Program-made: the position numbers and the translations under genes
Shown here: one piece after another, positions 1-64,000 of the stretch
Numbering within the stretch: position 1 is the first letter of the stretch
Layout of the letters: each line of letters opens with the position of its first letter
NCBI RefSeq assembly: GCF_041320705.1
Contig: NZ_JBGGTQ010000001.1
Location: forward strand, 62,001-126,000
Origin: Kineococcus mangrovi
Lineage (GTDB): Bacteria; Actinomycetota; Actinomycetes; Actinomycetales; Kineococcaceae
DNA length: 64,000 nt
Direction: 5' to 3'
The notes under the pieces: generated by a model
Databases searched by the model: none
The model's input: the letters and a program-made list of their open reading frames with translations, nothing else
What the model was told of the DNA's origin: nothing

Positions 1-864
1 CCGGTGACGCTCGTCGTCCTGGGCCTGGCCCAGCGGGTCCCCGGCCCGGCGGGGTCCGCCGTCGTGCTGGTCGCGCTGGCCGGGCTGGGGGCGGTGAGCG
101 TGGTCCGCGACTACCGCAGCCTCCTCGGCTTCACGGCCCTGACCGCCGTCGTCGTCGGCTGGCAGCTCGTGCGAGCGGGCCGCCGCGTCCGGCGGCGACC
201 GGGCCGGGCTCCCCTGGCCCCCTGGCTGGCCACGGGCGTGCTGCTCGCCCTGGCCGGGGTCGTGCTCTACCGGGCCGCCGAGCAGCTGCTGCTGTCCGGC
301 CTCCTGGGCCGGGAGCTGCAGCTGCGCTCCCAGGCCCAGGTCCAGGCCGCCGGGTCCCTGCTGGCCGGGGGCCGCCCGGAGTGGGCGGGCACCTGGCGGT
401 TGGTGCAGGACACGCCCGCCGGGTTCGGGCCCGGGGCCGTGCCGCGCCCGCACGACGTCACCGTCGCCCGGGAGGGGCTGGCCACGGTCGGGATCGGCCC
501 CGACAACGGCTACGTCGACCACTACATGTTCGGCGGGCAGTTCCGGCTGCACTCCACGGTGGCCGACGCCTGGTCGAACTTCGGCTGGGCCGGCGTCGCC
601 CTCACGCTGCTCGTGGGCGGGCTGATCGTCCACGCGCTCCTGACGCGGGTGGCCGCGGGCACCGCCTCGGCGCTCGTGGTGCTGCTGGGGCTGCGGGCGC
701 TGTGGGACCTGGCCGTCGGCCCGATGTACTCCGACCTGCCGGAGGTCCTCCTCGCCCTCGCCCTGGTGCTGCGGGCGCGTCCGGACCTCAGGCGGTGGGC
801 ACGGCCCCGGCCGCCGACGCGGGTCGACCTGCGGCGGCGGGTCCCCGCCGCCGTCGCGGGCTGA
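1..864 (+). CDS. O-antigen polymerase/ligase-like membrane protein (5' truncated)
   Basis: The reading frame is open to the left window edge, so the N-terminus is missing; the first possible start inside the window is GTG at 4. The visible 287 codons hold several hydrophobic helices, a periplasmic-loop-like stretch with GPDNGYVDHYM and HSTVADAWSNFGWAG (about residues 165-200), then more helices. Loops with GxxNxY and HNxxL/WxxxGxxG patterns before the last helices are typical of the Wzy/WaaL O-antigen ligase superfamily, which joins polysaccharide repeat units outside the membrane. The following glycosyltransferases support an exopolysaccharide role. The last 77 bp overlap tail-to-tail with the minus-strand gene ending at 788. 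The exact subfamily cannot be named without the N-terminus. Confidence 0.62.
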   Translation, partial: PVTLVVLGLAQRVPGPAGSAVVLVALAGLGAVSVVRDYRSLLGFTALTAVVVGWQLVRAGRRVRRRPGRAPLAPWLATGVLLALAGVVLYRAAEQLLLSGLLGRELQLRSQAQVQAAGSLLAGGRPEWAGTWRLVQDTPAGFGPGAVPRPHDVTVAREGLATVGIGPDNGYVDHYMFGGQFRLHSTVADAWSNFGWAGVALTLLVGGLIVHALLTRVAAGTASALVVLLGLRALWDLAVGPMYSDLPEVLLALALVLRARPDLRRWARPRPPTRVDLRRRVPAAVAG

Positions 865-1726
865 GCGCGAGCGCCCAGCCGGCCAGCGTCCCGCGCACCG
901 CGGCACGCACCGGTGCGCGGTCGGTGAGCAGGCGGCGCCACCCGTCGCGGCGCAGCACCTCCGCGGCGTAGCGCGGCGCCCCCAGGCCCTGCCGGAGCGC
1001 GACCCGCGCGCCCAGGTTGCGGCGGGCGAACAGCAACCGGTTGCGGCAGTGGAACTCCACGTACACCGGCGACTTGTGCGCACCCGCCTGGGTGCCACCC
1101 ACCGCGTGCACCGCGAGCAGGTCGCGGCGCACCGCGACCTCGCCCCCGGCGCGCTGGACGCGCAGGCTGAGGTCCACGTCCTCCCAGTACAGGAAGTACT
1201 CCGGGCAGAACCCGCCGACCGCCTCCCACAGGTCCCGGTGCACCGCCAGGCACGCCCCGGTGAGCCAGGGCACCAGGCCGGGCCCGGTGAGGCGGCCCGT
1301 GCGCCGGGTGCGCCCGGTCCGCAGCGAGACCTCCGCGCCGTCGAACCACACCCGGCCGTCCTCGCGGACGACGCGCGGGGCCACGAGCCGCGCGGGGTGC
1401 GCGCGCACCTCGGCGTGCAGGGCCGCCGCGACGGCCGGGTCCAGCCGCAGGTCCGGGTTGACGACGAGCAGGGCGTCGCACCCGGCGGCGAGGGCGCGCG
1501 CGGCACCGGCGTTCACCCCGGCGCCGAACCCGTCGTTGCCCGGCATCAGGACGACCTCCAGCCCGCGGCGCCGGCACAGCGCGACGACCGCCTCGCGGTG
1601 GGCCGCGGTGGAGAGGTTGTCCACGACCACGACGTGCCCCAGCGGGCGCAGGTCGTGGTGCAGCAGGTGCCGCTCGAGCACGACGGGGTCGCCGTAGTTG
1701 ACGACCACGACCCCCAGCCCGGTCAC
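788..1726 (-). CDS. Glycosyltransferase family 2 (rhamnosyltransferase-like)
   Basis: 312 aa, cytoplasmic. The GT-A fold begins immediately (GLGVVVVNYGDP). VVNPDLRLD near residue 90 is the nucleotide-sugar/metal site, and the acceptor-side motif TGACLAVHRDLWEAVGGF followed by YFLYWEDVDLSLR (about 160-195) is typical of rhamnosyltransferase-type GT2 enzymes. It probably adds a sugar to a lipid-linked exopolysaccharide unit. I chose GTG at 1726 because it overlaps the upstream gene's stop as GTGA and has a GGGGGG-type ribosome site about 7 nt upstream. The open frame extends further but is only shadow of the neighbouring gene. Its last 77 bp overlap the convergent gene on the other strand. Donor and acceptor sugars are unknown. 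Confidence 0.85.
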   Translation of the reverse strand: MTGLGVVVVNYGDPVVLERHLLHHDLRPLGHVVVVDNLSTAAHREAVVALCRRRGLEVVLMPGNDGFGAGVNAGAARALAAGCDALLVVNPDLRLDPAVAAALHAEVRAHPARLVAPRVVREDGRVWFDGAEVSLRTGRTRRTGRLTGPGLVPWLTGACLAVHRDLWEAVGGFCPEYFLYWEDVDLSLRVQRAGGEVAVRRDLLAVHAVGGTQAGAHKSPVYVEFHCRNRLLFARRNLGARVALRQGLGAPRYAAEVLRRDGWRRLLTDRAPVRAAVRGTLAGWALALSPRRRRGPAAAGRPASAAGAVPTA

Positions 1727-2877
1727 CGGGTACCCCCCGCGGCGGCGGTCCGCAGCCCCTCGACCAGACCGGCCCGGTACCGCTGCGGGGCGAAGCGTTC
1801 CGCCGCCACCGGGGCGTGCCGGGCCGCGCACGCCTGCAGGTCGGGCAGGGCGGCCGCCACCTCGGACACCGCGCGCGCCAGCGCCGCCGCGTCCCCCGGC
1901 GGCACCAGCCGGGCGCTGGGCACGCCGGCCACGGCCTCCGGCAGACCGCCGACGTCGCTGACCAGGACGGGCCGCCCCGCCAGCACCCCCTCCACGGCGG
2001 TGTTGCCGAACGGTTCGGGCAGCACCGACGGCACGAGCAGGACGTCGGCGCGGGCGAGGTGGGCGAAGACGTCGGGGTCGAAGCCGTGGACGCTGACCCG
2101 CCCCTGGAAGACCTCCCGGCCCAACCGGTCGGCCAGTTCCCGGCCGAAGTCGGCGTGCTCGCCGAAGACGTCGCCGACGAGGTCCAGGTGGGCGTCCAGG
2201 CCGTCGGCCAGCACCTGCGCGAACGCGTCGAGGGCGACGAGGACGCCCTTGCGGCGCGAGAGCCGGCCCACGTACAGCAGCCGCAGCCTCCCGCCGGCGG
2301 GCCCGGCCGCCACCGGCGCGGAAGGGCCCTGGACGCCGTTGGGCAGCACGCTGGACCGCGAGGCCAGCACCGGCCACGACCGCGCCAGCACCGCGCGGGA
2401 GAACTCGCTGTTGACGAGCAGGTGGCTCGCGGCCAGCAGCGGCGCCGCCAGCGCCCGCTGGAGGGGCACCGCGGCCCGGGACTCGGCCTCGTGGACGTGG
2501 CAGACGACGGGGACCCCCTGCGCGCGGGCCAGCAGGACCCACGTCGGCAGCGTCAGCGTGCTCACGTAGACCACGTCCGGACGCAGCCGGCGCAGCAGCG
2601 CCCCGTCGCGGGCGGCGGCCACCGCGCACCGCCCGGCCAGCCCCAGCAGCCCCCGCGCCGTCAGCGCGGACTTGCGCAGCACCGGGACCGGCCGCACGAG
2701 GACGCGGGCGCCCGCCGAGCGCGCGAGGTCGACGAGGGGACCGTCCTCGGGGACCACGAGCAGGGCCCGGTCCCCGGCCGCGACGAGCGCACGGACGGAC
2801 TCCAGGAGCATCCGGTCGGAGCCGTACAGCCCCGCACCGGGGTGGACGAGCAGGACGCGCAGGGGGGTCCTGCTCAC
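1723..2877 (-). CDS. Glycosyltransferase family 4
   Basis: 384 aa GT-B enzyme. The N-terminal half starts RVLLVHPGAGLYGSDRML; the C-terminal half has LRLLYVGRLSRRKGV (about 205-220), the donor-binding core of GT4, and the EPFGNTAVEGVLAG motif (about 300) holding the EX7E pair that binds the nucleotide sugar. It probably extends an exopolysaccharide chain at the membrane inner face. The GTG start at 2877 overlaps the stop of the secreted-protein gene as GTGA, and its own stop overlaps the next GT2 gene in the same way, so the three genes should be translationally coupled. The sugar specificity is not readable from sequence. Confidence 0.88.
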   Translation of the reverse strand: MSRTPLRVLLVHPGAGLYGSDRMLLESVRALVAAGDRALLVVPEDGPLVDLARSAGARVLVRPVPVLRKSALTARGLLGLAGRCAVAAARDGALLRRLRPDVVYVSTLTLPTWVLLARAQGVPVVCHVHEAESRAAVPLQRALAAPLLAASHLLVNSEFSRAVLARSWPVLASRSSVLPNGVQGPSAPVAAGPAGGRLRLLYVGRLSRRKGVLVALDAFAQVLADGLDAHLDLVGDVFGEHADFGRELADRLGREVFQGRVSVHGFDPDVFAHLARADVLLVPSVLPEPFGNTAVEGVLAGRPVLVSDVGGLPEAVAGVPSARLVPPGDAAALARAVSEVAAALPDLQACAARHAPVAAERFAPQRYRAGLVEGLRTAAAGGTR

Positions 2878-5168
2878 CCCTGCCCGCCGTCGGTGACGAC
2901 CAGGTCGTCGTAGGAGGCGCGGACCGAGGTGGTCTCGGCCCCGCTGGACAGGTAGGTGGACAGCGCCGGCGACCCCGGCACCTGCAGGGCGGCCGTCGCG
3001 TCCGTCGCGCTGACCTGCCAGCCGGCCGGTTCGGCCGTCCCGGCGGGCCACGCCTTGGCCTTCAGGACGGTGGGGTTCGTCCCGCTCACCTGCGTGCGCA
3101 GGCGCAGCCTGGTCCCCGCGGAGGCGGTGAGGCCCGCCAGCGTGACCGACGCCAGGTCCGTCTGCGTGCCGGCGACCTTGCGGGTCAGCGTCAGCGACAC
3201 GGGTCGACCGGCCACCTGCCGGATCGACGCCCGGTAGTCGTCGCTGGCGCCGAGACGTCGCCCGTGGGCGGTGGAGACGACCCCGCCGGCCGCGGGCAGC
3301 CGGTCGGCCCAGGTCGTCACCGTCACGTCGGCCCCGGTCCCCACGACCCCACCGAGCTTCGCCGTGGTCAGCCGGTTGCGCGGCGACGTCATCTGCCCCG
3401 CGCCGGAGGCGACCCGGAAGTTCGAGGTCCCGCCGACCACGCTCCAGGCCCCGCCCGGGCTCGCGCTGCCCCAGCCCCCGGTGACGCTGCGGGAGAAGGA
3501 GTCCGCGGCGAGGGACACGGGGTCGGCGCGCCCGCCGACGGTGATCGAGGCCGGCACCGAGTTCGTCGAGTTCCCGTCGGCGTCGTCGGCGTAGACGCGG
3601 TAGGTGTGCGTGGACCCCGGCTCCAGCCCGGTGTCGGTGAACTCCGCCGTCGGCCGGTCCCACCACGTCGAGGCGGCCGTGACGACCCCCACGGGGGTGG
3701 CGAGGTCACCGTCGCGCACCACGCGGTAGCGCAGGTCGCGCGTCTCGGGGTCCCAGGTCGTGCGCCAGCTCACGCGGACCGCGCCGCTCGCGGTCGACGT
3801 CAGCGCCGGGGCGAAGTCGGCCTGGTACGTCGGCCCCTCCCGGTTCGGGGCGATGGTCCGCACGGCCATCCGCACGATCCCCTGCTGGGCCACGTTGTTG
3901 ACCTTCGGGAACTCCCCGCCGAGGGAGACGTAGCTGCCGTTGCCGGTCACCGACCAGGCGGCCTGCACCTGGCCGGTGAACGTCCCGACGTCCAGCGTGG
4001 GCCACCAGTTCAGCAACCCGGGGGCCGGTTTCCCGGCGAAGGTCCCCTTGGAGTTGGTGCCGCGGGCGTCCGCGGTGGTCGCCAGGGCCCGCTGGTAGCC
4101 GTAGGGGTCGGTCTGGGGCCAGCCGCCGATGGGCGAGCAGTCGTGGGGGTGCCCGACGGTGTAGACGACCCCGCCGATGGGCTGGACGGAGTACGTGTCC
4201 CCGCTGCACCCGGCGACCCAGCGGATCGCGCCGGTGCTCCCGTCGGCCGCGAAGCTCCCCTCGAAGTTCCCCTCCCCGGAGGACTTGTACTGGTAGCCCG
4301 TGCCGTAGACGGTGGCCCCGTCGGTGGCGAGGGAGTAGATCGCGGCGTCCGCCCCGGCGTTGCGGACCACGCTCGACGCCGCCCACGGCCGGGTCGCGCC
4401 CGTCACCGGGTCCAGGGCTCCCGTGCCGTAGTGGTTCTCCCCGTTGAGCGTCGTGAACCGGCCCGCGGCCACGACGGACCCGCTGGTGGGCACGACGAGG
4501 CCGAACACCTCGTTGTCGGCGGCCGGCGCCCAGGGCAGCAGGGCGCCCGTGGCGGCGGAGAACGCGGCCAGGCGGCTGCGGGCCGTCTTGTTCGCGACCG
4601 AGAACTGCCCGCCGACGTAGACGGTGCCGCCCGTGGCGACCACGGCGCGGGCGCGGTAGTCGACCTGCGGGTTGAACCCGGGGACCAGCGCGCCGGTCCG
4701 GGCGTCGAGCGCGGCGATGCGGTACCTGTTCTGGCCGTTGGCCTTCGTGAAGTTCCCCACGACGTACACGCGGGACCCGTCGGGTGAGGAGGTGATGCCC
4801 AGCCCGTCGGCGTTCAGCGAGGCGTCGAACGTCGTGAGGAGCTTCCCCGTCACGAGGTCGTAGGCCAGGATGTTGGCGCGCGGGACCTCCCCGGTGCCCG
4901 CCGGGGCGCCGGCGGGACGGGCGCTGGTGAACCTGCCCGTGACGTAGACGGTGTTCCCCACCGTCGTCTGCGCCCACACGACCCCGTCGATCTGCACGGT
5001 CGGCAGCACGTCGGCGGTGACCGTGGGCGGCGTCGAACGGTCCCCGGTGGCCGCGGACGCGCGCTCGCGGCCGGTCGCGGGTCCGCCGGCGAACGCCAGC
5101 GCGACCACGAGCGCGGCCAGCGCGGCGAGCAGGACGCGGCGGGGCGCCCGGGCGCCGAGGCTGTTCAT
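2874..5168 (-). CDS. Secreted beta-propeller / fibronectin III / C-terminal sandwich-like protein
   Basis: 764 aa. A signal peptide is clear (RRVLLAALAALVVALAFAGG). Residues about 45-450 contain repeated blades of the form VYVxGxFxxxNG...RIAALDxxTGxLxP, like a beta-propeller. Residues about 455-550 look like a fibronectin type III domain (RYRVVRDGD, TYRVYADDADGNSTNS). Residues about 555-764 form a beta-rich module beginning DSFSRSVTGGWG that is recognisably related to residues 52-255 of the alginate-lyase-like protein at 7460-9538. The ATG at 5168 has a GGGGAG ribosome site. It sits in the exopolysaccharide operon and is GTGA-coupled to the GT4 gene, suggesting an extracellular polysaccharide-binding role. 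No catalytic residues were recognised. Confidence 0.8.
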   Translation of the reverse strand: MNSLGARAPRRVLLAALAALVVALAFAGGPATGRERASAATGDRSTPPTVTADVLPTVQIDGVVWAQTTVGNTVYVTGRFTSARPAGAPAGTGEVPRANILAYDLVTGKLLTTFDASLNADGLGITSSPDGSRVYVVGNFTKANGQNRYRIAALDARTGALVPGFNPQVDYRARAVVATGGTVYVGGQFSVANKTARSRLAAFSAATGALLPWAPAADNEVFGLVVPTSGSVVAAGRFTTLNGENHYGTGALDPVTGATRPWAASSVVRNAGADAAIYSLATDGATVYGTGYQYKSSGEGNFEGSFAADGSTGAIRWVAGCSGDTYSVQPIGGVVYTVGHPHDCSPIGGWPQTDPYGYQRALATTADARGTNSKGTFAGKPAPGLLNWWPTLDVGTFTGQVQAAWSVTGNGSYVSLGGEFPKVNNVAQQGIVRMAVRTIAPNREGPTYQADFAPALTSTASGAVRVSWRTTWDPETRDLRYRVVRDGDLATPVGVVTAASTWWDRPTAEFTDTGLEPGSTHTYRVYADDADGNSTNSVPASITVGGRADPVSLAADSFSRSVTGGWGSASPGGAWSVVGGTSNFRVASGAGQMTSPRNRLTTAKLGGVVGTGADVTVTTWADRLPAAGGVVSTAHGRRLGASDDYRASIRQVAGRPVSLTLTRKVAGTQTDLASVTLAGLTASAGTRLRLRTQVSGTNPTVLKAKAWPAGTAEPAGWQVSATDATAALQVPGSPALSTYLSSGAETTSVRASYDDLVVTDGGQG

Positions 5169-5217
5169 CTGTTCTCCCCTGCTGCCGCCTCGCCGGCGAC
5201 GTTCGTGACGGTCGGGA

Positions 5218-5913
5218 TCAGACGTCGACGGTGACGGTGTCGGTCGAGCTCACCGAGGTGATCTCGAGCGTCGTGGAACGGGCGGTGCCCTGCGGGATCG
5301 AGTAGACGAAGGTGGCCTGCGCCGAGGCCCCGGTCTCCAGGACACCCGTGGGAGCGGAGTACGGGGGACCCTCCATCGCCGTCGCGGGCGACCCGTCCGG
5401 CCGGGTCGCGGTCACCCGCACGCCGTCGAGGTCGACCGGGTCGGGCGAGAGGTTCGTGAACGTGAGCTGGACGACCATGCCCGGGCCGCTGACCTCCCCG
5501 GGGTAGACGGCGGTGACCTGCGCCTCGCTCACCGACGTCACCGTCACCGTCAGGCCCTCGCTGAAGCGGGCAGGGGTCCGCACCGGCACCGGGGGCAGCG
5601 TGCGGGTGCCGACGACGTCGGCGGTCGCGGCCTCCTCGGGGCCCGGTGGCGCGTCCGTGGGTGCCGCCGGCCCCGCGGACGTCGTCGGCGGGATCTCCGG
5701 CGGGCTGCTCGGCGGGCCGCTCGGTGGGGTCGTCACCGGGTCGCTCGAGGCGCCGGTGGCCGGGCCGGCGGTGGTCGTCGGGGCACCGGCCGTGCTCGTC
5801 GACGTGCTGCCGGGCGCCGAGCACGCGACCAGGGGCGCCAGGCACAGGACCGCGCCCGTCAGCCCGGCCGCGAACCGGCGTGCGGGACGGTGGGGGGATC
5901 GGGTGGGGTTCAC
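5218..5913 (-). CDS. Lipoprotein with Pro/Thr-rich linker and DUF4352-like domain
   Basis: 231 aa. The N-terminus is a lipoprotein signal (RRFAAGLTGAVLCLAPLVAC) with Cys in a lipobox (LVAC), so it should be anchored on the outer face of the membrane. A Pro/Thr/Ser/Ala-rich linker spans about residues 32-100. The C-terminal ~120 residues (FSEGLTVTVTSV ... VVQLTFTNLSPDPVDLDGV) resemble the immunoglobulin-like DUF4352 telokin fold. GTG at 5913 overlaps the upstream GT4 stop as GTGA. 49 nt separate it from the secreted propeller protein downstream. Its function is unknown; position suggests a role in capsule assembly or attachment. Confidence 0.75.
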   Translation of the reverse strand: MNPTRSPHRPARRFAAGLTGAVLCLAPLVACSAPGSTSTSTAGAPTTTAGPATGASSDPVTTPPSGPPSSPPEIPPTTSAGPAAPTDAPPGPEEAATADVVGTRTLPPVPVRTPARFSEGLTVTVTSVSEAQVTAVYPGEVSGPGMVVQLTFTNLSPDPVDLDGVRVTATRPDGSPATAMEGPPYSAPTGVLETGASAQATFVYSIPQGTARSTTLEITSVSSTDTVTVDV

Positions 5914-7262
5914 CGGCTGCTCCGACGCGCTCGGGGTTCGAGGTGGGGCTCGTGGTCGTGGGTCTCCAGCGCGCTCAGGTCCAGGCGCCCGAGGTCGGGC
6001 TGACCGGCGTGCGGGTGCTCGTGCCCCGGCGCGGCCGCGCCGAGGTCGACGACGGAGGCGTCCTGGCCGCCCCGGACGGGCAGCGCCCGCCCGGCCAGCC
6101 GCAGGCACAGGTCCTCGTAGCCGTCGGCGACGTCGTCCCAGTCGTAGTTGGCGGCGCGGAAGCGGCTGGCCCGGCCCCGGTCGCGGACCCCGGCCTCGTC
6201 GTCCTCGGCGGCCTCGACCGCGGCGGTGACGTCGGCCGCGGTCCGCCAGTAGGTGCCCGCCGCGCCGAGGACCTCGCGGTTGAAGTCCACGTCGAAGGCG
6301 TCCACGGCGGTCCCCGCGCCGATCGCCCGCAGCAGCGAGGGGTTCGTCCCGCCGACGCTGTGGCCGTGCAGGTACGTGCAGGCCCCCGCGTAGAGCTGGT
6401 CGAGCAGGTCCTGGTCCCAGACCCCGCCGACGAGGCGCACGCGCTGGTCGGCGAGGGCGCGGACCCGGGCGGTGTAGGCGTCGGAGTAGGGGGCGGACCC
6501 CACGACCACGAGCGGTTTGCGCGCCCGGGACGCCACGTAGCCCTCGACGACGACGTCGACGTGGTTCTCCGGTTCGAAGCGGGCGACGACGAGGTGGTAG
6601 CCGCCCGGGACCAGGCCCATCGTGGCGAGCCGGCGCCGGTCCCCGCCGCCCTCGACGACGGGCGCGCCGTAGCGGATGAGCGTCGTGCCGGCGTCGAACC
6701 GGGCCCGGTAGTGGTCCGCGATGCCCTGGGCGTCGGCGATGAGGGCGTCGGAGTGCCGGACGGCGAACGCCTCGGCCCAGCGGTAGTAGCGCCGGCCGGC
6801 GGGCCCCCACTTGGCGCGCTTCCACTCCAGGCCGTCGACGTGGGTGGCGACGGGCACACCGGCCGCCCGCAGGACCGGGAGGAAGGGCGCGTTGGCGCAG
6901 TTGAAGACGACGGCGGCGTCGACGGCGGGCGCCGCGCCGCGGTCGCCGCGGGGCAGTCGGCCGCGCACCTGCGCGGCGCTCAGGTGGCAGGTGGCGAGCG
7001 CCGAGCGGCTGAGGGTCTCCAGGGAGCGGCGCCGCACGGCGGGCAGCGGAACGAGCTCCATGCCGCGGTGCTCGTGGACGGGCCCGGCGCCGTCCTCGGG
7101 ACGGGCGCCGTAGACGAGGACGCGGTGACCGCGGTCGACGAGCCGGGAGCCGACCTCCTCGACGCAGGTCTCGAAGCCCCCGTAGCGGGCGGGGACCCCT
7201 CGGGTCCCCAGCAGAGCGATGCGCAGTCCGTCGGTCGACGGCCCACGGGCGTGGCTGATCAT
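5910..7262 (-). CDS. Glycosyltransferase family 4 with DUF1972 N-terminus
   Basis: 450 aa. It begins LRIALLGTRGVPARYGGFET, the hallmark of DUF1972-type GT4 enzymes (WsaF/rhamnosyltransferase-like). The C-terminal Rossmann half carries FEPENHVDVVVEGY, matching the EX7E donor motif, and HSVGGTNPSLLRAIGAG. This is typical of an early sugar transferase of an exopolysaccharide cluster. I chose ATG at 7262 rather than the in-frame start at 7313 because a GGGGGGAA ribosome site lies 7 nt before it. The stop overlaps the lipoprotein start (GTGA). The gene is first in the minus-strand set that runs down to 788. Confidence 0.85.
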   Translation of the reverse strand: MISHARGPSTDGLRIALLGTRGVPARYGGFETCVEEVGSRLVDRGHRVLVYGARPEDGAGPVHEHRGMELVPLPAVRRRSLETLSRSALATCHLSAAQVRGRLPRGDRGAAPAVDAAVVFNCANAPFLPVLRAAGVPVATHVDGLEWKRAKWGPAGRRYYRWAEAFAVRHSDALIADAQGIADHYRARFDAGTTLIRYGAPVVEGGGDRRRLATMGLVPGGYHLVVARFEPENHVDVVVEGYVASRARKPLVVVGSAPYSDAYTARVRALADQRVRLVGGVWDQDLLDQLYAGACTYLHGHSVGGTNPSLLRAIGAGTAVDAFDVDFNREVLGAAGTYWRTAADVTAAVEAAEDDEAGVRDRGRASRFRAANYDWDDVADGYEDLCLRLAGRALPVRGGQDASVVDLGAAAPGHEHPHAGQPDLGRLDLSALETHDHEPHLEPRARRSSR

Positions 7263-7388
7263 CGAGTTGTTCCCCCCATCCGCGACCACCCCTGTACGCG
7301 GAGTGATGACCATAGCCCGGACGGGCGGGTAGCGGGAGGGCCCCCCGAAGTTCCGGCGTGTCGCGGTGCGTCGCCGGCCGGGAACGCA

Positions 7389-7422
7389 CGACGCCCCGGG
7401 ACCTGACGGTCCCGGGGCGTCG
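7389..7422 (-). terminator. Strong hairpin terminator after the alginate-lyase-like gene
   Basis: A perfect 15-bp inverted repeat (cgacgccccgggacc at 7389-7403 and its complement at 7408-7422) with a 4-nt tgac loop lies 38 nt past the stop at 7460. There is no clear U-run, as is common for actinobacterial terminators. It isolates this gene from the glycosyltransferase operon starting at 7262. Confidence 0.8.
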
Positions 7423-7459
7423 ACGGTGTCCCCTCGTGCGCGGCGCGCGGTGCCCGGCC

Positions 7460-9538
7460 TCAGCCGGCCGAGTGCGTGAGCGTCTCCCAGTTCATGAAGA
7501 TCCCCGAACCCGTCGGGCTGACCTTGCTCAGGAACTTCTTCGTCTCGGGCAGCGACAGCCCGCCGCGGACGGCGTAGTTGTTGTACCCCAGGGCGTACGT
7601 CAGCTTGTAGCCCGTCCCGCCGAGGTTCAGCGGCTTGGGGCAGACCCAGCCGGAGGCCGACGGGTCGTTGACGAAGCGCAGGTTGTACTCCATGGCCGCG
7701 ACGAGACGGGTGCGCTGCTCGCCGTAGAGGTCCACCCCCTGGAGGCGGGCGGTCTCGGCGGCGTCGAGGGCGGACGCCAGGCCCATCGCGGTGTGGGACG
7801 CGTCACGGCACGTCTCGGCGGCGAGGCCGGAGACGTACTGCTTCGGGTTGGACCAGTACTCGAGGTAGTTGCTGTCCTTCATGATCGTGTTGGCCGGGAA
7901 GTTCGGCTTGGCGCCGTCGGAGGCCAGGTAGAACGAGCCCTTGACGTGGTTGCGCCAGTCACCGACGCCGTTGTCCCAGGTGGCGCGGTCGTTCGTGAAG
8001 ACGCCGATGTTCATGGTGGCCTCGGCCATCGTCAGCTGCCAGTTCGCCGAGGTCCAGGTCCAGCCGTCGATGACGCGCGGCAGGAAGGCCGTCTTGAGCA
8101 TCGTCTCGAAGCGGGCGACGTCCGAGGCGCTCCAGCCGGCACCGCTGTAGCGGATGAGCTCGGCGGCCTTGGTGAACGTCTGCCCGGCCCAGCCGGCCTG
8201 CAGCAGACCGTTCTTGTAGACCTTGGTGTCGAACTTGTGGTCCTTCAGCGTGGCGGAGTAGGCGTTGAGGATCTGCTTGGCCTTCTCGGCGTACCGCTGG
8301 TCACCGGTGTAGTACCACAGGAGCGCCTGGGTGTAGGCGGCCTGCGCGTCGTCGGTCTCCGCGGTGCAGCCCTCGTCGACGGTGTTGTACGAGCCGCAGC
8401 CGACGTAGGCGACCGGACGCGGGGTCCAGCCCAGGTTGGCGAAGCGGCTGCTCTTCATCTTGTCGAAGGCGGGCTTCTGCGGCGCCTGGCCGGCCAGGAC
8501 GGCCGCGCGGGACGCCTCGAGGTTGGTCGTGCCGTTGAGGACGCCCGGGTGGACGAAGCCGTTCGTCACGACGCTCTGCAGGGTCGGCAGACCCGGCGCG
8601 GCCGGCGAGCCGGGCTGCGGGGTGCTCGGCGGGGTGGAGGGCTTGGGCGGGGTGGACGGCTTGGGCGGGTTCGTCGTCGCGGTCGGCGTCGGCGTCGGCG
8701 CCGCCGGGCGCGGTTTGGACGTCGTCGCGGGCACCGGGGCGGGAGCCGCGGGGACCGTCGTCGTGGTCGTCGCCACGGCCTGGAAGCTGTTGAGGGACAC
8801 GGTCGTCGGGGTGCCGCTGCTCGAGAGGTACCCGTTGACGCCCACCGCGCCGGCCTTCTTCACGGCCGAACCGCTGGAGTCCTTCGCCACGACCTGCCAG
8901 TCCGGGGTGGGCTGGCCGGCGCCCCAGACGCGGGCCTGGACGGTGACCGGCGAGGTGCCGGAGACCTTGGTCTCGACGGTGAGCCACGCGTCCGAACCGG
9001 CCTTGACCTTCAGGGCCGTCTTCTTCAGCTGGGTGGAGCGGCCGTCGACGACGCGGTCGGCGCTCAGCGTGAGGGCACCGCCGGCGCCGACCGTCAGGGT
9101 CGTGCCGTAGCGGTCGCCGTCGGACTGCCGGCGCAGCTCGGTCGTCTCGTAGAGGCCGATCTTGGCCGAACCCACCTTCGGCAGCTTGACGCCGTGCGTG
9201 ACGGTGACGTCGGTCGCGGCCACGGCGGGCAGCAGCGCGGCGAAGCTGCCGCCCGTGGGGACCGAGGGGAAGGTGAGCTGGTCGCCACCGGTGGAGACCG
9301 TGCGGCCCCGGGGCGACTGGATCGCCCAGCGGCCACCGATCTCGGCGTTGCCGACGGCGCGGCTCGCACCGGCGAAGGAGTCCTTGGCGACGACCTTCGT
9401 GCTGGTCCGGGTGGTGGAACCGGTTGCGGCGTCGGCGGTGCCGCCGGCGGTCACGAGGAAGGTGCAGGTGGCGGCCACGACGCCGAGGGCAGCGACGAGG
9501 CGACGAGAGGGCTTCGTAACGATCGTGGAGGGGGTCAC
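7460..9538 (-). CDS. Secreted alginate-lyase-like protein with N-terminal beta-rich module
   Basis: 692 aa. A signal peptide is present (RRLVAALGVVAATCTFLVTAG). Residues about 52-255 (DSFAGASRAVGN ... WQVVAKDSSG ... GYLSSSGTPT) are a beta-rich module shared with the C-terminus of the protein at 2874-5168. A Pro/Thr-rich linker covers about 255-315 (repeats of PKPSTPPKPSTPP). The C-terminal ~370 residues match the alginate lyase (alpha/alpha-toroid, PL5-like) family: WYYTGDQRYAEKAKQIL, GWTWTSANWQLTMAEATMNIGV and DSNYLEYW. It probably cleaves or trims an exported uronic-acid polysaccharide. The start is GTG at 9538, with no strong ribosome site seen. It is transcribed alone, between a 220-bp gap and a strong terminator. 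Confidence 0.82.
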   Translation of the reverse strand: MTPSTIVTKPSRRLVAALGVVAATCTFLVTAGGTADAATGSTTRTSTKVVAKDSFAGASRAVGNAEIGGRWAIQSPRGRTVSTGGDQLTFPSVPTGGSFAALLPAVAATDVTVTHGVKLPKVGSAKIGLYETTELRRQSDGDRYGTTLTVGAGGALTLSADRVVDGRSTQLKKTALKVKAGSDAWLTVETKVSGTSPVTVQARVWGAGQPTPDWQVVAKDSSGSAVKKAGAVGVNGYLSSSGTPTTVSLNSFQAVATTTTTVPAAPAPVPATTSKPRPAAPTPTPTATTNPPKPSTPPKPSTPPSTPQPGSPAAPGLPTLQSVVTNGFVHPGVLNGTTNLEASRAAVLAGQAPQKPAFDKMKSSRFANLGWTPRPVAYVGCGSYNTVDEGCTAETDDAQAAYTQALLWYYTGDQRYAEKAKQILNAYSATLKDHKFDTKVYKNGLLQAGWAGQTFTKAAELIRYSGAGWSASDVARFETMLKTAFLPRVIDGWTWTSANWQLTMAEATMNIGVFTNDRATWDNGVGDWRNHVKGSFYLASDGAKPNFPANTIMKDSNYLEYWSNPKQYVSGLAAETCRDASHTAMGLASALDAAETARLQGVDLYGEQRTRLVAAMEYNLRFVNDPSASGWVCPKPLNLGGTGYKLTYALGYNNYAVRGGLSLPETKKFLSKVSPTGSGIFMNWETLTHSAG

Positions 9539-9758
9539 GATGTAGGGATCGGGCCCGTGTCAGACCGCCTTGAGCCGCCCGCCGGTGATCACTCGTCCGC
9601 TCTCCCCCGCCTCCGGGCACCACCTGCACCGACCGTGACGGCGTCCGGCGCCCTGCGGAGCAGTCCCCGCGCAGAACGGCTACACAGCGTGTGACCTGGG
9701 GCGCAGCTCCCCCGTCACCCCCGCGTCGTTGCGCCGAACGGGTGGACTCGGGCCGAGG

Positions 9759-10244
9759 TCACGGTGTCCGGGTCCAGCGGACCAGGACGTCGCACAGTGT
9801 GACCAGAGCCACAACCGCCGCCACGACGAACGGCTGCACGAGGACCGCGACCCAGGCCGTCAAGGTCACCTCGCCCGCCCCGGCGGCCGCCGGGGGCAGG
9901 GCGCTGCCCGTCCCGGCCGCCAGCAGGCTGGAGGCCAGCGCGCCGGCGAGGGCGGCGACGAAGACCGTCACCGGCGCCCGCCGGGCCCGCCGCAGGACCA
10001 CGACCGCCGCCACCAGACCCACCAGGCCCGTGAGGACGCTGAACACGCCGTCCCGGGCCATCGGGTACACCGTCGAGGACGTGACGACGGGTTCGCCGAC
10101 GAGCAGGGCCGCCGGGCGGCGCGTGAGCGACCACCAGACGAGACCGACGAGGAGACCGGCCACGGCCTGGCCGAACAGCAGGACGACACCGGTCCGGCGG
10201 GCCCCCGGCACCTCCCGCACCCCCGGGGCCGCCGGCCGCCTCAC
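9759..10244 (-). CDS. Small membrane protein (DUF2567-like)
   Basis: 161 aa, four predicted hydrophobic segments: GVVLLFGQAVAGLLVGLVWW, a middle pair (VFSVLTGLVGLVAAVVVL and VFVAALAGALASSLLAAG), and VAVLVQPFVVAAVVALVTL. It has no catalytic motif. It may belong to the actinobacterial DUF2567 membrane proteins, but that rests on general resemblance. The start is taken as GTG 10244, which overlaps the dnaE1 stop as GTGA; GTG 10253 three codons earlier is possible. It is probably cotranscribed with dnaE1. Function unknown. Confidence 0.65.
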   Translation of the reverse strand: MRRPAAPGVREVPGARRTGVVLLFGQAVAGLLVGLVWWSLTRRPAALLVGEPVVTSSTVYPMARDGVFSVLTGLVGLVAAVVVLRRARRAPVTVFVAALAGALASSLLAAGTGSALPPAAAGAGEVTLTAWVAVLVQPFVVAAVVALVTLCDVLVRWTRTP

Positions 10245-13200
10245 CCCAGGCACGAGGCGCCGAGCAGCTGCTTCAGGTCACCGAACAGCGCCGGGCTGGG
10301 GTTGACGCGCAGGGAGTCGTCCAGCCGCATCAGGGTCCCGGTCCCGCCACCGTTCTTCGTCAGCCGCAGCCGCACCTCGGTGGCCCCCCGGTGCGTCTCC
10401 AGCACCGTCTTGAGCTGCTCGACGACCCCGGCGGTGCAGCGCGCCGTCGGCAGCGTCACCGTGACCGGGACGCCGTCGGTGCTGGAGATGTCCGGCACCG
10501 TCAGCCCCGAGGCGTAGATCGTCGGGACCTCGTCACGCCGGTTGAGCCGGCCCTTGACGACGACGACGAGGTCCTCGGCCAGCAGCTGGGCCACGTCCGT
10601 GTACGCCTGCGGGAAGAACAGGCACTCGATGGCCCCGGCGAGGTCCTCGACCGTGACGATCGCCCAGTAGTTGCCCTGCTTGGTCGTCTTGCGCTGCAGG
10701 CCGGTGATCATGCCCGCGACGGTGATGTTCGAGCCGTCGGGTCGGGACTCGTCCTCCAGCAGCGCCGAGATCGAGACGTCGGAGGCGTTCTGCAGCAGCC
10801 GTTCCAGCCCGAACAGCGGGTGGTCGGAGACGTACAGGCCCAGCATCTGCCGCTCGTGGGCGAGCAGCTCGGTCTTCTCCCACTCGGGCAGGTCGGGGAT
10901 GACGACCTCGAAACCGCCGCCCCCGGCCTCGTCCCCGCCCCCGAGACCGGCGAAGAGGTCGAACTGGCCGATGGCCTCGTTGCGCTTGACGTCCACGACG
11001 GCGTCGACGGCGTCCTCGTGCTTGGCGACCAGGGCGCGGCGCCGGTGCCCGAGGGAGTCGAAGGCACCGGCCTTGATGAGCGACTCGATCGTCCGCTTGT
11101 TGCACACGACGGCCGGCACCTTGGTGAGGAAGTCCTGGAAGGACTCGTAGCGGCCCTTGCCGGTGCGGGCCTCCACGACCGCCTCGACGACGTTGGCGCC
11201 GACGTTGCGGATGGCGGTCAGGCCGAAGCGGATGTCGGTGCCGACCGCGGTGAAGTTCGCGCTCGACTCGTTGACGTCCGGCGGCAGCACCTTGATGCCC
11301 ATGCGGCGGCACTCGTTGAGGTACAGCGCCGACTTGTCCTTGTCGTCGCGCACCGAGGTGAGCACCGCGGCCATGTACTCGGCCGGGTAGTTGGCCTTGA
11401 GGTAGGCCGTCCAGTAGGAGACCAGGCCGTAGGCGGCCGAGTGGGCCTTGTTGAAGGCGTAGTCGGAGAAGGGGACGAGGATGTCCCACAGCGCCTTGAC
11501 GCACTCCTTGCTGAACCCGTTGTCCAGCATGCCCCTCTCGAAGCCGACGAACTCGGCGTCGAGGACCTCGCGCTTCTTCTTGCCCATCGCGCGGCGCAGC
11601 AGGTCGGCCGAGCCGAGGGTGTACCCCGCGACCTTCTGCGCGATCGACATGACCTGCTCCTGGTACACGATCAGGCCGTAGGTCGTGCCGAGGATGTCCG
11701 CCAGGGGTTCTTCGAGCTCGGGGTGGATCGGGGTGATGGGCTCCTGGCCGTTCTTGCGCCGCGCGTACGCGGTGTGCGACCCGGCGCCCATCGGGCCGGG
11801 CCGGTACAGCGCGCCGACCGCGGAGATGTCCTCGAAGTTGTCCGGGCGCATGAGGCGCAGCAGGGACCGCATGGGGCCGCCGTCGAACTGGAAGACGCCG
11901 AGCGTGTCGCCGCGGCCGAGCAGGTCGAACGTCGCCGCGTCGTCGAGGTCGAGCTTCTCGAGGTCGACCTCCTCCTTGCCGTTGGCCACGACGTTCTTCA
12001 GGGCGTCGTCGAGGATCGTCAGGTTCCGCAGGCCGAGGAAGTCCATCTTGACCAGCCCGAGCGTCTCGCACGTCGGGTAGTCGAACTGCGTGATGATCGC
12101 GCCGTCGGCCTCGCGCTTCATGATCGGGATGAGGTCGATGAGCGGGTCGCTCGACATGATGACGCCGGCCGCGTGCACGCCCCACTGCCGCTTCAGGCCC
12201 TCCAGCCCGCGCGCGGTGTCGACGACCTTCACGACCTCGGGGTCGGCCTTGTACAGCTCGCGGAACTCCCCCGCCTCGGAGTACCGCTTGTGGTTCGGGT
12301 CGAAGATGCCCGACAGCGGGATGTCCTTGCCCATCACGGCCGGCGGCATCGTCTTGGTGATCCGGTCCCCCATGGAGAAGGGGAAGCCCAGGACGCGCGA
12401 GGAGTCCTTGACGGCCTGCTTGGCCTTGATCGTCCCGTACGTGACGATCTGGGCGACGCGGTCGGTGCCGTACTTGTCCACGACGTACTGGATGACCTCA
12501 CCGCGGCGGCGCTCGTCGAAGTCGACGTCGAAGTCGGGCATCGACATGCGCTCGGGGTTGAGGAACCGCTCGAAGAACAGGCCGTGGCGCAGCGGGTCCA
12601 GGTCGGTGATCTTCATGGCGTACGCCGCCATCGACCCGGCACCGGACCCGCGGCCCGGACCGACCCGGATGCCGTTGGCCTTGGACCAGTTGATGAAGTC
12701 GGCGACGACGAGGAAGTACCCGGCGTACCCCTTGGAGGTGATGACCTCGATCTCGTAGTCGGCCTGCTTGCGGACGTCGTCGGGGATGGCGCCGTCGTAG
12801 CGGTAGCTCAGCCCCGACCAGACCTCCTTGACGAACCAGCTCTCCTCGTCCTCCCCCGGCGGGCAGGGGAAGCGGGGCATGTAGGCGCCGGTGGACTCGG
12901 TGAACTCGACCTCGCACCGCTCGGCGATGAGCAGCGTGTTGTCGCAGGCCTCGGGGTGGTCGCGCCACAGGTGGCGCATCTCGGCCGGGCTCTTGAGGTA
13001 GAAGTCGGTGGAGTCGAACTTGAAGCGCTTGGGGTCGGCCAGCGTCGAGCCGGACTGCACGCACAGCAGCGCCTCGTGGGCGCGGGCGTCCTGCGCGTGG
13101 GTGTAGTGCAGGTCGTTCGTCGCGACCAGCGGCAGCTCGAGGTCCTTGGCCAGCTTGAGCAGGTCGTCCTGGATGCGGCGCTCGATGTCGAGGCCGTGGT

Positions 13201-13795
13201 CCATGAGCTCGACGAAGAAGTTCTCGCGGCCGAAGATGTCGCGGTAGTCGGCGGCGGCCTGGCGCGCCTCGTCGTACTGGCCCAGGCGCAGGCGGGTCTG
13301 CACCTCCCCCGACGGGCAGCCGGTGGTGGCGATGAGCCCCTCGGAGTACTGCGAGAGCAGCTCGCGGTCCATGCGGGGCTTGTAGAGGAAGCCCTCCAGG
13401 CTGGCCAGGCTGCTCATCTTGAACAGGTTGTGCATGCCCCGGGTGTTGCTGGCCAGCATCGTCATGTGCGTGTACGACCCGGCCCCGGAGACGTCGTCAC
13501 CGGAGCGGGCGCCCGGGTCGCCCCACTTCACGCGCGTCTTGTCCTGGCGCGCCGTCCCCGGCGTCAGGTACGCCTCGACGCCGACGATCGGCTTCACCCC
13601 GTGCTTCTTCGCCGTCTTCCAGAAGTCGTAGGCGCCGAAGACGAAGCCGTGGTCGGTCGTCGCGACCGCGGGCATGCCCATCTCGGCGGCGGTGGCGAAG
13701 AGGTCGTCCACCTTGGCCGCACCGTCCAGCATCGAGTACTCGGTGTGGACGTGCAGGTGGACGAACGAGTCCGCTGACGAGGACGGGGACGCCAT
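10241..13795 (-). CDS. dnaE1: DNA polymerase III alpha subunit (replicative)
   Basis: 1184 aa, the chromosomal replicase polymerase subunit. An intact PHP domain opens the protein (HLHVHTEYSMLDGA, then TTDHGFVFG), the metal site linked to proofreading in actinobacterial DnaE1. The catalytic core has PDFDVDFDERRRGEV (two catalytic Asp) and VKMDFLGLRNL (third Asp). A helix-hairpin-helix region and an OB fold (NITVAGMITGLQRKTTKQG) follow. ATG at 13795 has a GGAGG site 9 nt upstream and gives the family N-terminus; the longer frame to 13867 adds an unrelated leader. It follows lspA and the rluD-like gene on the same strand, the usual actinobacterial order. Confidence 0.97.
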   Translation of the reverse strand: MASPSSSADSFVHLHVHTEYSMLDGAAKVDDLFATAAEMGMPAVATTDHGFVFGAYDFWKTAKKHGVKPIVGVEAYLTPGTARQDKTRVKWGDPGARSGDDVSGAGSYTHMTMLASNTRGMHNLFKMSSLASLEGFLYKPRMDRELLSQYSEGLIATTGCPSGEVQTRLRLGQYDEARQAAADYRDIFGRENFFVELMDHGLDIERRIQDDLLKLAKDLELPLVATNDLHYTHAQDARAHEALLCVQSGSTLADPKRFKFDSTDFYLKSPAEMRHLWRDHPEACDNTLLIAERCEVEFTESTGAYMPRFPCPPGEDEESWFVKEVWSGLSYRYDGAIPDDVRKQADYEIEVITSKGYAGYFLVVADFINWSKANGIRVGPGRGSGAGSMAAYAMKITDLDPLRHGLFFERFLNPERMSMPDFDVDFDERRRGEVIQYVVDKYGTDRVAQIVTYGTIKAKQAVKDSSRVLGFPFSMGDRITKTMPPAVMGKDIPLSGIFDPNHKRYSEAGEFRELYKADPEVVKVVDTARGLEGLKRQWGVHAAGVIMSSDPLIDLIPIMKREADGAIITQFDYPTCETLGLVKMDFLGLRNLTILDDALKNVVANGKEEVDLEKLDLDDAATFDLLGRGDTLGVFQFDGGPMRSLLRLMRPDNFEDISAVGALYRPGPMGAGSHTAYARRKNGQEPITPIHPELEEPLADILGTTYGLIVYQEQVMSIAQKVAGYTLGSADLLRRAMGKKKREVLDAEFVGFERGMLDNGFSKECVKALWDILVPFSDYAFNKAHSAAYGLVSYWTAYLKANYPAEYMAAVLTSVRDDKDKSALYLNECRRMGIKVLPPDVNESSANFTAVGTDIRFGLTAIRNVGANVVEAVVEARTGKGRYESFQDFLTKVPAVVCNKRTIESLIKAGAFDSLGHRRRALVAKHEDAVDAVVDVKRNEAIGQFDLFAGLGGGDEAGGGGFEVVIPDLPEWEKTELLAHERQMLGLYVSDHPLFGLERLLQNASDVSISALLEDESRPDGSNITVAGMITGLQRKTTKQGNYWAIVTVEDLAGAIECLFFPQAYTDVAQLLAEDLVVVVKGRLNRRDEVPTIYASGLTVPDISSTDGVPVTVTLPTARCTAGVVEQLKTVLETHRGATEVRLRLTKNGGGTGTLMRLDDSLRVNPSPALFGDLKQLLGASCLG

Positions 13796-13844
13796 GGGAG
13801 CGGGCCTCCAGGGGGACGAGGCGGGTGGGGCGAGGTGCGTGACG

Positions 13845-13850
13845 ATGGTA
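13845..13850 (-). promoter_or_regulatory. dnaE1: Possible dnaE1 -10 box
   Basis: TACCAT on the minus strand fits the actinobacterial TANNNT -10 pattern, about 50 nt before the dnaE1 ATG in the 102-bp gap after the rluD-like gene. No good -35 was found. This is a pattern match only. Confidence 0.3.
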
Positions 13851-13897
13851 GGCGCCGGGCCGGACACGAGCGGGTCCCGACACCCGCGCGGGAACGG

Positions 13898-14821
13898 TCA
13901 GTCGGCGAGGCGCTCCAGGGCCGTGGCCAGGTCGGCCGGGTAGGTGCTCGTGAACTCCACGGGCTGCCCGGTGCCGGGGTGGGCGAAGCCGAGGCGGACG
14001 GCGTGCAGCCACTGCCGGGTGAGTCCGAGACGGGCCGCCAGCGTCGGGTCCGCCCCGTAGGTGAGGTCCCCCACGCACGGGTGGCGCAGCGCGGCGAAGT
14101 GCACCCGGATCTGGTGCGTGCGCCCCGTCTCGAGGTGCACCTCGGCCAGGGCCGCGGCGCGGAAGGCCTCGAGGACCTCGTAGTGGGTGACGCTCGGCTT
14201 GCCGTCCGCGGTGACCGCGAACTTCCAGGCGCTGCCGGGGTGCCGGCCGACGGGGGCCTCGATGGTGCCGCGCAACGGGTCCGGGTGGCCCTGGACGAGC
14301 GTGTGGTAGACCTTCTCGACCGTCCGCTCCTTGAACGCGAGCTTCAGCGCGGTGTACGCGTGCTCGCTCTTGGCCACGACCATGAGGCCCGAGGTGCCGA
14401 CGTCGAGGCGGTGCACCACGCCCTGCCGCTCGGCGGCCCCCGACGTCGCGATGCGGTACCCCGCGCCGGCGAGCCCGCCGACGACCGTCGGCCCCGTCCA
14501 GCCCGGGCTCGGGTGCGCCGCGACGCCCACGGGCTTGTCCACGACCACGAGGTCGTCGTCGTCGTGCACGACCGTCAGACCCTCGACGGTCTCGGCCACG
14601 ACGGTCGGCGCCGCCGGCGGGTCGGGGACCTCGACCTCCAGCCACGACCCGGCGCGCAGCCGGTCGGACTTGCCGACGGCGGCCCCGTCGACGACCACGA
14701 GGCCGTCGGCGGTCAGCTCGGCGACGCGCGTGCGGGACAGACCCAGCAGGCGGGACAGGGCGGCGTCGACGCGCTCGCCCTCGAGGCCGTCGGGCACGGG
14801 CAGGCTGCGGACCTCAGGCAC
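13898..14821 (-). CDS. RluD/RluA-family pseudouridine synthase
   Basis: 307 aa. It isomerises uridine to pseudouridine in rRNA (23S rRNA for RluD). The N-terminus is an S4 RNA-binding domain ([19 protein letters not shown]). The catalytic motif [15 protein letters not shown] (about residues 135-150) holds the essential Asp, and [12 protein letters not shown] closes the active site. GTG at 14821 overlaps the end of lspA by 8 bp. The lspA-rluD pair is conserved in many bacteria. The family is certain; the exact target uridines are not. Confidence 0.92.
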
Positions 14822-15398
14822 CGTCGGCCTCCGTCCGGGCGGGCGCGTCCGCCCCGGGGCGCTCGCGCGCCTCGCGGGTGCCGTCGAGGCCGACGCCCCG
14901 CACGGCGAGGACGGCGATGCAGACGGCGGCCACGCAGATGCTGGCGTCGGCGACGTTGAAGATCGGCCAGTGCGGAAGCTGCAGGAAGTCCACGACGTGA
15001 CCGCGCGCGAAGCCCGGGGCGCGCAGCAGGCGGTCGGTGAGGTTGCCCGTCGCACCGGCCAGGAGGAAGCCGAGGGCCAGGGCCCACGGCAGGCTGCGCA
15101 GCTTGCGGGACACGCGGACCACCACGACCACGACCACGGCCGCGAGGACCGTGAAGATCCACGTCGCCCCGGTGGCGAAGCTGAAGGCCGCCCCGGGGTT
15201 GCGGATGAGGTGGAACTGCAGCACCTCGCCGACGAAGGGCCGTGCGACCCCCGGTTCGAGGGTGGCCACGGCCACGACCTTGGTCACCTGGTCCAGCGCG
15301 TAGACGACGGCCCAGACGAGGAACGTCCACAGGGTTCGTCGTGGCCGCGGGTGCGCGGACGGGGCGGGGTGGTCGGGGGGCGTCTCGGCTGGGCTCAT
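14814..15398 (-). CDS. lspA: Lipoprotein signal peptidase II
   Basis: 194 aa, four-helix membrane aspartic protease that removes signal peptides from diacylglyceryl-modified prolipoproteins. Catalytic Asp residues lie in GNLTDRLLR (about 118) and FNVADASI (about 145); [10 protein letters not shown] is the other family signature. The N-terminal ~20 residues are a Pro-rich tail and the C-terminal ~25 are charged and likely disordered. It serves lipoproteins such as those encoded at 5218 and 49376. Start ATG 15398. Confidence 0.95.
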
Positions 15399-15426
15399 GG
15401 CGGGGCTAGTCTCCCACGAGCGCCTC

Positions 15427-15457
15427 CCCCTGCCGGGACCGCGAGGCCCGGCAGGGG
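15427..15457 (-). terminator. Hairpin terminator after the traR/dksA-like gene
   Basis: An 11-bp perfect stem (cccctgccggg at 15427-15437 with its complement at 15447-15457) and a 9-nt loop lie 41 nt after the stop at 15498 and just upstream of lspA. The lspA set therefore probably has its own promoter. Confidence 0.7.
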
Positions 15458-15497
15458 TGGCGGCGCCGACCTCGGGCCGGCTGGGGTCGGCGTGGGG

Positions 15498-15974
15498 TCA
15501 GCGACGCTCGGCGCGCGACTTGCAGGGCATGCAGAGCGTGACCCGGGGGAAGGCCTGCAGCCGGGCCTTGCCGACGGCCCCGCTGCAGGACTCGCAGACG
15601 CCGTAGGCGCCGGAGGACATCCGCACGAGCGCGCGCTGGGTCTGCTCCAGCAGGTCGCGGGCGTTGTTGACGATCGTCATCTCGTGCTCGCGACCGGCCG
15701 TCGTGGCACCGTGATCGACCTGGTCGTCGCCGGACCCCTCGCCGCTGGAGCGCACCAGGGCGGAGAAGGAGGAGGTGGCGTCGTCGAGCTGGCGGGTGAG
15801 CCGGTCCACCTCCGACATGAGCTCGGAGCGGACCTGCGCGAGCTCCTCGGGGGTCCAGGCCTCCTCGGAGTCCCGCACCGGCAGCTCGCGGACCGCGGCG
15901 GCCCGGGCCGCCCGGCCCGTCGCCGCCCCCGCCGTCGCGGTCGGCTCCGTCGTCCCCGCAGACACTCCGTGCAC
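15498..15974 (-). CDS. TraR/DksA-type zinc-finger protein
   Basis: 158 aa. The C-terminal Cys4 zinc finger (CESC ... CMPC, about residues 130-152) and the preceding coiled region (EELAQVRSELMSEVDRLTRQLDD) match the DksA/TraR family, which binds the RNA polymerase secondary channel or acts as a small regulator. The N-terminal ~35 residues are Ala/Thr-rich and poorly conserved. GTG 15974 is preferred over earlier in-frame starts because of an AGAGGGGGG site just upstream. This gene commonly sits between divIVA and lspA in actinobacteria. Its regulatory targets are unknown. Confidence 0.85.
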   Translation of the reverse strand: MHGVSAGTTEPTATAGAATGRAARAAAVRELPVRDSEEAWTPEELAQVRSELMSEVDRLTRQLDDATSSFSALVRSSGEGSGDDQVDHGATTAGREHEMTIVNNARDLLEQTQRALVRMSSGAYGVCESCSGAVGKARLQAFPRVTLCMPCKSRAERR

Positions 15975-16020
15975 CGTGGTCCCCCCTCTCGTCGTGCGGC
16001 CGTGCTGCCGCGTGCGGGAG

Positions 16021-16050
16021 ACACTAGGGACTATCACCCTGTGTGAGCAA
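16021..16050 (-). promoter_or_regulatory. Putative promoter of the traR/dksA-like gene
   Basis: On the minus strand TTGCTC (16045-16050) and TAGTGT (16021-16026) are separated by 18 bp, resembling a sigma-70-type promoter. The -10 lies about 45 nt before the GTG start at 15974. Confidence 0.5.
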
Positions 16051-16135
16051 GTGGAAACAGAAAGTTGTCGAGACTGACCTCTTCGGGTGGCCGGTGCTCC
16101 GTCCGCGGCCCCGCCGGTGCTGGGGTGGAACGACG

Positions 16136-16165
16136 ACAGCCGCCACCCCGAGGGGCGGCGGCTGT
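16136..16165 (-). terminator. Hairpin terminator after divIVA
   Basis: Arms cagccgcc (16137-16144) and its complement (16157-16164) close around a CCCC/GGGG-containing loop, 17 nt past the divIVA stop. Confidence 0.6.
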
Positions 16166-16181
16166 GGCGGAGCGGGGCGGG

Positions 16182-16826
16182 TCAGCGCGAGACGGCGTCG
16201 TCCGGGACGACGCGGGCGACGCGGCGCAGGTCGTCCAGCTGGGAGGAGATGAACTGCTCGAGCTGCTCGCGGTACGTGCTCTCCCGGCCGTGCAGCTGGG
16301 TGATGCTCTCCTCCAGGGCGACGCGACGCCCCTCCAGCTCACCCAGGGTGCGGTCGCGGCGCGCCTCGGCCTCGGCCACCACGCGCTCGGCCTGCTCCTG
16401 CGCACCCAGCACGAGGGCGTCGCGCTGGGACTCGCCCTCGCGGACGTACTCGTCGTGCAGGCGCTGGGCGAGGGCGATGACGCCGGCGGCACGGGTGGTG
16501 GCGTCGCCCCCGTCGGGCTGGGCGGCGGCCGCGGCGACGAGGGCCGGTTGCGGCTCCGGCTCGGGCTCGGGCTCGGGTGCCTTCTCCAGCACCGGGGCCT
16601 CGGTGGCCTCGGCCGGGGCGGTCTGGGTGCCGGGACGGCTGAGCTCGGTGACCCGGGACTGGCACTGCGTGAGCTGCCCGCGCAGCTCGGAGTTCTCGGC
16701 GTTCAGGCGGCGCAGCTCGGCGACGACCTCGTCGAGGAAGTCGTCGACCTCGTCCTGGGCGTACCCCTCACGCACGCGCGTGGGGTTGAAACGCTTCTCG
16801 ACGACGTCTTCCGGGGTGAGCGGCAT
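16182..16826 (-). CDS. divIVA: DivIVA / Wag31 polar growth protein
   Basis: 214 aa coiled-coil scaffold that marks cell poles and septa and recruits wall synthesis in actinobacteria. The conserved N-terminal membrane-binding domain is MPLTPEDVVEKRFNPTRVRE with GYAQDEVDDFLDEV (residues 1-40). A long coiled coil spans about 100-205 and is split by a Pro/Glu-rich linker (EKAPEPEPEPEPQP). ATG at 16826 gives the family N-terminus and has AGAGG about 9 nt upstream. It ends the division-gene run; sepF and yggT precede it, and a hairpin follows. Confidence 0.95.
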   Translation of the reverse strand: MPLTPEDVVEKRFNPTRVREGYAQDEVDDFLDEVVAELRRLNAENSELRGQLTQCQSRVTELSRPGTQTAPAEATEAPVLEKAPEPEPEPEPQPALVAAAAAQPDGGDATTRAAGVIALAQRLHDEYVREGESQRDALVLGAQEQAERVVAEAEARRDRTLGELEGRRVALEESITQLHGRESTYREQLEQFISSQLDDLRRVARVVPDDAVSR

Positions 16827-16892
16827 CTTCAACACCTCTGCTGGCGGGCGGGTTGCGAGCGGGACCGCCGGGCGGGCGGCGGACCAGGGCTC

Positions 16893-16898
16893 ACCGTA
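16893..16898 (-). promoter_or_regulatory. divIVA: Possible divIVA -10 box
   Basis: TACGGT on the minus strand fits TANNNT in the 121-bp gap between yggT and divIVA, about 67 nt before the ATG. No -35 is evident. Confidence 0.3.
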
Positions 16899-16947
16899 GC
16901 GGACGTGATCGGCCTCGACCGGATGGACCGGTGCCCGCCCGCGGACG

Positions 16948-17262
16948 TCAGGGCAGGGCGGACAGGGCAGCGCGCTGGGACAGCCCGTCGAACGTCGGCA
17001 TGAGGATCGAGCAGAGGATCGCCAGGACGAGGAAGGCGAGGTCGAGCTGGACGGCGCCGAGGCGCAGCGGCGGCAGGACCCGGCGCAGCGCCTTCAACGG
17101 CGGGTCGGTCACCGTGTAGACGACCTCGGCGAGCACGAGCACGACCCCCCGGGGCCGCCACTCGCGCGAGAGCGCCTGCACCCAGTCCAGGACCAGGCGC
17201 CCGATGAGGCAGATGAAGAACAGCAGGACGACGATTTCGAGGAGCTTGAAGACCACGGCCAC
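16948..17262 (-). CDS. YggT-family membrane protein
   Basis: 104 aa with two hydrophobic helices: residues about 5-25 (FKLLEIVVLLFFICLIGRLV) and 70-90. The middle VYTVTDPPLKALRRVLPPLRLG is the YggT signature. YggT proteins are linked genetically to division and osmotic tolerance in bacteria and chloroplasts, but their biochemical role is unsettled. It lies between sepF and divIVA, the conserved actinobacterial order. Start GTG 17262. Confidence 0.9.
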   Translation of the reverse strand: MAVVFKLLEIVVLLFFICLIGRLVLDWVQALSREWRPRGVVLVLAEVVYTVTDPPLKALRRVLPPLRLGAVQLDLAFLVLAILCSILMPTFDGLSQRAALSALP

Positions 17263-17311
17263 GTCATCATCCTGCCTGATCGGAGCGGCGGGCGGCGCCC
17301 TGCGCCACCCG

Positions 17312-17890
17312 TCAGGACTGGTTGAAGAAGGTGCGCTCCACCGGGCGCTCCTCCTCCTGGGTGGCGACCTCGACGTTCTGCGGCGACAGCAGGAAGACCT
17401 TGTTCGTGACGCGCTCGATCGCCCCGTGCAGGCCGAAGACGAGACCGGCGGAGAAGTCGACGAGGCGCTTGGCGTCGGAGTCGTCCATGTCCGTCAGGTT
17501 CATGATGACCGGCACGCCCTCGCGGAACGACTCACCGATGATCTTGGCCTCGTTGTACGTGCGCGGGTGGATCGTCGTGATGCGGTGCAGCTCCGCGGAC
17601 GCCGAGGTGGTCGGGGAGCTGGAGGTCTGGGAGACCACGTGGGCCACCTGCTTCCTGATCGGGGTCACCTGGGCCGTGGTCGCGACGCGGCGCTCGGGCG
17701 CCGGCTCCGGACGGGGGTCGTGCCGCACCTCCAGGCGCGGTTCGGGACGCGGCTGCTCCCGCGGTTCGGGACGGGCCGCGGTGGTCGTCTCGGCCCGCGG
17801 ACGGGTCTGGTCGACCTCGGCGTCCTCGGCGTAGCGGTCGTCCTCGGCCAGGCCGAGGTAGACCATCGCATTGCGCAGCGCGCCGGCCAT
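17312..17890 (-). CDS. sepF: Cell division protein SepF
   Basis: 192 aa. SepF binds the FtsZ C-terminal peptide and tethers the Z-ring to the membrane in actinobacteria, which lack FtsA and ZipA. The N-terminal amphipathic helix (MAGALRNAMVYLGLAEDD) is the membrane anchor. A disordered Arg/Pro/Glu-rich linker spans about 25-85. The C-terminal SepF domain (about 95-180: RITTIHPRTYNEAKIIGESF, NLTDMDDSDAKRLVDFSAGL) follows. ATG at 17890 has GAGGAG upstream; the longer frame adds unrelated sequence. The leader carries a hairpin and a tandem repeat. Confidence 0.95.
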   Translation of the reverse strand: MAGALRNAMVYLGLAEDDRYAEDAEVDQTRPRAETTTAARPEPREQPRPEPRLEVRHDPRPEPAPERRVATTAQVTPIRKQVAHVVSQTSSSPTTSASAELHRITTIHPRTYNEAKIIGESFREGVPVIMNLTDMDDSDAKRLVDFSAGLVFGLHGAIERVTNKVFLLSPQNVEVATQEEERPVERTFFNQS

Positions 17891-17922
17891 CGCAGGCTCC
17901 TCGGGATCGTGCTCGTGGGGCG

Positions 17923-17982
17923 TCGGGTGGTGCTCGGGTGGTGCTGGGGTGCTTCGCGAGGTCCCCTCCGGGGAGGGGACCT
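17923..17982 (-). promoter_or_regulatory. sepF leader: tandem 11-mer and strong hairpin
   Basis: Two perfect tandem copies of an 11-mer (tcgggtggtgc on the plus strand, 17923-17944) lie beside an inverted repeat with arms aggtcccctc and its complement (17959-17982, 4-nt loop). Both lie between the yggS stop at 17994 and the sepF start. The hairpin may terminate upstream transcription or lie in the sepF leader. Confidence 0.5.
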
Positions 17983-17993
17983 GGACCCGGACG

Positions 17994-18710
17994 CTACCGC
18001 GCGCCGGGACGAGATCCGAGGATGGCGCTGCCGACACGCAGGTGTGTCGCCCCGGCCGCGACGGCCTGCTCGAGGTCGCCGCTCATGCCCGCCGAGACCT
18101 CGACGGCACCGGGGTGCTCCGCGCGCACGCGCCGCGCGGCGCGGGACAGCTCGGCGAAGGCCCGCGCGGGGTCCACGCCCCGGGGGGCCACCGCCATGAC
18201 GCCGCGCAGCTCCAGGTCCTCGCCCGCCGCGACGGCGTCGGCCACGCGCAGCACGTCGTCACCGGCCGCTCCCCCGCGGTCGGCGCCCGCGTCGAGACCG
18301 AGCCCCGCGGCGAGGTCGACCTGCACGAAGCACCCGACCCGGCGCCCGGCGTCGGCGGCCCCGGCCTGCAGCGCGGCGGCCAGCCGGGGGCGGTCGACGG
18401 AGTGCACGACGTCGGCGTAGCGGGCCACGGACCGCGCCTTGTTCGTCTGCAGCTGGCCCACGAAGTGCCAGCGCAGGTCGGGCAGGTCCGGCGCGAGCTC
18501 GGCCGCCTTGGCGGAGGCCTCCTGGTCCCGGCTCTCCCCGACGTCGCGCACGCCGAGGTCCGCGAGCCGGCGCACGTCGTCGGCGGGGAAGAACTTCGTC
18601 ACGACGACGAGCCTGAGCCGGTCCGGGTCGCGGCCGGCGGCACCGGCGGCGGCCCGCACGCGGTCGGTGGTGCGCGCCAGGGCGGCGGCGAGCTCCTCGG
18701 TGCGGGTCAC
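17994..18710 (-). CDS. YggS/PROSC-family pyridoxal-phosphate homeostasis protein
   Basis: 238 aa, single-domain alanine-racemase-like barrel that binds PLP and buffers its level, with no known catalytic turnover. The PLP lysine lies in LRLVVVTKFFPADDV (about residue 39). VGESRDQEASAKA, WHFVGQLQTNKARSV and GMSGDLEQAVAAGATHLRVG are family signatures. GTG 18710 overlaps the pgeF stop as GTGA, giving coupled translation. The ftsZ-pgeF-yggS-sepF order is conserved in actinobacteria. Confidence 0.93.
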   Translation of the reverse strand: MTRTEELAAALARTTDRVRAAAGAAGRDPDRLRLVVVTKFFPADDVRRLADLGVRDVGESRDQEASAKAAELAPDLPDLRWHFVGQLQTNKARSVARYADVVHSVDRPRLAAALQAGAADAGRRVGCFVQVDLAAGLGLDAGADRGGAAGDDVLRVADAVAAGEDLELRGVMAVAPRGVDPARAFAELSRAARRVRAEHPGAVEVSAGMSGDLEQAVAAGATHLRVGSAILGSRPGAR

Positions 18711-19444
18711 GCCAGCACCACGACCCCGGCCGACCGGCCGGTCGTGCCGTCGCGGCGGTAGGAGAAGAGGTCGTCGTGCTCGAGCGTGCAGCGGGCCACG
18801 TCCCGGGACGGGACGCCCAGCTCGGCCAGCTGGGCCCGCACCCCGGCGGCGACGTCGACGGAGGCGGTCCCCCAGCGGGTGCGGGAGCGGGCCGCCGGCA
18901 CGACCGCGGCGACGTCGTCGGCCATGGCTGCGGGGACCTCGTAGCACCCACCGCAGACCGAGGGCCCGAGCGCGGCGACCAGGTCGCGGGCACCGGCGCT
19001 GCGCAGCGCGGCCACCAGGGAGGGGACGACCCCGGCGACGAGCCCGGGTCGGCCGGCGTGCGCGACGCCGACGACCCCGGCCGCGGCGTCGACGAGCAGG
19101 ACGGGCACGCAGTCGGCCACGACGATGGCGAGGGCGATGCCCGGGACGCGGGTGAGGAGGGCGTCGGCCTCCGGGGCCGACGCCGGCGGGCTGACGACCT
19201 CCACGACGTCCGCGCCGTGCACCTGGTGCGGGACGACGAGGGCGTCCGCCCCGAGGCTGCGGCGCAACGCCTCCCGGTGGGCGGAGACCACGGCGGGATC
19301 GTCCCCCACGTGGTCGCCGAGGTTCAGCCCGGCGTAGGGGGCCTGCCCGCCACCACCGGCGCGGGTGGTGAACCCGCCGCGGACGCCGGCCGGCAGACCG
19401 GCGTCCAGCAGCGGGACGGTGCTCAGGGAGCGGTCGGTACCCAC
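18707..19444 (-). CDS. pgeF: Peptidoglycan editing factor PgeF (YfiH, multicopper laccase domain)
   Basis: 245 aa. PgeF family enzymes hydrolyse wrongly incorporated residues in peptidoglycan precursors; some members act on purine nucleosides. The zinc ligands are visible in VPHQVHGADVV, VADCVPVLLVD and GVAHAGRPGL. FTTRAGG and GPSVCGGCYEV are further signatures. The family usually has HAGWRG; here it reads HAGRPG, so Trp-Arg is altered beside the metal ligand. The start is GTG 19444, 18 nt after the ftsZ stop. Confidence 0.9.
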   Translation of the reverse strand: MGTDRSLSTVPLLDAGLPAGVRGGFTTRAGGGGQAPYAGLNLGDHVGDDPAVVSAHREALRRSLGADALVVPHQVHGADVVEVVSPPASAPEADALLTRVPGIALAIVVADCVPVLLVDAAAGVVGVAHAGRPGLVAGVVPSLVAALRSAGARDLVAALGPSVCGGCYEVPAAMADDVAAVVPAARSRTRWGTASVDVAAGVRAQLAELGVPSRDVARCTLEHDDLFSYRRDGTTGRSAGVVVLA

Positions 19445-19462
19445 CTCAGGAAACCGCGGGGC

Positions 19463-20854
19463 TCACTTGAGGAAGTCGGGCACGTCCAGGTCGTCCTCCT
19501 CCGGCCGGGGCCGGCTCGGACGACGCGAGGCCGCGGTGTCCTGCGGCAGCTCGATGATGCGCGGCACCTGGACCGGGTCCGGGGACGGCGCGGCCTGGGG
19601 GGCCTGGGCGTGCTGCGGCTGCTGCGGTTCCGCGGGCTGCTGGGTGTGGTGCTGAGCCGGTGCCGCGTAGGACGGGGACTGCTGCTGGGTGTACTGCTGC
19701 TGGGTGTACTGCGGCTGCCCGTACTGCGGCTGGGCGTACTGCGGCTGGGTGTGCTGCGGCTGCTGCTGGGTGTGCTGGGGCTGCTGCGCCGGGGCGTGCG
19801 CGGGCTCGGGGGTGCCCGGGCGGGTCGTGCGCGGCGGGACGGCGCTGGCCGGCACCGGGCGGCCGGAGACCTGGCCCAGAGCCCGCTCGTCGCGACGGCT
19901 CTTCGGCGTCCCGGCGTCGAAACCGGCGGCGATGACGGTGACGCGCACCTCGTCGCCGAGCGCGTCGTCGATGACCGTCCCGAAGATGATGTTGGCCTCG
20001 GGGTGCGCGGCCTCCTGGACCAGGCGGGCGGCCTCGTTGATCTCGTACAGACCGAGGTCGGAACCACCCTGGATGGACAGCAGGACGCCGTGGGCGCCGT
20101 CGATGCTGGCCTCCAGCAGCGGGGAGTTCACGGCGGCCTCGGCCGCGTGGATGGCCCGGTCGTCACCGCGCGCGGACCCGATGCCCATGAGGGCGGACCC
20201 GGCCCCCTGCATGACCGACTTCACGTCGGCGAAGTCGAGGTTGATCAGACCCGGGGTGGTGATGAGGTCGGTGATGCCCTGGACACCGGACAGCAGGACC
20301 TGGTCGGCGGACTTGAAGGCGTCCAGGATGCTGACCTGGCGGTCGGAGATCGACAGCAGCCGGTCGTTCGGGATGACGATGAGGGTGTCGACCTCGTCGC
20401 GCAGCTCGGCGATGCCGCTCTCGGCGGAGTTCGCGCGGCGGCGGCCCTCGAAGACGAAGGGGCGGGTCACGACGCCGATCGTCAGGGCGCCGAGGGAGCG
20501 CGCGATGCGGGCCACGACCGGCGCACCGCCGGTACCGGTGCCACCGCCCTCGCCGGCGGTGACGAAGACCATGTCGGCACCCTTGAGCACCTCCTCGATC
20601 TCCTCGGCGTGGTCCTCGGCGGCCTTGCGGCCCACCTCGGGGTCGGCGCCGGCGCCGAGCCCCCGGGTGAGCTCGCGGCCGACGTCGAGCTTGACGTCGG
20701 CGTCCGACATCAGGAGCGCCTGGGCGTCGGTGTTCACGGCGATGAACTCGACGCCCTTGAGGCCGACCTCGATCATCCGGTTGACCGCGTTCACACCACC
20801 GCCGCCGACGCCGACGACCTTGATGACCGCTAGGTAGTTCTGCGGAGCTGCCAC
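19463..20854 (-). CDS. ftsZ: Cell division protein FtsZ
   Basis: 463 aa tubulin-like GTPase that forms the Z-ring. The signature [10 protein letters not shown] (about residue 105) binds [20 protein letters not shown] is also diagnostic. The globular part ends near residue 315. The C-terminal linker is long and Gln/Pro/Tyr-rich (repeated [13 protein letters not shown] and QQYTQQQ units, about 350-405). The conserved tail [10 protein letters not shown], the SepF/FtsW binding peptide, ends the protein. GTG 20854 gives the family N-terminus and has GAGAGG 8 nt upstream. A 301-bp regulatory gap precedes it. Confidence 0.97.
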
Positions 20855-21155
20855 GGTGGTTGCCTCTCGCCTCTTTCGCCTGGTCCGTCTGTGCTGCGAA
20901 ACCCTGACCCTCAAGTAGAGGGTCAACGTTATGTCACGTGCTGCTGGGTGGTGACCGTAGGGATCGGGACGGGGCAAAGGCAACCGCAGCCCCGGCGTGT
21001 CGCGACAACACGTCGTTCGAACGCACGTCAGACCGCGACCGCGACGCCGAGTGACGACAGATTGACGTGCAGTCGTCACCCTCGGGTGGGTCGCGGCCCG
21101 TCGTCACCGCGGTCGGCGCCGCCACCGGTGCGGGCCGGCGGCGGGTCCGGGCGGG
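20855..21155 (-). promoter_or_regulatory. ftsQ-ftsZ intergenic region with inverted repeats
   Basis: No gene is seen in these 301 bp. Two inverted repeats stand out. One has arms gaccctc (20906-20912) and gagggtc (20918-20924), 5-nt loop, 50-70 nt before the ftsZ start. The other has arms gtgacgac (21051-21058) and gtcgtcac (21072-21079). On the minus strand CATAACGTTGACCCTC next to the first repeat is relatively AT-rich and looks like the ftsZ promoter/operator. Exact transcription start points cannot be assigned. Confidence 0.5.
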
Positions 21156-22106
21156 TCAGGGGGTGACGGCGGGCGCGTCCGGCGCGGAGACGTCGACGCG
21201 CTGCGCCGAGTCGACGGTCGGGTCGGCGAGCATCCGCAGCAGCACCTCGGCCTTGCGCTCGGGACGGCCGGCGTCGCCCCAGACCACCGCGGGCCCGTCC
21301 GCGACGTGCAGCACGACACCGTCCGGGCCCGTCGCGGAGATGGAGGCGACCTCGCGGCGCAGCGCGTCCGAGATCGAGGCATTGACGGCGATCGCGGCCC
21401 GCAGGGCGCCGTCCCCGGCCCGCGCGACGTCGACGTCCAGGGTCGGGACGCCCGCGGGGGCCGCGGCGGCGTGGACGAGGACGTTGCCCTCCCCGTCGAC
21501 GAGGTCCACTCCCCCTGTCGTCGAGGGCACCGCCGCGACGGCCTGCCGCTCGTGGACGCGCACGACGAGCGTGGAGGGCCAGGACCGGGAGACGTCGACG
21601 CTCTGGACGAGGGGCAGCGCCGTCAGGGAGCGCGAGAGGGACCGCACGTCGACACGGGCGAGCGGGGTGCCCTCCAGACCCCGCAGGACGCGCTGCACGG
21701 CGGCGGGGTCGGTCCGCGCCACCCCGGTGGTGCGGACCTGCTCCACGCGCAGCCACGGCGAGGACAGCAGGACCCAGCCGGCCGCGACGAGGACGACGAG
21801 GAGCCCCGCCAGCACGAGGAGGGACCGGCGCCCGGGACGCCAGCGGCGGGCGCGGCGGGCCCCGGCGAGGTCGGCGACGCGGGCGCGGGCCCCACCGGCC
21901 GGCCGACCCCGGGACGGCGCGGGGCGGGGGGCCGGTGCCGGGCGGGCCGGGCGGACGGGCCGGGACGGGCCGGCGGGTCGGGCCGGGCGGACGGGGGTGG
22001 TGTCCGCGGCGCGGGCGGCCCGGCGCCGCTGGGGGGCTCCGGTCACCTTCGGCGGCTGCTCGACCGGTGCCGCGGGCGGCTGCCGGGGGCGGGTGGGGCG
22101 CGCCAT
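21156..22106 (-). CDS. ftsQ: Cell division protein FtsQ
   Basis: 316 aa bitopic divisome protein linking cytoplasmic and periplasmic complexes. A ~95-residue cytoplasmic tail is extremely Pro/Arg/Ala-rich. The single transmembrane helix is SLLVLAGLLVVLVAAGWVLL (about 95-115). A POTRA domain follows (RVEQVRTTGVARTDPAAVQRVL, about 120-190), then the FtsQ beta domain (VHERQAVAAVPSTTGGVDLVD). The start ATG (22106) shares one base with the murC stop. It is the last gene before the ftsZ regulatory gap. Confidence 0.94.
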   Translation of the reverse strand: MARPTRPRQPPAAPVEQPPKVTGAPQRRRAARAADTTPVRPARPAGPSRPVRPARPAPAPRPAPSRGRPAGGARARVADLAGARRARRWRPGRRSLLVLAGLLVVLVAAGWVLLSSPWLRVEQVRTTGVARTDPAAVQRVLRGLEGTPLARVDVRSLSRSLTALPLVQSVDVSRSWPSTLVVRVHERQAVAAVPSTTGGVDLVDGEGNVLVHAAAAPAGVPTLDVDVARAGDGALRAAIAVNASISDALRREVASISATGPDGVVLHVADGPAVVWGDAGRPERKAEVLLRMLADPTVDSAQRVDVSAPDAPAVTP

Positions 22107-23506
22107 CAGCGCCGCCCCAGGGCCTGCAGGACCCGCGGACCGAGGGTCGTGACGTCCCCCGCCCCCACGGTCAGCAGCAGGTCGCCCGGGCGCACGAGGT
22201 CCGCGAGGACCCCGGTCGCGTCCTCCAGGCGCGGCACGTACCGGACGTGGCCGGCCCCCAGGGGGACGGCGTCGGCGACCAGGGCGCCGGTCACGGCCGG
22301 GTCGGGGTCCTCGCGCGCGACGTAGACGTCGAGCACGACGACCTCGTCGGACAGCGCGAGCGCCTGCCCGAACTCGCGCGCGAAGGTGCGCGTGCGGCTC
22401 ACCAGGTGCGGCTGGAAGACGGTGAGGACCCGCCCGTCCCCCGCGACCGGGCGGGCGGCGCGCAGCAGCGCCTCGACCTCCGTGGGGTGGTGGCTGTAGT
22501 CGTCGACGACGCGGACCCCGGCGGCCTCGCCCTTGAGCTCGAACCGGCGCCGGGCGCCCCCGAAGGAGGCGAGGCCGGCCAGGACGGCGTCCGGGTCGGC
22601 GCCGAGCTCGACGGCGGCGCAGTAGGCCGCGGCGGCGTTGCGCAGGTTGTGCTCACCGGGCACGGCGAGCCGCAGCTCCCGCTCCCCCGTCCCGTCGTCC
22701 AGCCGCGCGGTCGGGGCCGCCCCCGCTCGCACGTCGGTCAGGGCGACGTCGGCGGTGGGGCTCGTGCCGTACGTGCGGACCCGGACGCCCCGGGCGCGGG
22801 CGCGGTCGGCGAGGGCGGCGGACCCGGCGTCGTCGGCGCAGGCGACGAGCAGGCCACCCGGCTGCAACCGGGCCAGGAACTCCTCGAAGGCCGCGGTGTA
22901 CGCCTCGGCGGTGCCGTAGTGGTCCAGGTGGTCGGGTTCGACGTTGGTGACGACGTCGACGACGGGGGCGTACTCGCGGAACGAGCCGTCCGACTCGTCG
23001 GCCTCGGCGACGAACGGGCCGGACCCGTCGCGGGCCCCGCCGTCCGTGCCGCCGGTCAGCTCCCCGCCGATCGCGTAGGACGGGTCCAACCCGGCGGTCA
23101 CGAGCGCGACGGCCAGCATCGAGGTCGTCGTCGTCTTGCCGTGCGTCCCGGCCACCGCCACGCCCCGCCGGCCGGTCATCAGCGAGGCCAGGGCCTGGGA
23201 GCGGTGCAGCACGCGCAGCCCGCGCTCGCGCGCGGCGACGAGCTCGGGGTTGGTCTCCCGGACCGCCGAGCTCACGACCAGCGTGTCCCCGGTGCCGAGG
23301 TCGGCGAGGTTGGCGGCGTCGTGCCCCACGTGGGTGCGGACGCCGAGCTCGGCCAGCCGGTGCAGCGTCGGGGAGTCGACGGCGTCGGTGCCGGAGACCT
23401 GCACGCCGCGGGCGGCCAGGAGCCGCGCGACACCGGACACGCCGACCCCCCCGAGCCCCAGGAGGTGGACGCGCCCGAGGTCGGCCGGTGCCGGCGGGGC
23501 GCTCAC
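22106..23506 (-). CDS. murC: UDP-N-acetylmuramate--L-alanine ligase
   Basis: 466 aa, cytosolic; ATP-dependently adds L-Ala to UDP-MurNAc. The N-terminal Rossmann domain reads VHLLGLGGVGVSGVARLL, the P-loop is AGTHGKTTTTSM (about 117-128), and EADESDGSFREY and NVEPDHLDHY are Mur ligase signatures. GEHNLRNAAAA and DDYSHHPTEVEALL mark the C-terminal domain. GTG 23506 overlaps the murG stop (GTGA). Length is normal. Confidence 0.97.
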   Translation of the reverse strand: MSAPPAPADLGRVHLLGLGGVGVSGVARLLAARGVQVSGTDAVDSPTLHRLAELGVRTHVGHDAANLADLGTGDTLVVSSAVRETNPELVAARERGLRVLHRSQALASLMTGRRGVAVAGTHGKTTTTSMLAVALVTAGLDPSYAIGGELTGGTDGGARDGSGPFVAEADESDGSFREYAPVVDVVTNVEPDHLDHYGTAEAYTAAFEEFLARLQPGGLLVACADDAGSAALADRARARGVRVRTYGTSPTADVALTDVRAGAAPTARLDDGTGERELRLAVPGEHNLRNAAAAYCAAVELGADPDAVLAGLASFGGARRRFELKGEAAGVRVVDDYSHHPTEVEALLRAARPVAGDGRVLTVFQPHLVSRTRTFAREFGQALALSDEVVVLDVYVAREDPDPAVTGALVADAVPLGAGHVRYVPRLEDATGVLADLVRPGDLLLTVGAGDVTTLGPRVLQALGRR

Positions 23507-24603
23507 CGGGCCCCTGCCCCGGCCGCCGCCTCGACGAGGTCGACGAGCCGCTCGTCGCCGTCGAGGACGCCGAAACCGGCGGCGGCCCCAGCGGCGGCGG
23601 CCAGGGCGGCGCGGTCGGACAGCAGCGGCAGCACGCGAGCGTGGACGAAGGCGGGGTCGAGGTCGGCGTCGGCGACGAGCACGCCGCCGCCGGCCGCCAC
23701 GACGGACTCGGCGTTGCGCCGCTGCTCACCGTTGCCGATGGGCAGCGGGACGTAGACCCCGGGCAGCCCGAGGGCGGTCAGCTCGCTGACGGTCCCCGCG
23801 CCGCTGCGCCCCACGACGAGGTCGGCCGCGGCGTAGGCGGTGTCCATGCCGTCGAGGTACTCGCGGACGACGTAGCGGGACGTGTCGGTCCCCTCCGGCA
23901 GCGGCACCGCCTTGCCCCGGCCGCAGGCGTGCAGCACCTGCGAGCCCGCGGCGAGCAGGTCGGGGGCGCACGCACCCAGGACGTCGTTGATGCGCTGCGC
24001 GCCGAGGGAACCGCCCGTCACCAGCAGCGTCGGGGTGTCGGGGTCCAGACCCAGCTCGCGGCGGGCGGTGCGGCGCAGCGCCTCGCGGTCGGCGGCGCGG
24101 GCGAGGCCGGCGACCTCGGTGCGCAGCGGCATCCCGGTGTGCACGGCCCCGCGCAGGGGCGTGCCGGGGAACGTCACGGCCGTGCTGCGCGCCCACCGGG
24201 CACCCAGGCGGTTGGCGACCCCCGGCAGGGCGTTCTGCTCGTGCACGACGACGGGCACCCCGGCCCGGCGGGCGGCGAGGTAGGCGGGGACGGCGACGTA
24301 CCCGCCGAACCCCACGACGACGTCGGCCCGCACGTCGCGGATCGCCCGCGCCGCGCCGGCGACGGCCGAGCGCAGCCGGCCGGGCAGGCGCAGCAGGTCA
24401 CCCGAGGGCTTGCGGGGCAGCGGGACGCGGGGCACGACGGCGAGCTCGTAGCCGCGCTCGGGCACGAGGCGCGCCTCCAGGCCCTGGGCCGTCCCGAGGA
24501 CGAGGACGCCGGCCCCGGGGTCGCGACGGCGCAGGGCGTCGGCGGTGGCGAGCAGGGGCGCGACGTGACCCGTCGAGCCGCCGCCGGCGAGCAGGACGTT
24601 CAC
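23503..24603 (-). CDS. murG: Undecaprenyl-PP-MurNAc-pentapeptide GlcNAc transferase
   Basis: 366 aa GT28 membrane-associated enzyme that makes lipid II from lipid I and UDP-GlcNAc. Motifs: LAGGGSTGHVAPLLATADAL at the start, VGFGGYVAVPAYLAA, GGSLGAQRINDVL (about 190), and GRSGAGTVSELTALG (about 265), the UDP-GlcNAc site. Both ends are GTGA-coupled, to ftsW upstream (stop 24600) and murC downstream. Confidence 0.97.
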   Translation of the reverse strand: MNVLLAGGGSTGHVAPLLATADALRRRDPGAGVLVLGTAQGLEARLVPERGYELAVVPRVPLPRKPSGDLLRLPGRLRSAVAGAARAIRDVRADVVVGFGGYVAVPAYLAARRAGVPVVVHEQNALPGVANRLGARWARSTAVTFPGTPLRGAVHTGMPLRTEVAGLARAADREALRRTARRELGLDPDTPTLLVTGGSLGAQRINDVLGACAPDLLAAGSQVLHACGRGKAVPLPEGTDTSRYVVREYLDGMDTAYAAADLVVGRSGAGTVSELTALGLPGVYVPLPIGNGEQRRNAESVVAAGGGVLVADADLDPAFVHARVLPLLSDRAALAAAAGAAAGFGVLDGDERLVDLVEAAAGAGAR

Positions 24604-25928
24604 CGCGCCGCCTTCCCCGCGCGGGCCCGTCCGGCACGCGGGCGGCCCGGTCCGCGGTGCGGCAGCACGGCCAGCGAGCGCGCCACGACCGACTCCCGCG
24701 CGCGGATCGCCTCGGGCGCCCCCGGTTCGGCGCGCGCGAACGAGAGCAGGACGCCGATGCCGAGCAGCGTGAGCACCAGGGCGGACCCGCCGGCGGAGAT
24801 GAGCGGCAGCGGGACGCCGATGACGGGCAGCAGGCTCAGGACGACCCCCATGTTGATGAGCGCCTGGCCCAGGATCCAGGCACCGATCCCGGCGACGGCG
24901 AGCTTGGTGTAGAGGTCCTGCGAGCGCCGGACGAGCCGCATCACCACGAGGGCGATGACGCCGAACAGGACGAGGATCGTCAGCGTGCCGGGCAGGCCCA
25001 GCTCCTCACCGATGATCGCGAAGATGAAGTCGTTGTGGGCTTCGGGCAGCCAGGACCACTTCTCCCGCGAGGCCCCCAGGCCCAGGCCCCAGAACCCGCC
25101 CGAGGCCAGGGCGTACTGGCCCTGCACCGGTTGCCACCCCAGCCCCCGGATGTCCTGCGTCGAGGCGGCGCCGGAGAGCCAGTGGGAGACGCGGTTCATG
25201 CGGTTCTCGCTGGTGACGACCGCGAGGACGGCGACGCCCGCGGTCACGGCACCGGCGAGGAGGAACCAGCGGCCGGGGATGCCCGCCACCCACAGCATGA
25301 CGACGACGACGGCCATCATGATGAGCGCGGTCCCGAGGTCGCGGGTGAGCAGGACGAGCCCCACGGTGAGCCCGACGGGCAGCGCCATCGCGCCGAGCAG
25401 CTTGGCCGGCTCGCCCAGGCAGTCGCGGCGACGGGACAGGGCGAGGGCGAGGGCGAGGATGAGGGCGATCTTCGCCGCTTCGGACGGCTGCGCCTGGAAA
25501 CCGCCCAGGACGATCCAGTTCCGGTTGCCGTTGACGACCTTGCCGACCCCGGGCACGAAGACGAGCAGCTGCAGGAGCGCCGCGCCGACGAGGGCGGGCA
25601 ACGCCAGGCGTCGCCACGTCCGGGCCGGGACGCGGCTCGCGACCGTGAGCACGATCGCGCCCAGGACCGCGTACATCGCCTGGTTCTTGAAGTAGAAGTA
25701 CGGGGTCCCGTACTCCGTCAACGACTCGACGCTGGAGCTGGACAGCACCATGACCAGCCCGATGACGACGAGCACGGACGTGGTGGCCAGCAGCACGTGG
25801 TGCGTCGCGAGCGGGGAGTCGAGCAACCGGGTCCGCTCCCGGACCCACTCCCCGACCGCGTCGAGCGCGGCGGGCCGGCGCCAGCGGTCCCAGCCCGAGA
25901 CGCGCGGGCGCGCTCCCTCGACGGCCAC
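24600..25928 (-). CDS. ftsW: SEDS peptidoglycan glycosyltransferase FtsW
   Basis: 442 aa, about ten transmembrane helices; polymerises lipid II at the septum together with the FtsI-type PBP. SEDS signatures: VFVPGVGKVVNGNRNWIVLG, FQAQPSEAAKIALIL, LLTRDLGTALIM and EAHNDFIFAIIGEELG; VIGVPLPLISAGGSALV closes the family core. The N-terminal ~35 and C-terminal ~45 residues are cytoplasmic and Arg-rich. Start GTG 25928 lies 2 nt after the murD stop. Confidence 0.96.
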   Translation of the reverse strand: MAVEGARPRVSGWDRWRRPAALDAVGEWVRERTRLLDSPLATHHVLLATTSVLVVIGLVMVLSSSSVESLTEYGTPYFYFKNQAMYAVLGAIVLTVASRVPARTWRRLALPALVGAALLQLLVFVPGVGKVVNGNRNWIVLGGFQAQPSEAAKIALILALALALSRRRDCLGEPAKLLGAMALPVGLTVGLVLLTRDLGTALIMMAVVVVMLWVAGIPGRWFLLAGAVTAGVAVLAVVTSENRMNRVSHWLSGAASTQDIRGLGWQPVQGQYALASGGFWGLGLGASREKWSWLPEAHNDFIFAIIGEELGLPGTLTILVLFGVIALVVMRLVRRSQDLYTKLAVAGIGAWILGQALINMGVVLSLLPVIGVPLPLISAGGSALVLTLLGIGVLLSFARAEPGAPEAIRARESVVARSLAVLPHRGPGRPRAGRARAGKAAR

Positions 25929-25930
25929 GG

Positions 25931-27514
25931 TCAGGCCCCCGGGAACCGGCGCGTCACGGCGTCGGTGAACTCGTCGCCGCGGTGCCCGTAGGACCGGAAC
26001 TGGTCCCAGGACGCGCAGGCGGGGGCGAGCAGGACGGTGTCACCGGGCGCGGCGAGGTCCGCGGCGCGCGCCACCACGAGGTCCATGAGGTGGGCGGTGT
26101 CGGTGGTCACGTCCCCATCCTGCGCGAGGTCGACCTCGACGACGGGGACCTGGGGTGCGTGTCGGCGCAGCGCGTCCGCGACGAGACCGCGGTCGCGGCC
26201 GATGAGCACCGCGGCCCGCAACCGGCCGGCGTGCGCCTGCACGAGGTCGTCGAAGGAGGCGCCCTTGGCGTCGCCGCCGGCGATCCACACGACGTGCTCG
26301 AACGTCGCCAGGGAGGCGTTCGCGGCGTGGCCGTTGGTGGCCTTGGAGTCGTCCACCCAGCGGACCCCGCCGGTGCGCGCGGGGTCGAGGACGGTCGCGA
26401 CCCGGTGCGGGGCGGGCCGGAAGGCGAGGACGCCGTTGCGGACGGCGACCTGCGGGACGCCGTGGGCACGGGCGAGGGCGGCCGCGGCGAGGACGTTCTC
26501 CACGGTGTGCGGCGGGACCGGGTCGTCGGTCCCCTCGGGGCGCAGGTCGCCCAGGGAGCACAGTTCCGCCGCGTGCGACTGCCGCTGCTCGACGAACGCC
26601 CGGTCGCACAGCACGTCCTCGACGAGACCGAGCATCGACAGCCCCGGCGCGGCGCGGGTGAACCCCACGGCGCGGGCGCCCTCGACGACGTCGGCCTCGC
26701 GCACGAGGTCCTCGGTGCGCGGGTCGGCGGCGTTGTAGACGCAGGCGACCTCGGTGTTCTGGTAGATGCGCCCCTTGGCCAGCGCGTACGCCTCCAGCGA
26801 GCCGTGCCAGTCGAGGTGGTCGGGGGCGACGTTGAGGACGGCCGAGGCCAGCGGGCGCACCGAGTTCTCCACATCGGTGGACAGCCAGTGCAGCTGGTAG
26901 CTGGACAGCTCCACCGCGAGCACCTCGAAGGCGTGGGGGTGCCGCAGCGCCTCTACCAGGGGGGTGCCGACGTTGCCCGCGCTCGTGGCCCGCAGCCCGG
27001 CGGCCCGCAGCATCGAGGCGAGCACCTCCACGACGGTCGTCTTGCCGTTCGTGCCCGTCAGGGTCAGCCAGGGCGCCGCCCCGGTCTCCGGGCGCATCCG
27101 CCAGGCCAGCTCCACGTCCCCCCACACGGGCACGCCCGCGAGGGCGGCGGAGACCAGCAGCGGGGCGTCGGGGTGCCAGCCGGGTGAGGTCACGACGAGG
27201 TCGAACCCGTCCCAGGGACGCGGCGGGGCGCCGACGTGCTCGGGCCCGAGCAGGACCGTGGCCCCGAGCACCTCCAGCAGCTGGGCCTTCTCCCGCTGGG
27301 ACTGCCCGGTCGCGGAGTCGACGACGACGACCTCGGCACCGACCTCGAGCAGGGCGTCGGCGGCGGCGAAGCCCGACAGGCCGATCCCGGTGACGAGCGT
27401 GCGCAGACCCGACCACCGGGAGGTGAGGTGGCGCAGTTCCCGGACGCGGTCGGTGTCGTCGGCGCGGGGGTGGGGGTTGCCCAGCCAGGACTCGAACACG
27501 CGCGGCTCAGGCAC
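25931..27514 (-). CDS. murD: UDP-N-acetylmuramoyl-L-alanine--D-glutamate ligase
   Basis: 527 aa; adds D-Glu in peptidoglycan precursor synthesis. Rossmann N-terminus [21 protein letters not shown]-loop [36 protein letters not shown], and the C-terminal [15 protein letters not shown]. An N-terminal extension of about 35 residues precedes the conserved core. GTG 27514 overlaps the mraY stop by 8 bp. Confidence 0.96.
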
Positions 27515-28598
27515 CGGTCACCCACTCCGCGTAGAAGATGCCCAGGCCGAGGGAGACGAACAACCCGGCGATGATCCAGAACCGGATGACGATGGTGACC
27601 TCGCCCCAGCCGGCGAGCTCGAAGTGGTGCTGCAGCGGGGCCATCCGGAAGATGCGTTTCCTCGTGAGCTTGAAGCCGCCGACCTGCAGGATGACCGACA
27701 GCGTGATGATGACGAACAACCCGCCGAGGACGACGAGCAGGATCTGCGTGCGCGACAGGATGGCGAGCCCGGCCAGCGCCCCGCCGAGGGCCAGGGAGCC
27801 GGTGTCCCCCATGAAGATCTTCGCCGGGCTCGCGTTCCACCACAGGAACCCGAAGCAGGCGCCCATGACGGCCGCCGCCACGACGGCCAGGTCGCGCGGG
27901 TCGCGGACCTCGTAGCAGCGGGACTCGACCTCGGTGAGGGAGTAGCAGCTCTGGTTGGACTGGAACGTGCAGATGAGGACGTAGGCCGCCAGCACCATCG
28001 TCGTCGCGCCCGTCGCGAGGCCGTCGAGGCCGTCGGTGAGGTTCACCCCGTTGCTGACGGCCGAGGTGATGAGCAGCACCCAGACGACGAAGGCGATGGT
28101 GCCGCCGACCGCGCCGAACCACGCCAGGTCCAGCGGAGTGTCCCGCAGCACCGAGATGTGCGTCGAGGCGGGCGTCGCCCCGTCCTTGGCCGCCGAGGGG
28201 AACTGCAGGGCCAGGACGGCGAAGACGACGCCCACCAGACCCTGGCCGATGAGCTTGGCGCGCGCGGTGAGCCCGAGGCTGCGCTGCTTGGAGATCTTCA
28301 GGAAGTCGTCGAGGAAACCGACGATGCCGAGCCCGGTCATGAGCAGCAGCACGAGCAACCCGGACACGGTGGGCGCGCGCCCCGTGAACACGTGGGCCGC
28401 GGCGTACGCGAGCAGGGCCGCCAGGATGATGACGACCCCGCCCATGGTGGGGGTCCCGCGCTTGGTGTGGTGGGTGGTCGGCCCGTCGTCGCGGACGAAC
28501 TGGCCGTACCCGCGCCGGACCAGCCAGCGGATGTACAGCGGTGTCCCGAAGAGGGCGACGACGAGCGAGAACGCTCCCGCGATGAGGACGGTCCTCAC
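27507..28598 (-). CDS. mraY: Phospho-MurNAc-pentapeptide transferase
   Basis: 363 aa, ten-helix membrane enzyme making lipid I on undecaprenyl phosphate. Motifs: [36 protein letters not shown] (catalytic Asp region), [14 protein letters not shown] and [16 protein letters not shown] cytoplasmic or outer loop holds three Cys ([15 protein letters not shown]), an insertion also seen in some actinobacteria. GTG 28598 overlaps the murF stop as GTGA. Confidence 0.97.
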
Positions 28599-30082
28599 GT
28601 GTCCGACGCCTCCGCCTTCTCCTGGGTCTGGTCCTGGGTCCTGTCCTGCACGAGTTCCTCCGCGAGCCGCGCCAAGCCGGCTCCGTTCGACGACTTCACC
28701 AGCACCACGTCGCCCGGTCGCAGGCGCGGTCGCAGGAACTCCAGGGCGCTCTCGACGTCCGGGGCGAACGCCGCCTCCTCACCCCAGGAACCCTCCATGA
28801 CGGCCCCGGTGTAGATCGGTCGGGCACCCGCGCCGACGACGAGGAGCTGGTCCACGTCGAGGCGGACGACGGTGCGCCCGACCAGGTCGTGCTCGTCGCG
28901 GGAGGCCGGGCCGAGCTCGAGCATCTCCCCCAGCACGGCCCAGGTCCGCCGCGGCGCGCCGTCCGCCCCGGCGTCGGCGGCCATGCCGACGAGCGCCTTG
29001 AGCGCGGCGCGGACCGAGTCCGGGTTGGCGTTGTAGGCGTCGTGGACGACGGTGACGCCGTCGGGGCGTTCGAGGACCTGCATGCGGCCGGGGCTGGCCG
29101 GTTCCGCGCGCGACAGGGCGAGCGCGACGTCGGCGACGCTCGCGCCGGTGCTCAGCGCGACGGCCGCCGCCGCGAGCGCGTTGGTCACCTGGTGCTCCCC
29201 GTGCAGGCGCAGCGCCACGTCCGCGACCGCGCCGCCGTGCTCGAGGCGGAACCGGGCGCGGGCCCGGCCGTCGAGGGTCACCTCGGCCGCCCGCACGTCC
29301 GCGTGGGCGCCGCGACCGAAGGTCAGCACGCGGGCCCGGGTGCGCGAGGCCATCGCCGCGACGCGGTCGTCGTCGGCGTTGAGCACGGCGAGGCCGCCGG
29401 TCGGCAGCGCCTCGACGAGCTCGCCCTTGGCCCGGGCCGTCGCCTCCAGGGAGCCGAACTCCCCCGCGTGGGCGGCACCGACGACGAGCTCGACACCGAC
29501 GTCGGGGCGGGCGATCGCGCACAGGTGGGCGATGTGGCCGAGGCCGCGGGCGCCCATCTCCACGACGAGGGCACGGGTGCCGGCCTCGGCGCGCAGCACC
29601 GTCAGCGGGGCGCCGACCTCGTTGTTGAAGCTGCCGCGGGGGGCGACGACCGGCCCGTCGAGCACGTCCCCGAGGACCGAGGCGAGCAGGTCCTTCGTCG
29701 TCGTCTTGCCCTGCGAGCCGGTGACGGCGACGACCAGGGGGCCGGTCCCGCCCCCGTCGGTCCCGGCGCGCAGGCGCTCCAGGACGCCCGCGGCCAGGCG
29801 GCCCAGCGCGGCGACCCCGTCCTCGACGAGCACGAGGGCCGCACCGGCGGGCAGCTCGACCGCCCGCTCGGCCAGGACGACGCTCGCACCCGCCGCGACG
29901 GCGGTGCCCGCGTAGTCGGCGCCGTCGACCCGCTCCCCGGGCAGGGCGACGAACAGCGCCCCCGGGACGGCGGCCCGGGAGTCCACGACCACCGGCCCGT
30001 GCGTGCGCACGTCCCCCGCGGCGTCGGCTCCGAGGCGGCCCCCCGTCAGCTCCGCGACCTCGGTCGCGGTCAGCGCGATCAC
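28595..30082 (-). CDS. murF: UDP-MurNAc-tripeptide--D-alanyl-D-alanine ligase
   Basis: 495 aa; adds D-Ala-D-Ala to the UDP-MurNAc tripeptide. P-loop [46 protein letters not shown] and [15 protein letters not shown] identify MurF. The last ~15 residues are an acidic Gln/Asp/Thr tail ([13 protein letters not shown]) beyond the family core. GTG 30082 overlaps the murE stop as GTGA. Confidence 0.96.
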
Positions 30083-31650
30083 CGGGCACCTCCCCGGGCG
30101 CCGGGCGCCCCGTCCGTCGTGCCCGCGTCCCCGCCCGTCCCGGCGAGCCAGGCCACCAGCTCCTCCTCGGCCACGGCCCGGTCGTCGAAGGGGGTCACCG
30201 CACCGGCGACCTCCTGACCCCTCTCGTGGCCCTTGCCGGCGAGGAGCACGGTGTCCTGCGGGCCGGTGCAGCGCGCCAGGGCCGCGGCCACGGCAGCCCG
30301 GCGGTCGCCGACCTCCAGCACCTCGGCGGGACCGGACGCGGCGCGGGCCCCGTCGAGCACCTGCGCCCGGATCGTCGCGGGGTCCTCCGAGCGCGGGTTG
30401 TCGTCGGTGACGACGGCCACGTCGGCCAGGCGCGCGACGGCCGCGCCCATGAGGGGGCGCTTGCCGCGGTCGCGGTCCCCGCCGGCGCCGACCACGGCGA
30501 CGAGCCGTCCGGGCGTGCCGACGCGCAACGTGGTGAGCACGCGCTCCAGGGCGTCGGGGGTGTGCGCGTAGTCGACGACGACGAGCGGGGCGCCGGTGCG
30601 CACGACCGCCTGCATGCGGCCGGGCACGCCCTCGGCCCGCGCCAGCCCGCGCTCGACGTCGGCGGGCCCCAGCCCCAGGCGCAGCGCGGCCACGGCCGCG
30701 ACGGCGGCGTTGGCGACGTTGAACGCCCCGGGCAGGGGGCACGTCAGGTGCAGGTCGGCGTCCGGGCCGGTGAGGCGGAAGCGGCTCTCGGCCCGGCCGG
30801 GGCGGACGTCGCGGACGGACCAGTCGGCGCCGGCACCGTCCGGGCCGACGGTCTCGACCGGCACGGTGGCCAGCTCGCCGACGCGGCGGCCCCAGCCGTC
30901 GGCGTCGGCGGGGTCGACCCAGACGACCCCGCGGCGGGAGTGCGGCGGGGTGAACAGGCGGGCCTTGGCCGCGAGGTACTCCTGCATCGACCCGTGGAAG
31001 TCCAGGTGGTCCTGGGACAGGTTGGTGAAGGCGGCGACGTCCACCACGAGACCGTCGACGCGGTGCAGGGCCAGCGCGTGCGAGGAGACCTCGAGCGCGC
31101 AGCCGCGCACCCCGGCCGCGACCATCCGCGCCAGCAGGGCGTGCAGGTCCGGCGCCTCCGGCGTGGTCCGCACGCTGCTGACGCGCTCGCCCGCGACGCG
31201 GGTCTCCACGGTGCCGAGCAGACCCGTCGTCCAGCCGGCGGCGCGCCACAGCGACTCGAGGAGGTAGGCGGTCGTCGTCTTGCCGTTGGTGCCCGTGACG
31301 CCGAACGTCGTCAGCGCCGACCCGGGGTCCCCGTGGACCCGGCGGGCGAGGTCGCCGAGGACGGCGCGGGGCGTGTCCACGACGAGGACGGGCAGACCGG
31401 TGGCCTCGGCGTCGGCGCGACCGGCCGGGTCGGTGAGGACGGCGACGGCGCCGGCCGCGGCGGCCTGGGGGGCGAAGCGCGCCCCGTGCACGTTGGCCCC
31501 GGGCAGCGCGGCGTAGAGGTCACCGGGGGCGACCCGCCGGGAGTCGAGGGTGACCCCGGTGACTCTCGCGCGGGGGTGCGGAGGGGCGACGGCGCCGAGG
31601 ACCCGGGCCAGGTCCGCGAGGGTGGGTCGTCCGCCGTCGATCATCGGCAC
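30079..31650 (-). CDS. murE: UDP-MurNAc-L-Ala-D-Glu--2,6-diaminopimelate ligase
   Basis: 523 aa; adds the third residue of the stem peptide. P-loop [53 protein letters not shown] near residue 410 carries the DNPR motif associated with meso-diaminopimelate binding, rather than the Lys-type motif, so the cell wall should contain meso-DAP. The start is GTG 31650 or ATG 31644, two codons later; no clear ribosome site separates them. 94 bp separate it from ftsI. Confidence 0.96.
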   Translation of the reverse strand: MPMIDGGRPTLADLARVLGAVAPPHPRARVTGVTLDSRRVAPGDLYAALPGANVHGARFAPQAAAAGAVAVLTDPAGRADAEATGLPVLVVDTPRAVLGDLARRVHGDPGSALTTFGVTGTNGKTTTAYLLESLWRAAGWTTGLLGTVETRVAGERVSSVRTTPEAPDLHALLARMVAAGVRGCALEVSSHALALHRVDGLVVDVAAFTNLSQDHLDFHGSMQEYLAAKARLFTPPHSRRGVVWVDPADADGWGRRVGELATVPVETVGPDGAGADWSVRDVRPGRAESRFRLTGPDADLHLTCPLPGAFNVANAAVAAVAALRLGLGPADVERGLARAEGVPGRMQAVVRTGAPLVVVDYAHTPDALERVLTTLRVGTPGRLVAVVGAGGDRDRGKRPLMGAAVARLADVAVVTDDNPRSEDPATIRAQVLDGARAASGPAEVLEVGDRRAAVAAALARCTGPQDTVLLAGKGHERGQEVAGAVTPFDDRAVAEEELVAWLAGTGGDAGTTDGAPGARGGAR

Positions 31651-31744
31651 GGTGGGAGGTTACCCGCCCGGCGGGTGCGGTCCGAACCGCCCGGACGGTG
31701 TGTCGCCGGCACCGCGCCGCGACCGGACGCGCAGGCTCGAGCGG

Positions 31745-33649
31745 TCACCGACCCGCCGTGTCGGCGACCGCACCGGTGCTGATGTCCTGCTCGGCGTCGG
31801 TGTCCCCGCCCCACGTCAACGACAGGTCCGCCGGGGGTTCGGCCGACGGCGCGATGCCGCGCTGGGCGAGGGCGTAGGTCATGACGTCCTTGAACACCGG
31901 CCCCGCCGCCGAACCCCCGTAGTAGTTCGTCTTGGGGTCCTGCAGGATCACCGCGACCACGAGTTCGGGGTCGTCGGCCGGGGCGAGCCCGATGAAGGAG
32001 GCGGTGTACCCGGAGTACCGCCCGAGGTCGACGTCGTAGCGGTTCGCCGTCCCCGTCTTGCCCGCCACGAGGTACCCGGGGATCTCGGCGGCCGCCGCCG
32101 TCCCGGCCTCGCTGACGACGGCCTGCATCATGTCCCGCAGCGTGGTGGCGGTGGCGGCGCTGATGACGCGGGAACTGGCCCCGGCCGGTTCGGTGCGGTA
32201 GTCGCCGTTCGGGGCCGAGGTGCCGGCGATGAGCGTGGGTTCCACGCGGACGCCGTCGTTGGCGATGGTGGCGAAGACCGAGGCGGCCTGCACCGCCGTG
32301 ACCGACAGCCCCTGCCCGAACATCACCGTGTACCGCTGCGTCCCGGAGTACTTCGCGGGGTCGCCGAGGATCCCGCCGCTCTCGCCGGGGAACTTCAGGG
32401 ACGTCTTGGCGCCGAAGCCGAAGGCGAGGTGGTAGTCGTGCAGGATCTGGGAGGTCGTGCGCAGGTCGGCGTTCAGCTTCTCCCCCGCCAGGATCGTCCC
32501 GATGTTGCTGGACTGGGCGAGGACGCCTGCGAGCGTGAGCTTCTCGTCGCCGTGCGGGTGGGAGTCGTGGAACGTCTTGTCGAAGCGCGGCAGTTCCCCG
32601 GGGACGACGAAGCGGGTGTCGGCCGTGGCGACGCCCTCCTCCAGCGCCGCGGCCAGCGTCACCACCTTCGCCGTGGACCCGGGCTCGAAGACCTTGGTGA
32701 GCGCGGTGTTCTGCAACTGGTCGTTCGTGAGGTTCACGAGGTTCGTCGGGTCCAGGCTCGGCGCGCTCGCCAGGGCGAGCAGGCGCTGCTCCTTGTCCAT
32801 GATGACGACCGTGCCGGACTCGGCCCCCGTCTCGGCCACCTTGGCGGCGATGGCCGACTGGGCCTTCCACTGCAGGTCCGAGTCGATGGTCAGGTGCAGG
32901 GAGGTGCCGTCGACGGGGTCCACCGTCTCCCGGTCCCCCAGCGGGATCTCCTGGCCGCCCGCGCTGCGCTCGTAGCGCATCCAGCCGTTCGTGCCGAGGA
33001 GCAGGGAGTTGCGCGCCTCCTCCAGACCGGACAGGGGGCGGTCGGTGAACGCCTTCGTCTTCTCGTCCTGCTCGGGCGTGCCCAGGACGCCGACGAGCGT
33101 GGAGGACGCGCTGCCGGTGGGGTAGATGCGCTGGGTCTGGCGCACGGAGGTGATGCCGGCGATCCCCAGGTCGTCGACCTGCTGCCACAGCTCCGGGGTG
33201 ATGCCGAGGGCCACGACGGCGTACCGGTTGTCCCCGGTGAGCTTCGTCGTGAGGGTGGCCTCGTCGATGCCGAGGACGGGCGCCAGCCGCTGCGCCGCCC
33301 CTTCCGGGCCGGTGCCGTACTTCGAGCTGTACGGCTTGCCGTTGCGCAGGTTGTAACCGCTGAGCGCCTTCGGGTCGGCGATGACGTCGCGCCGTTCGAC
33401 GGACGTGGCGAGCACGACGCCCTTGGCGTCGAGGATGTCCCCGCGCTTGGCGTACAGCGTCGCCGTCGACGTCCGCTGCTGGAGGGCGTCGTCGGCGAGC
33501 TTGCTGGCGTCGGCCCCCTGCAGCTGCACCAGCCGGCCGCCGAGCACCGTCAGCCCACCCAGCACCCCGAGGGTGTAGACGCGCATGCGCATGTCGGGGC
33601 GGGGACGGGGGTCCTGCTCGTCGGGACGGGGGCGGCGCGGGCGGGACAC
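31745..33649 (-). CDS. ftsI: Septal class B penicillin-binding protein (FtsI/PBP3)
   Basis: 634 aa transpeptidase crosslinking septal peptidoglycan with FtsW. Short cytoplasmic tail, one transmembrane helix (VYTLGVLGGLTVLGGRLV, about 24-42), PBP dimerisation region (YAKRGDILDAKGVVLATS), then the transpeptidase domain with SxxK in EPGSTAK (about 305), SxN in AQSSNIG (about 360) and KTG in VAGKTGTANR (about 530). C-terminal ~35 residues are Asp/Glu-rich. Start GTG 33649 with AAGAGG about 8 nt upstream. Confidence 0.96.
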   Translation of the reverse strand: MSRPRRPRPDEQDPRPRPDMRMRVYTLGVLGGLTVLGGRLVQLQGADASKLADDALQQRTSTATLYAKRGDILDAKGVVLATSVERRDVIADPKALSGYNLRNGKPYSSKYGTGPEGAAQRLAPVLGIDEATLTTKLTGDNRYAVVALGITPELWQQVDDLGIAGITSVRQTQRIYPTGSASSTLVGVLGTPEQDEKTKAFTDRPLSGLEEARNSLLLGTNGWMRYERSAGGQEIPLGDRETVDPVDGTSLHLTIDSDLQWKAQSAIAAKVAETGAESGTVVIMDKEQRLLALASAPSLDPTNLVNLTNDQLQNTALTKVFEPGSTAKVVTLAAALEEGVATADTRFVVPGELPRFDKTFHDSHPHGDEKLTLAGVLAQSSNIGTILAGEKLNADLRTTSQILHDYHLAFGFGAKTSLKFPGESGGILGDPAKYSGTQRYTVMFGQGLSVTAVQAASVFATIANDGVRVEPTLIAGTSAPNGDYRTEPAGASSRVISAATATTLRDMMQAVVSEAGTAAAAEIPGYLVAGKTGTANRYDVDLGRYSGYTASFIGLAPADDPELVVAVILQDPKTNYYGGSAAGPVFKDVMTYALAQRGIAPSAEPPADLSLTWGGDTDAEQDISTGAVADTAGR

Positions 33650-33686
33650 GCGGGTACCTCTTCGACCTCGGGGGTGGGGTGCGGTC

Positions 33687-34133
33687 TCAGCGGGCCGGCG
33701 CCGGAGCGGGAGACGGGGAACCGGCAGCGGTCGAGGGCCGCGGGGCCGGGGTCGCCTCCCCCACGGCGCCGGTGCCCGTGAGGTGGACGGGGTCGGGGGC
33801 CGGCACCATGCCGAGCTCGCCGGCGCGGGTGGCGAGGTGCTCGGGCGAGGACTGCTGGGCGAGGTCCTCGGCCACGGCCTGCTGCTGGTCGGCCAGGCGG
33901 CCGCTCGTCACCTGCAGGTCGGTGATCTCGTACGCATCGCCGGCGATGGCGATGTTCGTCATGAGCAGCCCGAGCAGACCCAGGGTCAGCAGGAGGACGC
34001 AGGCCACGGGCAGCGGCAGACGCACCCGCCGCGTGGCGGGCGGGGTGACGACCTGCAGTTCGGGGCGGGTGTCCGCGGACGACCCGGGCTGGCGGACCGG
34101 AGCCTTCCGGGCCGCGATCAGGGGCTGGCTCAT
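33687..34133 (-). CDS. ftsL: FtsL-like bitopic division protein
   Basis: 148 aa. Basic cytoplasmic tail (about 1-42), one transmembrane helix (LPLPVACVLLLTLGLLGLLM, about 40-60), then a short coiled coil (DAYEITDLQVTSGRLADQQQ) and a Pro/Ala-rich end. FtsL is recognised by topology and position between rsmH and ftsI; sequence conservation in this family is weak. ATG 34133 has GAAGGA 7 nt upstream and overlaps the rsmH stop; GTG 34136 immediately before is possible. Confidence 0.85.
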   Translation of the reverse strand: MSQPLIAARKAPVRQPGSSADTRPELQVVTPPATRRVRLPLPVACVLLLTLGLLGLLMTNIAIAGDAYEITDLQVTSGRLADQQQAVAEDLAQQSSPEHLATRAGELGMVPAPDPVHLTGTGAVGEATPAPRPSTAAGSPSPAPAPAR

Positions 34134-35296
34134 CACGGCGTCCTTCCGTCGGTCGTGCCGTGGTCCGGCCCGAGTTCCGTGGTCTGTCGGTTGGTGCTGG
34201 TGCTGTTGCGGGTGTCGCGCTGCCGGGGGTTCCGGGAGGTGACGCGACCGCTGGACCGTGACCGATCCTGCTCGGGTAGTCGGCGCACCGCGCGGAGGCG
34301 CGCCGACGCCGCGCGGGGATTCTCCGCGAGTTCGGCCTCCCCGGCCTGTTCACCGCCCCGGGTGAGCAGTTCCGCCCGGGGTCCGGAACCCTCGGGGACG
34401 AACGGCAGGTCCGGCGGCGCGGAACTCGAGGACAGTTGCCGCAGAACGTTCTTCGTGATCCGGTCCTCGAGGGAGTGGAACGTGAGGACGGCCAGCCGGC
34501 CGTCGGGGGCGAGGCGCTCGAAAGCCGCCGGCAACGTCCGTTCGACGACCCCCAGTTCGTCATTCACGGTGATGCGCAACGCCTGGAACGTGCGCTTGGC
34601 CGGGTTCCCCCCGGTGCGCCGTGCAGCGGCGGGGACGTTGGCGCGCACCAGGTCCACGAGCCTGGCCGAGTTCCTGAACGGTTCGCGCTCGCGTTCGCGC
34701 ACGACGGCCGAGGCGATGCGGGGAGCGAACTTCTCCTCCCCCCACGTGCGCAGCAGGCGCGTCAAGTCGCTGTGCGAGAAGGTGTTCAGGACGTCAGCGG
34801 CCGTCCGGCCCGTCGTCGGGTCCATCCGCATGTCGAGCGGGGTGTCGCGGGCGTAGGAGAAACCCCGGTCGTCCTCGTCGAGCTGCAACGAGGACACGCC
34901 GAGGTCGAGGAACACCGCGTCGACGGTGTCCAGGCCGAGGTCGTCGAGGGCGTCGTCGAAGCGGTCGGAGACCGCGTGCACCAGCGTCACGCGGTCGGCG
35001 AACTCGTGGAGCCGGTGGGCGGCGAGCTCGAGGGCGTGGGGATCGCGGTCCACGCCGACCAACCGCAGCCCGGGGTGACGGCGCAGGAGCTCGGCCGCGT
35101 GTCCCCCCATGCCCAGGGTGAGGTCGACGCTCACCGCCCGCGGGTGCTGCAGGGCGGGCGAGAGGACGGCGGTGCAGCGGTCCAGGAGGACGGGGGCGTG
35201 CCGCTCGGCGGCCTCGGCGGCGCGGGCCCCCGGCAGGGGCGCGAGGTCGCAGGACGGGTCGACGACGGGCTCGACGGACGGGTGCTGTCCGCCCAC
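34133..35296 (-). CDS. rsmH: 16S rRNA (cytosine-1402-N4)-methyltransferase
   Basis: 387 aa. Methylates C1402 of 16S rRNA at the P site. SAM-binding [18 protein letters not shown] (about 55), [34 protein letters not shown] and [15 protein letters not shown] are RsmH signatures. An extra ~30 N-terminal residues precede [11 protein letters not shown] 35296 is the only plausible start after the mraZ stop and has a G-rich ribosome site. The C-terminal ~60 residues are Arg/Ser/Thr-rich and likely disordered. It is separated from mraZ by 217 bp with no visible gene. Confidence 0.94.
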
Positions 35297-35513
35297 CGTC
35301 CCACCCCCTGCCCCGCTGCTCGCTCCGTCACCACCTGCCTGCCCATCGGTCTCCGGCGGACCTCCCGCCGGACCCGTCGTCGGGCGTGGTCCCCATCCGC
35401 TCGTGCCCGTCAGCCCTGGCGCCGGGGAAGTGGCGTCAGGACCGTCGGGTCCGGGCGGCTGGAGGCCGCGTCCGACGGCTGCCCCGAATCTCGACCGCGA
35501 CTCGGGGCGGGGG

Positions 35514-35945
35514 TCACAGGACCCCCGGGAGGACCTCCTCGCTGCGCTCGGCGAAGGCGGACTCCGCGCCCTCCAGGTAGGTCTCCCAGGTCGGCAGGTC
35601 CCACAGCTCGACCCGGCTGCCGGCACCGATGACGGCGACGTCCCGGTCGAGACCGGCGTACTGGCGCAGCAGCGGCGGCACGGTGACCCGGCCCTGCTTG
35701 TCCGGCACCTCGCTCGAGGCACCCGACAGGAAGACGCGCTGGTAGTCGCGCGCCTCCTTGTTGGTGAGCGGCGCCTGTCGCAGCTCCTCGTGCATCCGCT
35801 GGAACTCCTGCATCGGGAAGAGGTAGAGGCAGCGGTCCTGCCCCCGGGTGATGACGAGACCGTCGAGCAGCTGGTCCCGGAAGCGAGCCGGGAGGATCAG
35901 CCGGCCCTTGTCGTCCAGTCGGGGTGTGTGGGTGCCCAGGAACAC
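35514..35945 (-). CDS. mraZ: Transcriptional regulator MraZ
   Basis: 143 aa, two AbrB-like SpoVT repeats forming a ring-shaped DNA-binding oligomer. [20 protein letters not shown] (repeat 1) and [20 protein letters not shown] (repeat 2) both carry the D-K-x-GR core. MraZ represses its own dcw operon in bacteria where it was studied. GTG 35945 gives the canonical N-terminus and length and has a GGGGGTG site. Longer frames add unrelated residues. Its operator is the triple repeat at 36018-36042. Confidence 0.96.
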
Positions 35946-36430
35946 CGCGCACCCCCACCGAACGGGTCTGTCGTCCGTCGTCGAGTCCTCGCGCCGGGTC
36001 CCCTGTGGACCAGGCTCCTCCACGGTACTCCACTTTCCTCCACCGTCAACGTCAGTCAACTCTGAGTGACCGCGCGGATGCGGTATCGATGCAGGTCAGC
36101 GCGGTGGGTGGTGGTGGAGGGGGTGCGGAGCGGCTCAGACCCCCCACCGGGCCGTCACCCCGTGCACACGGCCTCCCCCGGCCCGGGGGGAGGCCTCCCG
36201 CGCCCCGCCGGGCCGCCGCCGGCGCCCGAGTGGGGGGAAGTGGGGACCGATCGCGGTCCCGGGAGCCGGCGACCACGCGGTGGACGGGCGCGGGGGGCGC
36301 ACCGTGGGGCAGAGTGGGGGCGTCCGGCACCGGTGCCCGGTCGCAGGTCCGTTCGCGGCCCGCGCCCGGGCACCGCCCGCCGGGACCGGACGTTCGAACT
36401 CGCGACGTCCACCGAACGAGACGAGGGCAC
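35946..36430 (+). promoter_or_regulatory. Divergent mraZ/moxR intergenic region
   Basis: 485 bp without a convincing gene. Besides the mraZ promoter it has a perfect 10-bp-stem hairpin (arms ggcctccccc at 36170-36179 and its complement at 36186-36195, 6-nt loop). It also has a pair of TGGGG motifs 10 bp apart at 36231-36245. No clear moxR promoter could be assigned; the last ~60 bp before the GTG at 36431 are less G-rich. Confidence 0.4.
36018..36049 (-). promoter_or_regulatory. mraZ promoter with MraZ-box triple repeat
   Basis: Three TGGAG motifs (minus strand; plus-strand CTCCA at 36018-36022, 36028-36032 and 36038-36042) recur with an exact 10-bp period, the arrangement bound by the ring-shaped MraZ. 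TTGACG (36044-36049) and TACCGT (36022-36027), 16 bp apart, make a plausible -35/-10 pair that overlaps all three repeats. Binding would therefore block RNA polymerase. The repeats lie 73-97 bp upstream of the mraZ GTG. Confidence 0.75.
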
Positions 36431-37450
36431 GTGACCACGACGAGCGCACTCCCCGGCAGCCACCCCGCCGAGTCCCCGACGCTGGACCCCCACGACCTGC
36501 CCGCCGCGCTCGAGAGGTTGCGCAGCGTCGCCGACGACCTCGCCGTCGCCGTCGACCGCGTCATCCAGGGCAAGGACGAGACGGTGCGGCTGGCGCTGAC
36601 GGTCCTGTTCTCCGAGGGCCACCTGCTGGTGGAGGACGTCCCCGGTGTCGGCAAGACGATGCTGGCCAAGTCGCTGGCGCGCGCGATCGACGGGAGCGTG
36701 CGGCGCATCCAGTTCACCCCGGACCTGCTGCCCAGCGACGTCACCGGGTCGAGCATCTGGAACCAGGAGCGGGCCACGTTCGAGTTCCGCCCCGGGGCGG
36801 TCTTCGCCAACGTCGTCATCGGCGACGAGATCAACCGGGCCTCGCCCAAGACCCAGTCGGCGCTGCTGGAGTGCATGGAGGAGGGGCAGGTCACGGTCGA
36901 CGGGACGACGTGGCAGCTGGACCGGCCCTTCATCGTCTTCGCCACGCAGAACCCCGTCGAGATGGACGGCACCTACCCCCTGCCCGAGGCCCAGCGCGAC
37001 CGCTTCGCCGCCCGCATCTCCATGGGGTACCCCTCCGTCGACGCGGAGCTGACGATGCTCAGCGAGCACGGGGTCACCGACCCCCTGGACGCGGTCACCC
37101 CCGTCGTGGACGTCGCCGAGGTGCGGGCGCTGTCGCGGGCCGTGCGCAGCGTGCACGCCGCCGAGGCGCTCAAGCAGTACGTCGTGGACCTCGTGCGCCG
37201 CACTCGCTCCCACCCCGACCTGCGCCTCGGCGCGTCCCCGCGCGCCGCCCTGCACCTGCTGCGCACCGCGCGGTCGCGCGCGGCGCTGGAGGGCCGGGAC
37301 CACGTGCTGCCCGACGACGTCCAGGCCCTCGCGGTCCCCGTCGTCGCCCACCGCCTGCTGCTGACCGCCGACGCGCTGCTCGCCGGACGGGACGGCGCCG
37401 ACGTCGTCACGGACGTGCTCCGCACGACGGCGCTCCCCTCGCCCCGGTGA
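36431..37450 (+). CDS. MoxR-family AAA+ ATPase
   Basis: 339 aa. Walker A VEDVPGVGKTMLAKSLARAI (about 68-87), Walker B VVIGDEINRASPKTQSALLE, sensor 1 FIVFATQNPVEMDGTYPLPE and the C-terminal lid (LGASPRAALHLLRTARSRA). MoxR ATPases act as chaperones for metal or von Willebrand factor proteins and typically pair with DUF58 proteins, as here. GTG 36431 follows GAGGG. It leads a three-gene operon with the DUF58 and transglutaminase genes; 10 nt separate it from the next gene. Confidence 0.93.
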   Translation: MTTTSALPGSHPAESPTLDPHDLPAALERLRSVADDLAVAVDRVIQGKDETVRLALTVLFSEGHLLVEDVPGVGKTMLAKSLARAIDGSVRRIQFTPDLLPSDVTGSSIWNQERATFEFRPGAVFANVVIGDEINRASPKTQSALLECMEEGQVTVDGTTWQLDRPFIVFATQNPVEMDGTYPLPEAQRDRFAARISMGYPSVDAELTMLSEHGVTDPLDAVTPVVDVAEVRALSRAVRSVHAAEALKQYVVDLVRRTRSHPDLRLGASPRAALHLLRTARSRAALEGRDHVLPDDVQALAVPVVAHRLLLTADALLAGRDGADVVTDVLRTTALPSPR

Positions 37451-37460
37451 GCGGGCCCCG

Positions 37461-38771
37461 GTGAGGGCCGGCGCCACCCGCCCCACGGCCCGCGGCTGGG
37501 CCTTCTGCGTGGTGGGTCTGCTCGCGCTCGTGGGTGCTCCCGCCCTCGGCCAGCGCGACATCCTGCGCATCGGGGTGCTCCTGCTCGTGCTGGTCCTCGT
37601 CGCGGCGTGGTCCACCCACCGCGCGGTGCGGACCCTCGAGCTGGTGTCGAGGTCGAAGGACGAGCTCGTCGAAGCGGGGGTGACGAGCACGGTGCGCCTC
37701 GAGGTGCTCGGCCGGGCCGGAGCGGGGGTCCGGCTCGTCCTCGAGGACGCCGTCCCGCTGGCGCTCGGCGGCACGGCGCGACTGCCCGTGCCCCGGCTGC
37801 GGGAGGGAGAGACCCTCGACCTGGAGTACAGGGTCAGGTCGGAGGTCCGGGGGTCCTACCCGCTCGGCCCGGCGAGCGTCGTGGCGGGTGATCTCTTCGG
37901 TCTCGTCCGTGCCCGCCGGGTGCTGGGCACCCCGGTGGTGCTCGACGTGCTGCCGCGCGTGCACCCCCTCACGGAGCTGTCGCTGGGCGAGCTGGGCGGG
38001 ACCCGCGGGTCGTCCGGCGGTGCGTCCGCCGCGGCCGCCCCCGACGACGCGTCCATCCGCGAGTACCGCGTCGGCGACGACCTGCGGCGCGTGCACTGGC
38101 GCTCCACGGCCCGCCGGGGCACCGTCATGGTCCGCTTGGACGAGCACCCTGGCCGCCCCGACGTCGTCGTCCTGCTCGACACCCGCGAGGGTGCGCACCG
38201 TGGTCGGGGCGCGGGGTCCTCCCTGGAGTGGGCCGTCAGCGCGGCGGCCTCCGCCACCGCCCACCTGCAGCGGCGCCGGCACCGCGTCCGGCTGCTGCAC
38301 GACGGCGCCTACGACCCCCCGAGCGAGCTGGACGAGACGTCGGCCGCCCGGGGGATCATGCGTTCCCTCGCCCGGCTGGGTACCGGCGCCCGGGACGGCC
38401 TGGCCCGCTCCGTGACCGAGCTCGGCCGGACCGAGGCGACGCTGCTCGTCGCCGTCCTGGGCGACGTCGACGAGGACGACGTGGCCCCCCTGCTCGCAGC
38501 CCGCCCCCTGGGGGTGCCGGCCCTCGCGGTGCTCCTGCGGACCGGGGACTGGGCCTCGGCACCGGCTGCGCGCGCCCGCGGCGAGCGGGACGACCGGACC
38601 GGCCCGGACCGCCTCGACCGGGCGCGGCTGGTGCTGTCCCGGGCGGGGTGGCGGACCGCCGTCGCCGGACCCGAGGACACCGTCCCGCAGGTGTGGGCGC
38701 GGTTGACGCGCCTGGACGCGCGGAGCGACCATCCGTCGTCGCCCCCACCCGCCAGGGAGGTCCCCTCGTGA
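37461..38771 (+). CDS. DUF58 domain protein
   Basis: 436 aa. Two N-terminal hydrophobic helices (WAFCVVGLLALVGAPAL; ILRIGVLLLVLVLVAAW), then a beta domain and the DUF58 signature SIREYRVGDDLRRVHWRS with TARRG (about 195-217). The following VVVLLDTREG resembles a vWA-like fold start, but the full MIDAS DxSxS is not visible (DTREG), so metal binding is uncertain. DUF58 proteins are operon partners of MoxR and transglutaminase genes. Start GTG 37461; the stop overlaps the next gene as GTGA. Confidence 0.9.
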   Translation: MRAGATRPTARGWAFCVVGLLALVGAPALGQRDILRIGVLLLVLVLVAAWSTHRAVRTLELVSRSKDELVEAGVTSTVRLEVLGRAGAGVRLVLEDAVPLALGGTARLPVPRLREGETLDLEYRVRSEVRGSYPLGPASVVAGDLFGLVRARRVLGTPVVLDVLPRVHPLTELSLGELGGTRGSSGGASAAAAPDDASIREYRVGDDLRRVHWRSTARRGTVMVRLDEHPGRPDVVVLLDTREGAHRGRGAGSSLEWAVSAAASATAHLQRRRHRVRLLHDGAYDPPSELDETSAARGIMRSLARLGTGARDGLARSVTELGRTEATLLVAVLGDVDEDDVAPLLAARPLGVPALAVLLRTGDWASAPAARARGERDDRTGPDRLDRARLVLSRAGWRTAVAGPEDTVPQVWARLTRLDARSDHPSSPPPAREVPS

Positions 38772-41065
38772 CCCGCAGTGCCCGGACCGCCCTGTGGGCC
38801 GCCGCCGCCAGCGCCGCGGCCGTGCTCACGCTGAACCCGCTCGTCGTGTCCTCGGGGTGGCTCGTCGGGGCGTTCGGGATCGTCTTCGCCGTCGTCGGGG
38901 CCGGTCTCCTCGTCCGGGGCCTGTTCCACCGGCCGGGACTGGCCGTCGCGGTCCAGGGACTCGTCGTCCTGCTCGTCGTCGTGCTGCTCTTCAACGGCGG
39001 GACCGCCCCGCTCGGGGTGGTCCCCACCCCCGCGACCGTCGACCGGCTCGTGCAGCTGGCCACCGACGGCGTCCAGGTCGTCCAGCGCTACAGCGTCCCG
39101 GCCGTCGACCTGCGCGGGCTGCGCCTGCTGCTGGTCGCCGGGGCCGGGCTGGTCGCCTTCGCCGTCGACCTGTTCGCGGTGACGCTGCGGCAGCCGGCCC
39201 TGGCCGGGTTGCCCCTGCTGGGGGTGCTGGCCGTGCCGCTGGCCCTCGCGCCCGGCGGGTCCGGCGCCGTCGCCTTCGTGCTCGCCGGCGTCCCCTACCT
39301 CGTGCTGCTCGCCGGCGACCGCGGGACCCCCGCCCGCCACCCGCGGTCCGGGCGGTCCGGGCGGTCGGTGACCGGGGTGACCGCGAGCGCCACGGCCGCC
39401 GTCGCCCTCGTGGCCGCCGTCGCCGTGCCGGCCGCCGTCCCGGGGCTGGACGAGCGGCCGCTGACGATCGACACCGGGCCGGGCGACACCATCGCCGTCA
39501 TCAACCCGATCCTCAACCTCAAGGCGTCGCTGGGTGCCCGTTCGGACGCGACGATCGTCACGTACGCGACGGACGAGCCGGACCCCGCACCGCTGCGGAT
39601 CGTGACGGCCGACGTGTTCGACGGGCAGACCTGGGCACCGAGCACCGGCGCCGACATCCCGCGCCGGCAGCGGGTGCAGGACGGGCTGAGCCCGGCACCG
39701 GGGCTGTCCGACGCCGTCCGGGACCAGTCCGTGGTCCGGAGCACGCAGATCTCGATCCGCGGCCTGGACCAGACGTACCTGCCGCTGCCGTACCCCGCGC
39801 TGCGCGTCGACATCGCCGGGAACTGGCTGTACGAGACCGACAGCCTGAACGTCGTCGGGGACGGGGAGACGACCCGCGGCCGGCAGTACACCGTGACGCA
39901 CCTGGAGGTGCAGCCGACGGAGGAGGAGCTGCGGGCCGCCCCGCCGGCACCCGGTGACGTCCAGGAGCGGTACACGGAGCTGCCGCAGCTGCCGGCGGTC
40001 GTCGCCGACACGGCGCAGCAGGTCACGGCGGGTGCGACGAACGCCTACGAGCGGGCCGCGCTGCTGCAGCGGTACTTCCGCTCCAGCGGCGGTTTCACGT
40101 ACTCCACGACGGCCCCCAACGACGGCGGGAGCGACGCGGTCGCGACGTTCCTGTCGGAGAAGTCGGGGTTCTGCGTGCAGTTCGCCTCGGCCATGGCGGT
40201 GATGGCGCGCTCGTTGCAGATCCCGGCCCGCGTGGCCATCGGCTTCCTGCCGGGCCGGGAGACGCAGACCGGGCAGGACGGCGCGCTGAGCCGGTGGCGC
40301 ATCAGCGCCCAGGACGCGCACGCGTGGCCGGAGCTGTTCTTCGAGGGTGTGGGCTGGGTGCGGTTCGAGCCCACCCCGGCGACCCGCACGGGTCAGTCCC
40401 CGGGGTACTCCGTGCCGCAGGTCGCCACGGAGCCCCCGGTCCAGGGGCAGACGGGGGCGACGCCCCCGCCCGCGGCGAGCAGCGCGCCCAGCGCGTCGGC
40501 GAGCACGAGCACGGCGACCGCGACCGGCCCCGCCGCCGCGGCGGCACCCACGGGGTGGGACCGCTTCCTGGGCCTGCCGTGGGGATGGATCCTCGGCGCG
40601 CTGCTCCTGCTCGTCGCCGTCCTGACCCCCTGGGTCTCGACCGCGCTGCTGACCCGGCGGCGGTGGGCCGGGGTCACGGGCGCGGCGTCGTCCGCGGAGG
40701 CGGCCTGGGCGGAGCTGGACGACCGCGTCCACGACCTCGGTGTCAGCTGGCCCCCCTCGACGACCCCGCGGCAGCGGGCGGTGGGCCTGTCGGAGTTCGC
40801 GGGAGCCGGTTCACCGGCCGCGGACCAGCTGGCCCGGTTGCGCGCGGCCGTGGAGAGCGCCCGCTTCGGGCCGGGCTCGGGCGCCGGGGGCGGGGTGCTG
40901 GTGGCCCAGCGCACCGACCGGCAGGTGGGCCGGCTCGTGCGGGCCGACGTCGACGCCGTCGTCGAGGCCGTCGGCGCGCAGCGGTCGCGGTGGGTGCGGT
41001 GGCGGGCACGGCTGTTCCCCACGGCCGGGGTGCGGCGGGCGCTGGACTGGTGGGACCGGGACTGA
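38768..41065 (+). CDS. Membrane transglutaminase-like protein (TgpA type)
   Basis: 765 aa. About six N-terminal transmembrane helices (residues 5-230), an extracytoplasmic transglutaminase-like domain, a Ser/Ala/Thr-rich linker (about 565-590), one more helix (LPWGWILGALLLLVAVLTPW) and a DUF4129-like cytoplasmic tail. Catalytic Cys is in EKSGFCVQFASAMAVMAR (about 467) and His in SAQDAHAWPELFFEGVGWVR (about 517); the third residue is probably in FEPTP. TgpA-like proteins have crosslinking or peptidase activity in the envelope; the substrate here is unknown. It completes the MoxR operon and is coupled by GTGA. Confidence 0.92.
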   Translation: MTRSARTALWAAAASAAAVLTLNPLVVSSGWLVGAFGIVFAVVGAGLLVRGLFHRPGLAVAVQGLVVLLVVVLLFNGGTAPLGVVPTPATVDRLVQLATDGVQVVQRYSVPAVDLRGLRLLLVAGAGLVAFAVDLFAVTLRQPALAGLPLLGVLAVPLALAPGGSGAVAFVLAGVPYLVLLAGDRGTPARHPRSGRSGRSVTGVTASATAAVALVAAVAVPAAVPGLDERPLTIDTGPGDTIAVINPILNLKASLGARSDATIVTYATDEPDPAPLRIVTADVFDGQTWAPSTGADIPRRQRVQDGLSPAPGLSDAVRDQSVVRSTQISIRGLDQTYLPLPYPALRVDIAGNWLYETDSLNVVGDGETTRGRQYTVTHLEVQPTEEELRAAPPAPGDVQERYTELPQLPAVVADTAQQVTAGATNAYERAALLQRYFRSSGGFTYSTTAPNDGGSDAVATFLSEKSGFCVQFASAMAVMARSLQIPARVAIGFLPGRETQTGQDGALSRWRISAQDAHAWPELFFEGVGWVRFEPTPATRTGQSPGYSVPQVATEPPVQGQTGATPPPAASSAPSASASTSTATATGPAAAAAPTGWDRFLGLPWGWILGALLLLVAVLTPWVSTALLTRRRWAGVTGAASSAEAAWAELDDRVHDLGVSWPPSTTPRQRAVGLSEFAGAGSPAADQLARLRAAVESARFGPGSGAGGGVLVAQRTDRQVGRLVRADVDAVVEAVGAQRSRWVRWRARLFPTAGVRRALDWWDRD

Positions 41066-41160
41066 CGCCCGTTCCCGGGCGGGCCGCTGCGGCCGTTCAC
41101 CGGGCCGTGGCGCCGGGGTGCTGTGGCCCAGCCCGGGCCCGCCGAGACGGAGAGGCAGAA

Positions 41161-41191
41161 CGGGCGTCGTGGGAGGTTCCCACGACGCCCG
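41161..41191. terminator. Bidirectional hairpin terminator
   Basis: A perfect 14-bp inverted repeat (arms cgggcgtcgtggga at 41161-41174 and its complement at 41178-41191, loop ggt) sits between two convergent genes ending at 41065 (+) and 41229 (-). Confidence 0.85.
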
Positions 41192-41228
41192 CTGCGAGCT
41201 CACCGCCGCGCGGGCGGTGAGGACGACT

Positions 41229-41627
41229 TCACCACTGACCGCGTCTGCGGTCCCAGCGCTGCTCGAACCGTTCCATGAACGATCCGCTGCGCCGCGACTT
41301 CCCCGTCCGCGGCGGACGCGGAGCGCCCGTGGTGGGAGGCTGCCCACCGGCCGCGCCCGTCGTTCCCCGAGCCGGTGAGAAGGCCCAGATCGTGCCGGCG
41401 AGCATGACGATGAAACCGCCCGCCCCCAACCAGATCTGACTCGTGCTGGCCCCGATGATGAGGAGCACGAGGCCCACCACGACGGCAGCGATGCCGATGA
41501 GGAGACGACGCCTGGCGGCGCGTCCGTGGCGGGAACCTTTCATGGCGTTGGCGAACTTGGGATCGTCCGCGGACAGCGCACGTTCCATCTGCTCGAGCAG
41601 ACGCTGCTCATGCTCCGAGAGCGGCAC
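41229..41627 (-). CDS. DUF3040 membrane protein
   Basis: 132 aa. VPLSEHEQRLLEQMERALSA at the N-terminus is the DUF3040 signature, followed by two hydrophobic helices (LLIGIAAVVVGLVLLIIGAS and WLGAGGFIVMLAGTIWAF) and a basic Arg/Gly/Pro tail. It is found beside the dcw cluster and dinB in actinobacteria; function unknown. GTG 41627 has a perfect AGGAGG 6 nt upstream. A promoter-like TATCCT lies at 41661-41666. Confidence 0.9.
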   Translation of the reverse strand: MPLSEHEQRLLEQMERALSADDPKFANAMKGSRHGRAARRRLLIGIAAVVVGLVLLIIGASTSQIWLGAGGFIVMLAGTIWAFSPARGTTGAAGGQPPTTGAPRPPRTGKSRRSGSFMERFEQRWDRRRGQW

Positions 41628-41660
41628 CTGTACCTCCTGGCGTGCGCACGTTGTCGTCCA

Positions 41661-41689
41661 AGGATATGTCCCTGCAGCGATGGGCGAAA
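41661..41689 (-). promoter_or_regulatory. Putative promoter of the DUF3040 gene
   Basis: On the minus strand TATCCT (41661-41666) fits TANNNT; TTTCGC (41684-41689) 17 bp upstream is a weak -35. The expected start lies about 25-30 nt before the GTG, which fits a leader containing AGGAGG. Confidence 0.45.
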
Positions 41690-41839
41690 CTCGACTTACC
41701 ACATCGTCCCCCACCCGAGGTCGTGCTGTGGCGCAGACGGCGCGTCTCGTCCCCCGGACGGGAGAACGACGCAGGGTCGTCACCGGTTCCACCGCAGGTC
41801 ACGGACGTGCACCGTCCGGGTGGGGGCACCGCTGCGCCG

Positions 41840-43066
41840 TCACCGGGGCCCCAGCAGGGTGGCCGGTCTCACACTCCCGGCACCGAAGCGGGCGCTCGCG
41901 CGGTCCACCGCCCCGTCGGCGTCGCGCCAGCCGTGGGCGCGCTCCCCCAGGACCAGCTGCCGCGGTGCCGTGGCCGAGTCCGCCAACCCCTCGAGCCGGA
42001 CGCCGACGAGCCGCAACCGGGCCCGCTCCAGGGCGAGACCGTCGAACAGGTCGCGCGCGGTGGCGTGGATCTCGCGGGTCACGTCGGTGCGTTCGCGCAG
42101 GGTGCGGGAGCGGGTGATCGTCGTGAAGTCGGCGAACCGGACCTTCAGGACGACCGTCCGCCCGGCCACCCCCTGGGCCCGGGCCCGGGAGGCGGTCCGC
42201 TCGGCCAGGCGCAGCAGCTCGCGGTGCACGAACCGGGGGTCGTCGACGTCCCGGGGGAACGTCTCCTCCGAGCCGATGCTGCGTTCGGGGACCGAGGCGA
42301 CGACACGGCGTTCGTCCCGCCCCCAGGCCAGGGCGTGCAGGTGCCGGCCGGTCGACTCGCCCAGCCCGCGGACCAGCGTGGCGAGGGGGGTGTGCGCGAT
42401 GTCGGCGACCGTGCCCAGCCCGAGCCGCCCCAGCGCCTCGGCGGTGCGCTCCCCGACTCCCCACAACGCCGCGACGGGCAGGGCGTGCAGGAAGGGCACC
42501 GTCTGGGCGTGCGGGACGACCAGCAGCCCGTCGGGCTTGGCCCCGCCGGAGGCCAGCTTGGCGACGAACTTCGTCGAGGCCACCCCCACCGAGCAGGTGA
42601 TGCCCTGCTCGTCGGCGACCCGGTCGCGCAGCAGCTCACCGATCCGGGTGGGGCTGCCGAGCCGGCGGACCGCGCCGGACACGTCGAGGAACGCCTCGTC
42701 GAGGCTGAGCGGTTCGACGACGGGGGTGACCGCGCGGAACACCTCCATGACCCCCGCCGAGATCCGGGAGTAGTCCTCGTGGTGGGGCGCGAGGACGGTC
42801 GCGGCCGGGCACAGCCGCCGGGCGCGGGCCATCGGCATCGCCGCGTGGACGCCGTACCGGCGCGCCTCGTAGGTGGCCGACAGCACCACGCCCCGGTCGC
42901 CCCCGCCGACGATGACGGGGGTGCCGAGCAGGTCGGGCCGGCGGAGCAGTTCGACGGAGGCGTAGAACGCGTCCATGTCGACGTGCAGCACCGTGCACCC
43001 GGTGTCGTCGTCGCCCAGGCCCCCACCGCTCGAGGGGTCCGGGCGCACGAGCTGACGGCGGCTCAC
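41840..43066 (-). CDS. dinB: Y-family DNA polymerase IV
   Basis: 408 aa translesion polymerase. Catalytic residues are in VLHVDMDAFYASVELLRRPD (first Asp) and PLSLDEAFLDVSGA (Asp-Glu). YEARRYGVHAAMPMARARRL and CSVGVASTKFVAKLASGGAKP are the palm/fingers signatures, with an HhH motif (ALWGVGERTAEALGRLG) and a little-finger domain. No beta-clamp peptide is obvious at the C-terminus. Start GTG 43066. No SOS box was found near it, unlike the dnaE2 cassette. Confidence 0.94.
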   Translation of the reverse strand: MSRRQLVRPDPSSGGGLGDDDTGCTVLHVDMDAFYASVELLRRPDLLGTPVIVGGGDRGVVLSATYEARRYGVHAAMPMARARRLCPAATVLAPHHEDYSRISAGVMEVFRAVTPVVEPLSLDEAFLDVSGAVRRLGSPTRIGELLRDRVADEQGITCSVGVASTKFVAKLASGGAKPDGLLVVPHAQTVPFLHALPVAALWGVGERTAEALGRLGLGTVADIAHTPLATLVRGLGESTGRHLHALAWGRDERRVVASVPERSIGSEETFPRDVDDPRFVHRELLRLAERTASRARAQGVAGRTVVLKVRFADFTTITRSRTLRERTDVTREIHATARDLFDGLALERARLRLVGVRLEGLADSATAPRQLVLGERAHGWRDADGAVDRASARFGAGSVRPATLLGPR

Positions 43067-43129
43067 CGGGCGCTCCCCCGGACCGCTGCGGGGGCGGGGT
43101 CCTCGGGGGCGGGGTCCTCAGGGGCGGGG

Positions 43130-43873
43130 TCAGCGGGTGGCGTGCAGGTGCAGGTGCGCGGCCAGGCCGAGCAGTTCCTCGGTGCCCGCGGCGCGCGACT
43201 CCAGCTCGCGCAGCAGGGTGAGGGCGTCGTCGGACTCGGTGACGGCGGAGGGCACGACGTCGCTGAACGTGCGGGTGCCTTCGACCGCGGTGACGGTGAA
43301 ACCGCCCTGCTCGGCGAGCGCCGTGGCGCCGGCCCGGTCGAAGCGCCGGCACAGCGGGTCGCTCGGACCCCAGCGGTGCTCCTCGCCGGACAGGACGTGC
43401 AGGGCCTGCCCGAGCTGACCGGCCAGGACGCGGGCCAGGACGCTGGCCGGCCACTGGGCGACGAGGAGGCTGAGCCGCCCGCCGGGGCGGAGCGTCTCGT
43501 GGGCGGCGCGCAGGGCGGCGGCGGGGTCGTCGACGACCTCCAGGACGCCGTGGCAGAGCAGCACGTCGACGCTGCCGGGGGCCAGGAGGGCGGACAGCTC
43601 GGTCGCGTCCCCCTGCAGCGCGCGGACCCGGTCGGACAGGCCGGCCTCGGCGGTGCGGCGTTCCAGCGCGGCGAGCGCGTCGGGTGAGGGGTCGACGACC
43701 ACGACGCGGTGCCCGAGGGCCGCCACGCGCACCGCGAGGCCACCGGTGCCGCCACCGAGGTCGACGACGGTGAGCTCGGTGGCCCCCAGGTCCGCGCTCG
43801 CTGCGGCGAGCAGGCGCTGGACCCCTTCCCAGAGGACCGTCGACGTGCGGGGGCGGCCCCGTTCCTTCGCCAC
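43130..43873 (-). CDS. Class I SAM-dependent methyltransferase
   Basis: 247 aa. Motif I VVDLGGGTGGLAVRVAALG (about 36-55), VVVVDPSPDALAALERR as motif II, LQGDATELSALL and VDVLLCHGVLEVVDDPAAAL as later motifs, typical of Methyltransf_11/25. GTG 43873 has GGAGG 6 nt upstream and is preferred over a longer frame running through a 12-bp repeat. It lies upstream of dinB on the same strand, as in other actinobacteria; the substrate is unknown. Confidence 0.85.
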   Translation of the reverse strand: MAKERGRPRTSTVLWEGVQRLLAAASADLGATELTVVDLGGGTGGLAVRVAALGHRVVVVDPSPDALAALERRTAEAGLSDRVRALQGDATELSALLAPGSVDVLLCHGVLEVVDDPAAALRAAHETLRPGGRLSLLVAQWPASVLARVLAGQLGQALHVLSGEEHRWGPSDPLCRRFDRAGATALAEQGGFTVTAVEGTRTFSDVVPSAVTESDDALTLLRELESRAAGTEELLGLAAHLHLHATR

Positions 43874-43887
43874 TCGTTCCTCCAGCC

Positions 43888-43935
43888 TCGTGCGGGTCCT
43901 CGTGCGGACCCCCGTGCGGATCCCCGTGCCGGTCG
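43888..43935. repeat. 12-bp degenerate tandem repeat
   Basis: Four units of the form YCGTGCGGNYCC follow one another in the leader of the methyltransferase gene, and similar units decay beyond. The repeat reads as Arg/Thr codons in the frame upstream of the chosen start, which is why that extension was not accepted. Confidence 0.6.
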
Positions 43936-44015
43936 TGGTGCGCCCGGCACTGCGCGCCCCCACCCTAGACACCCCGGCCCGACACGGCCGTGCCCCTGCG
44001 GCCCCACGTCCCCGG

Positions 44016-47000
44016 TCACCTCCCCGAGCTGCCGGAGCTGGAGTGCCAGAGCTTGCGCTCGGGCACGGCGCCGGACGGCGGCGCGGCGGCGCGGGCGAGG
44101 GAGCGGGAGTTGCGGGTGTCCTCCCCCGCCGGTGCGAGGTCGGCGTACGGCGACTGGCGGAAACCGCTGGCGTGCACCAGGATGCGCCGCCGGACCGTCC
44201 CCCCGGCGGCCGGGCCGTGCTCGCGCGGGTGCGTGGGGGGTGCGGCCACGACCGGCCGGCTGGACCGGCTCGCGGCCGCGCCCCGCGTCGCGGCGCGGGA
44301 GTACCCGGGGTCCGGGGCGGCGGCGACGACCGCGTGGACGGCCCCGATCCCTCCGGCCGTCCAGGCGTCCCACAAGGCCGGCAGTTCCCAGGCGCCGGTG
44401 GCCCGCAGCGACACCCCGCGCGGGCCGGTCCGCCGCAGGACGCCCCGCACCACGAGCAGCCAGGAGTGGAACACCGTCGCCGCGTAGGGCCCCTGGGCGT
44501 CCTCGAAGAAGGTGGCGTCCAGGGGGCCGGTGGTGTCGTCGAGGGTGAGGAAGACGACCCGGCGCCCGGATCGGACGGGCGGGGTCTGGGTGGCGACCTT
44601 CACCCCGGCGACGAGGAGTTCCGCGCGGCTGCGCCGGGACCGCAGGTCGCGGGCGGGGGTGACCCGCAGCGCACGCAGCAGCGGGGTGTAGGGGTCGACG
44701 ACGTGGGCGCTGGCGTCCAGGCCCAGGACGTCGAGCTCGGCGCGGACCCGTTCCGGTCCGGTCATCTCGGGCAGCCCGCCGGGCGTGACCTCCTCGGGGG
44801 CGTCGCCGAGGTCCAGGGCCAGCTGCACCGTGCGGGCGGACTCGCCGACGGGCCGTGGCGCCCGGGACTGGGCGGCTGCGGCCGCGCGCACGTCGAGGGT
44901 CCGCGCCTCGAGCGGTCCGCGGACCTGCCGGGCGCCCACCCGGGCCGGGGCGGTCCCGGCGGAGCGGCTCCAGCGGTCCAGTTCGGCGACCTGCAGCAGC
45001 AGGTCCCGCCGGGTGGCCCGGCCACGGCGCGGCACGGCCTCCCGCGCCCGGCCGACGGGGCGCATCCCGTGCAGGGCGTCCAGCGCGCCGGCGAGGACGA
45101 GGCGTTCGGCGGTGGGGCGGGACGGGCGGGCGCGTTGCCACAGGTCGGCCAGCGACCGGTAGGGCTGCCCGGCGACGATCCGCGCCACCTCGGCCCCGGA
45201 GATCCCCTTGACGTCGGTGAGGGACAGGCGGATGCCGAACCCCGTCCCGTCGGCGACCCCGTCGCCGAGCCCGTCGGGGTTGCGCACCCCCCGGCCACCG
45301 AGCCAGGGGTCGAGGTCCGCGACGTCCTCCACGGCGTCGTCGACGGCGTGCGGTGCGGGCGGGTCGACCCGTTCCACCCGGTAGGTGTCGCCGGAGGCGT
45401 TGACGTCCAGGCCGAGCACGGCGATCCCGAGGTTGCGGGCGTCGTCGAGGATCAACCGCTTGGGGTACATGCCGGGGTCGTGGGTGAGGACCCCGGCGAG
45501 GAACGCCGCCGGGTGGTGGGTCTTGAGCCAGGCCGACTGGTAGGTCGGCAGGGCGAAGGCCGCGGCGTGCGCCTTGCAGAAGCCGAAGGAGGCGAACGCC
45601 GTGAGGACGGCCCAGACCCGGTCCACCGTCTCGGCGGGGTAGCCGTGCTCGAGGGCCCGGCGGCGGAACTGCGGCTCCATCTCCTCCTGGCCGCGCCGGG
45701 TGCCGAGGTGGCGCCGGTACTCGTCGGACAGGGCGAGGTCGTGGCCGGTCAAGGCCGCGATGAGCTCGATGACCTGCTCGTGGAACACGACGACACCGCA
45801 GGTGGGTTCGAGGACGTGCCGGAGCCGCTCGTCGAGGTGCTGGGGTGCGGTCCAGCCCTGCCGGGCCTCCAGGAAGGGGGTCACCATGTCCGACTTGACC
45901 GGTCCGGGCCGGAACAGGGAGATGTCGACGACGATGTCGTCGAAGGTGCGCGGCCCGAACTTGCCGACGAGTTCGCGCTGGCCCGGGGACTCGATCTGGA
46001 AGCAGCCGAGGGTCCGGGTGGACCGGATCAGCGTGTAGGTCGCCGGGTCGTCGAGCGGCACCTGGGCCCGGTCGTCGAGGTCGACCTCCGTCTGCTCGAC
46101 CCGGGCGACCTCCCGCACCGCGTACGCCATGGCGGACTGCATCCGGATGCCGAGGACGTCCAGCTTGAGCAGCCCCATGTCCTCGACGTCGTCCTTGTCG
46201 AACTGGCTCACGGGGAAGCCCTTCCAGCTGGCTTCCACCGGGGTGCGGTCCATGAGCGCGGGGTTGGACAGCACGACGCCGCAGGGGTGCAGGGCGACGT
46301 GGCGCGGGAGGCCGTCGAGGCGTTCGACGAGGTCGAAGAACGCGTCGAGGCGCTCCTCGCCCAGCCCGCTGCGCTGCAGCTCGGGCAGTTCGGCGATGGC
46401 GGTGCGTGCGTCGCGGGCCCGCAGGTGCGGGAACGCGGTGGCGATGGCGTCCACCTCCACCGGCGGCAGCCCCAGCGCCGCCCCGACGTCCCGCACGGCG
46501 TGCCGGACCCGGTAGGTGTCCATCATCGACACGCACGTCACGCGGTCGCCGCCGAACCGGTCCAGGACCGCCGCGTAGACGTCCTCGCGCCGGGCCGACT
46601 CGACGTCGAGGTCGATGTCGGGCAGCTGCCCGCGCCGCGGGTTGAGGAACCGTTCCATGAGCAGCCGGTGCCCGAGGGGTTCGACGTCGGAGATGCCCAG
46701 CAGGTGGTTGACGAGGCTGCCCGCCCCCGAGCCGCGCGCGGCGACCCGGACGCGCATCTCGCGGGTGAGGTCGCAGACGTCGGCGACGGTGAGGAAGTAG
46801 CCGGCGAACCCGACCCGGTCGATGGTCTCGAGCTCGTCCTCCAGGCGGCGCAGGACCCTCGCCTCGAGCGCGGGGTCCGCCCCCGGGTACCGGCGGCCGA
46901 TCCCGCCCTCGCAGCGGGCGCGCAGGACCGCGCCCTGGTCCGCGCCCGGTCCCAGCCCGAGCGCCGCGGCGTCGGGCAGGTGGTGCCGGCCGATGCCGAG

Positions 47001-48008
47001 GTCGGCGGCCGGGTCCTGCACGGCCCGCGCGGCGAGGGCCGCGGTCGTGGCCAGCAGGTCCGCGGCCGCGGACGGGTCACCGGCGGCGCGGGCGACGTCG
47101 GCCGCGGTGCGGGCCATGTCGACCGTGGGCAGGAGGTGACCCTGTCCGCTGACCCGGTCGGTGTACCGGGTGTCGAGCGGGACCAGGCGACGGACCGCGT
47201 CGAGCAGGTCGGCCGTGGGTCCGCCGTCCGCACCGGCCGACCGGGCGGCGGCCGTCAGGACGGCCGGAACCCCTGCGGCACGGGCGAAGGAGAGCATCCG
47301 GGCGGCGTGCTCGACGCTGCCGGCCGTTCCCGGCGGGGCGTGGTGGCAGACCACCTCGACGTGCAGGGAACCGGCCGGCAGCACGTCGCGCCAGCGCCGC
47401 AGGACCGCGTGGGCGAGGTCGTCCCGGCGGGCCAGCAGCGCCCGGCCCAGTTCGGAGCCCGGCCCCAGCAGGACCGCCAGCGCCGCCCGGGCCCCGGTGC
47501 CGCCGGCCCGGGCGGTGGCGTGGCCGGCGACGAGTTCGAGGCTGCTGACGGGAACGCCGCGCACCCCGTCGAGGTGGGTGGCGCTCACCAGCCGGCACAA
47601 CGCCGCCCACCCCCGTCCCGCACCGGCGTCCTCGGCCCCGAGGGCCAGGACGGTGACGCGGGGGAACCGGAGGTCCACCACGGCCCCGCCCCGGGCCGGG
47701 GTGCGGGACGAGCTGCGCCGCAGCGCGACCGAGGGGTCGGCCCAGGCGGGCAGACCGTCGGCCAGGCCGGTCGGGGAGGTCGCCAGGTCGACCCCGAGCA
47801 CAGGGGCCAGACCGGCTTCGCCGCAGGCCCGGACGAACTTCACCGCGCCGTACAGGCCGTCGCGGTCGGTCAGGGCCAGGACCGGCATCCCGAGGTCGGC
47901 GGCGCGGGCGACGAGGGCGGAGGGGGTGGAGGTGCCGTACCGCAGGGAGTAGCCGGAGGCGACGTGCAGGTGCGGGAACGGGTCCACGGGTGGTGCGGCG
48001 GTGGTCAT
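44016..48008 (-). CDS. dnaE2: Error-prone DNA polymerase III alpha subunit DnaE2
   Basis: 1330 aa, longer than the usual ~1100, with Ala/Gly-rich insertions in the N-terminal third. Polymerase Asp residues are in LPDIDLDVESARREDVYAA and LLKLDVLGIRMQSAMAYAV. The C-terminus has the OB fold (LLVAGVKVATQTPPVRSG) and the DnaE2 tail VLVHASGFRQSPYADL / RKLWHSSSGSSGR. The PHP domain is degenerate: HLHVASGYS replaces the HVH motif and ALTDRDGLYG has Arg for the usual His of TDHDG. DnaE2 performs SOS mutagenesis in actinobacteria. ATG 48008 follows GAAGGA. It is last in a LexA-controlled cassette. Confidence 0.94.
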   Translation of the reverse strand: MTTAAPPVDPFPHLHVASGYSLRYGTSTPSALVARAADLGMPVLALTDRDGLYGAVKFVRACGEAGLAPVLGVDLATSPTGLADGLPAWADPSVALRRSSSRTPARGGAVVDLRFPRVTVLALGAEDAGAGRGWAALCRLVSATHLDGVRGVPVSSLELVAGHATARAGGTGARAALAVLLGPGSELGRALLARRDDLAHAVLRRWRDVLPAGSLHVEVVCHHAPPGTAGSVEHAARMLSFARAAGVPAVLTAAARSAGADGGPTADLLDAVRRLVPLDTRYTDRVSGQGHLLPTVDMARTAADVARAAGDPSAAADLLATTAALAARAVQDPAADLGIGRHHLPDAAALGLGPGADQGAVLRARCEGGIGRRYPGADPALEARVLRRLEDELETIDRVGFAGYFLTVADVCDLTREMRVRVAARGSGAGSLVNHLLGISDVEPLGHRLLMERFLNPRRGQLPDIDLDVESARREDVYAAVLDRFGGDRVTCVSMMDTYRVRHAVRDVGAALGLPPVEVDAIATAFPHLRARDARTAIAELPELQRSGLGEERLDAFFDLVERLDGLPRHVALHPCGVVLSNPALMDRTPVEASWKGFPVSQFDKDDVEDMGLLKLDVLGIRMQSAMAYAVREVARVEQTEVDLDDRAQVPLDDPATYTLIRSTRTLGCFQIESPGQRELVGKFGPRTFDDIVVDISLFRPGPVKSDMVTPFLEARQGWTAPQHLDERLRHVLEPTCGVVVFHEQVIELIAALTGHDLALSDEYRRHLGTRRGQEEMEPQFRRRALEHGYPAETVDRVWAVLTAFASFGFCKAHAAAFALPTYQSAWLKTHHPAAFLAGVLTHDPGMYPKRLILDDARNLGIAVLGLDVNASGDTYRVERVDPPAPHAVDDAVEDVADLDPWLGGRGVRNPDGLGDGVADGTGFGIRLSLTDVKGISGAEVARIVAGQPYRSLADLWQRARPSRPTAERLVLAGALDALHGMRPVGRAREAVPRRGRATRRDLLLQVAELDRWSRSAGTAPARVGARQVRGPLEARTLDVRAAAAAQSRAPRPVGESARTVQLALDLGDAPEEVTPGGLPEMTGPERVRAELDVLGLDASAHVVDPYTPLLRALRVTPARDLRSRRSRAELLVAGVKVATQTPPVRSGRRVVFLTLDDTTGPLDATFFEDAQGPYAATVFHSWLLVVRGVLRRTGPRGVSLRATGAWELPALWDAWTAGGIGAVHAVVAAAPDPGYSRAATRGAAASRSSRPVVAAPPTHPREHGPAAGGTVRRRILVHASGFRQSPYADLAPAGEDTRNSRSLARAAAPPSGAVPERKLWHSSSGSSGR

Positions 48009-48119
48009 GGGACGTCCTTCGGAACGCGCCCGTGGGGAAGACCGGGTGGTGCGGGGGGCTCTGGGGCGTGCGGGTGGAGCGGTGGGGCGCGCCGTGGCCG
48101 GCGGTGGACGGCGGCGCCG

Positions 48120-48557
48120 TCAGCCGGCGAGCGGCTGGAGGGCGCTGAGCCCGAGCTGGACCTCCACGACGCGGTGGAACCGCTCGGCGTGGGCGAGGAG
48201 GTCGTCGGCGGCCGCGGCGTCCACGAGCCCCGTGCGGCCGGCCTCGACCGCCGACCGGGTGGCGGCGGTCGCGGCGAACCGGTCGGACCACTCCTGCAGG
48301 CTCGGGTCCAGGGCGGGCAGCATCTCCCAGACGCTGCGGGGGCCGCCGCTGCGCCGACCGCGAGCGGGACGGCCGTGCACCGCGACGATCGCGGCCCCGG
48401 CCCGCAGGGCCGCCAGGTGGGCGTGGACGTAGCGCTCGGCCACGTCGTCCGTGCGCAACGCCGTGAGCAGGTCGTCCTCGCACCGGGCGAGGAGGTCCAG
48501 GGCGGCCGTCGTCAGCGGGCGCGGGACGCCCGCAGGGACGTCGAAGGTGGTGCGCAT
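48120..48557 (-). CDS. SAV_6107-type HEPN-domain protein
   Basis: 145 aa, all-helical. TALRTDDVAERYVHAHLAAL and the following RAGAAIVAVHGRPARGRRSG, then VWEMLPALDPSLQEWSDRFA, match the small HEPN-superfamily proteins of the SAV_6107 type found next to dnaE2 in actinobacteria. HEPN proteins often bind nucleotides or cut RNA through Rx4-6H; here RYVHAH could supply such a motif, but this is unproven. ATG 48557 has GGAGGAG 8 nt upstream; GTG 48560 is alternative. Lies 52 nt after the DUF6504 gene and 111 nt before dnaE2, so probably in the same transcript. Confidence 0.82.
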   Translation of the reverse strand: MRTTFDVPAGVPRPLTTAALDLLARCEDDLLTALRTDDVAERYVHAHLAALRAGAAIVAVHGRPARGRRSGGPRSVWEMLPALDPSLQEWSDRFAATAATRSAVEAGRTGLVDAAAADDLLAHAERFHRVVEVQLGLSALQPLAG

Positions 48558-48608
48558 CACGTTCTCCTCCGGTCGTGCGGTCAGGTCGGCAGGTCCGTCG
48601 GCGGCAGT

Positions 48609-49028
48609 TCAGTCGCTGACGCGCAGCAACTGCCAGTCCCCCGACGCTCCGGACGTAGAGGTACCAGCGACCTCCGACACGGCCGCCGTTCCCGGGCCGA
48701 CGGCGCGGGCGAGGTCGTAGACCCCGGCCCCGCCGGCCCGGCCGGCGCTGGCTTCGACGCGCAGGACCTCCCGCTCGAGATCGCCGATCTCGAGCACGCG
48801 GCGGCGGACGGGACGGCCGCCGGCCCCGGTCTCGTCGGCGGCGTCGCCGTGGACGGCGGCCACTGCTCCGTGCTCCCACCAGGCGCTGCGCTCGCGCCAC
48901 CGGGAGAGCACCTCGCGGACGACGTAGAGCCGCCCGCGCCAGATGAACTGCGCGGGGGTCTCCCGACCCTCGTCCGCGTCGTCGTAGCGGACGTGCACCT
49001 CGTCGGAGAACCGTCGCACCGTCCTCAC
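48609..49028 (-). CDS. DUF6504 family protein
   Basis: 139 aa. RRFSDEVHVRYDDADEGRET with FIWRGRLYVVREVLSRWRER and WWEHG is the DUF6504 core, a small beta-rich protein. The C-terminal half (VLRVEASAGRAGGAGVYDLA ... DWQLLRVSD) resembles the end of the same family. Known only as a neighbour of dnaE2/imuB genes in actinobacteria; no biochemical role. The start is taken as GTG 49028 (GTG 49019 possible). A longer frame to 49190 would run through the LexA box and is rejected. Confidence 0.82.
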   Translation of the reverse strand: MRTVRRFSDEVHVRYDDADEGRETPAQFIWRGRLYVVREVLSRWRERSAWWEHGAVAAVHGDAADETGAGGRPVRRRVLEIGDLEREVLRVEASAGRAGGAGVYDLARAVGPGTAAVSEVAGTSTSGASGDWQLLRVSD

Positions 49029-49168
49029 CCCGTCCCCTCTCGAGCCGGCACCGCGGCGGATCGCGCGGTGCGGCGAGCCGGGGGAAGCGGCCCGCGAGCA
49101 CGCACTCGGGGCGCGGCCCGCGGGGCTTCCCCTCCCCCCGGACCGCGCCTCGAGCGGTCTCATCGTGT

Positions 49169-49184
49169 TCGAACACCGGTTCGA
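49169..49184 (-). promoter_or_regulatory. LexA (SOS) box
   Basis: TCGAACACCGGTTCGA is a perfect 16-bp palindrome-with-spacer matching the actinobacterial SOS consensus TCGAAC-N4-GTTCGA. It lies 141 bp upstream of the DUF6504 start and should repress DUF6504-HEPN-dnaE2. It could also affect the divergent gene at 49376. Confidence 0.9.
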
Positions 49185-49237
49185 ACACACCTCGAAGCTA
49201 CACCACCGACCTCAGGACGCGTCAACGCTGGACCACG

Positions 49238-49246
49238 TTGTCCACA
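49238..49246 (+). promoter_or_regulatory. DnaA box 1
   Basis: TTGTCCACA matches the actinobacterial high-affinity DnaA box exactly. It lies in the gap between the SOS box and the lipoprotein gene. Confidence 0.7.
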
Positions 49247-49314
49247 AGACGCAGCGTCGAGCGCCGGCGACTGACGGTGATCGGCCGGGAAGGGTCACCC
49301 GGACGGCCCAGCAC

Positions 49315-49323
49315 TTGTCCACA
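49315..49323 (+). promoter_or_regulatory. DnaA box 2
   Basis: A second exact TTGTCCACA in the same orientation, 77 bp from the first and about 52 bp before the GTG of the lipoprotein gene. Confidence 0.7.
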
Positions 49324-49375
49324 GCGCTCCCTCCGACGCCCCGGCACGTCCCCGGGACGTGCGACCGTGCCACGC

Positions 49376-50005
49376 GTGACCCCCGCTCGCCCCCTCGTCG
49401 CGACCGCCGCCGGAACCGTCCTCCTGGGCCTGCTCGCGGCGTGCTCGCACGGGCAGCCGCCGGTTCCGGCACCGGCCGCACCGGCACCCACCGCGACGGT
49501 CGCCGTGACGCCTCAGCCCGAGCACGCCGCAGAGGCACCCGAGGTGTCGGACAGCCAGACCCTCCCAGTAACGGCATCGCAAATTTCAACACCCGCGCAA
49601 GATGACCGCGCCAAGGTTCAGGACGAAACTGGCGCCAGTCTCTTCGCCGCCTATTTCCTGCAAACTCTCAACTACGCCCGAGCGACAGGAGATTCGTCGC
49701 CACTGCGCTCAATCTCGGTCGAGTCGTGCACCGGATGCGAGTTCTACGCGGATGTCATCGACGAGTACCACGAGAGGGGATACACAACACCGCAGTTCGT
49801 ACTGCAGTTCACTGGCACGGACATCGACGCGTGGGATGCAACCGCCGGCTACGCCAGACTCACAGTCCTCGTCGATCGACCGGCCTACAACACACTTGAC
49901 CGTAACGGCTCAATTATCAGCTCTGACGGAGCTGCTCCTGACTCCAAGTTCTGGATAGAAGTTACCTGGCGGCAAGAACAATGGATGGCACTGGAGGTTG
50001 AGTAA
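49376..50005 (+). CDS. DUF6318 lipoprotein
   Basis: 209 aa. Lipoprotein signal (ARPLVATAAGTVLLGLLAAC, Cys about residue 24), a Pro/Ala/Thr linker (to about 65), then a globular domain with TGASLFAAYFLQTLNYARAT, SVESCTGCEFYADVIDEY (CxxC) and WIEVTWRQEQW. This matches the actinobacterial DUF6318 family, which resembles a cystatin/NTF2-like extracytoplasmic domain; function unknown. Start GTG 49376. From about 49565 the coding sequence is visibly AT-richer with unusual codons, unlike the signal-peptide part. It precedes the PKD gene by 1 nt. Confidence 0.78.
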   Translation: MTPARPLVATAAGTVLLGLLAACSHGQPPVPAPAAPAPTATVAVTPQPEHAAEAPEVSDSQTLPVTASQISTPAQDDRAKVQDETGASLFAAYFLQTLNYARATGDSSPLRSISVESCTGCEFYADVIDEYHERGYTTPQFVLQFTGTDIDAWDATAGYARLTVLVDRPAYNTLDRNGSIISSDGAAPDSKFWIEVTWRQEQWMALEVE

Positions 50006-50006
50006 A

Positions 50007-50864
50007 TTGCGCCTCAACCGTTCTGCGCTCCGCGTCTCGGCGCCAGTCCTGTCCACTCTTCTCCTTGTCACGTTCGACGCGAACACTGCGACTGCAGCAC
50101 ATCCCTCGCACTCCTCTGCGATCGCTACTGACGACAAGGTTTCGATCAACGCAAGAAGAACTAACAGACCCGCCCCGATAACTCCACGACAGGGGTCGCG
50201 CCATACAGAATCCCCACCCACTGCCGTCGTCCGAACCCCCGCCTGCGGCCGCAACGGCCCGGAGGGGAGTTTCGGCGACGACTACTGCGGGGCGGCGCGG
50301 AACACCTGCCCGCCGGGTCAGACGTTCGCGACGACGTGGACGCGGACGGGTGACGACCCGCGGTGGGTCAACCAGGGGTCGCGCTGCACGACCGACGTCA
50401 CGGACGCCGCACCCGTGGTCCTGCCGGCGGTGACCGTCGCGGACCTGCGGCGGGTGGGGTTGCCGGCGAGCCCGGTGCACCTGCAGCCGGACGACGGCCG
50501 GGCCCTCGTGAACGTCCCCCTCGTCCTGCGCACGACGGGCGGGGCGGTGGTCCGGGACACGACCGTCCTGGGGTTCCCGGTCCGCATCCGCGCGACACCG
50601 ACGAGCTGGACGTGGGACCTGGGTGACGGCACGCGCCTCGGGCCGACGACCGACCCGGGGCAGCCCTACCCGCGCCAGACCCTCACGCACACGTACACCA
50701 GCCCGGGCGACCGGACGGTGACGCTGACGACCACGTGGTCCGGGGAGTACACGATCGCGGGTCTCCCCTACCGGCCCGTCGAGGGGACGGCGACCACCGT
50801 CTCCCCGGGCGTCGGCGTCCGGGTGCTCGCGGGGCGCAACGTCCTGACCGCCCCGGACCGCTGA
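50007..50864 (+). CDS. Secreted PKD-domain protein
   Basis: 285 aa. Signal peptide (SALRVSAPVLSTLLLVTFDA), a disordered basic region (to about 75), a Cys-containing segment (PACGRNGPEGSFGDDYCG ... NTCPPG), and a PKD-like domain in the C-terminal 110 residues (WTWDLGDGTRLG, LTHTYTSPGDRTVTLTT). TTG 50007 has GGAGG 9 nt upstream; TTG 49998 is too close to it. The first ~70 codons are AT-rich and the rest is normal high-GC. Operon partner of the DUF6318 gene; role unknown, probably at the surface. Confidence 0.75.
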   Translation: MRLNRSALRVSAPVLSTLLLVTFDANTATAAHPSHSSAIATDDKVSINARRTNRPAPITPRQGSRHTESPPTAVVRTPACGRNGPEGSFGDDYCGAARNTCPPGQTFATTWTRTGDDPRWVNQGSRCTTDVTDAAPVVLPAVTVADLRRVGLPASPVHLQPDDGRALVNVPLVLRTTGGAVVRDTTVLGFPVRIRATPTSWTWDLGDGTRLGPTTDPGQPYPRQTLTHTYTSPGDRTVTLTTTWSGEYTIAGLPYRPVEGTATTVSPGVGVRVLAGRNVLTAPDR

Positions 50865-50965
50865 CGGGCCCCGCACCCCCGTGCGCGGCGTCCCGGTGCT
50901 CCGACGCCGGAGGGGGTGGAACGTCGCACCCGGCGGCTCGGCGCGACGGGAGGCGAGAACGGTTC

Positions 50966-50971
50966 TACGCT
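50966..50971 (+). promoter_or_regulatory. -10 box of a likely leaderless mRNA (YbaK-like gene)
   Basis: TACGCT ends 8 nt before ATG 50980, so the transcript would start at or beside the start codon. There is no ribosome site before this ATG. Confidence 0.45.
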
Positions 50972-50979
50972 GACCGTGC

Positions 50980-51531
50980 ATGAGGTGGACGATGCGCCAG
51001 GAACCCGTCGGGGGTGGTGGTTCCCTGACGGCTCCGCCCCCGGCCCCCTCCCCCGCCGTGCTCGACGTCCCGGCCGTCGAGAGCACCAGCGAGGCGCTCC
51101 TCGACCTCGACGCCGACGGGGAGGTCCTCGAGGTCCCCGCTTCCCTGCGGGACCCGGCCGACCTGGCGCGGCACCTGGGGGTGCCACCGGCGGCGGTGGC
51201 GGCCACCGCCGTCCTGCGCACCCGGGACGGCAGGCACCTCTTCGTCGTCTCCTCCACGGCGCACCCGCTCTTCACCCCGGCGCTGGCGGCGGTCCTCTGC
51301 GAGCCCGAGCTGTTCCGCGACGACGACACGGACGTGCTGCGCCGCACCGGCTCCGTCCTCGGGTCGGCCTCCCCGCTGGGTCTGGCCGTCCCGCTGCCGA
51401 CGTTCGTTGACGTCGCGCTCGCCCCGTACCCGCAGATCTGGGTCCCGGCGGGTCACCCGCACGCCGTCTTCCGCACCCGCTACGACGAGCTCCTCCGCCT
51501 GACCGGTGGGCACCCCGTCGAGCTGGGATGA
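50980..51531 (+). CDS. YbaK/EbsC-family aminoacyl-tRNA deacylase-like protein
   Basis: 183 aa. GSVLGSASPLGLAVPLPTFV, then LAPYPQIWVPAGHPHAVFRT and ELLRLTGG, match the YbaK/ProX deacylase fold, which removes mischarged amino acids from tRNA. The protein contains no lysine at all, including the position where the family's catalytic Lys lies (AATAVLRTRDG here), so deacylase activity is doubtful. ATG 50980 is preferred for the leaderless promoter; ATG 50992 is possible. The stop overlaps the hydrolase start as ATGA. Confidence 0.8.
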   Translation: MRWTMRQEPVGGGGSLTAPPPAPSPAVLDVPAVESTSEALLDLDADGEVLEVPASLRDPADLARHLGVPPAAVAATAVLRTRDGRHLFVVSSTAHPLFTPALAAVLCEPELFRDDDTDVLRRTGSVLGSASPLGLAVPLPTFVDVALAPYPQIWVPAGHPHAVFRTRYDELLRLTGGHPVELG

Positions 51532-52343
51532 CCGGACTGCTCGAGGGGTTCGCCGTCCGGTGCGCCGGCTCGACCGACCCTGCGCACCCGCTGGTGGTGC
51601 TGGTGCACGGACTGGGTGGAGCGTCGAGCGCGTGGTCGCTCGTCGTGCCCCGCCTGGCCGCCGACCACCGCCTCCTCCTGCTCGACCTGCCCGGCCACGG
51701 GCAGGCCCCACCCCTGCCCGCGACCTCGATGACGCCGCGGTCGCTGGGCGACCGGTTGTCCCGCCTGGCCCGGACCCGGGACGAGCCCGTGCACCTCGTG
51801 GGCCACTCCCTCGGGGGGTGGGTGGCCCTGGAGGCCGCGGCCGCGTCCGCCGACGGCGCCGTCGCCGACGTCACGGCCTTCACCCCCGCGGGCCTGTGGA
51901 CCACCCCGCGCCGCCGGCCACCGCTGCTGCCCACCGGCCAGCAGTTCGCGCGCTGGGCGGGCCGGCTCCCGCCCCGGGTGGTGACGACCCCGCTGGGCGC
52001 CACCCTCGCCCTGGCGGCGACCAGCACCGCCCCCCGCGCGCTGCCCGCGCAGGTCGTCCGCGACGCGGTGGCCGCCGTCGCCGCCGCGTCGGGCTACGTC
52101 GCCGCCGACACCGGTATCGCGGCGGGTGCGTTCACCCGTGGCCCGGAGGTTCGCGTCCCCGTGACCGTGGTGGTCGGGGGCCGCGACCGCGTCCTGCCGC
52201 CGCGGTTCTGCCGGCGCGAGACCGCCCCCGCGCACGCGCGGTGGATCGAGTGGCCGGACTGCGGGCACGTCCCGATGTGGGACCACCCTGCCGAGTGCGC
52301 GCGGGTGGTGCGCGAGCAGGTGGACGGTGCCGACCGCGGATAG
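51528..52343 (+). CDS. Alpha/beta hydrolase
   Basis: 271 aa. VVLVHGLGGASSAWSLVVPR carries the oxyanion HG motif, VGHSLGGWVALEAAAA (about residue 92) the nucleophile elbow Ser, VVVGGRDRVLP the acid and WPDCGHVPMWDHP the catalytic His. All members of the triad are present. Substrate unknown. It is coupled to the YbaK-like gene (ATGA), and its TAG stop forms part of the -10 box of the next gene. Confidence 0.88.
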   Translation: MTGLLEGFAVRCAGSTDPAHPLVVLVHGLGGASSAWSLVVPRLAADHRLLLLDLPGHGQAPPLPATSMTPRSLGDRLSRLARTRDEPVHLVGHSLGGWVALEAAAASADGAVADVTAFTPAGLWTTPRRRPPLLPTGQQFARWAGRLPPRVVTTPLGATLALAATSTAPRALPAQVVRDAVAAVAAASGYVAADTGIAAGAFTRGPEVRVPVTVVVGGRDRVLPPRFCRRETAPAHARWIEWPDCGHVPMWDHPAECARVVREQVDGADRG

Positions 52344-52346
52344 CCT
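52341..52346 (+). promoter_or_regulatory. -10 box of a likely leaderless crtA-like mRNA
   Basis: TAGCCT ends 6 nt before GTG 52353. Its first three bases are the stop codon of the hydrolase gene. Confidence 0.5.
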
Positions 52347-52352
52347 CACCGC

Positions 52353-53045
52353 GTGAGACCCCCCGAACTCGTGACGCTGGACGTCTGGACCGTTGCGGCG
52401 CACGACGTTCCCCGCGCCGTGTGGCGGATGGCGGTCGACCGCCGCGCGACCCGCCGGCTCCCCGGGGCGGGGTTCGCCAAGCTCCTGGGCACCGGGGACG
52501 GCCGCACCTTCACCGTCCGCGACGCCGACCCGCTGCGCTGGGCGGCTCTCGTCGCGTGGGACTCGGCCGGGGACGCCGACCGCTTCGACACCTCCGGACC
52601 GGCACGGGCCTGGGGCCGGATCGCCCGCGAGCACGTGCAGTTCCGCCTGACCCCGGCGGGCAGCCGCGGGCGGTGGTCCGGCCGCGCACCCTTCGGCCCG
52701 CCGGAGCACCCGCCCCAGGACGGGCCCGTCGCCTCCATCACCCGCGCCCGGCTCCGGCCGGCCAGGGCGGCGTCGTTCTGGCGGGCGGTGCCACCGGTGG
52801 CGCAGGAGCTGCACGCGGTCCCCGGCCTGCGGTGCGCGTTCGGGATCGGGGAGGCGCCGCTGGGCTACCAGGGGACGTTCTCGCTGTGGGACTCCACGGA
52901 CGCGCTGCGCGAGTTCGCCCACCGCCGCGCCGCCCACCGCGACGTCATGCGCCGCACCCCCACCGAGGGCTGGTACGCCGAGGAGCTGTTCGCCCGGTTC
53001 GGGGTGGTCGAGGTGCGCGGCACCCTGGACGGCCGCACCCCGTGA
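52353..53045 (+). CDS. crtA: Spheroidene monooxygenase-like carotenoid ketolase (CrtA family)
   Basis: 230 aa. The conserved blocks LVTLDVWTVAAHDVPRAVWR, FAKLLGTGDGRTFTV, SITRARLRPARAASFWRAVP, GIGEAPLGYQGTFSLWDS and TEGWYAEELFARFGVVEVRG follow CrtA of purple bacteria, a heme-type oxygenase adding the 2-keto group to acyclic carotenoids. The following genes (cruF-like, glycosyltransferase, desaturases) support a carotenoid role. GTG 52353 is preceded by the leaderless-type -10 box. A 12-bp repeat starts at its stop codon. Confidence 0.82.
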   Translation: MRPPELVTLDVWTVAAHDVPRAVWRMAVDRRATRRLPGAGFAKLLGTGDGRTFTVRDADPLRWAALVAWDSAGDADRFDTSGPARAWGRIAREHVQFRLTPAGSRGRWSGRAPFGPPEHPPQDGPVASITRARLRPARAASFWRAVPPVAQELHAVPGLRCAFGIGEAPLGYQGTFSLWDSTDALREFAHRRAAHRDVMRRTPTEGWYAEELFARFGVVEVRGTLDGRTP

Positions 53046-53083
53046 GCCACCCCGTGAGCCACCCCGTGAGCCACCCCGTGAGC
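53042..53083 (+). repeat. 12-bp tandem repeat after crtA
   Basis: Three perfect copies of gtgagccacccc (53042-53077) and a partial fourth begin at the crtA stop (the TGA at 53043-53045 lies inside the first unit). The array ends about 50 bp before the -10 box of the cruF-like gene. Confidence 0.85.
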
Positions 53084-53131
53084 ACGGCGTTCCCCGCCCG
53101 GCCCCGGAGGGCCCCCGTCGGACCCCGCTCC

Positions 53132-53137
53132 TAGAGT
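53132..53137 (+). promoter_or_regulatory. -10 box of a likely leaderless cruF-like mRNA
   Basis: TAGAGT ends 7 nt before GTG 53145. It excludes the in-frame GTG at 53136, which would lie within the box. Confidence 0.5.
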
Positions 53138-53144
53138 GCTGGCC

Positions 53145-53936
53145 GTGCCCTCCTCCCTGTCCCGGACGCTCAGCGGTGCCCTCACGGCCGGGGCCGTGCT
53201 GACCCAGGTCGCCCACCCCCTGCTGCGCGGGGAGGGGTTGCGCCGGACCACGATCGGGTCGGTGGTCGCCTTCGCCGCGGCGTCGGTGACCGACGCCGCC
53301 CGTCGGGGCGGACCGCGCGCGGCCGCGACGACGCTCGCGGCCGCCGGGGGCCTCGGCCTCGTCGCCGAGGCGGTGGGGACGCGGACGGGCCGCCCCTTCG
53401 GGCGGTACCGCTACGCCGGGACGCTCGGACCCCAGGTGCTCGACGTGCCCGTCGTCGTGCCGCTGGCGTGGACGATGCTCGCCCACCCCGCGGTGCGGCT
53501 CGGCCGGCACCTCGCCCGGGACCTGCCGCCCGGCACGCGGGACGCCGCGGCCGTCGCCGCCGCGGCCTGGACGCTGGCGTCCTGGGACCTCTTCCTCGAC
53601 CCGCAGATGACGGCCGCCGGGCACTGGGCGTTCCAGACGCCGCGACCGCACCTGCCGGGGGTCCCGGGGATCCCGCTGAGCAACTACGCCGGCTGGCTGC
53701 TGACGGCCGCGGCCATCTGCGGCGCCGTGCACGCCACGACGCGCGACACCCCCGGCACGACCACCCCGCAGACGGTCCCCGCCGTCCTCCTGGGGTGGAC
53801 GTGGCTGGGCTCCACGCTCGGCAACGCCGTGTTCTTCCGCCGGCCGGTGGTCGCGGCCTACGGCGGGGTCGCCATGGGGCTGACCGTCCTGCCGTACCTG
53901 CGCTCGGTGTTCACCGGAGGGGGCGAGCGCCCGTGA
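53145..53936 (+). CDS. cruF: CruF-like carotenoid biosynthesis membrane protein (DUF422)
   Basis: 263 aa, six to eight hydrophobic helices. TGRPFGRYRYAGTLGPQVLD, DVPVVVPLAWTMLAHPA, WDLFLDPQMTAAGHWAF and GIPLSNYAGWLL are hallmarks of the CruF/DUF422 carotenoid hydratase family, which adds a tertiary C-1' hydroxyl to acyclic ends. DPQM and the conserved acid residues are intact. Its stop overlaps the GT2 start as GTGA, forming a cruF-GT-desaturase operon. Gene symbol by homology only. Confidence 0.85.
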   Translation: MPSSLSRTLSGALTAGAVLTQVAHPLLRGEGLRRTTIGSVVAFAAASVTDAARRGGPRAAATTLAAAGGLGLVAEAVGTRTGRPFGRYRYAGTLGPQVLDVPVVVPLAWTMLAHPAVRLGRHLARDLPPGTRDAAAVAAAAWTLASWDLFLDPQMTAAGHWAFQTPRPHLPGVPGIPLSNYAGWLLTAAAICGAVHATTRDTPGTTTPQTVPAVLLGWTWLGSTLGNAVFFRRPVVAAYGGVAMGLTVLPYLRSVFTGGGERP

Positions 53937-55036
53937 GGCCCTGGCGCGCCCTGACCTGGGCCGGGTCGGCGAGCGCCGTCGCGCTGACCGTGCACTCCCT
54001 GCTCAACGCCCGGGGGTTGCGGGTGCCCGTCCTCGACCCGCCGCCGGCGCCGGGCCGGGTCAGCGTCCTCGTGCCCGCCCGCGACGAGGAGGAGGACCTG
54101 CCGGCGTGCCTGGCGTCCCTGCTGGACCAGGTGCAGGTCCCCGACTACGAGGTCGTCGTCGTCGACGACGCCTCGAGCGACCGCACGGCCGAGGTGGTCG
54201 GGGCCGTCGCGGCGTCCGACGCACGGGTGCGGCTGGTCCGCGGGGCCGGACCGCCCCCGGGGTGGCTGGGCAAGACCGCGGCCTGCGACCAGGCGGCCCG
54301 GCACGCCACCGGGGAGGTCCTCGTCTTCGTGGACGCCGACGTCGTCCTGGCCCCGCACGCGGTGGCGGCGGCGGTGGACCTGCTGCGCCGCACGGGCCTG
54401 GACGTGGTCTGCCCCTACCCGCGCCAGCTCGCCCTGACGTGGAGCGAGCGCCTCGTGCAGCCGCTGCTGCAGTGGTCGTGGCTGACGACGCTGCCCCTGC
54501 GGACGGCGGAGGTCTCCCCGCGGCCGTCGCTGGCGGCGGCGAACGGGCAGTTCCTCGTGGTCGACGCGGCGACGTACCGGCGGGCCGGTGGGCACGCGGC
54601 CGTGCGCGGGGAGGTGCTCGACGACCTGGCGCTGCTGCGGGCCGTCAAGGCCGCCGGCGGCACGGGTGGGGTCGCCGACGGGACGGCGCTGGCGACGTGC
54701 CGGATGTACGGCGGCTGGGAGGACCTGCGGGCGGGGTACGCGAAGTCGCTCTGGTCGGCGTTCGGGTCCGCCCCGGCGGCCGTGGCCGTCGGCGCCGGGC
54801 TGGTCGTGACCTACCTCGTCCCGCCCGCCGCGGCGCTGACCGGTTCACCGGTCGGCGTCGTCGGCTACCTCGCGGGCGTCGTCGGGCGGTACGCGGCGGC
54901 CGAGCGGACCGGTGGGCGCTCGGTCCCCGACGCGTTCTGGCACCCCGCCTCGGTGGCGTTGCTGCTGGGGCTGCTGGGGGACTCCTGGCGCGGCCGCCGT
55001 CGGGGCGGCCTGGTCTGGAAGGGGCGGTCGCTCTGA
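53933..55036 (+). CDS. Membrane glycosyltransferase family 2 (carotenoid glycosyltransferase candidate)
   Basis: 367 aa. One N-terminal helix, GT-A core with VSVLVPARDEEEDLPACLAS, YEVVVVDDASSDRTAEVVG, GWLGKTAACDQAA and VFVDADVVL (DxD) by residue 140, ANGQFLVVD, and EVLDDLALLRAVKAAGG (catalytic base region), then three C-terminal helices. Architecture like CruC/CrtQ and HpnB-type enzymes. Between cruF and a carotenoid desaturase, it probably glycosylates the hydroxyl made by CruF. Start GTG 53933 overlaps the cruF stop (GTGA). Confidence 0.82.
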   Translation: MRPWRALTWAGSASAVALTVHSLLNARGLRVPVLDPPPAPGRVSVLVPARDEEEDLPACLASLLDQVQVPDYEVVVVDDASSDRTAEVVGAVAASDARVRLVRGAGPPPGWLGKTAACDQAARHATGEVLVFVDADVVLAPHAVAAAVDLLRRTGLDVVCPYPRQLALTWSERLVQPLLQWSWLTTLPLRTAEVSPRPSLAAANGQFLVVDAATYRRAGGHAAVRGEVLDDLALLRAVKAAGGTGGVADGTALATCRMYGGWEDLRAGYAKSLWSAFGSAPAAVAVGAGLVVTYLVPPAAALTGSPVGVVGYLAGVVGRYAAAERTGGRSVPDAFWHPASVALLLGLLGDSWRGRRRGGLVWKGRSL

Positions 55037-56499
55037 GCCGGGTGGTCGTCGTCGGCGCCGGGTTCGGCGGGTTGTCGGTCGCGGCGCGGCTGGCCGCGCA
55101 GGGGCACCGGGTCGACGTCTTCGAGCAGGGCCCGGAGGTGGGCGGCAAGCTCGGCTGGTTCAGCCGGGACGGCTTCTCCTTCGACACCGGCCCCTCGCTG
55201 CTGACCCTCCCGGCGGTCCAGCGCGACCTCTTCCTCAAGACCGGGGACCCGGTGGAGTCCGTGCTCGACGTCGTGCAGCTGGACCCGGTGGCGCACTACC
55301 GGTTCGCCGACGGGACCGAGCTGGACCTGCCCGGGGGCGGTCTGCCGCAGGTGGCGCGCGCCCTCGACGACGCGCTCGGGGCGGGCACGGGCGCGCAGTG
55401 GACGGCGTTCCAGCGCCGTGCGGCGCAGATCTGGGACGTCGCCCGCGAACCGTTCCTGGAGTCCGCGCTCGAGGGCCCCCGGACGCTGCTGCGCCTGGCG
55501 AGGGACACGCGCGGCCTGCGGACGGTGGCGCCGTGGTCGTCGTTGCGGGGCGTGGGCCGCCGGTACCTGCAGGACCCGCGGCTGCGGACGTTGCTGGACC
55601 GGTACGCGACGTACTCCGGGTCCGACCCGGGGCGGGCGCCGGCCGCGCTGGCCACCGTCCCCTTCGTGGAGCAGGCCTTCGGGGCCTGGTACGTGCGCGG
55701 CGGCCTGCACCTGCTGGCGCAGGCCGTGGCCGACCGGGCCCGCGAGCGCGGAGCCCGCATCACCACGGAGGCGCCCGTCGTCCGCGTGCTGGAGGAGGGC
55801 GGCCGGGCCGCCGGGGTCCGGCTGGCCGACGGGACGCGGGTGCGGGCCGACGTCGTGGTCTCGGCGGTGGACGCCGCCCGCCTCTACGGCGACCTGCTGC
55901 CGCGGCCCCGGTCGCGGCCGCCGCGCCGGCTGCGGTCGAGCTCGGGGTTCGTGCTGCTGCTGGCCCTGGACGGCCGCACCCCGGGCCTGCGGCACCACAC
56001 GGTGCTGTTCCCCGACGACTACGACGCGGAGTTCGCCGACCTGGCCGCGGGGCGGCCGGTGGCCGACCCCACCGTCTACGTCAGCGCCCCGGACGACCCC
56101 GCCCTGCGGCCCTCCGAGAGCACCGAGGCGTGGTTCGTGCTGGTCAACGCGCCGGTGCACGACCCGGACCGCGGGACGGACTGGCGCTCGGGGGACCTCG
56201 TGGCCCGGCACACCGACGTCGTCCTGGACGCCCTGGCCCGGCGTGGCCTGGACGTGCGCTCGAGGCTGCGGTGGGCCGAGGTCCGCACCCCCGCCGACCT
56301 GGAGGAGCGCACCGGCAGCGACGGCGGGGCCATCTACGGCACCGCCAGCAACGGGGCGCGCTCGGCCTTCCTGCGACCGGCCAACCGCTCCCCCGTCCCG
56401 GGGCTGTTCCTCGTCGGCGGGTCCTCGCACCCCGGCGGCGGGCTGCCGCTCGTCGGGTTGTCGGCGCGCATCGTCACCGACCTCGTCGGCCCGGCCTGA
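55033..56499 (+). CDS. Second carotenoid desaturase (CrtI/CrtD-like)
   Basis: 488 aa. FAD-binding N-terminus LSRVVVVGAGFGGLSVAARL, EQGPEVGGKLGWFSRDGFS, FDTGPSLLTLP, and the C-terminal FAD site NRSPVPGLFLVGGSSHPGGG followed by LPLVGLSARIV: phytoene-desaturase superfamily. With crtI also present, this one likely carries out a later step such as 3,4-desaturation (CrtD-like). The start is inferred to be CTG 55033 because it overlaps the previous stop as CTGA, has GGAAGGGG 8 nt upstream and gives the usual N-terminus; GTG 55042 is the alternative. Confidence 0.85.
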   Translation: MSRVVVVGAGFGGLSVAARLAAQGHRVDVFEQGPEVGGKLGWFSRDGFSFDTGPSLLTLPAVQRDLFLKTGDPVESVLDVVQLDPVAHYRFADGTELDLPGGGLPQVARALDDALGAGTGAQWTAFQRRAAQIWDVAREPFLESALEGPRTLLRLARDTRGLRTVAPWSSLRGVGRRYLQDPRLRTLLDRYATYSGSDPGRAPAALATVPFVEQAFGAWYVRGGLHLLAQAVADRARERGARITTEAPVVRVLEEGGRAAGVRLADGTRVRADVVVSAVDAARLYGDLLPRPRSRPPRRLRSSSGFVLLLALDGRTPGLRHHTVLFPDDYDAEFADLAAGRPVADPTVYVSAPDDPALRPSESTEAWFVLVNAPVHDPDRGTDWRSGDLVARHTDVVLDALARRGLDVRSRLRWAEVRTPADLEERTGSDGGAIYGTASNGARSAFLRPANRSPVPGLFLVGGSSHPGGGLPLVGLSARIVTDLVGPA

Positions 56500-56513
56500 C
56501 GGGAGCGGGCGGC

Positions 56514-57164
56514 TCAGAGCCGGCGGGCCACCGCGCCGGTCACCTGGACGATCCCGATGAGGCCCAGCACGGCCCAGACGCCGGCCCCCAGGGTCGCCCA
56601 GTCGAGCCACACGACGATCGCGGTGGCGATGGAGCAGCTGGCCGCGAGGGCGAGCCGCACGGGACGCTCGGCGACGGAGACGACGGTGACGTCGTCCGCG
56701 CCCAGGCCCTGGGCCCGGGCGCGGACGTACTCCTGCAGCTGCGCCAGGCCCCCGGCGACGAGGACGAGCCAGGCCGGGGCCCCGCACCCCCAGAGCACCA
56801 CGGCGCAGGCGGCGTCCCCGACGCGGTCGACCACCGCGTCGAGCAGCGCGCCGCGGCGGGAGGTGCGGTCGGTCATGACGGCCACGGCGCCGTCGAGGTT
56901 GTCGAAGACCCCGGCCAGGGCGAGGAGCACCCCGGCCCCCACGGCGGCGACCCCGCCGCGACCACCCGTGACGGCCAGCGCCGCGGCGGCGGCCGCGAGC
57001 GCCGCCCCGGTCAGGGTGAGGACCCAGGGCGCCGTGCCCGCGAGGGCCAGCGGACGGGCCAGGGCGTGGGCACCGCTGAGCCAGCCGCGCACGAGCGCGT
57101 TGGCGTGCGTGCCGCCGTGCAGCGCGCTCCAGCGCTGCAGGTACGCCTCCCGGTCCATCACCAC
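56514..57164 (-). CDS. CDP-alcohol phosphatidyltransferase-family membrane protein
   Basis: 216 aa, about five or six helices. DNLDGAVAVMTDRTSRRG then ALLDAVVDRVGD is the DxxDGxxA(R)...GxxxDxxxD metal site, but Val stands in place of the usual Arg after Ala. It should transfer a phosphoalcohol from CDP to an acceptor; substrates unknown. Divergent from crtE and convergent to the desaturase gene. Start GTG 57164 by the leaderless pattern (TACGGT 6 nt upstream); ATG 57158 with GGGGA 8 nt upstream is equally credible. Confidence 0.82.
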   Translation of the reverse strand: MVMDREAYLQRWSALHGGTHANALVRGWLSGAHALARPLALAGTAPWVLTLTGAALAAAAAALAVTGGRGGVAAVGAGVLLALAGVFDNLDGAVAVMTDRTSRRGALLDAVVDRVGDAACAVVLWGCGAPAWLVLVAGGLAQLQEYVRARAQGLGADDVTVVSVAERPVRLALAASCSIATAIVVWLDWATLGAGVWAVLGLIGIVQVTGAVARRL

Positions 57165-57170
57165 GTCCCC

Positions 57171-57176
57171 ACCGTA
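57171..57176 (-). promoter_or_regulatory. -10 box of the phosphatidyltransferase gene
   Basis: TACGGT on the minus strand ends 6 nt before GTG 57164 (GTG-GTG-ATG follows). Confidence 0.45.
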
Positions 57177-57267
57177 GGAGACGGCACCCTGTGACCTGCC
57201 CGTGACCAGGACCGAGCCGGGGACTGACCAGGGACGACGCCCGTTCGCCGGTGTCGGGGCTCGTGCC

Positions 57268-57273
57268 TAGAGT
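57268..57273 (+). promoter_or_regulatory. -10 box of a likely leaderless crtE-I-B mRNA
   Basis: TAGAGT ends 6 nt before GTG 57280, with no ribosome site between. It would drive crtE-crtI-crtB. Confidence 0.55.
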
Positions 57274-57279
57274 GCCCCT

Positions 57280-58404
57280 GTGCCGCCCACCCCCAGTGTC
57301 GAGTCGACGGCCGCCGAGATGAGGGCACCCCTCAGGGCGACGGCTGAGCTGCGGACCGCCGTGTCGACGGTCCTCGAGGAGTTCCTGCACGACCAGACCG
57401 CCGTCCTGCGCGAGGTGAGCGCCGACTGCGACCCCGTCCTGGACGCGATCTCCGCCCTGCTCAGCGGGGGCAAGCGGCTGCGGCCCGCGTTCTGCTTCTG
57501 GGGTTACCGCGGTGTGGCCGACGACCTGCCGGACGAGGGTGTCGTCACCGCCGCCGCCGCCCTGGAGCTGTTCCAGGCCGCCGCGCTCATCCACGACGAC
57601 GTCATGGACGACTCGGACACGCGGCGCGGTCAGCCGGCCGTGCACCGCCGGTTCGAGGCCCTGCACCGCGAGCAGGACTGGGAGGGCAGCCGGACGCGGT
57701 TCGGCCTGGCCGGGGCCGTCCTCGCCGGGGACCTGTGCCTGAGCTGGAGCGACGAGCTGTTCTCCCGCAGCGAGGTGCCGGCCGAGGCGATGCTGCGGGG
57801 CCGTCGCGTCTTCGACACGATGCGCACCCAGCTCATGGGCGGTCAGTACCTCGACATGCTGGAGCAGGCGTCCTCGACGCAGCGCGGCAGCGCCGGCGCG
57901 GTCGACCGGGCCCGGCGCGTCCTGACGTTCAAGAGCGCCAAGTACTCCATCGAGCACCCGCTGCTGCTGGGCGGTTCCCTCGCCGGCGCCTCGACCGACC
58001 TGCTGGCGGACTACTCCCGGTTCGGGCTGGCCCTGGGTGAGGCCTTCCAGCTGCGGGACGACGTGCTGGGGGTCTTCGGCGACCCGGCCGAGACGGGCAA
58101 ACCGGCCGGTGACGACCTGCGCGAGGGCAAGCGGACCGTCCTGGTCGGGCTGGCCGTGCAGAACGCGACCCCCGCCCAGGCCGAGACGGTGCGCCTGCTG
58201 CTGGGGGACCCCGACCTGACGACGGAGGGTGTGGACACGTTGCGCGACGTCCTGACGGACACCGGCGCCCTGGCCGAGGTGGAGGAGCTGATCGACCAGC
58301 AGGTCGGGGTGGCGTGCGAGACCCTCGACGGCGCCGACCTCACCGAGGACGCGCGCGCGGCGTTGCACGCCCTCGTCGTGGCGGCCACGAGCAGGCGCTC
58401 GTGA
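57280..58404 (+). CDS. crtE: Geranylgeranyl diphosphate synthase-type polyprenyl synthetase
   Basis: 374 aa. First Asp-rich motif LIHDDVMDDSDTRRG (about 105-120), GGKRLRPAFCFWGY for IPP binding, second motif FQLRDDVLGVFGD (about 255-268) and KPAGDDLREGKRTVLV. The size and the crtI/crtB neighbours indicate C20 GGPP supply for carotenoids. Chain length is inferred from context. GTG 57280; the stop overlaps crtI as GTGA. Confidence 0.93.
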   Translation: MPPTPSVESTAAEMRAPLRATAELRTAVSTVLEEFLHDQTAVLREVSADCDPVLDAISALLSGGKRLRPAFCFWGYRGVADDLPDEGVVTAAAALELFQAAALIHDDVMDDSDTRRGQPAVHRRFEALHREQDWEGSRTRFGLAGAVLAGDLCLSWSDELFSRSEVPAEAMLRGRRVFDTMRTQLMGGQYLDMLEQASSTQRGSAGAVDRARRVLTFKSAKYSIEHPLLLGGSLAGASTDLLADYSRFGLALGEAFQLRDDVLGVFGDPAETGKPAGDDLREGKRTVLVGLAVQNATPAQAETVRLLLGDPDLTTEGVDTLRDVLTDTGALAEVEELIDQQVGVACETLDGADLTEDARAALHALVVAATSRRS

Positions 58405-59948
58405 GCGCCCTGCAGAACGCCCTGGACTGGCTGCCGGGCCGGACCCGGCACGTCGCGGGGCGCACCGACGACGTCGTGGTCGTGGGGGCGGGCCTGGCCG
58501 GCCTGTCCGCGGCCATGCGACTGGCCGGGGCGGGGCGCAACGTCACGGTGCTCGAGCGCGAGGACGTCCCCGGCGGCCGCGCCGGCCTGGTCGTGAAGGA
58601 CGGCTACCGCTTCGACACCGGTCCGACGGTGCTGACGATGCCCGACCTCATCGCCGACTGCTTCGACGCGCTCGGCGAGGACGTGCACGACTGGCTGGAC
58701 CTGCGCCCGGTGGACCCGCTGTACCGGGGGAACTTCGCCGACGGCACCGCGCTGCACGTGTCGGCGGACGTCGAGCGGACCGCGGTGGCGATCGGCGAGC
58801 TGTGCGGGCCGGGCGAGGCGGAGGGTTACCGGCGCTTCGTCGACCACGTCGCGAACCTGTACCGCTGGGAGATCCGCGACTTCATCGACAGCAACATCGA
58901 CACCCCCCTGGACCTGCTCAAGCCGAACCTCGTGCGGCTGCTGGCGGCCGGGGGGTTCAAGAAGCTGGCGCCCGAGGTCGGCAAGTTCCTCAAGGACCCC
59001 CGCACCCAGCGGATGTTCTCCTTCCAGGCCCTCTACGCGGGGTTGTCGCCGTACGACGCGCTGGCGCTGTACGCGGTCATCGCCTACATGGACTCGGTCG
59101 CGGGGGTCTTCTTCCCCGCCGGCGGCATGCACGCCCTGCCGACGGCGATGGCGGCGGCCGCCGAGAAGCACGGCGTGCAGTTCCACTACGGCACCACGGT
59201 GGACCACGTCGAGCGCGAGGGCGGGCGCGCGAGCGCCGTCACGACGACCGACGGACGCCGCTTCCCGGCCGACGTCGTCGTCCTCAACCCCGACCTGCCG
59301 GTGGCGCGCGAGGAGCTCCTGGGCCGTCCGGTCCGGCGCAACCTGTCCTACTCCCCCAGCTGCTACCTGCTGCTGGCCGGCTCCTCGAAGGACTACCCGG
59401 ACCCGGTGCACCACTCGATCCACTTCGGCGACGCCTGGGAGGAGGTGTTCGCCGAGCTGCTCGACGGCCGCCTCATGAGCGACCCGTCCGTGCTGGTGTC
59501 GCGCCCCACGGTCTCCGACCCGTCGCTGGCGCCCGCCGGCAAGCACATCTACTACGTCTTGTTCCCGACGCCGTCGCTGTCGGCGGGGTCATCCCCGCTG
59601 GACTGGGACCGCATCGGGCCCCGCTACCGCGAGCACGTCGTGCAGACGCTGGAACAGCGCGGGTACACCGGGTTCGCCGAGGGCGTCGAGGTCGAGGACG
59701 TGACGACCCCGGCCGACTGGGAGCGGCGCGGCATGGCCGACGGGGCGCCGTTCGCGGCGGCGCACTCCTTCCGCCAGACGGGCCCGTTCCGACCGGGCAA
59801 CCTGTGGGGCGAGAACGTCGTCTTCACCGGCTCGGGCACCCAGCCCGGGGTCGGGGTGCCGATGGTCCTCGTCTCCGGCCGCCTGGCCGCCGAGCGCGTC
59901 ACCGGCCGCGACCGCGCCTACCGCTCCCGCGCGTGGCGGCGCGCGTGA
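58401..59948 (+). CDS. crtI: Phytoene desaturase
   Basis: 515 aa FAD enzyme converting phytoene to lycopene or neurosporene. N-terminal VVVVGAGLAGLSAAMRLAGA, then VLEREDVPGGRAGLV and FDTGPTVLTMPDLI; C-terminal GSGTQPGVGVPMVLVSGRLA. About 30 residues precede the FAD motif. GTGA coupling at both ends (crtE upstream, crtB downstream). Number of desaturation steps cannot be read from sequence. Confidence 0.95.
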   Translation: MSALQNALDWLPGRTRHVAGRTDDVVVVGAGLAGLSAAMRLAGAGRNVTVLEREDVPGGRAGLVVKDGYRFDTGPTVLTMPDLIADCFDALGEDVHDWLDLRPVDPLYRGNFADGTALHVSADVERTAVAIGELCGPGEAEGYRRFVDHVANLYRWEIRDFIDSNIDTPLDLLKPNLVRLLAAGGFKKLAPEVGKFLKDPRTQRMFSFQALYAGLSPYDALALYAVIAYMDSVAGVFFPAGGMHALPTAMAAAAEKHGVQFHYGTTVDHVEREGGRASAVTTTDGRRFPADVVVLNPDLPVAREELLGRPVRRNLSYSPSCYLLLAGSSKDYPDPVHHSIHFGDAWEEVFAELLDGRLMSDPSVLVSRPTVSDPSLAPAGKHIYYVLFPTPSLSAGSSPLDWDRIGPRYREHVVQTLEQRGYTGFAEGVEVEDVTTPADWERRGMADGAPFAAAHSFRQTGPFRPGNLWGENVVFTGSGTQPGVGVPMVLVSGRLAAERVTGRDRAYRSRAWRRA

Positions 59949-60904
59949 TCCCCCGCAGCAGCGCCGTCTGCCTCGACGCCGCCGCGCAGGACGACCCGGC
60001 CCTGCTGGACCCCGACCTGCGCGAGGCGTTCGAGACGTGCCGCCTCCTGCACGCCGAGCACGGCAAGACGTACTACCTCGCCACGCTGCTCCTGCCGCCG
60101 GCCAAGCGGCCGTACGTGTGGGCGCTGTACGGGTTCGCCCGGTACGCCGACGAGTTCGTCGACTCCCTGACGGACCCGGACCCGGACGCGCTCGTGCGCT
60201 GGTCGGACGACTTCCTCGCCTCCCTCGACGTGCAGGACGCCGCCGAACCGGTGGGCCGGGCCATGGCCGCGACCATGCGGCGCTGGGACCTGCCGCGCGA
60301 GCACGTCGAGGCGTTCCTGGAGTCCATGCGGATGGACATCACGACGACCGGGTACGCCACCTACGAGGACCTGCGCCACTACGTGTACGGCTCGGCGGCC
60401 GTCATCGGGCTGGAGATGCTGCCGATCCTCGAACCGCTGACCCCGGACGCCGCGCCGCGCGCGCGTGCGCTCGGTGAGGCGTTCCAGCTGACGAACTTCG
60501 TCCGCGACGTCGGGGAGGACCTCGACCGGGGTCGCGTCTACTTCCCGGCCGAGGACCTCGACCGCTTCGGCCTGACCCGCGAGGACCTCTTCGCGGCGCG
60601 GGCCGCGGGCACGACCCCGCGGGCGGTGCGCGACCTGCTGGCGTTCGAGGCCGCCCGGACGCGCGAGCTCTACGACTACGCCGAGCCGGGGCTGGACATG
60701 GTCCACCCGACGTCCCGCGACTGCCTGCGGACGGCCTACCTGCTCTACGGCGGCATCCTCGGCGAGGTCGAGACCGCCGGCTACGACGTGCTGTCGCGGC
60801 GGGTCAAGGTCGGGGTGGGGCGGCGGCTGGCCGTCGCCGTGCCGGGCCTGGTCCGGGCGCGCTTGGCCCGCCGGGACGAGGCGCGCTGGACGACGGCGTC
60901 GTGA
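59945..60904 (+). CDS. crtB: Phytoene synthase
   Basis: 319 aa, condenses two GGPP to phytoene. Asp-rich motifs YGFARYADEFVDSLTDPD (DxxxD) and TNFVRDVGEDLDRGRVYFP; KTYYLATLLLPPAKRPYVWA is the squalene/phytoene synthase N-terminal signature. GTG 59945 overlaps crtI (GTGA). Terminated by the hairpin at 60910-60930. Confidence 0.96.
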   Translation: MIPRSSAVCLDAAAQDDPALLDPDLREAFETCRLLHAEHGKTYYLATLLLPPAKRPYVWALYGFARYADEFVDSLTDPDPDALVRWSDDFLASLDVQDAAEPVGRAMAATMRRWDLPREHVEAFLESMRMDITTTGYATYEDLRHYVYGSAAVIGLEMLPILEPLTPDAAPRARALGEAFQLTNFVRDVGEDLDRGRVYFPAEDLDRFGLTREDLFAARAAGTTPRAVRDLLAFEAARTRELYDYAEPGLDMVHPTSRDCLRTAYLLYGGILGEVETAGYDVLSRRVKVGVGRRLAVAVPGLVRARLARRDEARWTTAS

Positions 60905-60909
60905 CGGCC

Positions 60910-60930
60910 GGCCCTCAGAAGCTGAGGGCC
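60910..60930. terminator. Bidirectional hairpin between crtB and the Rv2175c-like gene
   Basis: Perfect 9-bp stem (ggccctcag, loop aag, ctgagggcc). The stop codon and last codons of the minus-strand gene (stop at 60915) are part of the stem. Confidence 0.75.
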
Positions 60931-61310
60931 TGGGCCCGCCGCCGGACCTCGGTCTTGCGGTTGGCCCGCAGGGCGTCGATGGGCGTCCCGGGCAGGGTGT
61001 CGTCGGGCGTGAAGAGCCAGGCCAGCGCCTCCACGTCGGTGTACCCCGAGTCCCCCAGGACCGACAGGGTCCCCTTGAGGTGGTTCAGCGGCCCCTCGTC
61101 GGTGACGAACGCGGCCGGTACCTGGGCGACCGAACGCTCACCGCGGCGGACGGCGACGAGCTCGCGCTCCTGCAGCCAGCGGCGCACGACGCGCTGGTCC
61201 TGGCCGGTCTGCTCGGCGATGTCGGGGACGGTCAGCCAGGCCGGGACGAGGGCGTCGAGCCCCTCGGTGCTCTTCTCCCGGGCGATGTCAGCTCTCAGCG
61301 GTGCGACCAC
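60915..61310 (-). CDS. Rv2175c-family DNA-binding protein
   Basis: 131 aa. Winged helix-turn-helix N-terminal half (LTVPDIAEQTGQDQRVVRRW, LQERELVAVRRGERS) and a C-terminal domain with PLNHLKGTLSVLGDSGYTDV and EALAWLFTPDDTLPGTPIDA, matching Rv2175c. In M. tuberculosis this protein is a substrate of PknL, and a PknL-like kinase lies 1.4 kb away here. Start GTG 61310; GGAGG is only 1 nt before it, and CAGACT 6 nt upstream could be a leaderless -10. Confidence 0.9.
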   Translation of the reverse strand: MVAPLRADIAREKSTEGLDALVPAWLTVPDIAEQTGQDQRVVRRWLQERELVAVRRGERSVAQVPAAFVTDEGPLNHLKGTLSVLGDSGYTDVEALAWLFTPDDTLPGTPIDALRANRKTEVRRRAQALSF

Positions 61311-61527
61311 GCCTCCAGTCTGCCGTGTCCGCGGCGGTGGGCACGAACGCAGACCCCGGCAGCGGCGCGACCGCCCGAGACCCCCGCGCGACGCGCCCGG
61401 TCACCTCCCGCGAACGGGGGCCCGCCTCCGACATCGTGGAGGTCGGTGCGCCCGGGCCGTCCGATAGGTTCAGCACGCCCCACTGGTGCACCACCTGCAC
61501 CACCCGTCACGACCAGCGAGGGACGCC
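61311..61527. promoter_or_regulatory. Divergent promoter region, Rv2175c-like / LysM genes
   Basis: 217 bp without a gene. Minus-strand CAGACT (61317-61322) may serve the Rv2175c-like gene. Plus-strand TAGGTT (61465-61470) is a possible -10 for the LysM gene, giving a leader of about 50 nt with GAGGGA. Confidence 0.4.
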
Positions 61528-62640
61528 ATGGCCGACGAGACCCCCGACACCCCGACCCAGAGCTCGCGGCGCGGCCGGTGGCTGACCGCCGCGCTGGTCG
61601 GTGCCGCCGCCCCCACCGCCCTCGTCCCGGCCGCGCACGCCGCCGCGGCCGCGGGCGAGACCGTCGTGACGGTGCGGGCCGGGGACACCGTGGGGGCCAT
61701 CGCCGCCGCGCACGGCAGCACCGTCGAGGCCGTCGTGGCGGCCAACGGGCTGGGTGAGGACGCCTTCGTCGTCGAGGGTCAGCAGCTGCGCGTGCCCGGA
61801 CCGCAGAGCACGGCCACGGGCGGGTCCTACACCGTGCAGGACGGCGACACCCTGTCCCACATCGCGGTGGCCCAGGGCACGACCGTCGGCGCGCTGCGCG
61901 AGGCCAACGGCCTGGCGGCCGACGGTTTCATCCGCGCCGGTCAGGAGCTGACCCTGCCCGGGGGCGGTTCACCCGCCCGCACGTCGGGCGGCGGGACCAC
62001 GACGGGCGAGGGCTCCTACACCGTCCGGGCCGGTGACACGCTGTCCCACATCGCGCTGCGGACGGGGGTGAGCGTCAGCGACCTGGTGGCGCTCAACGCT
62101 CTCGACGAGACCGGTTTCATCGTCGAGGGCCAGACGCTGCGCACGGGCGGGACGGCCCGGTCCGCCGAGCCCTCCCAGCCGGCCACCCAGGCCCCCACCG
62201 TCTCCGACGCGGTGTCCGTCAACCGTGCCCGGATCCGGGCGAGCGAGCAGCCGGGCAAGGCGGAGATGCGCGAGATCATCCGCTCCACGGCCGTGCGCCT
62301 GGGGGTGGACCCCTCCCTGGCCCTCGCGATCGGGATGCAGGAGTCCGGCTTCCAGATGAAGGTCGTCTCCCACGCCAACGCGATCGGCGCCATGCAGGTC
62401 ATCCCGAGCTCCGGGGAGTGGGCCTCGGACCTGCTCGGGGAGCCGATCGACCTCTTCGACGCCCGCGACAACGCCAAGGCCGGGGTCGCGATCCTGCGCA
62501 CCCTCGTGGCGAACAACCCGCCGGACGTGGCGATCGCGTCCTACTACCAGGGTCAGGCGTCCGTCCGGTCCCGCGGGATGTACGACGACACGCGCCGCTA
62601 CGTGGCGAACGTCCAGACGCTGCAGGCGCGCTTCCGCTGA
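61528..62640 (+). CDS. Secreted LysM / lytic transglycosylase-like protein
   Basis: 370 aa. N-terminal basic segment and signal-like helix (LTAALVGAAAPTALVPAAHA). Three LysM repeats of about 45 residues: VVTVRAGDTVGAIAAAHGS, GSYTVQDGDTLSHIAVAQGT and GSYTVRAGDTLSHIALRTGV. A C-terminal SLT/lysozyme-like domain (about 245-370) has catalytic Glu in LALAIGMQESGFQMKVVSHA and AIGAMQVIPSSG. It should bind and cleave peptidoglycan. ATG 61528 follows GAGGGA. Placed between Rv2175c-like and PknL-like genes. Confidence 0.88.
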   Translation: MADETPDTPTQSSRRGRWLTAALVGAAAPTALVPAAHAAAAAGETVVTVRAGDTVGAIAAAHGSTVEAVVAANGLGEDAFVVEGQQLRVPGPQSTATGGSYTVQDGDTLSHIAVAQGTTVGALREANGLAADGFIRAGQELTLPGGGSPARTSGGGTTTGEGSYTVRAGDTLSHIALRTGVSVSDLVALNALDETGFIVEGQTLRTGGTARSAEPSQPATQAPTVSDAVSVNRARIRASEQPGKAEMREIIRSTAVRLGVDPSLALAIGMQESGFQMKVVSHANAIGAMQVIPSSGEWASDLLGEPIDLFDARDNAKAGVAILRTLVANNPPDVAIASYYQGQASVRSRGMYDDTRRYVANVQTLQARFR

Positions 62641-62671
62641 GTCGTTCGCCGGATCGGGCGCGGAGTCGACC

Positions 62672-62677
62672 TAGACT
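62672..62677 (+). promoter_or_regulatory. -10 box of a likely leaderless kinase mRNA
   Basis: TAGACT ends 8 nt before GTG 62686, with no ribosome site in between. Confidence 0.5.
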
Positions 62678-62685
62678 CGCTGACC

Positions 62686-64000
62686 GTGGACGCGACCCTC
62701 TCCGACCCGCTCGTCGGACGACGCCTGGACGGTCGGTACCACGTCCTGGGGCGCGTCGGGCGCGGGGGCATGGGGGTCGTCTACCGGGCCGAGGACGAGC
62801 GGCTCGACCGCGCCGTCGCCCTGAAGGTGCTGCGCGCCGACCTCGCCCACGACCCGACCGCGCGCTCCCGGTTCGTGCGCGAGGCCAAGTCCGCCGCCCG
62901 CCTGACGCACCCGGGCATCGTGGCCGTCCTGGACCAGGGCGTCGACCACGAGGGCGGCACGGAGACGGCCTACCTGGTCATGGAGCTCGTCGACGGCCGC
63001 ACGCTGCGCGACGTCGTCCTCGACAAGGGCGCCCTGACTCCCGGTGAGGCCCTGGGCGTGACGGCGGACGTCCTCGACGCGCTCGCCGAGGCGCACCGCA
63101 AGGGCGTCCTGCACCGCGACGTCAAGACGGCCAACGTCCTCGTCGCCGACGACGGGCGGGTCAAGGTCGCCGACTTCGGCCTGGCCCGGGCGGCCTCGAC
63201 GGGCGGGCAGAGCACCACCGTCGGCATGGGCGACCTCATGGGCACCGCCGAGTACCTGGCCCCCGAGCAGCTGGAGGCGGGCGAGCCGGACGCGCGCAGC
63301 GACGTCTACGGCGTCGGCGTCATGCTCTACGAGATGCTCACCGGCGCCCCGCCGTTCACCGGGGACAGCCCCTTCACGATCGCCTACAAGCACGTCCACG
63401 AGCCGGTCCCGCCGCCGTCGGCGAAGGCGCCGGGACTGCCGAAGGCGCTCGACGCGCTCGTGCTCGACGCCCTCGCCAAGGACCCCGACGAACGCCCCGC
63501 CGACGCCGGGGAGATGCTCGAGCAGCTGCGGGCCGTGCGGTCCTCGCTGACCCCCCAGCAGCTCGGCGCCCGTGCCCCCCGGCCCGCGGCACCGGCCGCG
63601 CCGGGCAGCACGACCCGCATCGGGACCGTCGCCACGGGCACGACGAGCACGACGGGCACGGCGGACGACGGGGCCGCCCCGGAGGGCCACCGGTCCCGCC
63701 GCGGCCTGCTGGTCGGGATCGTGCTGCTCGTCCTGGCCCTCGTCGCGGGCCTCTCCTGGTACTCCCTGGCCGGTCCCGGCGCCTACACGACGACGCCCGC
63801 CGTGGCCGGGAAGTCGCCGCAGGAGGCGCAGTCGATCCTGCAGGCGGCCGGGCTCGACGTGACCGAGGAGCAGGGGTTCAGCGACACCGTCCCCGCCGGG
63901 CTCGTCGCCGCCAGCGATCCCGGCGAGGGTGAGCGCGTCCGCAAGGACGGCACCGTGACGCTCGTCGTCAGCCGCGGGATCGAGCAGTTCCCCGTGCCGG
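62686..64000 (+). CDS. pknL: PASTA serine/threonine protein kinase, PknL-like (3' truncated)
   Basis: 438 visible codons, open to the window edge. Kinase domain: glycine loop GRVGRGGMGVVYRAED, VALKVL lysine (about 48), HRDVKTANVL (about 143), VADFGLARA (DFG about 162) and GTAEYLAPEQLEAGEPDARS. Juxtamembrane region, helix LLVGIVLLVLALVAGLSWY (about 340-360), then a first PASTA domain (TTTPAVAGKSPQEAQSILQA) and the start of a second (PVP at the end). PASTA domains sense peptidoglycan. Synteny with an Rv2175c-like gene supports PknL. Confidence 0.93.
   Translation, partial: MDATLSDPLVGRRLDGRYHVLGRVGRGGMGVVYRAEDERLDRAVALKVLRADLAHDPTARSRFVREAKSAARLTHPGIVAVLDQGVDHEGGTETAYLVMELVDGRTLRDVVLDKGALTPGEALGVTADVLDALAEAHRKGVLHRDVKTANVLVADDGRVKVADFGLARAASTGGQSTTVGMGDLMGTAEYLAPEQLEAGEPDARSDVYGVGVMLYEMLTGAPPFTGDSPFTIAYKHVHEPVPPPSAKAPGLPKALDALVLDALAKDPDERPADAGEMLEQLRAVRSSLTPQQLGARAPRPAAPAAPGSTTRIGTVATGTTSTTGTADDGAAPEGHRSRRGLLVGIVLLVLALVAGLSWYSLAGPGAYTTTPAVAGKSPQEAQSILQAAGLDVTEEQGFSDTVPAGLVAASDPGEGERVRKDGTVTLVVSRGIEQFPVP

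Follow-up and report, generated by a model that had tools for sequence, protein, structure and literature searches.

The interval at positions 49029-49375 of the window (the whole analysed stretch of 64,000 nucleotides, from a Kineococcus mangrovi genome available as a 4.36 Mb draft in 23 contigs) is a control region between a minus-strand polymerase operon and a divergent plus-strand gene for a DUF6318 lipoprotein (Table 1). A preliminary description of this DNA had the interval separate a mutagenic polymerase cassette from an 'AT-rich' lipoprotein gene; the gene matches on both sides agree with that arrangement, the lipoprotein gene being merely lower in GC content (63%, compared with 75% for the window). 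In the order DUF6504 - HEPN_SAV_6107 - DnaE2-type polymerase - methyltransferase - DinB, the genes most likely form a damage-inducible error-prone polymerase operon. The C-family polymerase is termed DnaE2-type because of this operon context, since its NCBIfam scores for the error-prone model (582.7 bits) and the PolIII alpha model (579.7 bits) are near-equal and both lie under the cut-offs. ImuA and ImuB, of the ImuA-ImuB-DnaE2 mutasome, were absent among the five operon proteins scanned. A search for a solved structure resembling DUF6504 gave a best chain at E 0.25, which lends no support to any assignment. In the control genome of Caulobacter vibrioides, DUF6504 scored over the cut-off, perhaps within a longer polymerase-cassette protein.

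Table 1. Genes and regulatory features at the polymerase locus (window coordinates)
Feature	Position	Strand	Basis or remark
Y-family DNA polymerase IV (DinB)	41840..43066	-	profile search
SAM-dependent methyltransferase	43130..43972	-	profile search
C-family DNA polymerase, probably error-prone DnaE2	44016..48008	-	profile search and context
HEPN_SAV_6107 protein, operon gene 2	48120..48560	-	PF18726, 1.8e-30
DUF6504 protein, operon gene 1	48609..49028	-	PF20114, 8.5e-18 (scanned as longer frame 48609-49190)
Leader RNA core (P3 + P4)	49074..49154	-	single copy in genome; own sequence part of Kineococcus model R2
Hairpin P4, loop CTTCCCC at 49081-49087, complementary to P3 loop	49074..49094	-	comparative
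Hairpin P3, loop AGGGGAAG at 49126-49133	49110..49149	-	comparative
LexA (SOS) box TCGAACACCGGTTCGA, perfect palindrome TCGAAC-N4-GTTCGA	49169..49184	-	sequence
-10 hexamer TAGCTT, putative operon promoter	49195..49200	-	TAGCTT in 8/9 genus loci, TACCTT in 1/9
-35 hexamer TTGACG, putative operon promoter	49220..49225	-	invariant in 9/9 genus loci
Proximal candidate DnaA box TTGTCCACA	49238..49246	+	exact match; 12 nt upstream of -35 hexamer
Distal candidate DnaA box TTGTCCACA	49315..49323	+	exact match; 43 nt before lipoprotein GTG at 49367
Divergent DUF6318 lipoprotein gene, GTG at 49367	49367..50005	+	PF19843, 1e-14

The one perfect SOS box that had been described in the interval is present, and is, of the five perfect LexA boxes in the window genome, the one that precedes the polymerase operon. 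A box fitting the strict pattern is found at all nine genus loci with DUF6504, and 78 of 96 loci have the exact core ahead of DUF6504; near-duplicates remain in that set (for example L090/L015, L096/L045 and L127/L043), and some members hold too little upstream DNA for a promoter to show. At the level of the order, 47 genomes have DUF6504, and loci were obtained from 30 of them. The position of this palindromic box before a repair operon, together with its wide conservation, points to a LexA (SOS) regulon promoter, the presumed -35 and -10 hexamers of which are spaced by 19 nt, or by 18 nt if the -10 element is read as GTAGCT.

Alignment of the genus loci revealed a long, strongly conserved stretch between the LexA box and the start codon, which the preliminary description had missed in its account of the interval. 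Its core comprises two hairpins, the long P3 (loop GGGGAAG) and, after it, the short P4 (loop CUUCCCC), with 7-nt loops complementary to each other. In an alignment of 33 sequences from across the Actinomycetes (A5), which was fitted to its own covariance model and includes one Kineococcus sequence (g1), both-sided, compensatory changes occur in 16 of the 17 P3 pairs, and 96.1% of all cells are paired, compared with 43-55% when partners are slid; none of 500 shuffles was as good on any of five measures. The input to A5 consisted of 36 chosen loci, with Kineococcus represented by L010, L015 and L016 only and with L145, L151, L161, L165 and L167 left aside; L015, L016 and L148 fell out during fitting, and L169 entered without its P4, its longer linker having left gaps. 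Among the 12 model-building sequences, examined without fitting, 94.0% of cells pair and eight P3 pairs change on both sides. G-U or U-G cells number 50 compared with eight A-C or C-A cells, which identifies the operon-strand RNA as the structured strand. With Kineococcus sequences alone, between 3 and 94 of 500 shuffles were as good, depending on the measure, these sequences being too uniform for proof of a stem. From these covarying helices, and from a fixed place before one operon type, the element is most likely a cis-acting structured leader RNA.

Pairing between the P3 and P4 loops as a kissing interaction is plausible. Every counted cell of the seven loop-loop pairs is complementary, but the pairs are nearly invariant, so that covariation is no proof of them, and a P3-like hairpin with loop GGGGAAG and no CTTCC downstream at six loci (L029, L034, L035, L039, L049 and L094) weighs against the interaction. 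RNAalifold, applied to a plain MAFFT alignment that misplaces gaps between groups (A2; 32 of 34 listed loci, L148 and L150 being left out), returned only a direct helix between the two 7-mers; a further alignment, A3, held 12 of those 34 loci. That the conserved stretch is a palindrome at the level of DNA, or a coding sequence, instead of an RNA structure is very improbable: the inverted 7-mers GGGGAAG and CTTCCCC are perfect in DNA as well and an open frame runs through the leader in the window genome, but one-base indels break this frame between species, for which reason a coding function was rejected, and the bias towards G-U cells and the compensatory changes need an RNA of the operon strand. 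Identity with a known Rfam RNA was likewise discarded, as no match covers the leader; no gathering-level match was obtained at 20 loci, and the only match in the window stretch was isrG at 48659-48723, outside the leader, which scored 9.6 bits where the cut-off is 100. Between the end of P4 and the DUF6504 GTG at 49028 there are 45 nt, and no T-run was seen by eye after the hairpin, so that intrinsic termination or direct masking of the ribosome site does not offer the simple explanation; the favoured one is a folded 5' element, which would bind a partner or shield the mRNA.

The leader is also present in G011, which represents the second genus of the family, and can be recognised in other families and in named records from Frankiales, Kineosporia and other actinobacteria. 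Twelve sequences from outside Kineococcus served to build a covariance model which, used without reference to neighbouring genes, matched 12 loci in 394 genomes of the class, one per genome; none of these holds a model-building sequence, although L165 repeats L138, a locus already known and not in the model. In every one of the 12, the match stands between a LexA box on its upstream side and DUF6504 or HEPN_SAV_6107 on its downstream side, the box being exact in ten and AGAACGAGTGTTCGA in L161 and L167. These two loci could be taken for false matches, as they lack both the strict LexA pattern and the CTTCCCC loop; this was rejected, since they possess AGAACGAGTGTTCGA and a HEPN_SAV_6107 gene, and their P4 loop, CTTCCTC, still pairs by wobble. 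In L159, L164 and L169, where no DUF6504 was recognised by motif, HEPN_SAV_6107 directly follows the leader, which therefore goes with the operon and not with DUF6504 as such. The corresponding scan of the phylum matched one of 396 genomes (G239), already among the 12 class matches; the stricter filters of the class and phylum scans lose weak matches, the window's own genome being among the misses. On the window itself the non-Kineococcus model ranks the leader first of 64 kb, weakly (18.3 bits, E 0.26), and on 90 loci it gave 31 matches at E 0.1, three of them antisense (L109, L123 and L129), a threshold reached by three of the nine Kineococcus loci, with the other six and L145 falling short. 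A Kineococcus model, which contains the window's own sequence, finds one copy in each of the nine genus genomes with DUF6504 and no leader in the two without.

Across the 96 DUF6504 loci, 37 have P3/P4, 18 have a CUCGACC motif only and 41 have neither, from which it follows that the leader is not obligatory. The CUCGACC motif belongs to the loop of a second module, P2, a hairpin upstream of P3/P4 with a stem of varying sequence, which accompanies P3/P4 at about as many loci as those 18 where it occurs without them; 35 distinct hairpins were obtained from 45 loci, several with only 1-4 contiguous pairs, and a few of the motif matches look like chance (for example L016 and L133). Kineococcus has kept P3/P4 and has no P2. 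No report of the leader appears among the literature matches listed; a survey of 224 candidate structured RNAs may hold prior notice of it.

The candidate DnaA boxes are present as originally described, as two exact copies of TTGTCCACA in the same orientation, 77 bp apart. TTGTCCACA is a listed high-affinity DnaA box of Mycobacterium tuberculosis and Streptomyces coelicolor, according to a passage in one report (PMC4285127). These are the only copies in the 64-kb window, where 0.08 would be expected, and at least two copies arose in 2 of 100 shuffles. The argument that an exact 9-mer of this kind should be rare in a GC-rich genome had to be dropped: the 4.36 Mb genome holds seven exact copies compared with four of the reversed pattern, near the approximately 5.3 expected from the base composition of the window. 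All seven copies read as intergenic (two here, one in the dnaA-dnaN gap and four others, with the neighbouring start codon inferred at C1:636825 and C8:27654), so that the claim that two copies so close are unlikely to be chance keeps its force as regards clustering and intergenic place and loses it as regards number, which is ordinary for the genome. The 11 genus genomes together contain 102 exact copies compared with 47 of the reversed pattern. By eye, the oriC of the window genome holds GC-richer box variants such as CCGTCCACA, and no box-like 9-mer adjoins either of the two boxes at the locus. A general DnaA-LexA pairing in the genome was considered and rejected: TT[A/G]TCCACA occurs in the 3-kb piece around one of the five perfect LexA boxes, this one, and no LexA box occurs in the 3-kb pieces around the other five exact DnaA sites.

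DUF6504 is found in nine of the 11 genus genomes, the window genome (G000) included, and at least one exact TTGTCCACA is in place in six of the eight relatives with the locus (seven of nine genus loci counting its own), so that the outcome under which neither box would be kept in close relatives did not materialise. Both boxes are exact in one of the eight (G001), as in G000. The proximal box is exact in G002 and G005, with TTATCCACA and CTGTCCACA, respectively, at the distal site; the distal box is exact in G004 and G009, with CCGTCCACA and, as read from the alignment, TCATCCACA at the proximal site. G010 has the distal box only, G008 only a proximal CCGTCCACA, and G006 neither. In G002 the distal site has changed to TTATCCACA, the DnaA box of the E. 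coli type, as would be expected if the site is one for DnaA. The distance from the LexA box to the proximal site is 61-62 bp in the seven genomes where this is readable, and the spacing between boxes is 77 bp in G000 and G002, 78 bp in G004, 87 bp in G005 and 88 bp in G001, classes that differ by one helical turn and suggest binding to the same face of the DNA, on the strength of five genomes only. Among the 9-column upstream windows in the seven genomes with a lipoprotein neighbour, the distal box ranks first in conservation (identity 0.94-0.97, compared with a mean of 0.51), and the proximal box is averagely conserved (0.66, rank 108 of 232). A conserved block between the two boxes in the same genomes (GGCCGTYCGGGTGAC, 49270-49310) is possibly part of the lipoprotein promoter. 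Beyond the genus, TT[A/G]TCCACA was not found before DUF6504 in G011 or at 23 loci from other families of the order (L028-L050), and in 67 of 68 named loci it was not found in the 450 nt upstream of DUF6504, the exception being K. vitellinus, of the same genus.

A role for DnaA in coupling replication state to SOS mutagenesis, as originally suggested, gains from the box retained in six of eight relatives, from the TTATCCACA substitution and from the constant distance of the proximal site to the LexA box; it loses from the single relative with both boxes exact, the lack of sites at the loci scanned outside the genus, the average conservation of the proximal box, the single pairing among five LexA boxes and the tendency of exact boxes to track the lipoprotein gene no less than the polymerase operon. 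DUF6318 adjoins the operon in G000, G001, G002, G004, G005, G009 and G010 and not in G006 or G008, and exact boxes are found in all seven genomes with this neighbour and in neither of the two without, so that exact boxes go with the shared intergenic region. The boxes could accordingly serve the DUF6318 gene, DnaA controlling an envelope lipoprotein and the nearness of LexA being incidental, a reading given somewhat less than an even chance. It is consistent with the distal box, which lies approximately 34-55 bp (by arithmetic) from the lipoprotein start across genomes, is the best conserved upstream window and stands beside GGCCGTYCGGGTGAC; against it, the spacing of the proximal site from the LexA box and the -35 element is constant, the weak copy CCGTCCACA stays in G008, where the neighbour is not the lipoprotein, and the DUF6318 relatives of G006 and G008, which may be paralogues, lie on contigs without an exact box. 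G006 and G008 are also the most divergent genomes, so that the effect of the neighbour is confounded with descent. Each box may serve the promoter closer to it, or the two may act jointly.

Clusters of DnaA boxes, such as E. coli datA and those of B. subtilis, act as DnaA titration or reservoir sites. A similar function for the present boxes, also raised in the preliminary description, has in its favour that two exact boxes stand together in a genome with seven in all, and is nevertheless disfavoured as highly improbable: there are two boxes and not many, the locus lies 1.77 Mb (G001), 1.45 Mb (G004) and 2.12 Mb (G009) from dnaA in three relatives and so is not near oriC, and the proximal site is phased to a promoter. 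A chance cluster of two 9-mers without function is unlikely, if less so than titration. The genome count near expectation (seven compared with four reversed, or approximately five by composition), the average conservation of the proximal box and the two of nine genus loci without an exact box are as chance would have them, but the intergenic place of every copy, the rank of the distal box as the most conserved upstream window and the recurrence at oriC of substituted forms such as CCGTCCACA are not. E. coli DnaA is described, in a passage of one study, as preferring boxes 2-3 bp apart (PMC11317965); the 77 bp found here is a mark against strong binding at lone boxes.

Error-prone polymerases, through induced mutagenesis, help bacteria to adapt, and the switch for this is commonly taken to be LexA. 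At the present locus, a scheme is considered moderately probable in which transcription of the polymerase operon is gated by LexA, its mRNA is tuned by the leader, and DnaA adds a modulation specific to the genus. Bound at 49169-49184, across the presumed transcription start behind TTGACG/TAGCTT, LexA would keep the operon silent until damage removes it, as the position and wide conservation of the box suggest. The transcript would begin with the leader, in which P3 and P4 would fold and the 7-nt loops could kiss; with its stems shown by comparison, the leader would act in cis in setting how much of the mRNA persists or is translated. It would most likely do so as a binding site for a protein or small molecule, or as a shield for the 5' end. 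In the weakest step, which concerns Kineococcus alone, DnaA could bind the boxes, whose centres lie at approximately -54 and -131 relative to the presumed start, and through these sites, shared with the lipoprotein gene, might modulate the operon promoter or the lipoprotein gene with replication state. A broader proposal is considered possible and short of probable: an undescribed leader family, consisting of the CUCGACC-loop hairpin and the kissing hairpins, singly or together, could form a second SOS gate in many Actinomycetes. The RNA would respond to a signal or protein, and polymerases would be made only if LexA and the RNA both allow, with DnaA in Kineococcus as a third, replication-linked input.

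With a conserved RNA between a LexA promoter and the first gene, control would reach the step that leads from derepression to the polymerase, and the leader, a stronger finding than the DnaA boxes, suggests that mutation under stress is controlled at an additional level. Should the DnaA boxes be bound, the co-control by DnaA and LexA seen in E. coli would have a counterpart in a distant phylum, at an error-prone polymerase operon. In E. coli, passages of two reports describe joint repression of uvrB, recN and dinJ by DnaA and LexA (PMC6015884, PMC8203912). As at the present locus, LexA and DnaA sites share the promoter region of an SOS gene at uvrB; there, according to the former, DnaA represses and one DnaA box overlaps the LexA box (PMC6015884), whereas here the operon is one for polymerases, and its candidate boxes stand upstream of the -35 element, with 61-62 bp between the LexA box and the nearer one. 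The dnaE2-dinP genes of Streptomyces venezuelae are under LexA control, as stated in passages of one report (PMC9380542), and resemble the present operon in their LexA-repressed DnaE2 and DinB-type polymerases; the text passages of that report contain no leader RNA and its text lacks the word DnaA (PMC9380542), whereas here DUF6504 and HEPN_SAV_6107 precede the polymerase. Riboswitches and protein-binding leaders among the Rfam cis-regulatory families likewise place covarying hairpins between the promoter and start codon of one operon type; the present leader differs in having no Rfam match and in belonging to an SOS polymerase operon. Operon gene 2 is a member of the HEPN-M SAV_6107 family, for which part of one survey tabulates the catalytic motif as not conserved (PMC3710099), so that cleavage of the leader by this protein should not be taken for granted.

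Other elements accompany the SOS promoter, or the DnaA-box sequence, elsewhere. A loose TGTCNG + TA-N-T element, which resembles the PafBC/RecA-NDp promoter, precedes the LexA box in 42 of 96 loci (including L030, L033, L036, L037, L045, L111, L114 and L130), a count made without a chance control, and in none of the nine Kineococcus loci; the DnaA boxes may have replaced a different input in Kineococcus. In the K. xinjiangensis-like genome G011 (L021), a 73-bp repeat in four tandem copies lies directly upstream of the SOS promoter. A further exact DnaA box of the window genome (C1:178744, L003) lies between genes named by eye as kinase-like and FAD-oxidoreductase-like, and may be conserved, as G001, G002, G004 and G009 each have an exact box about as far (67-74 kb) from the polymerase locus.
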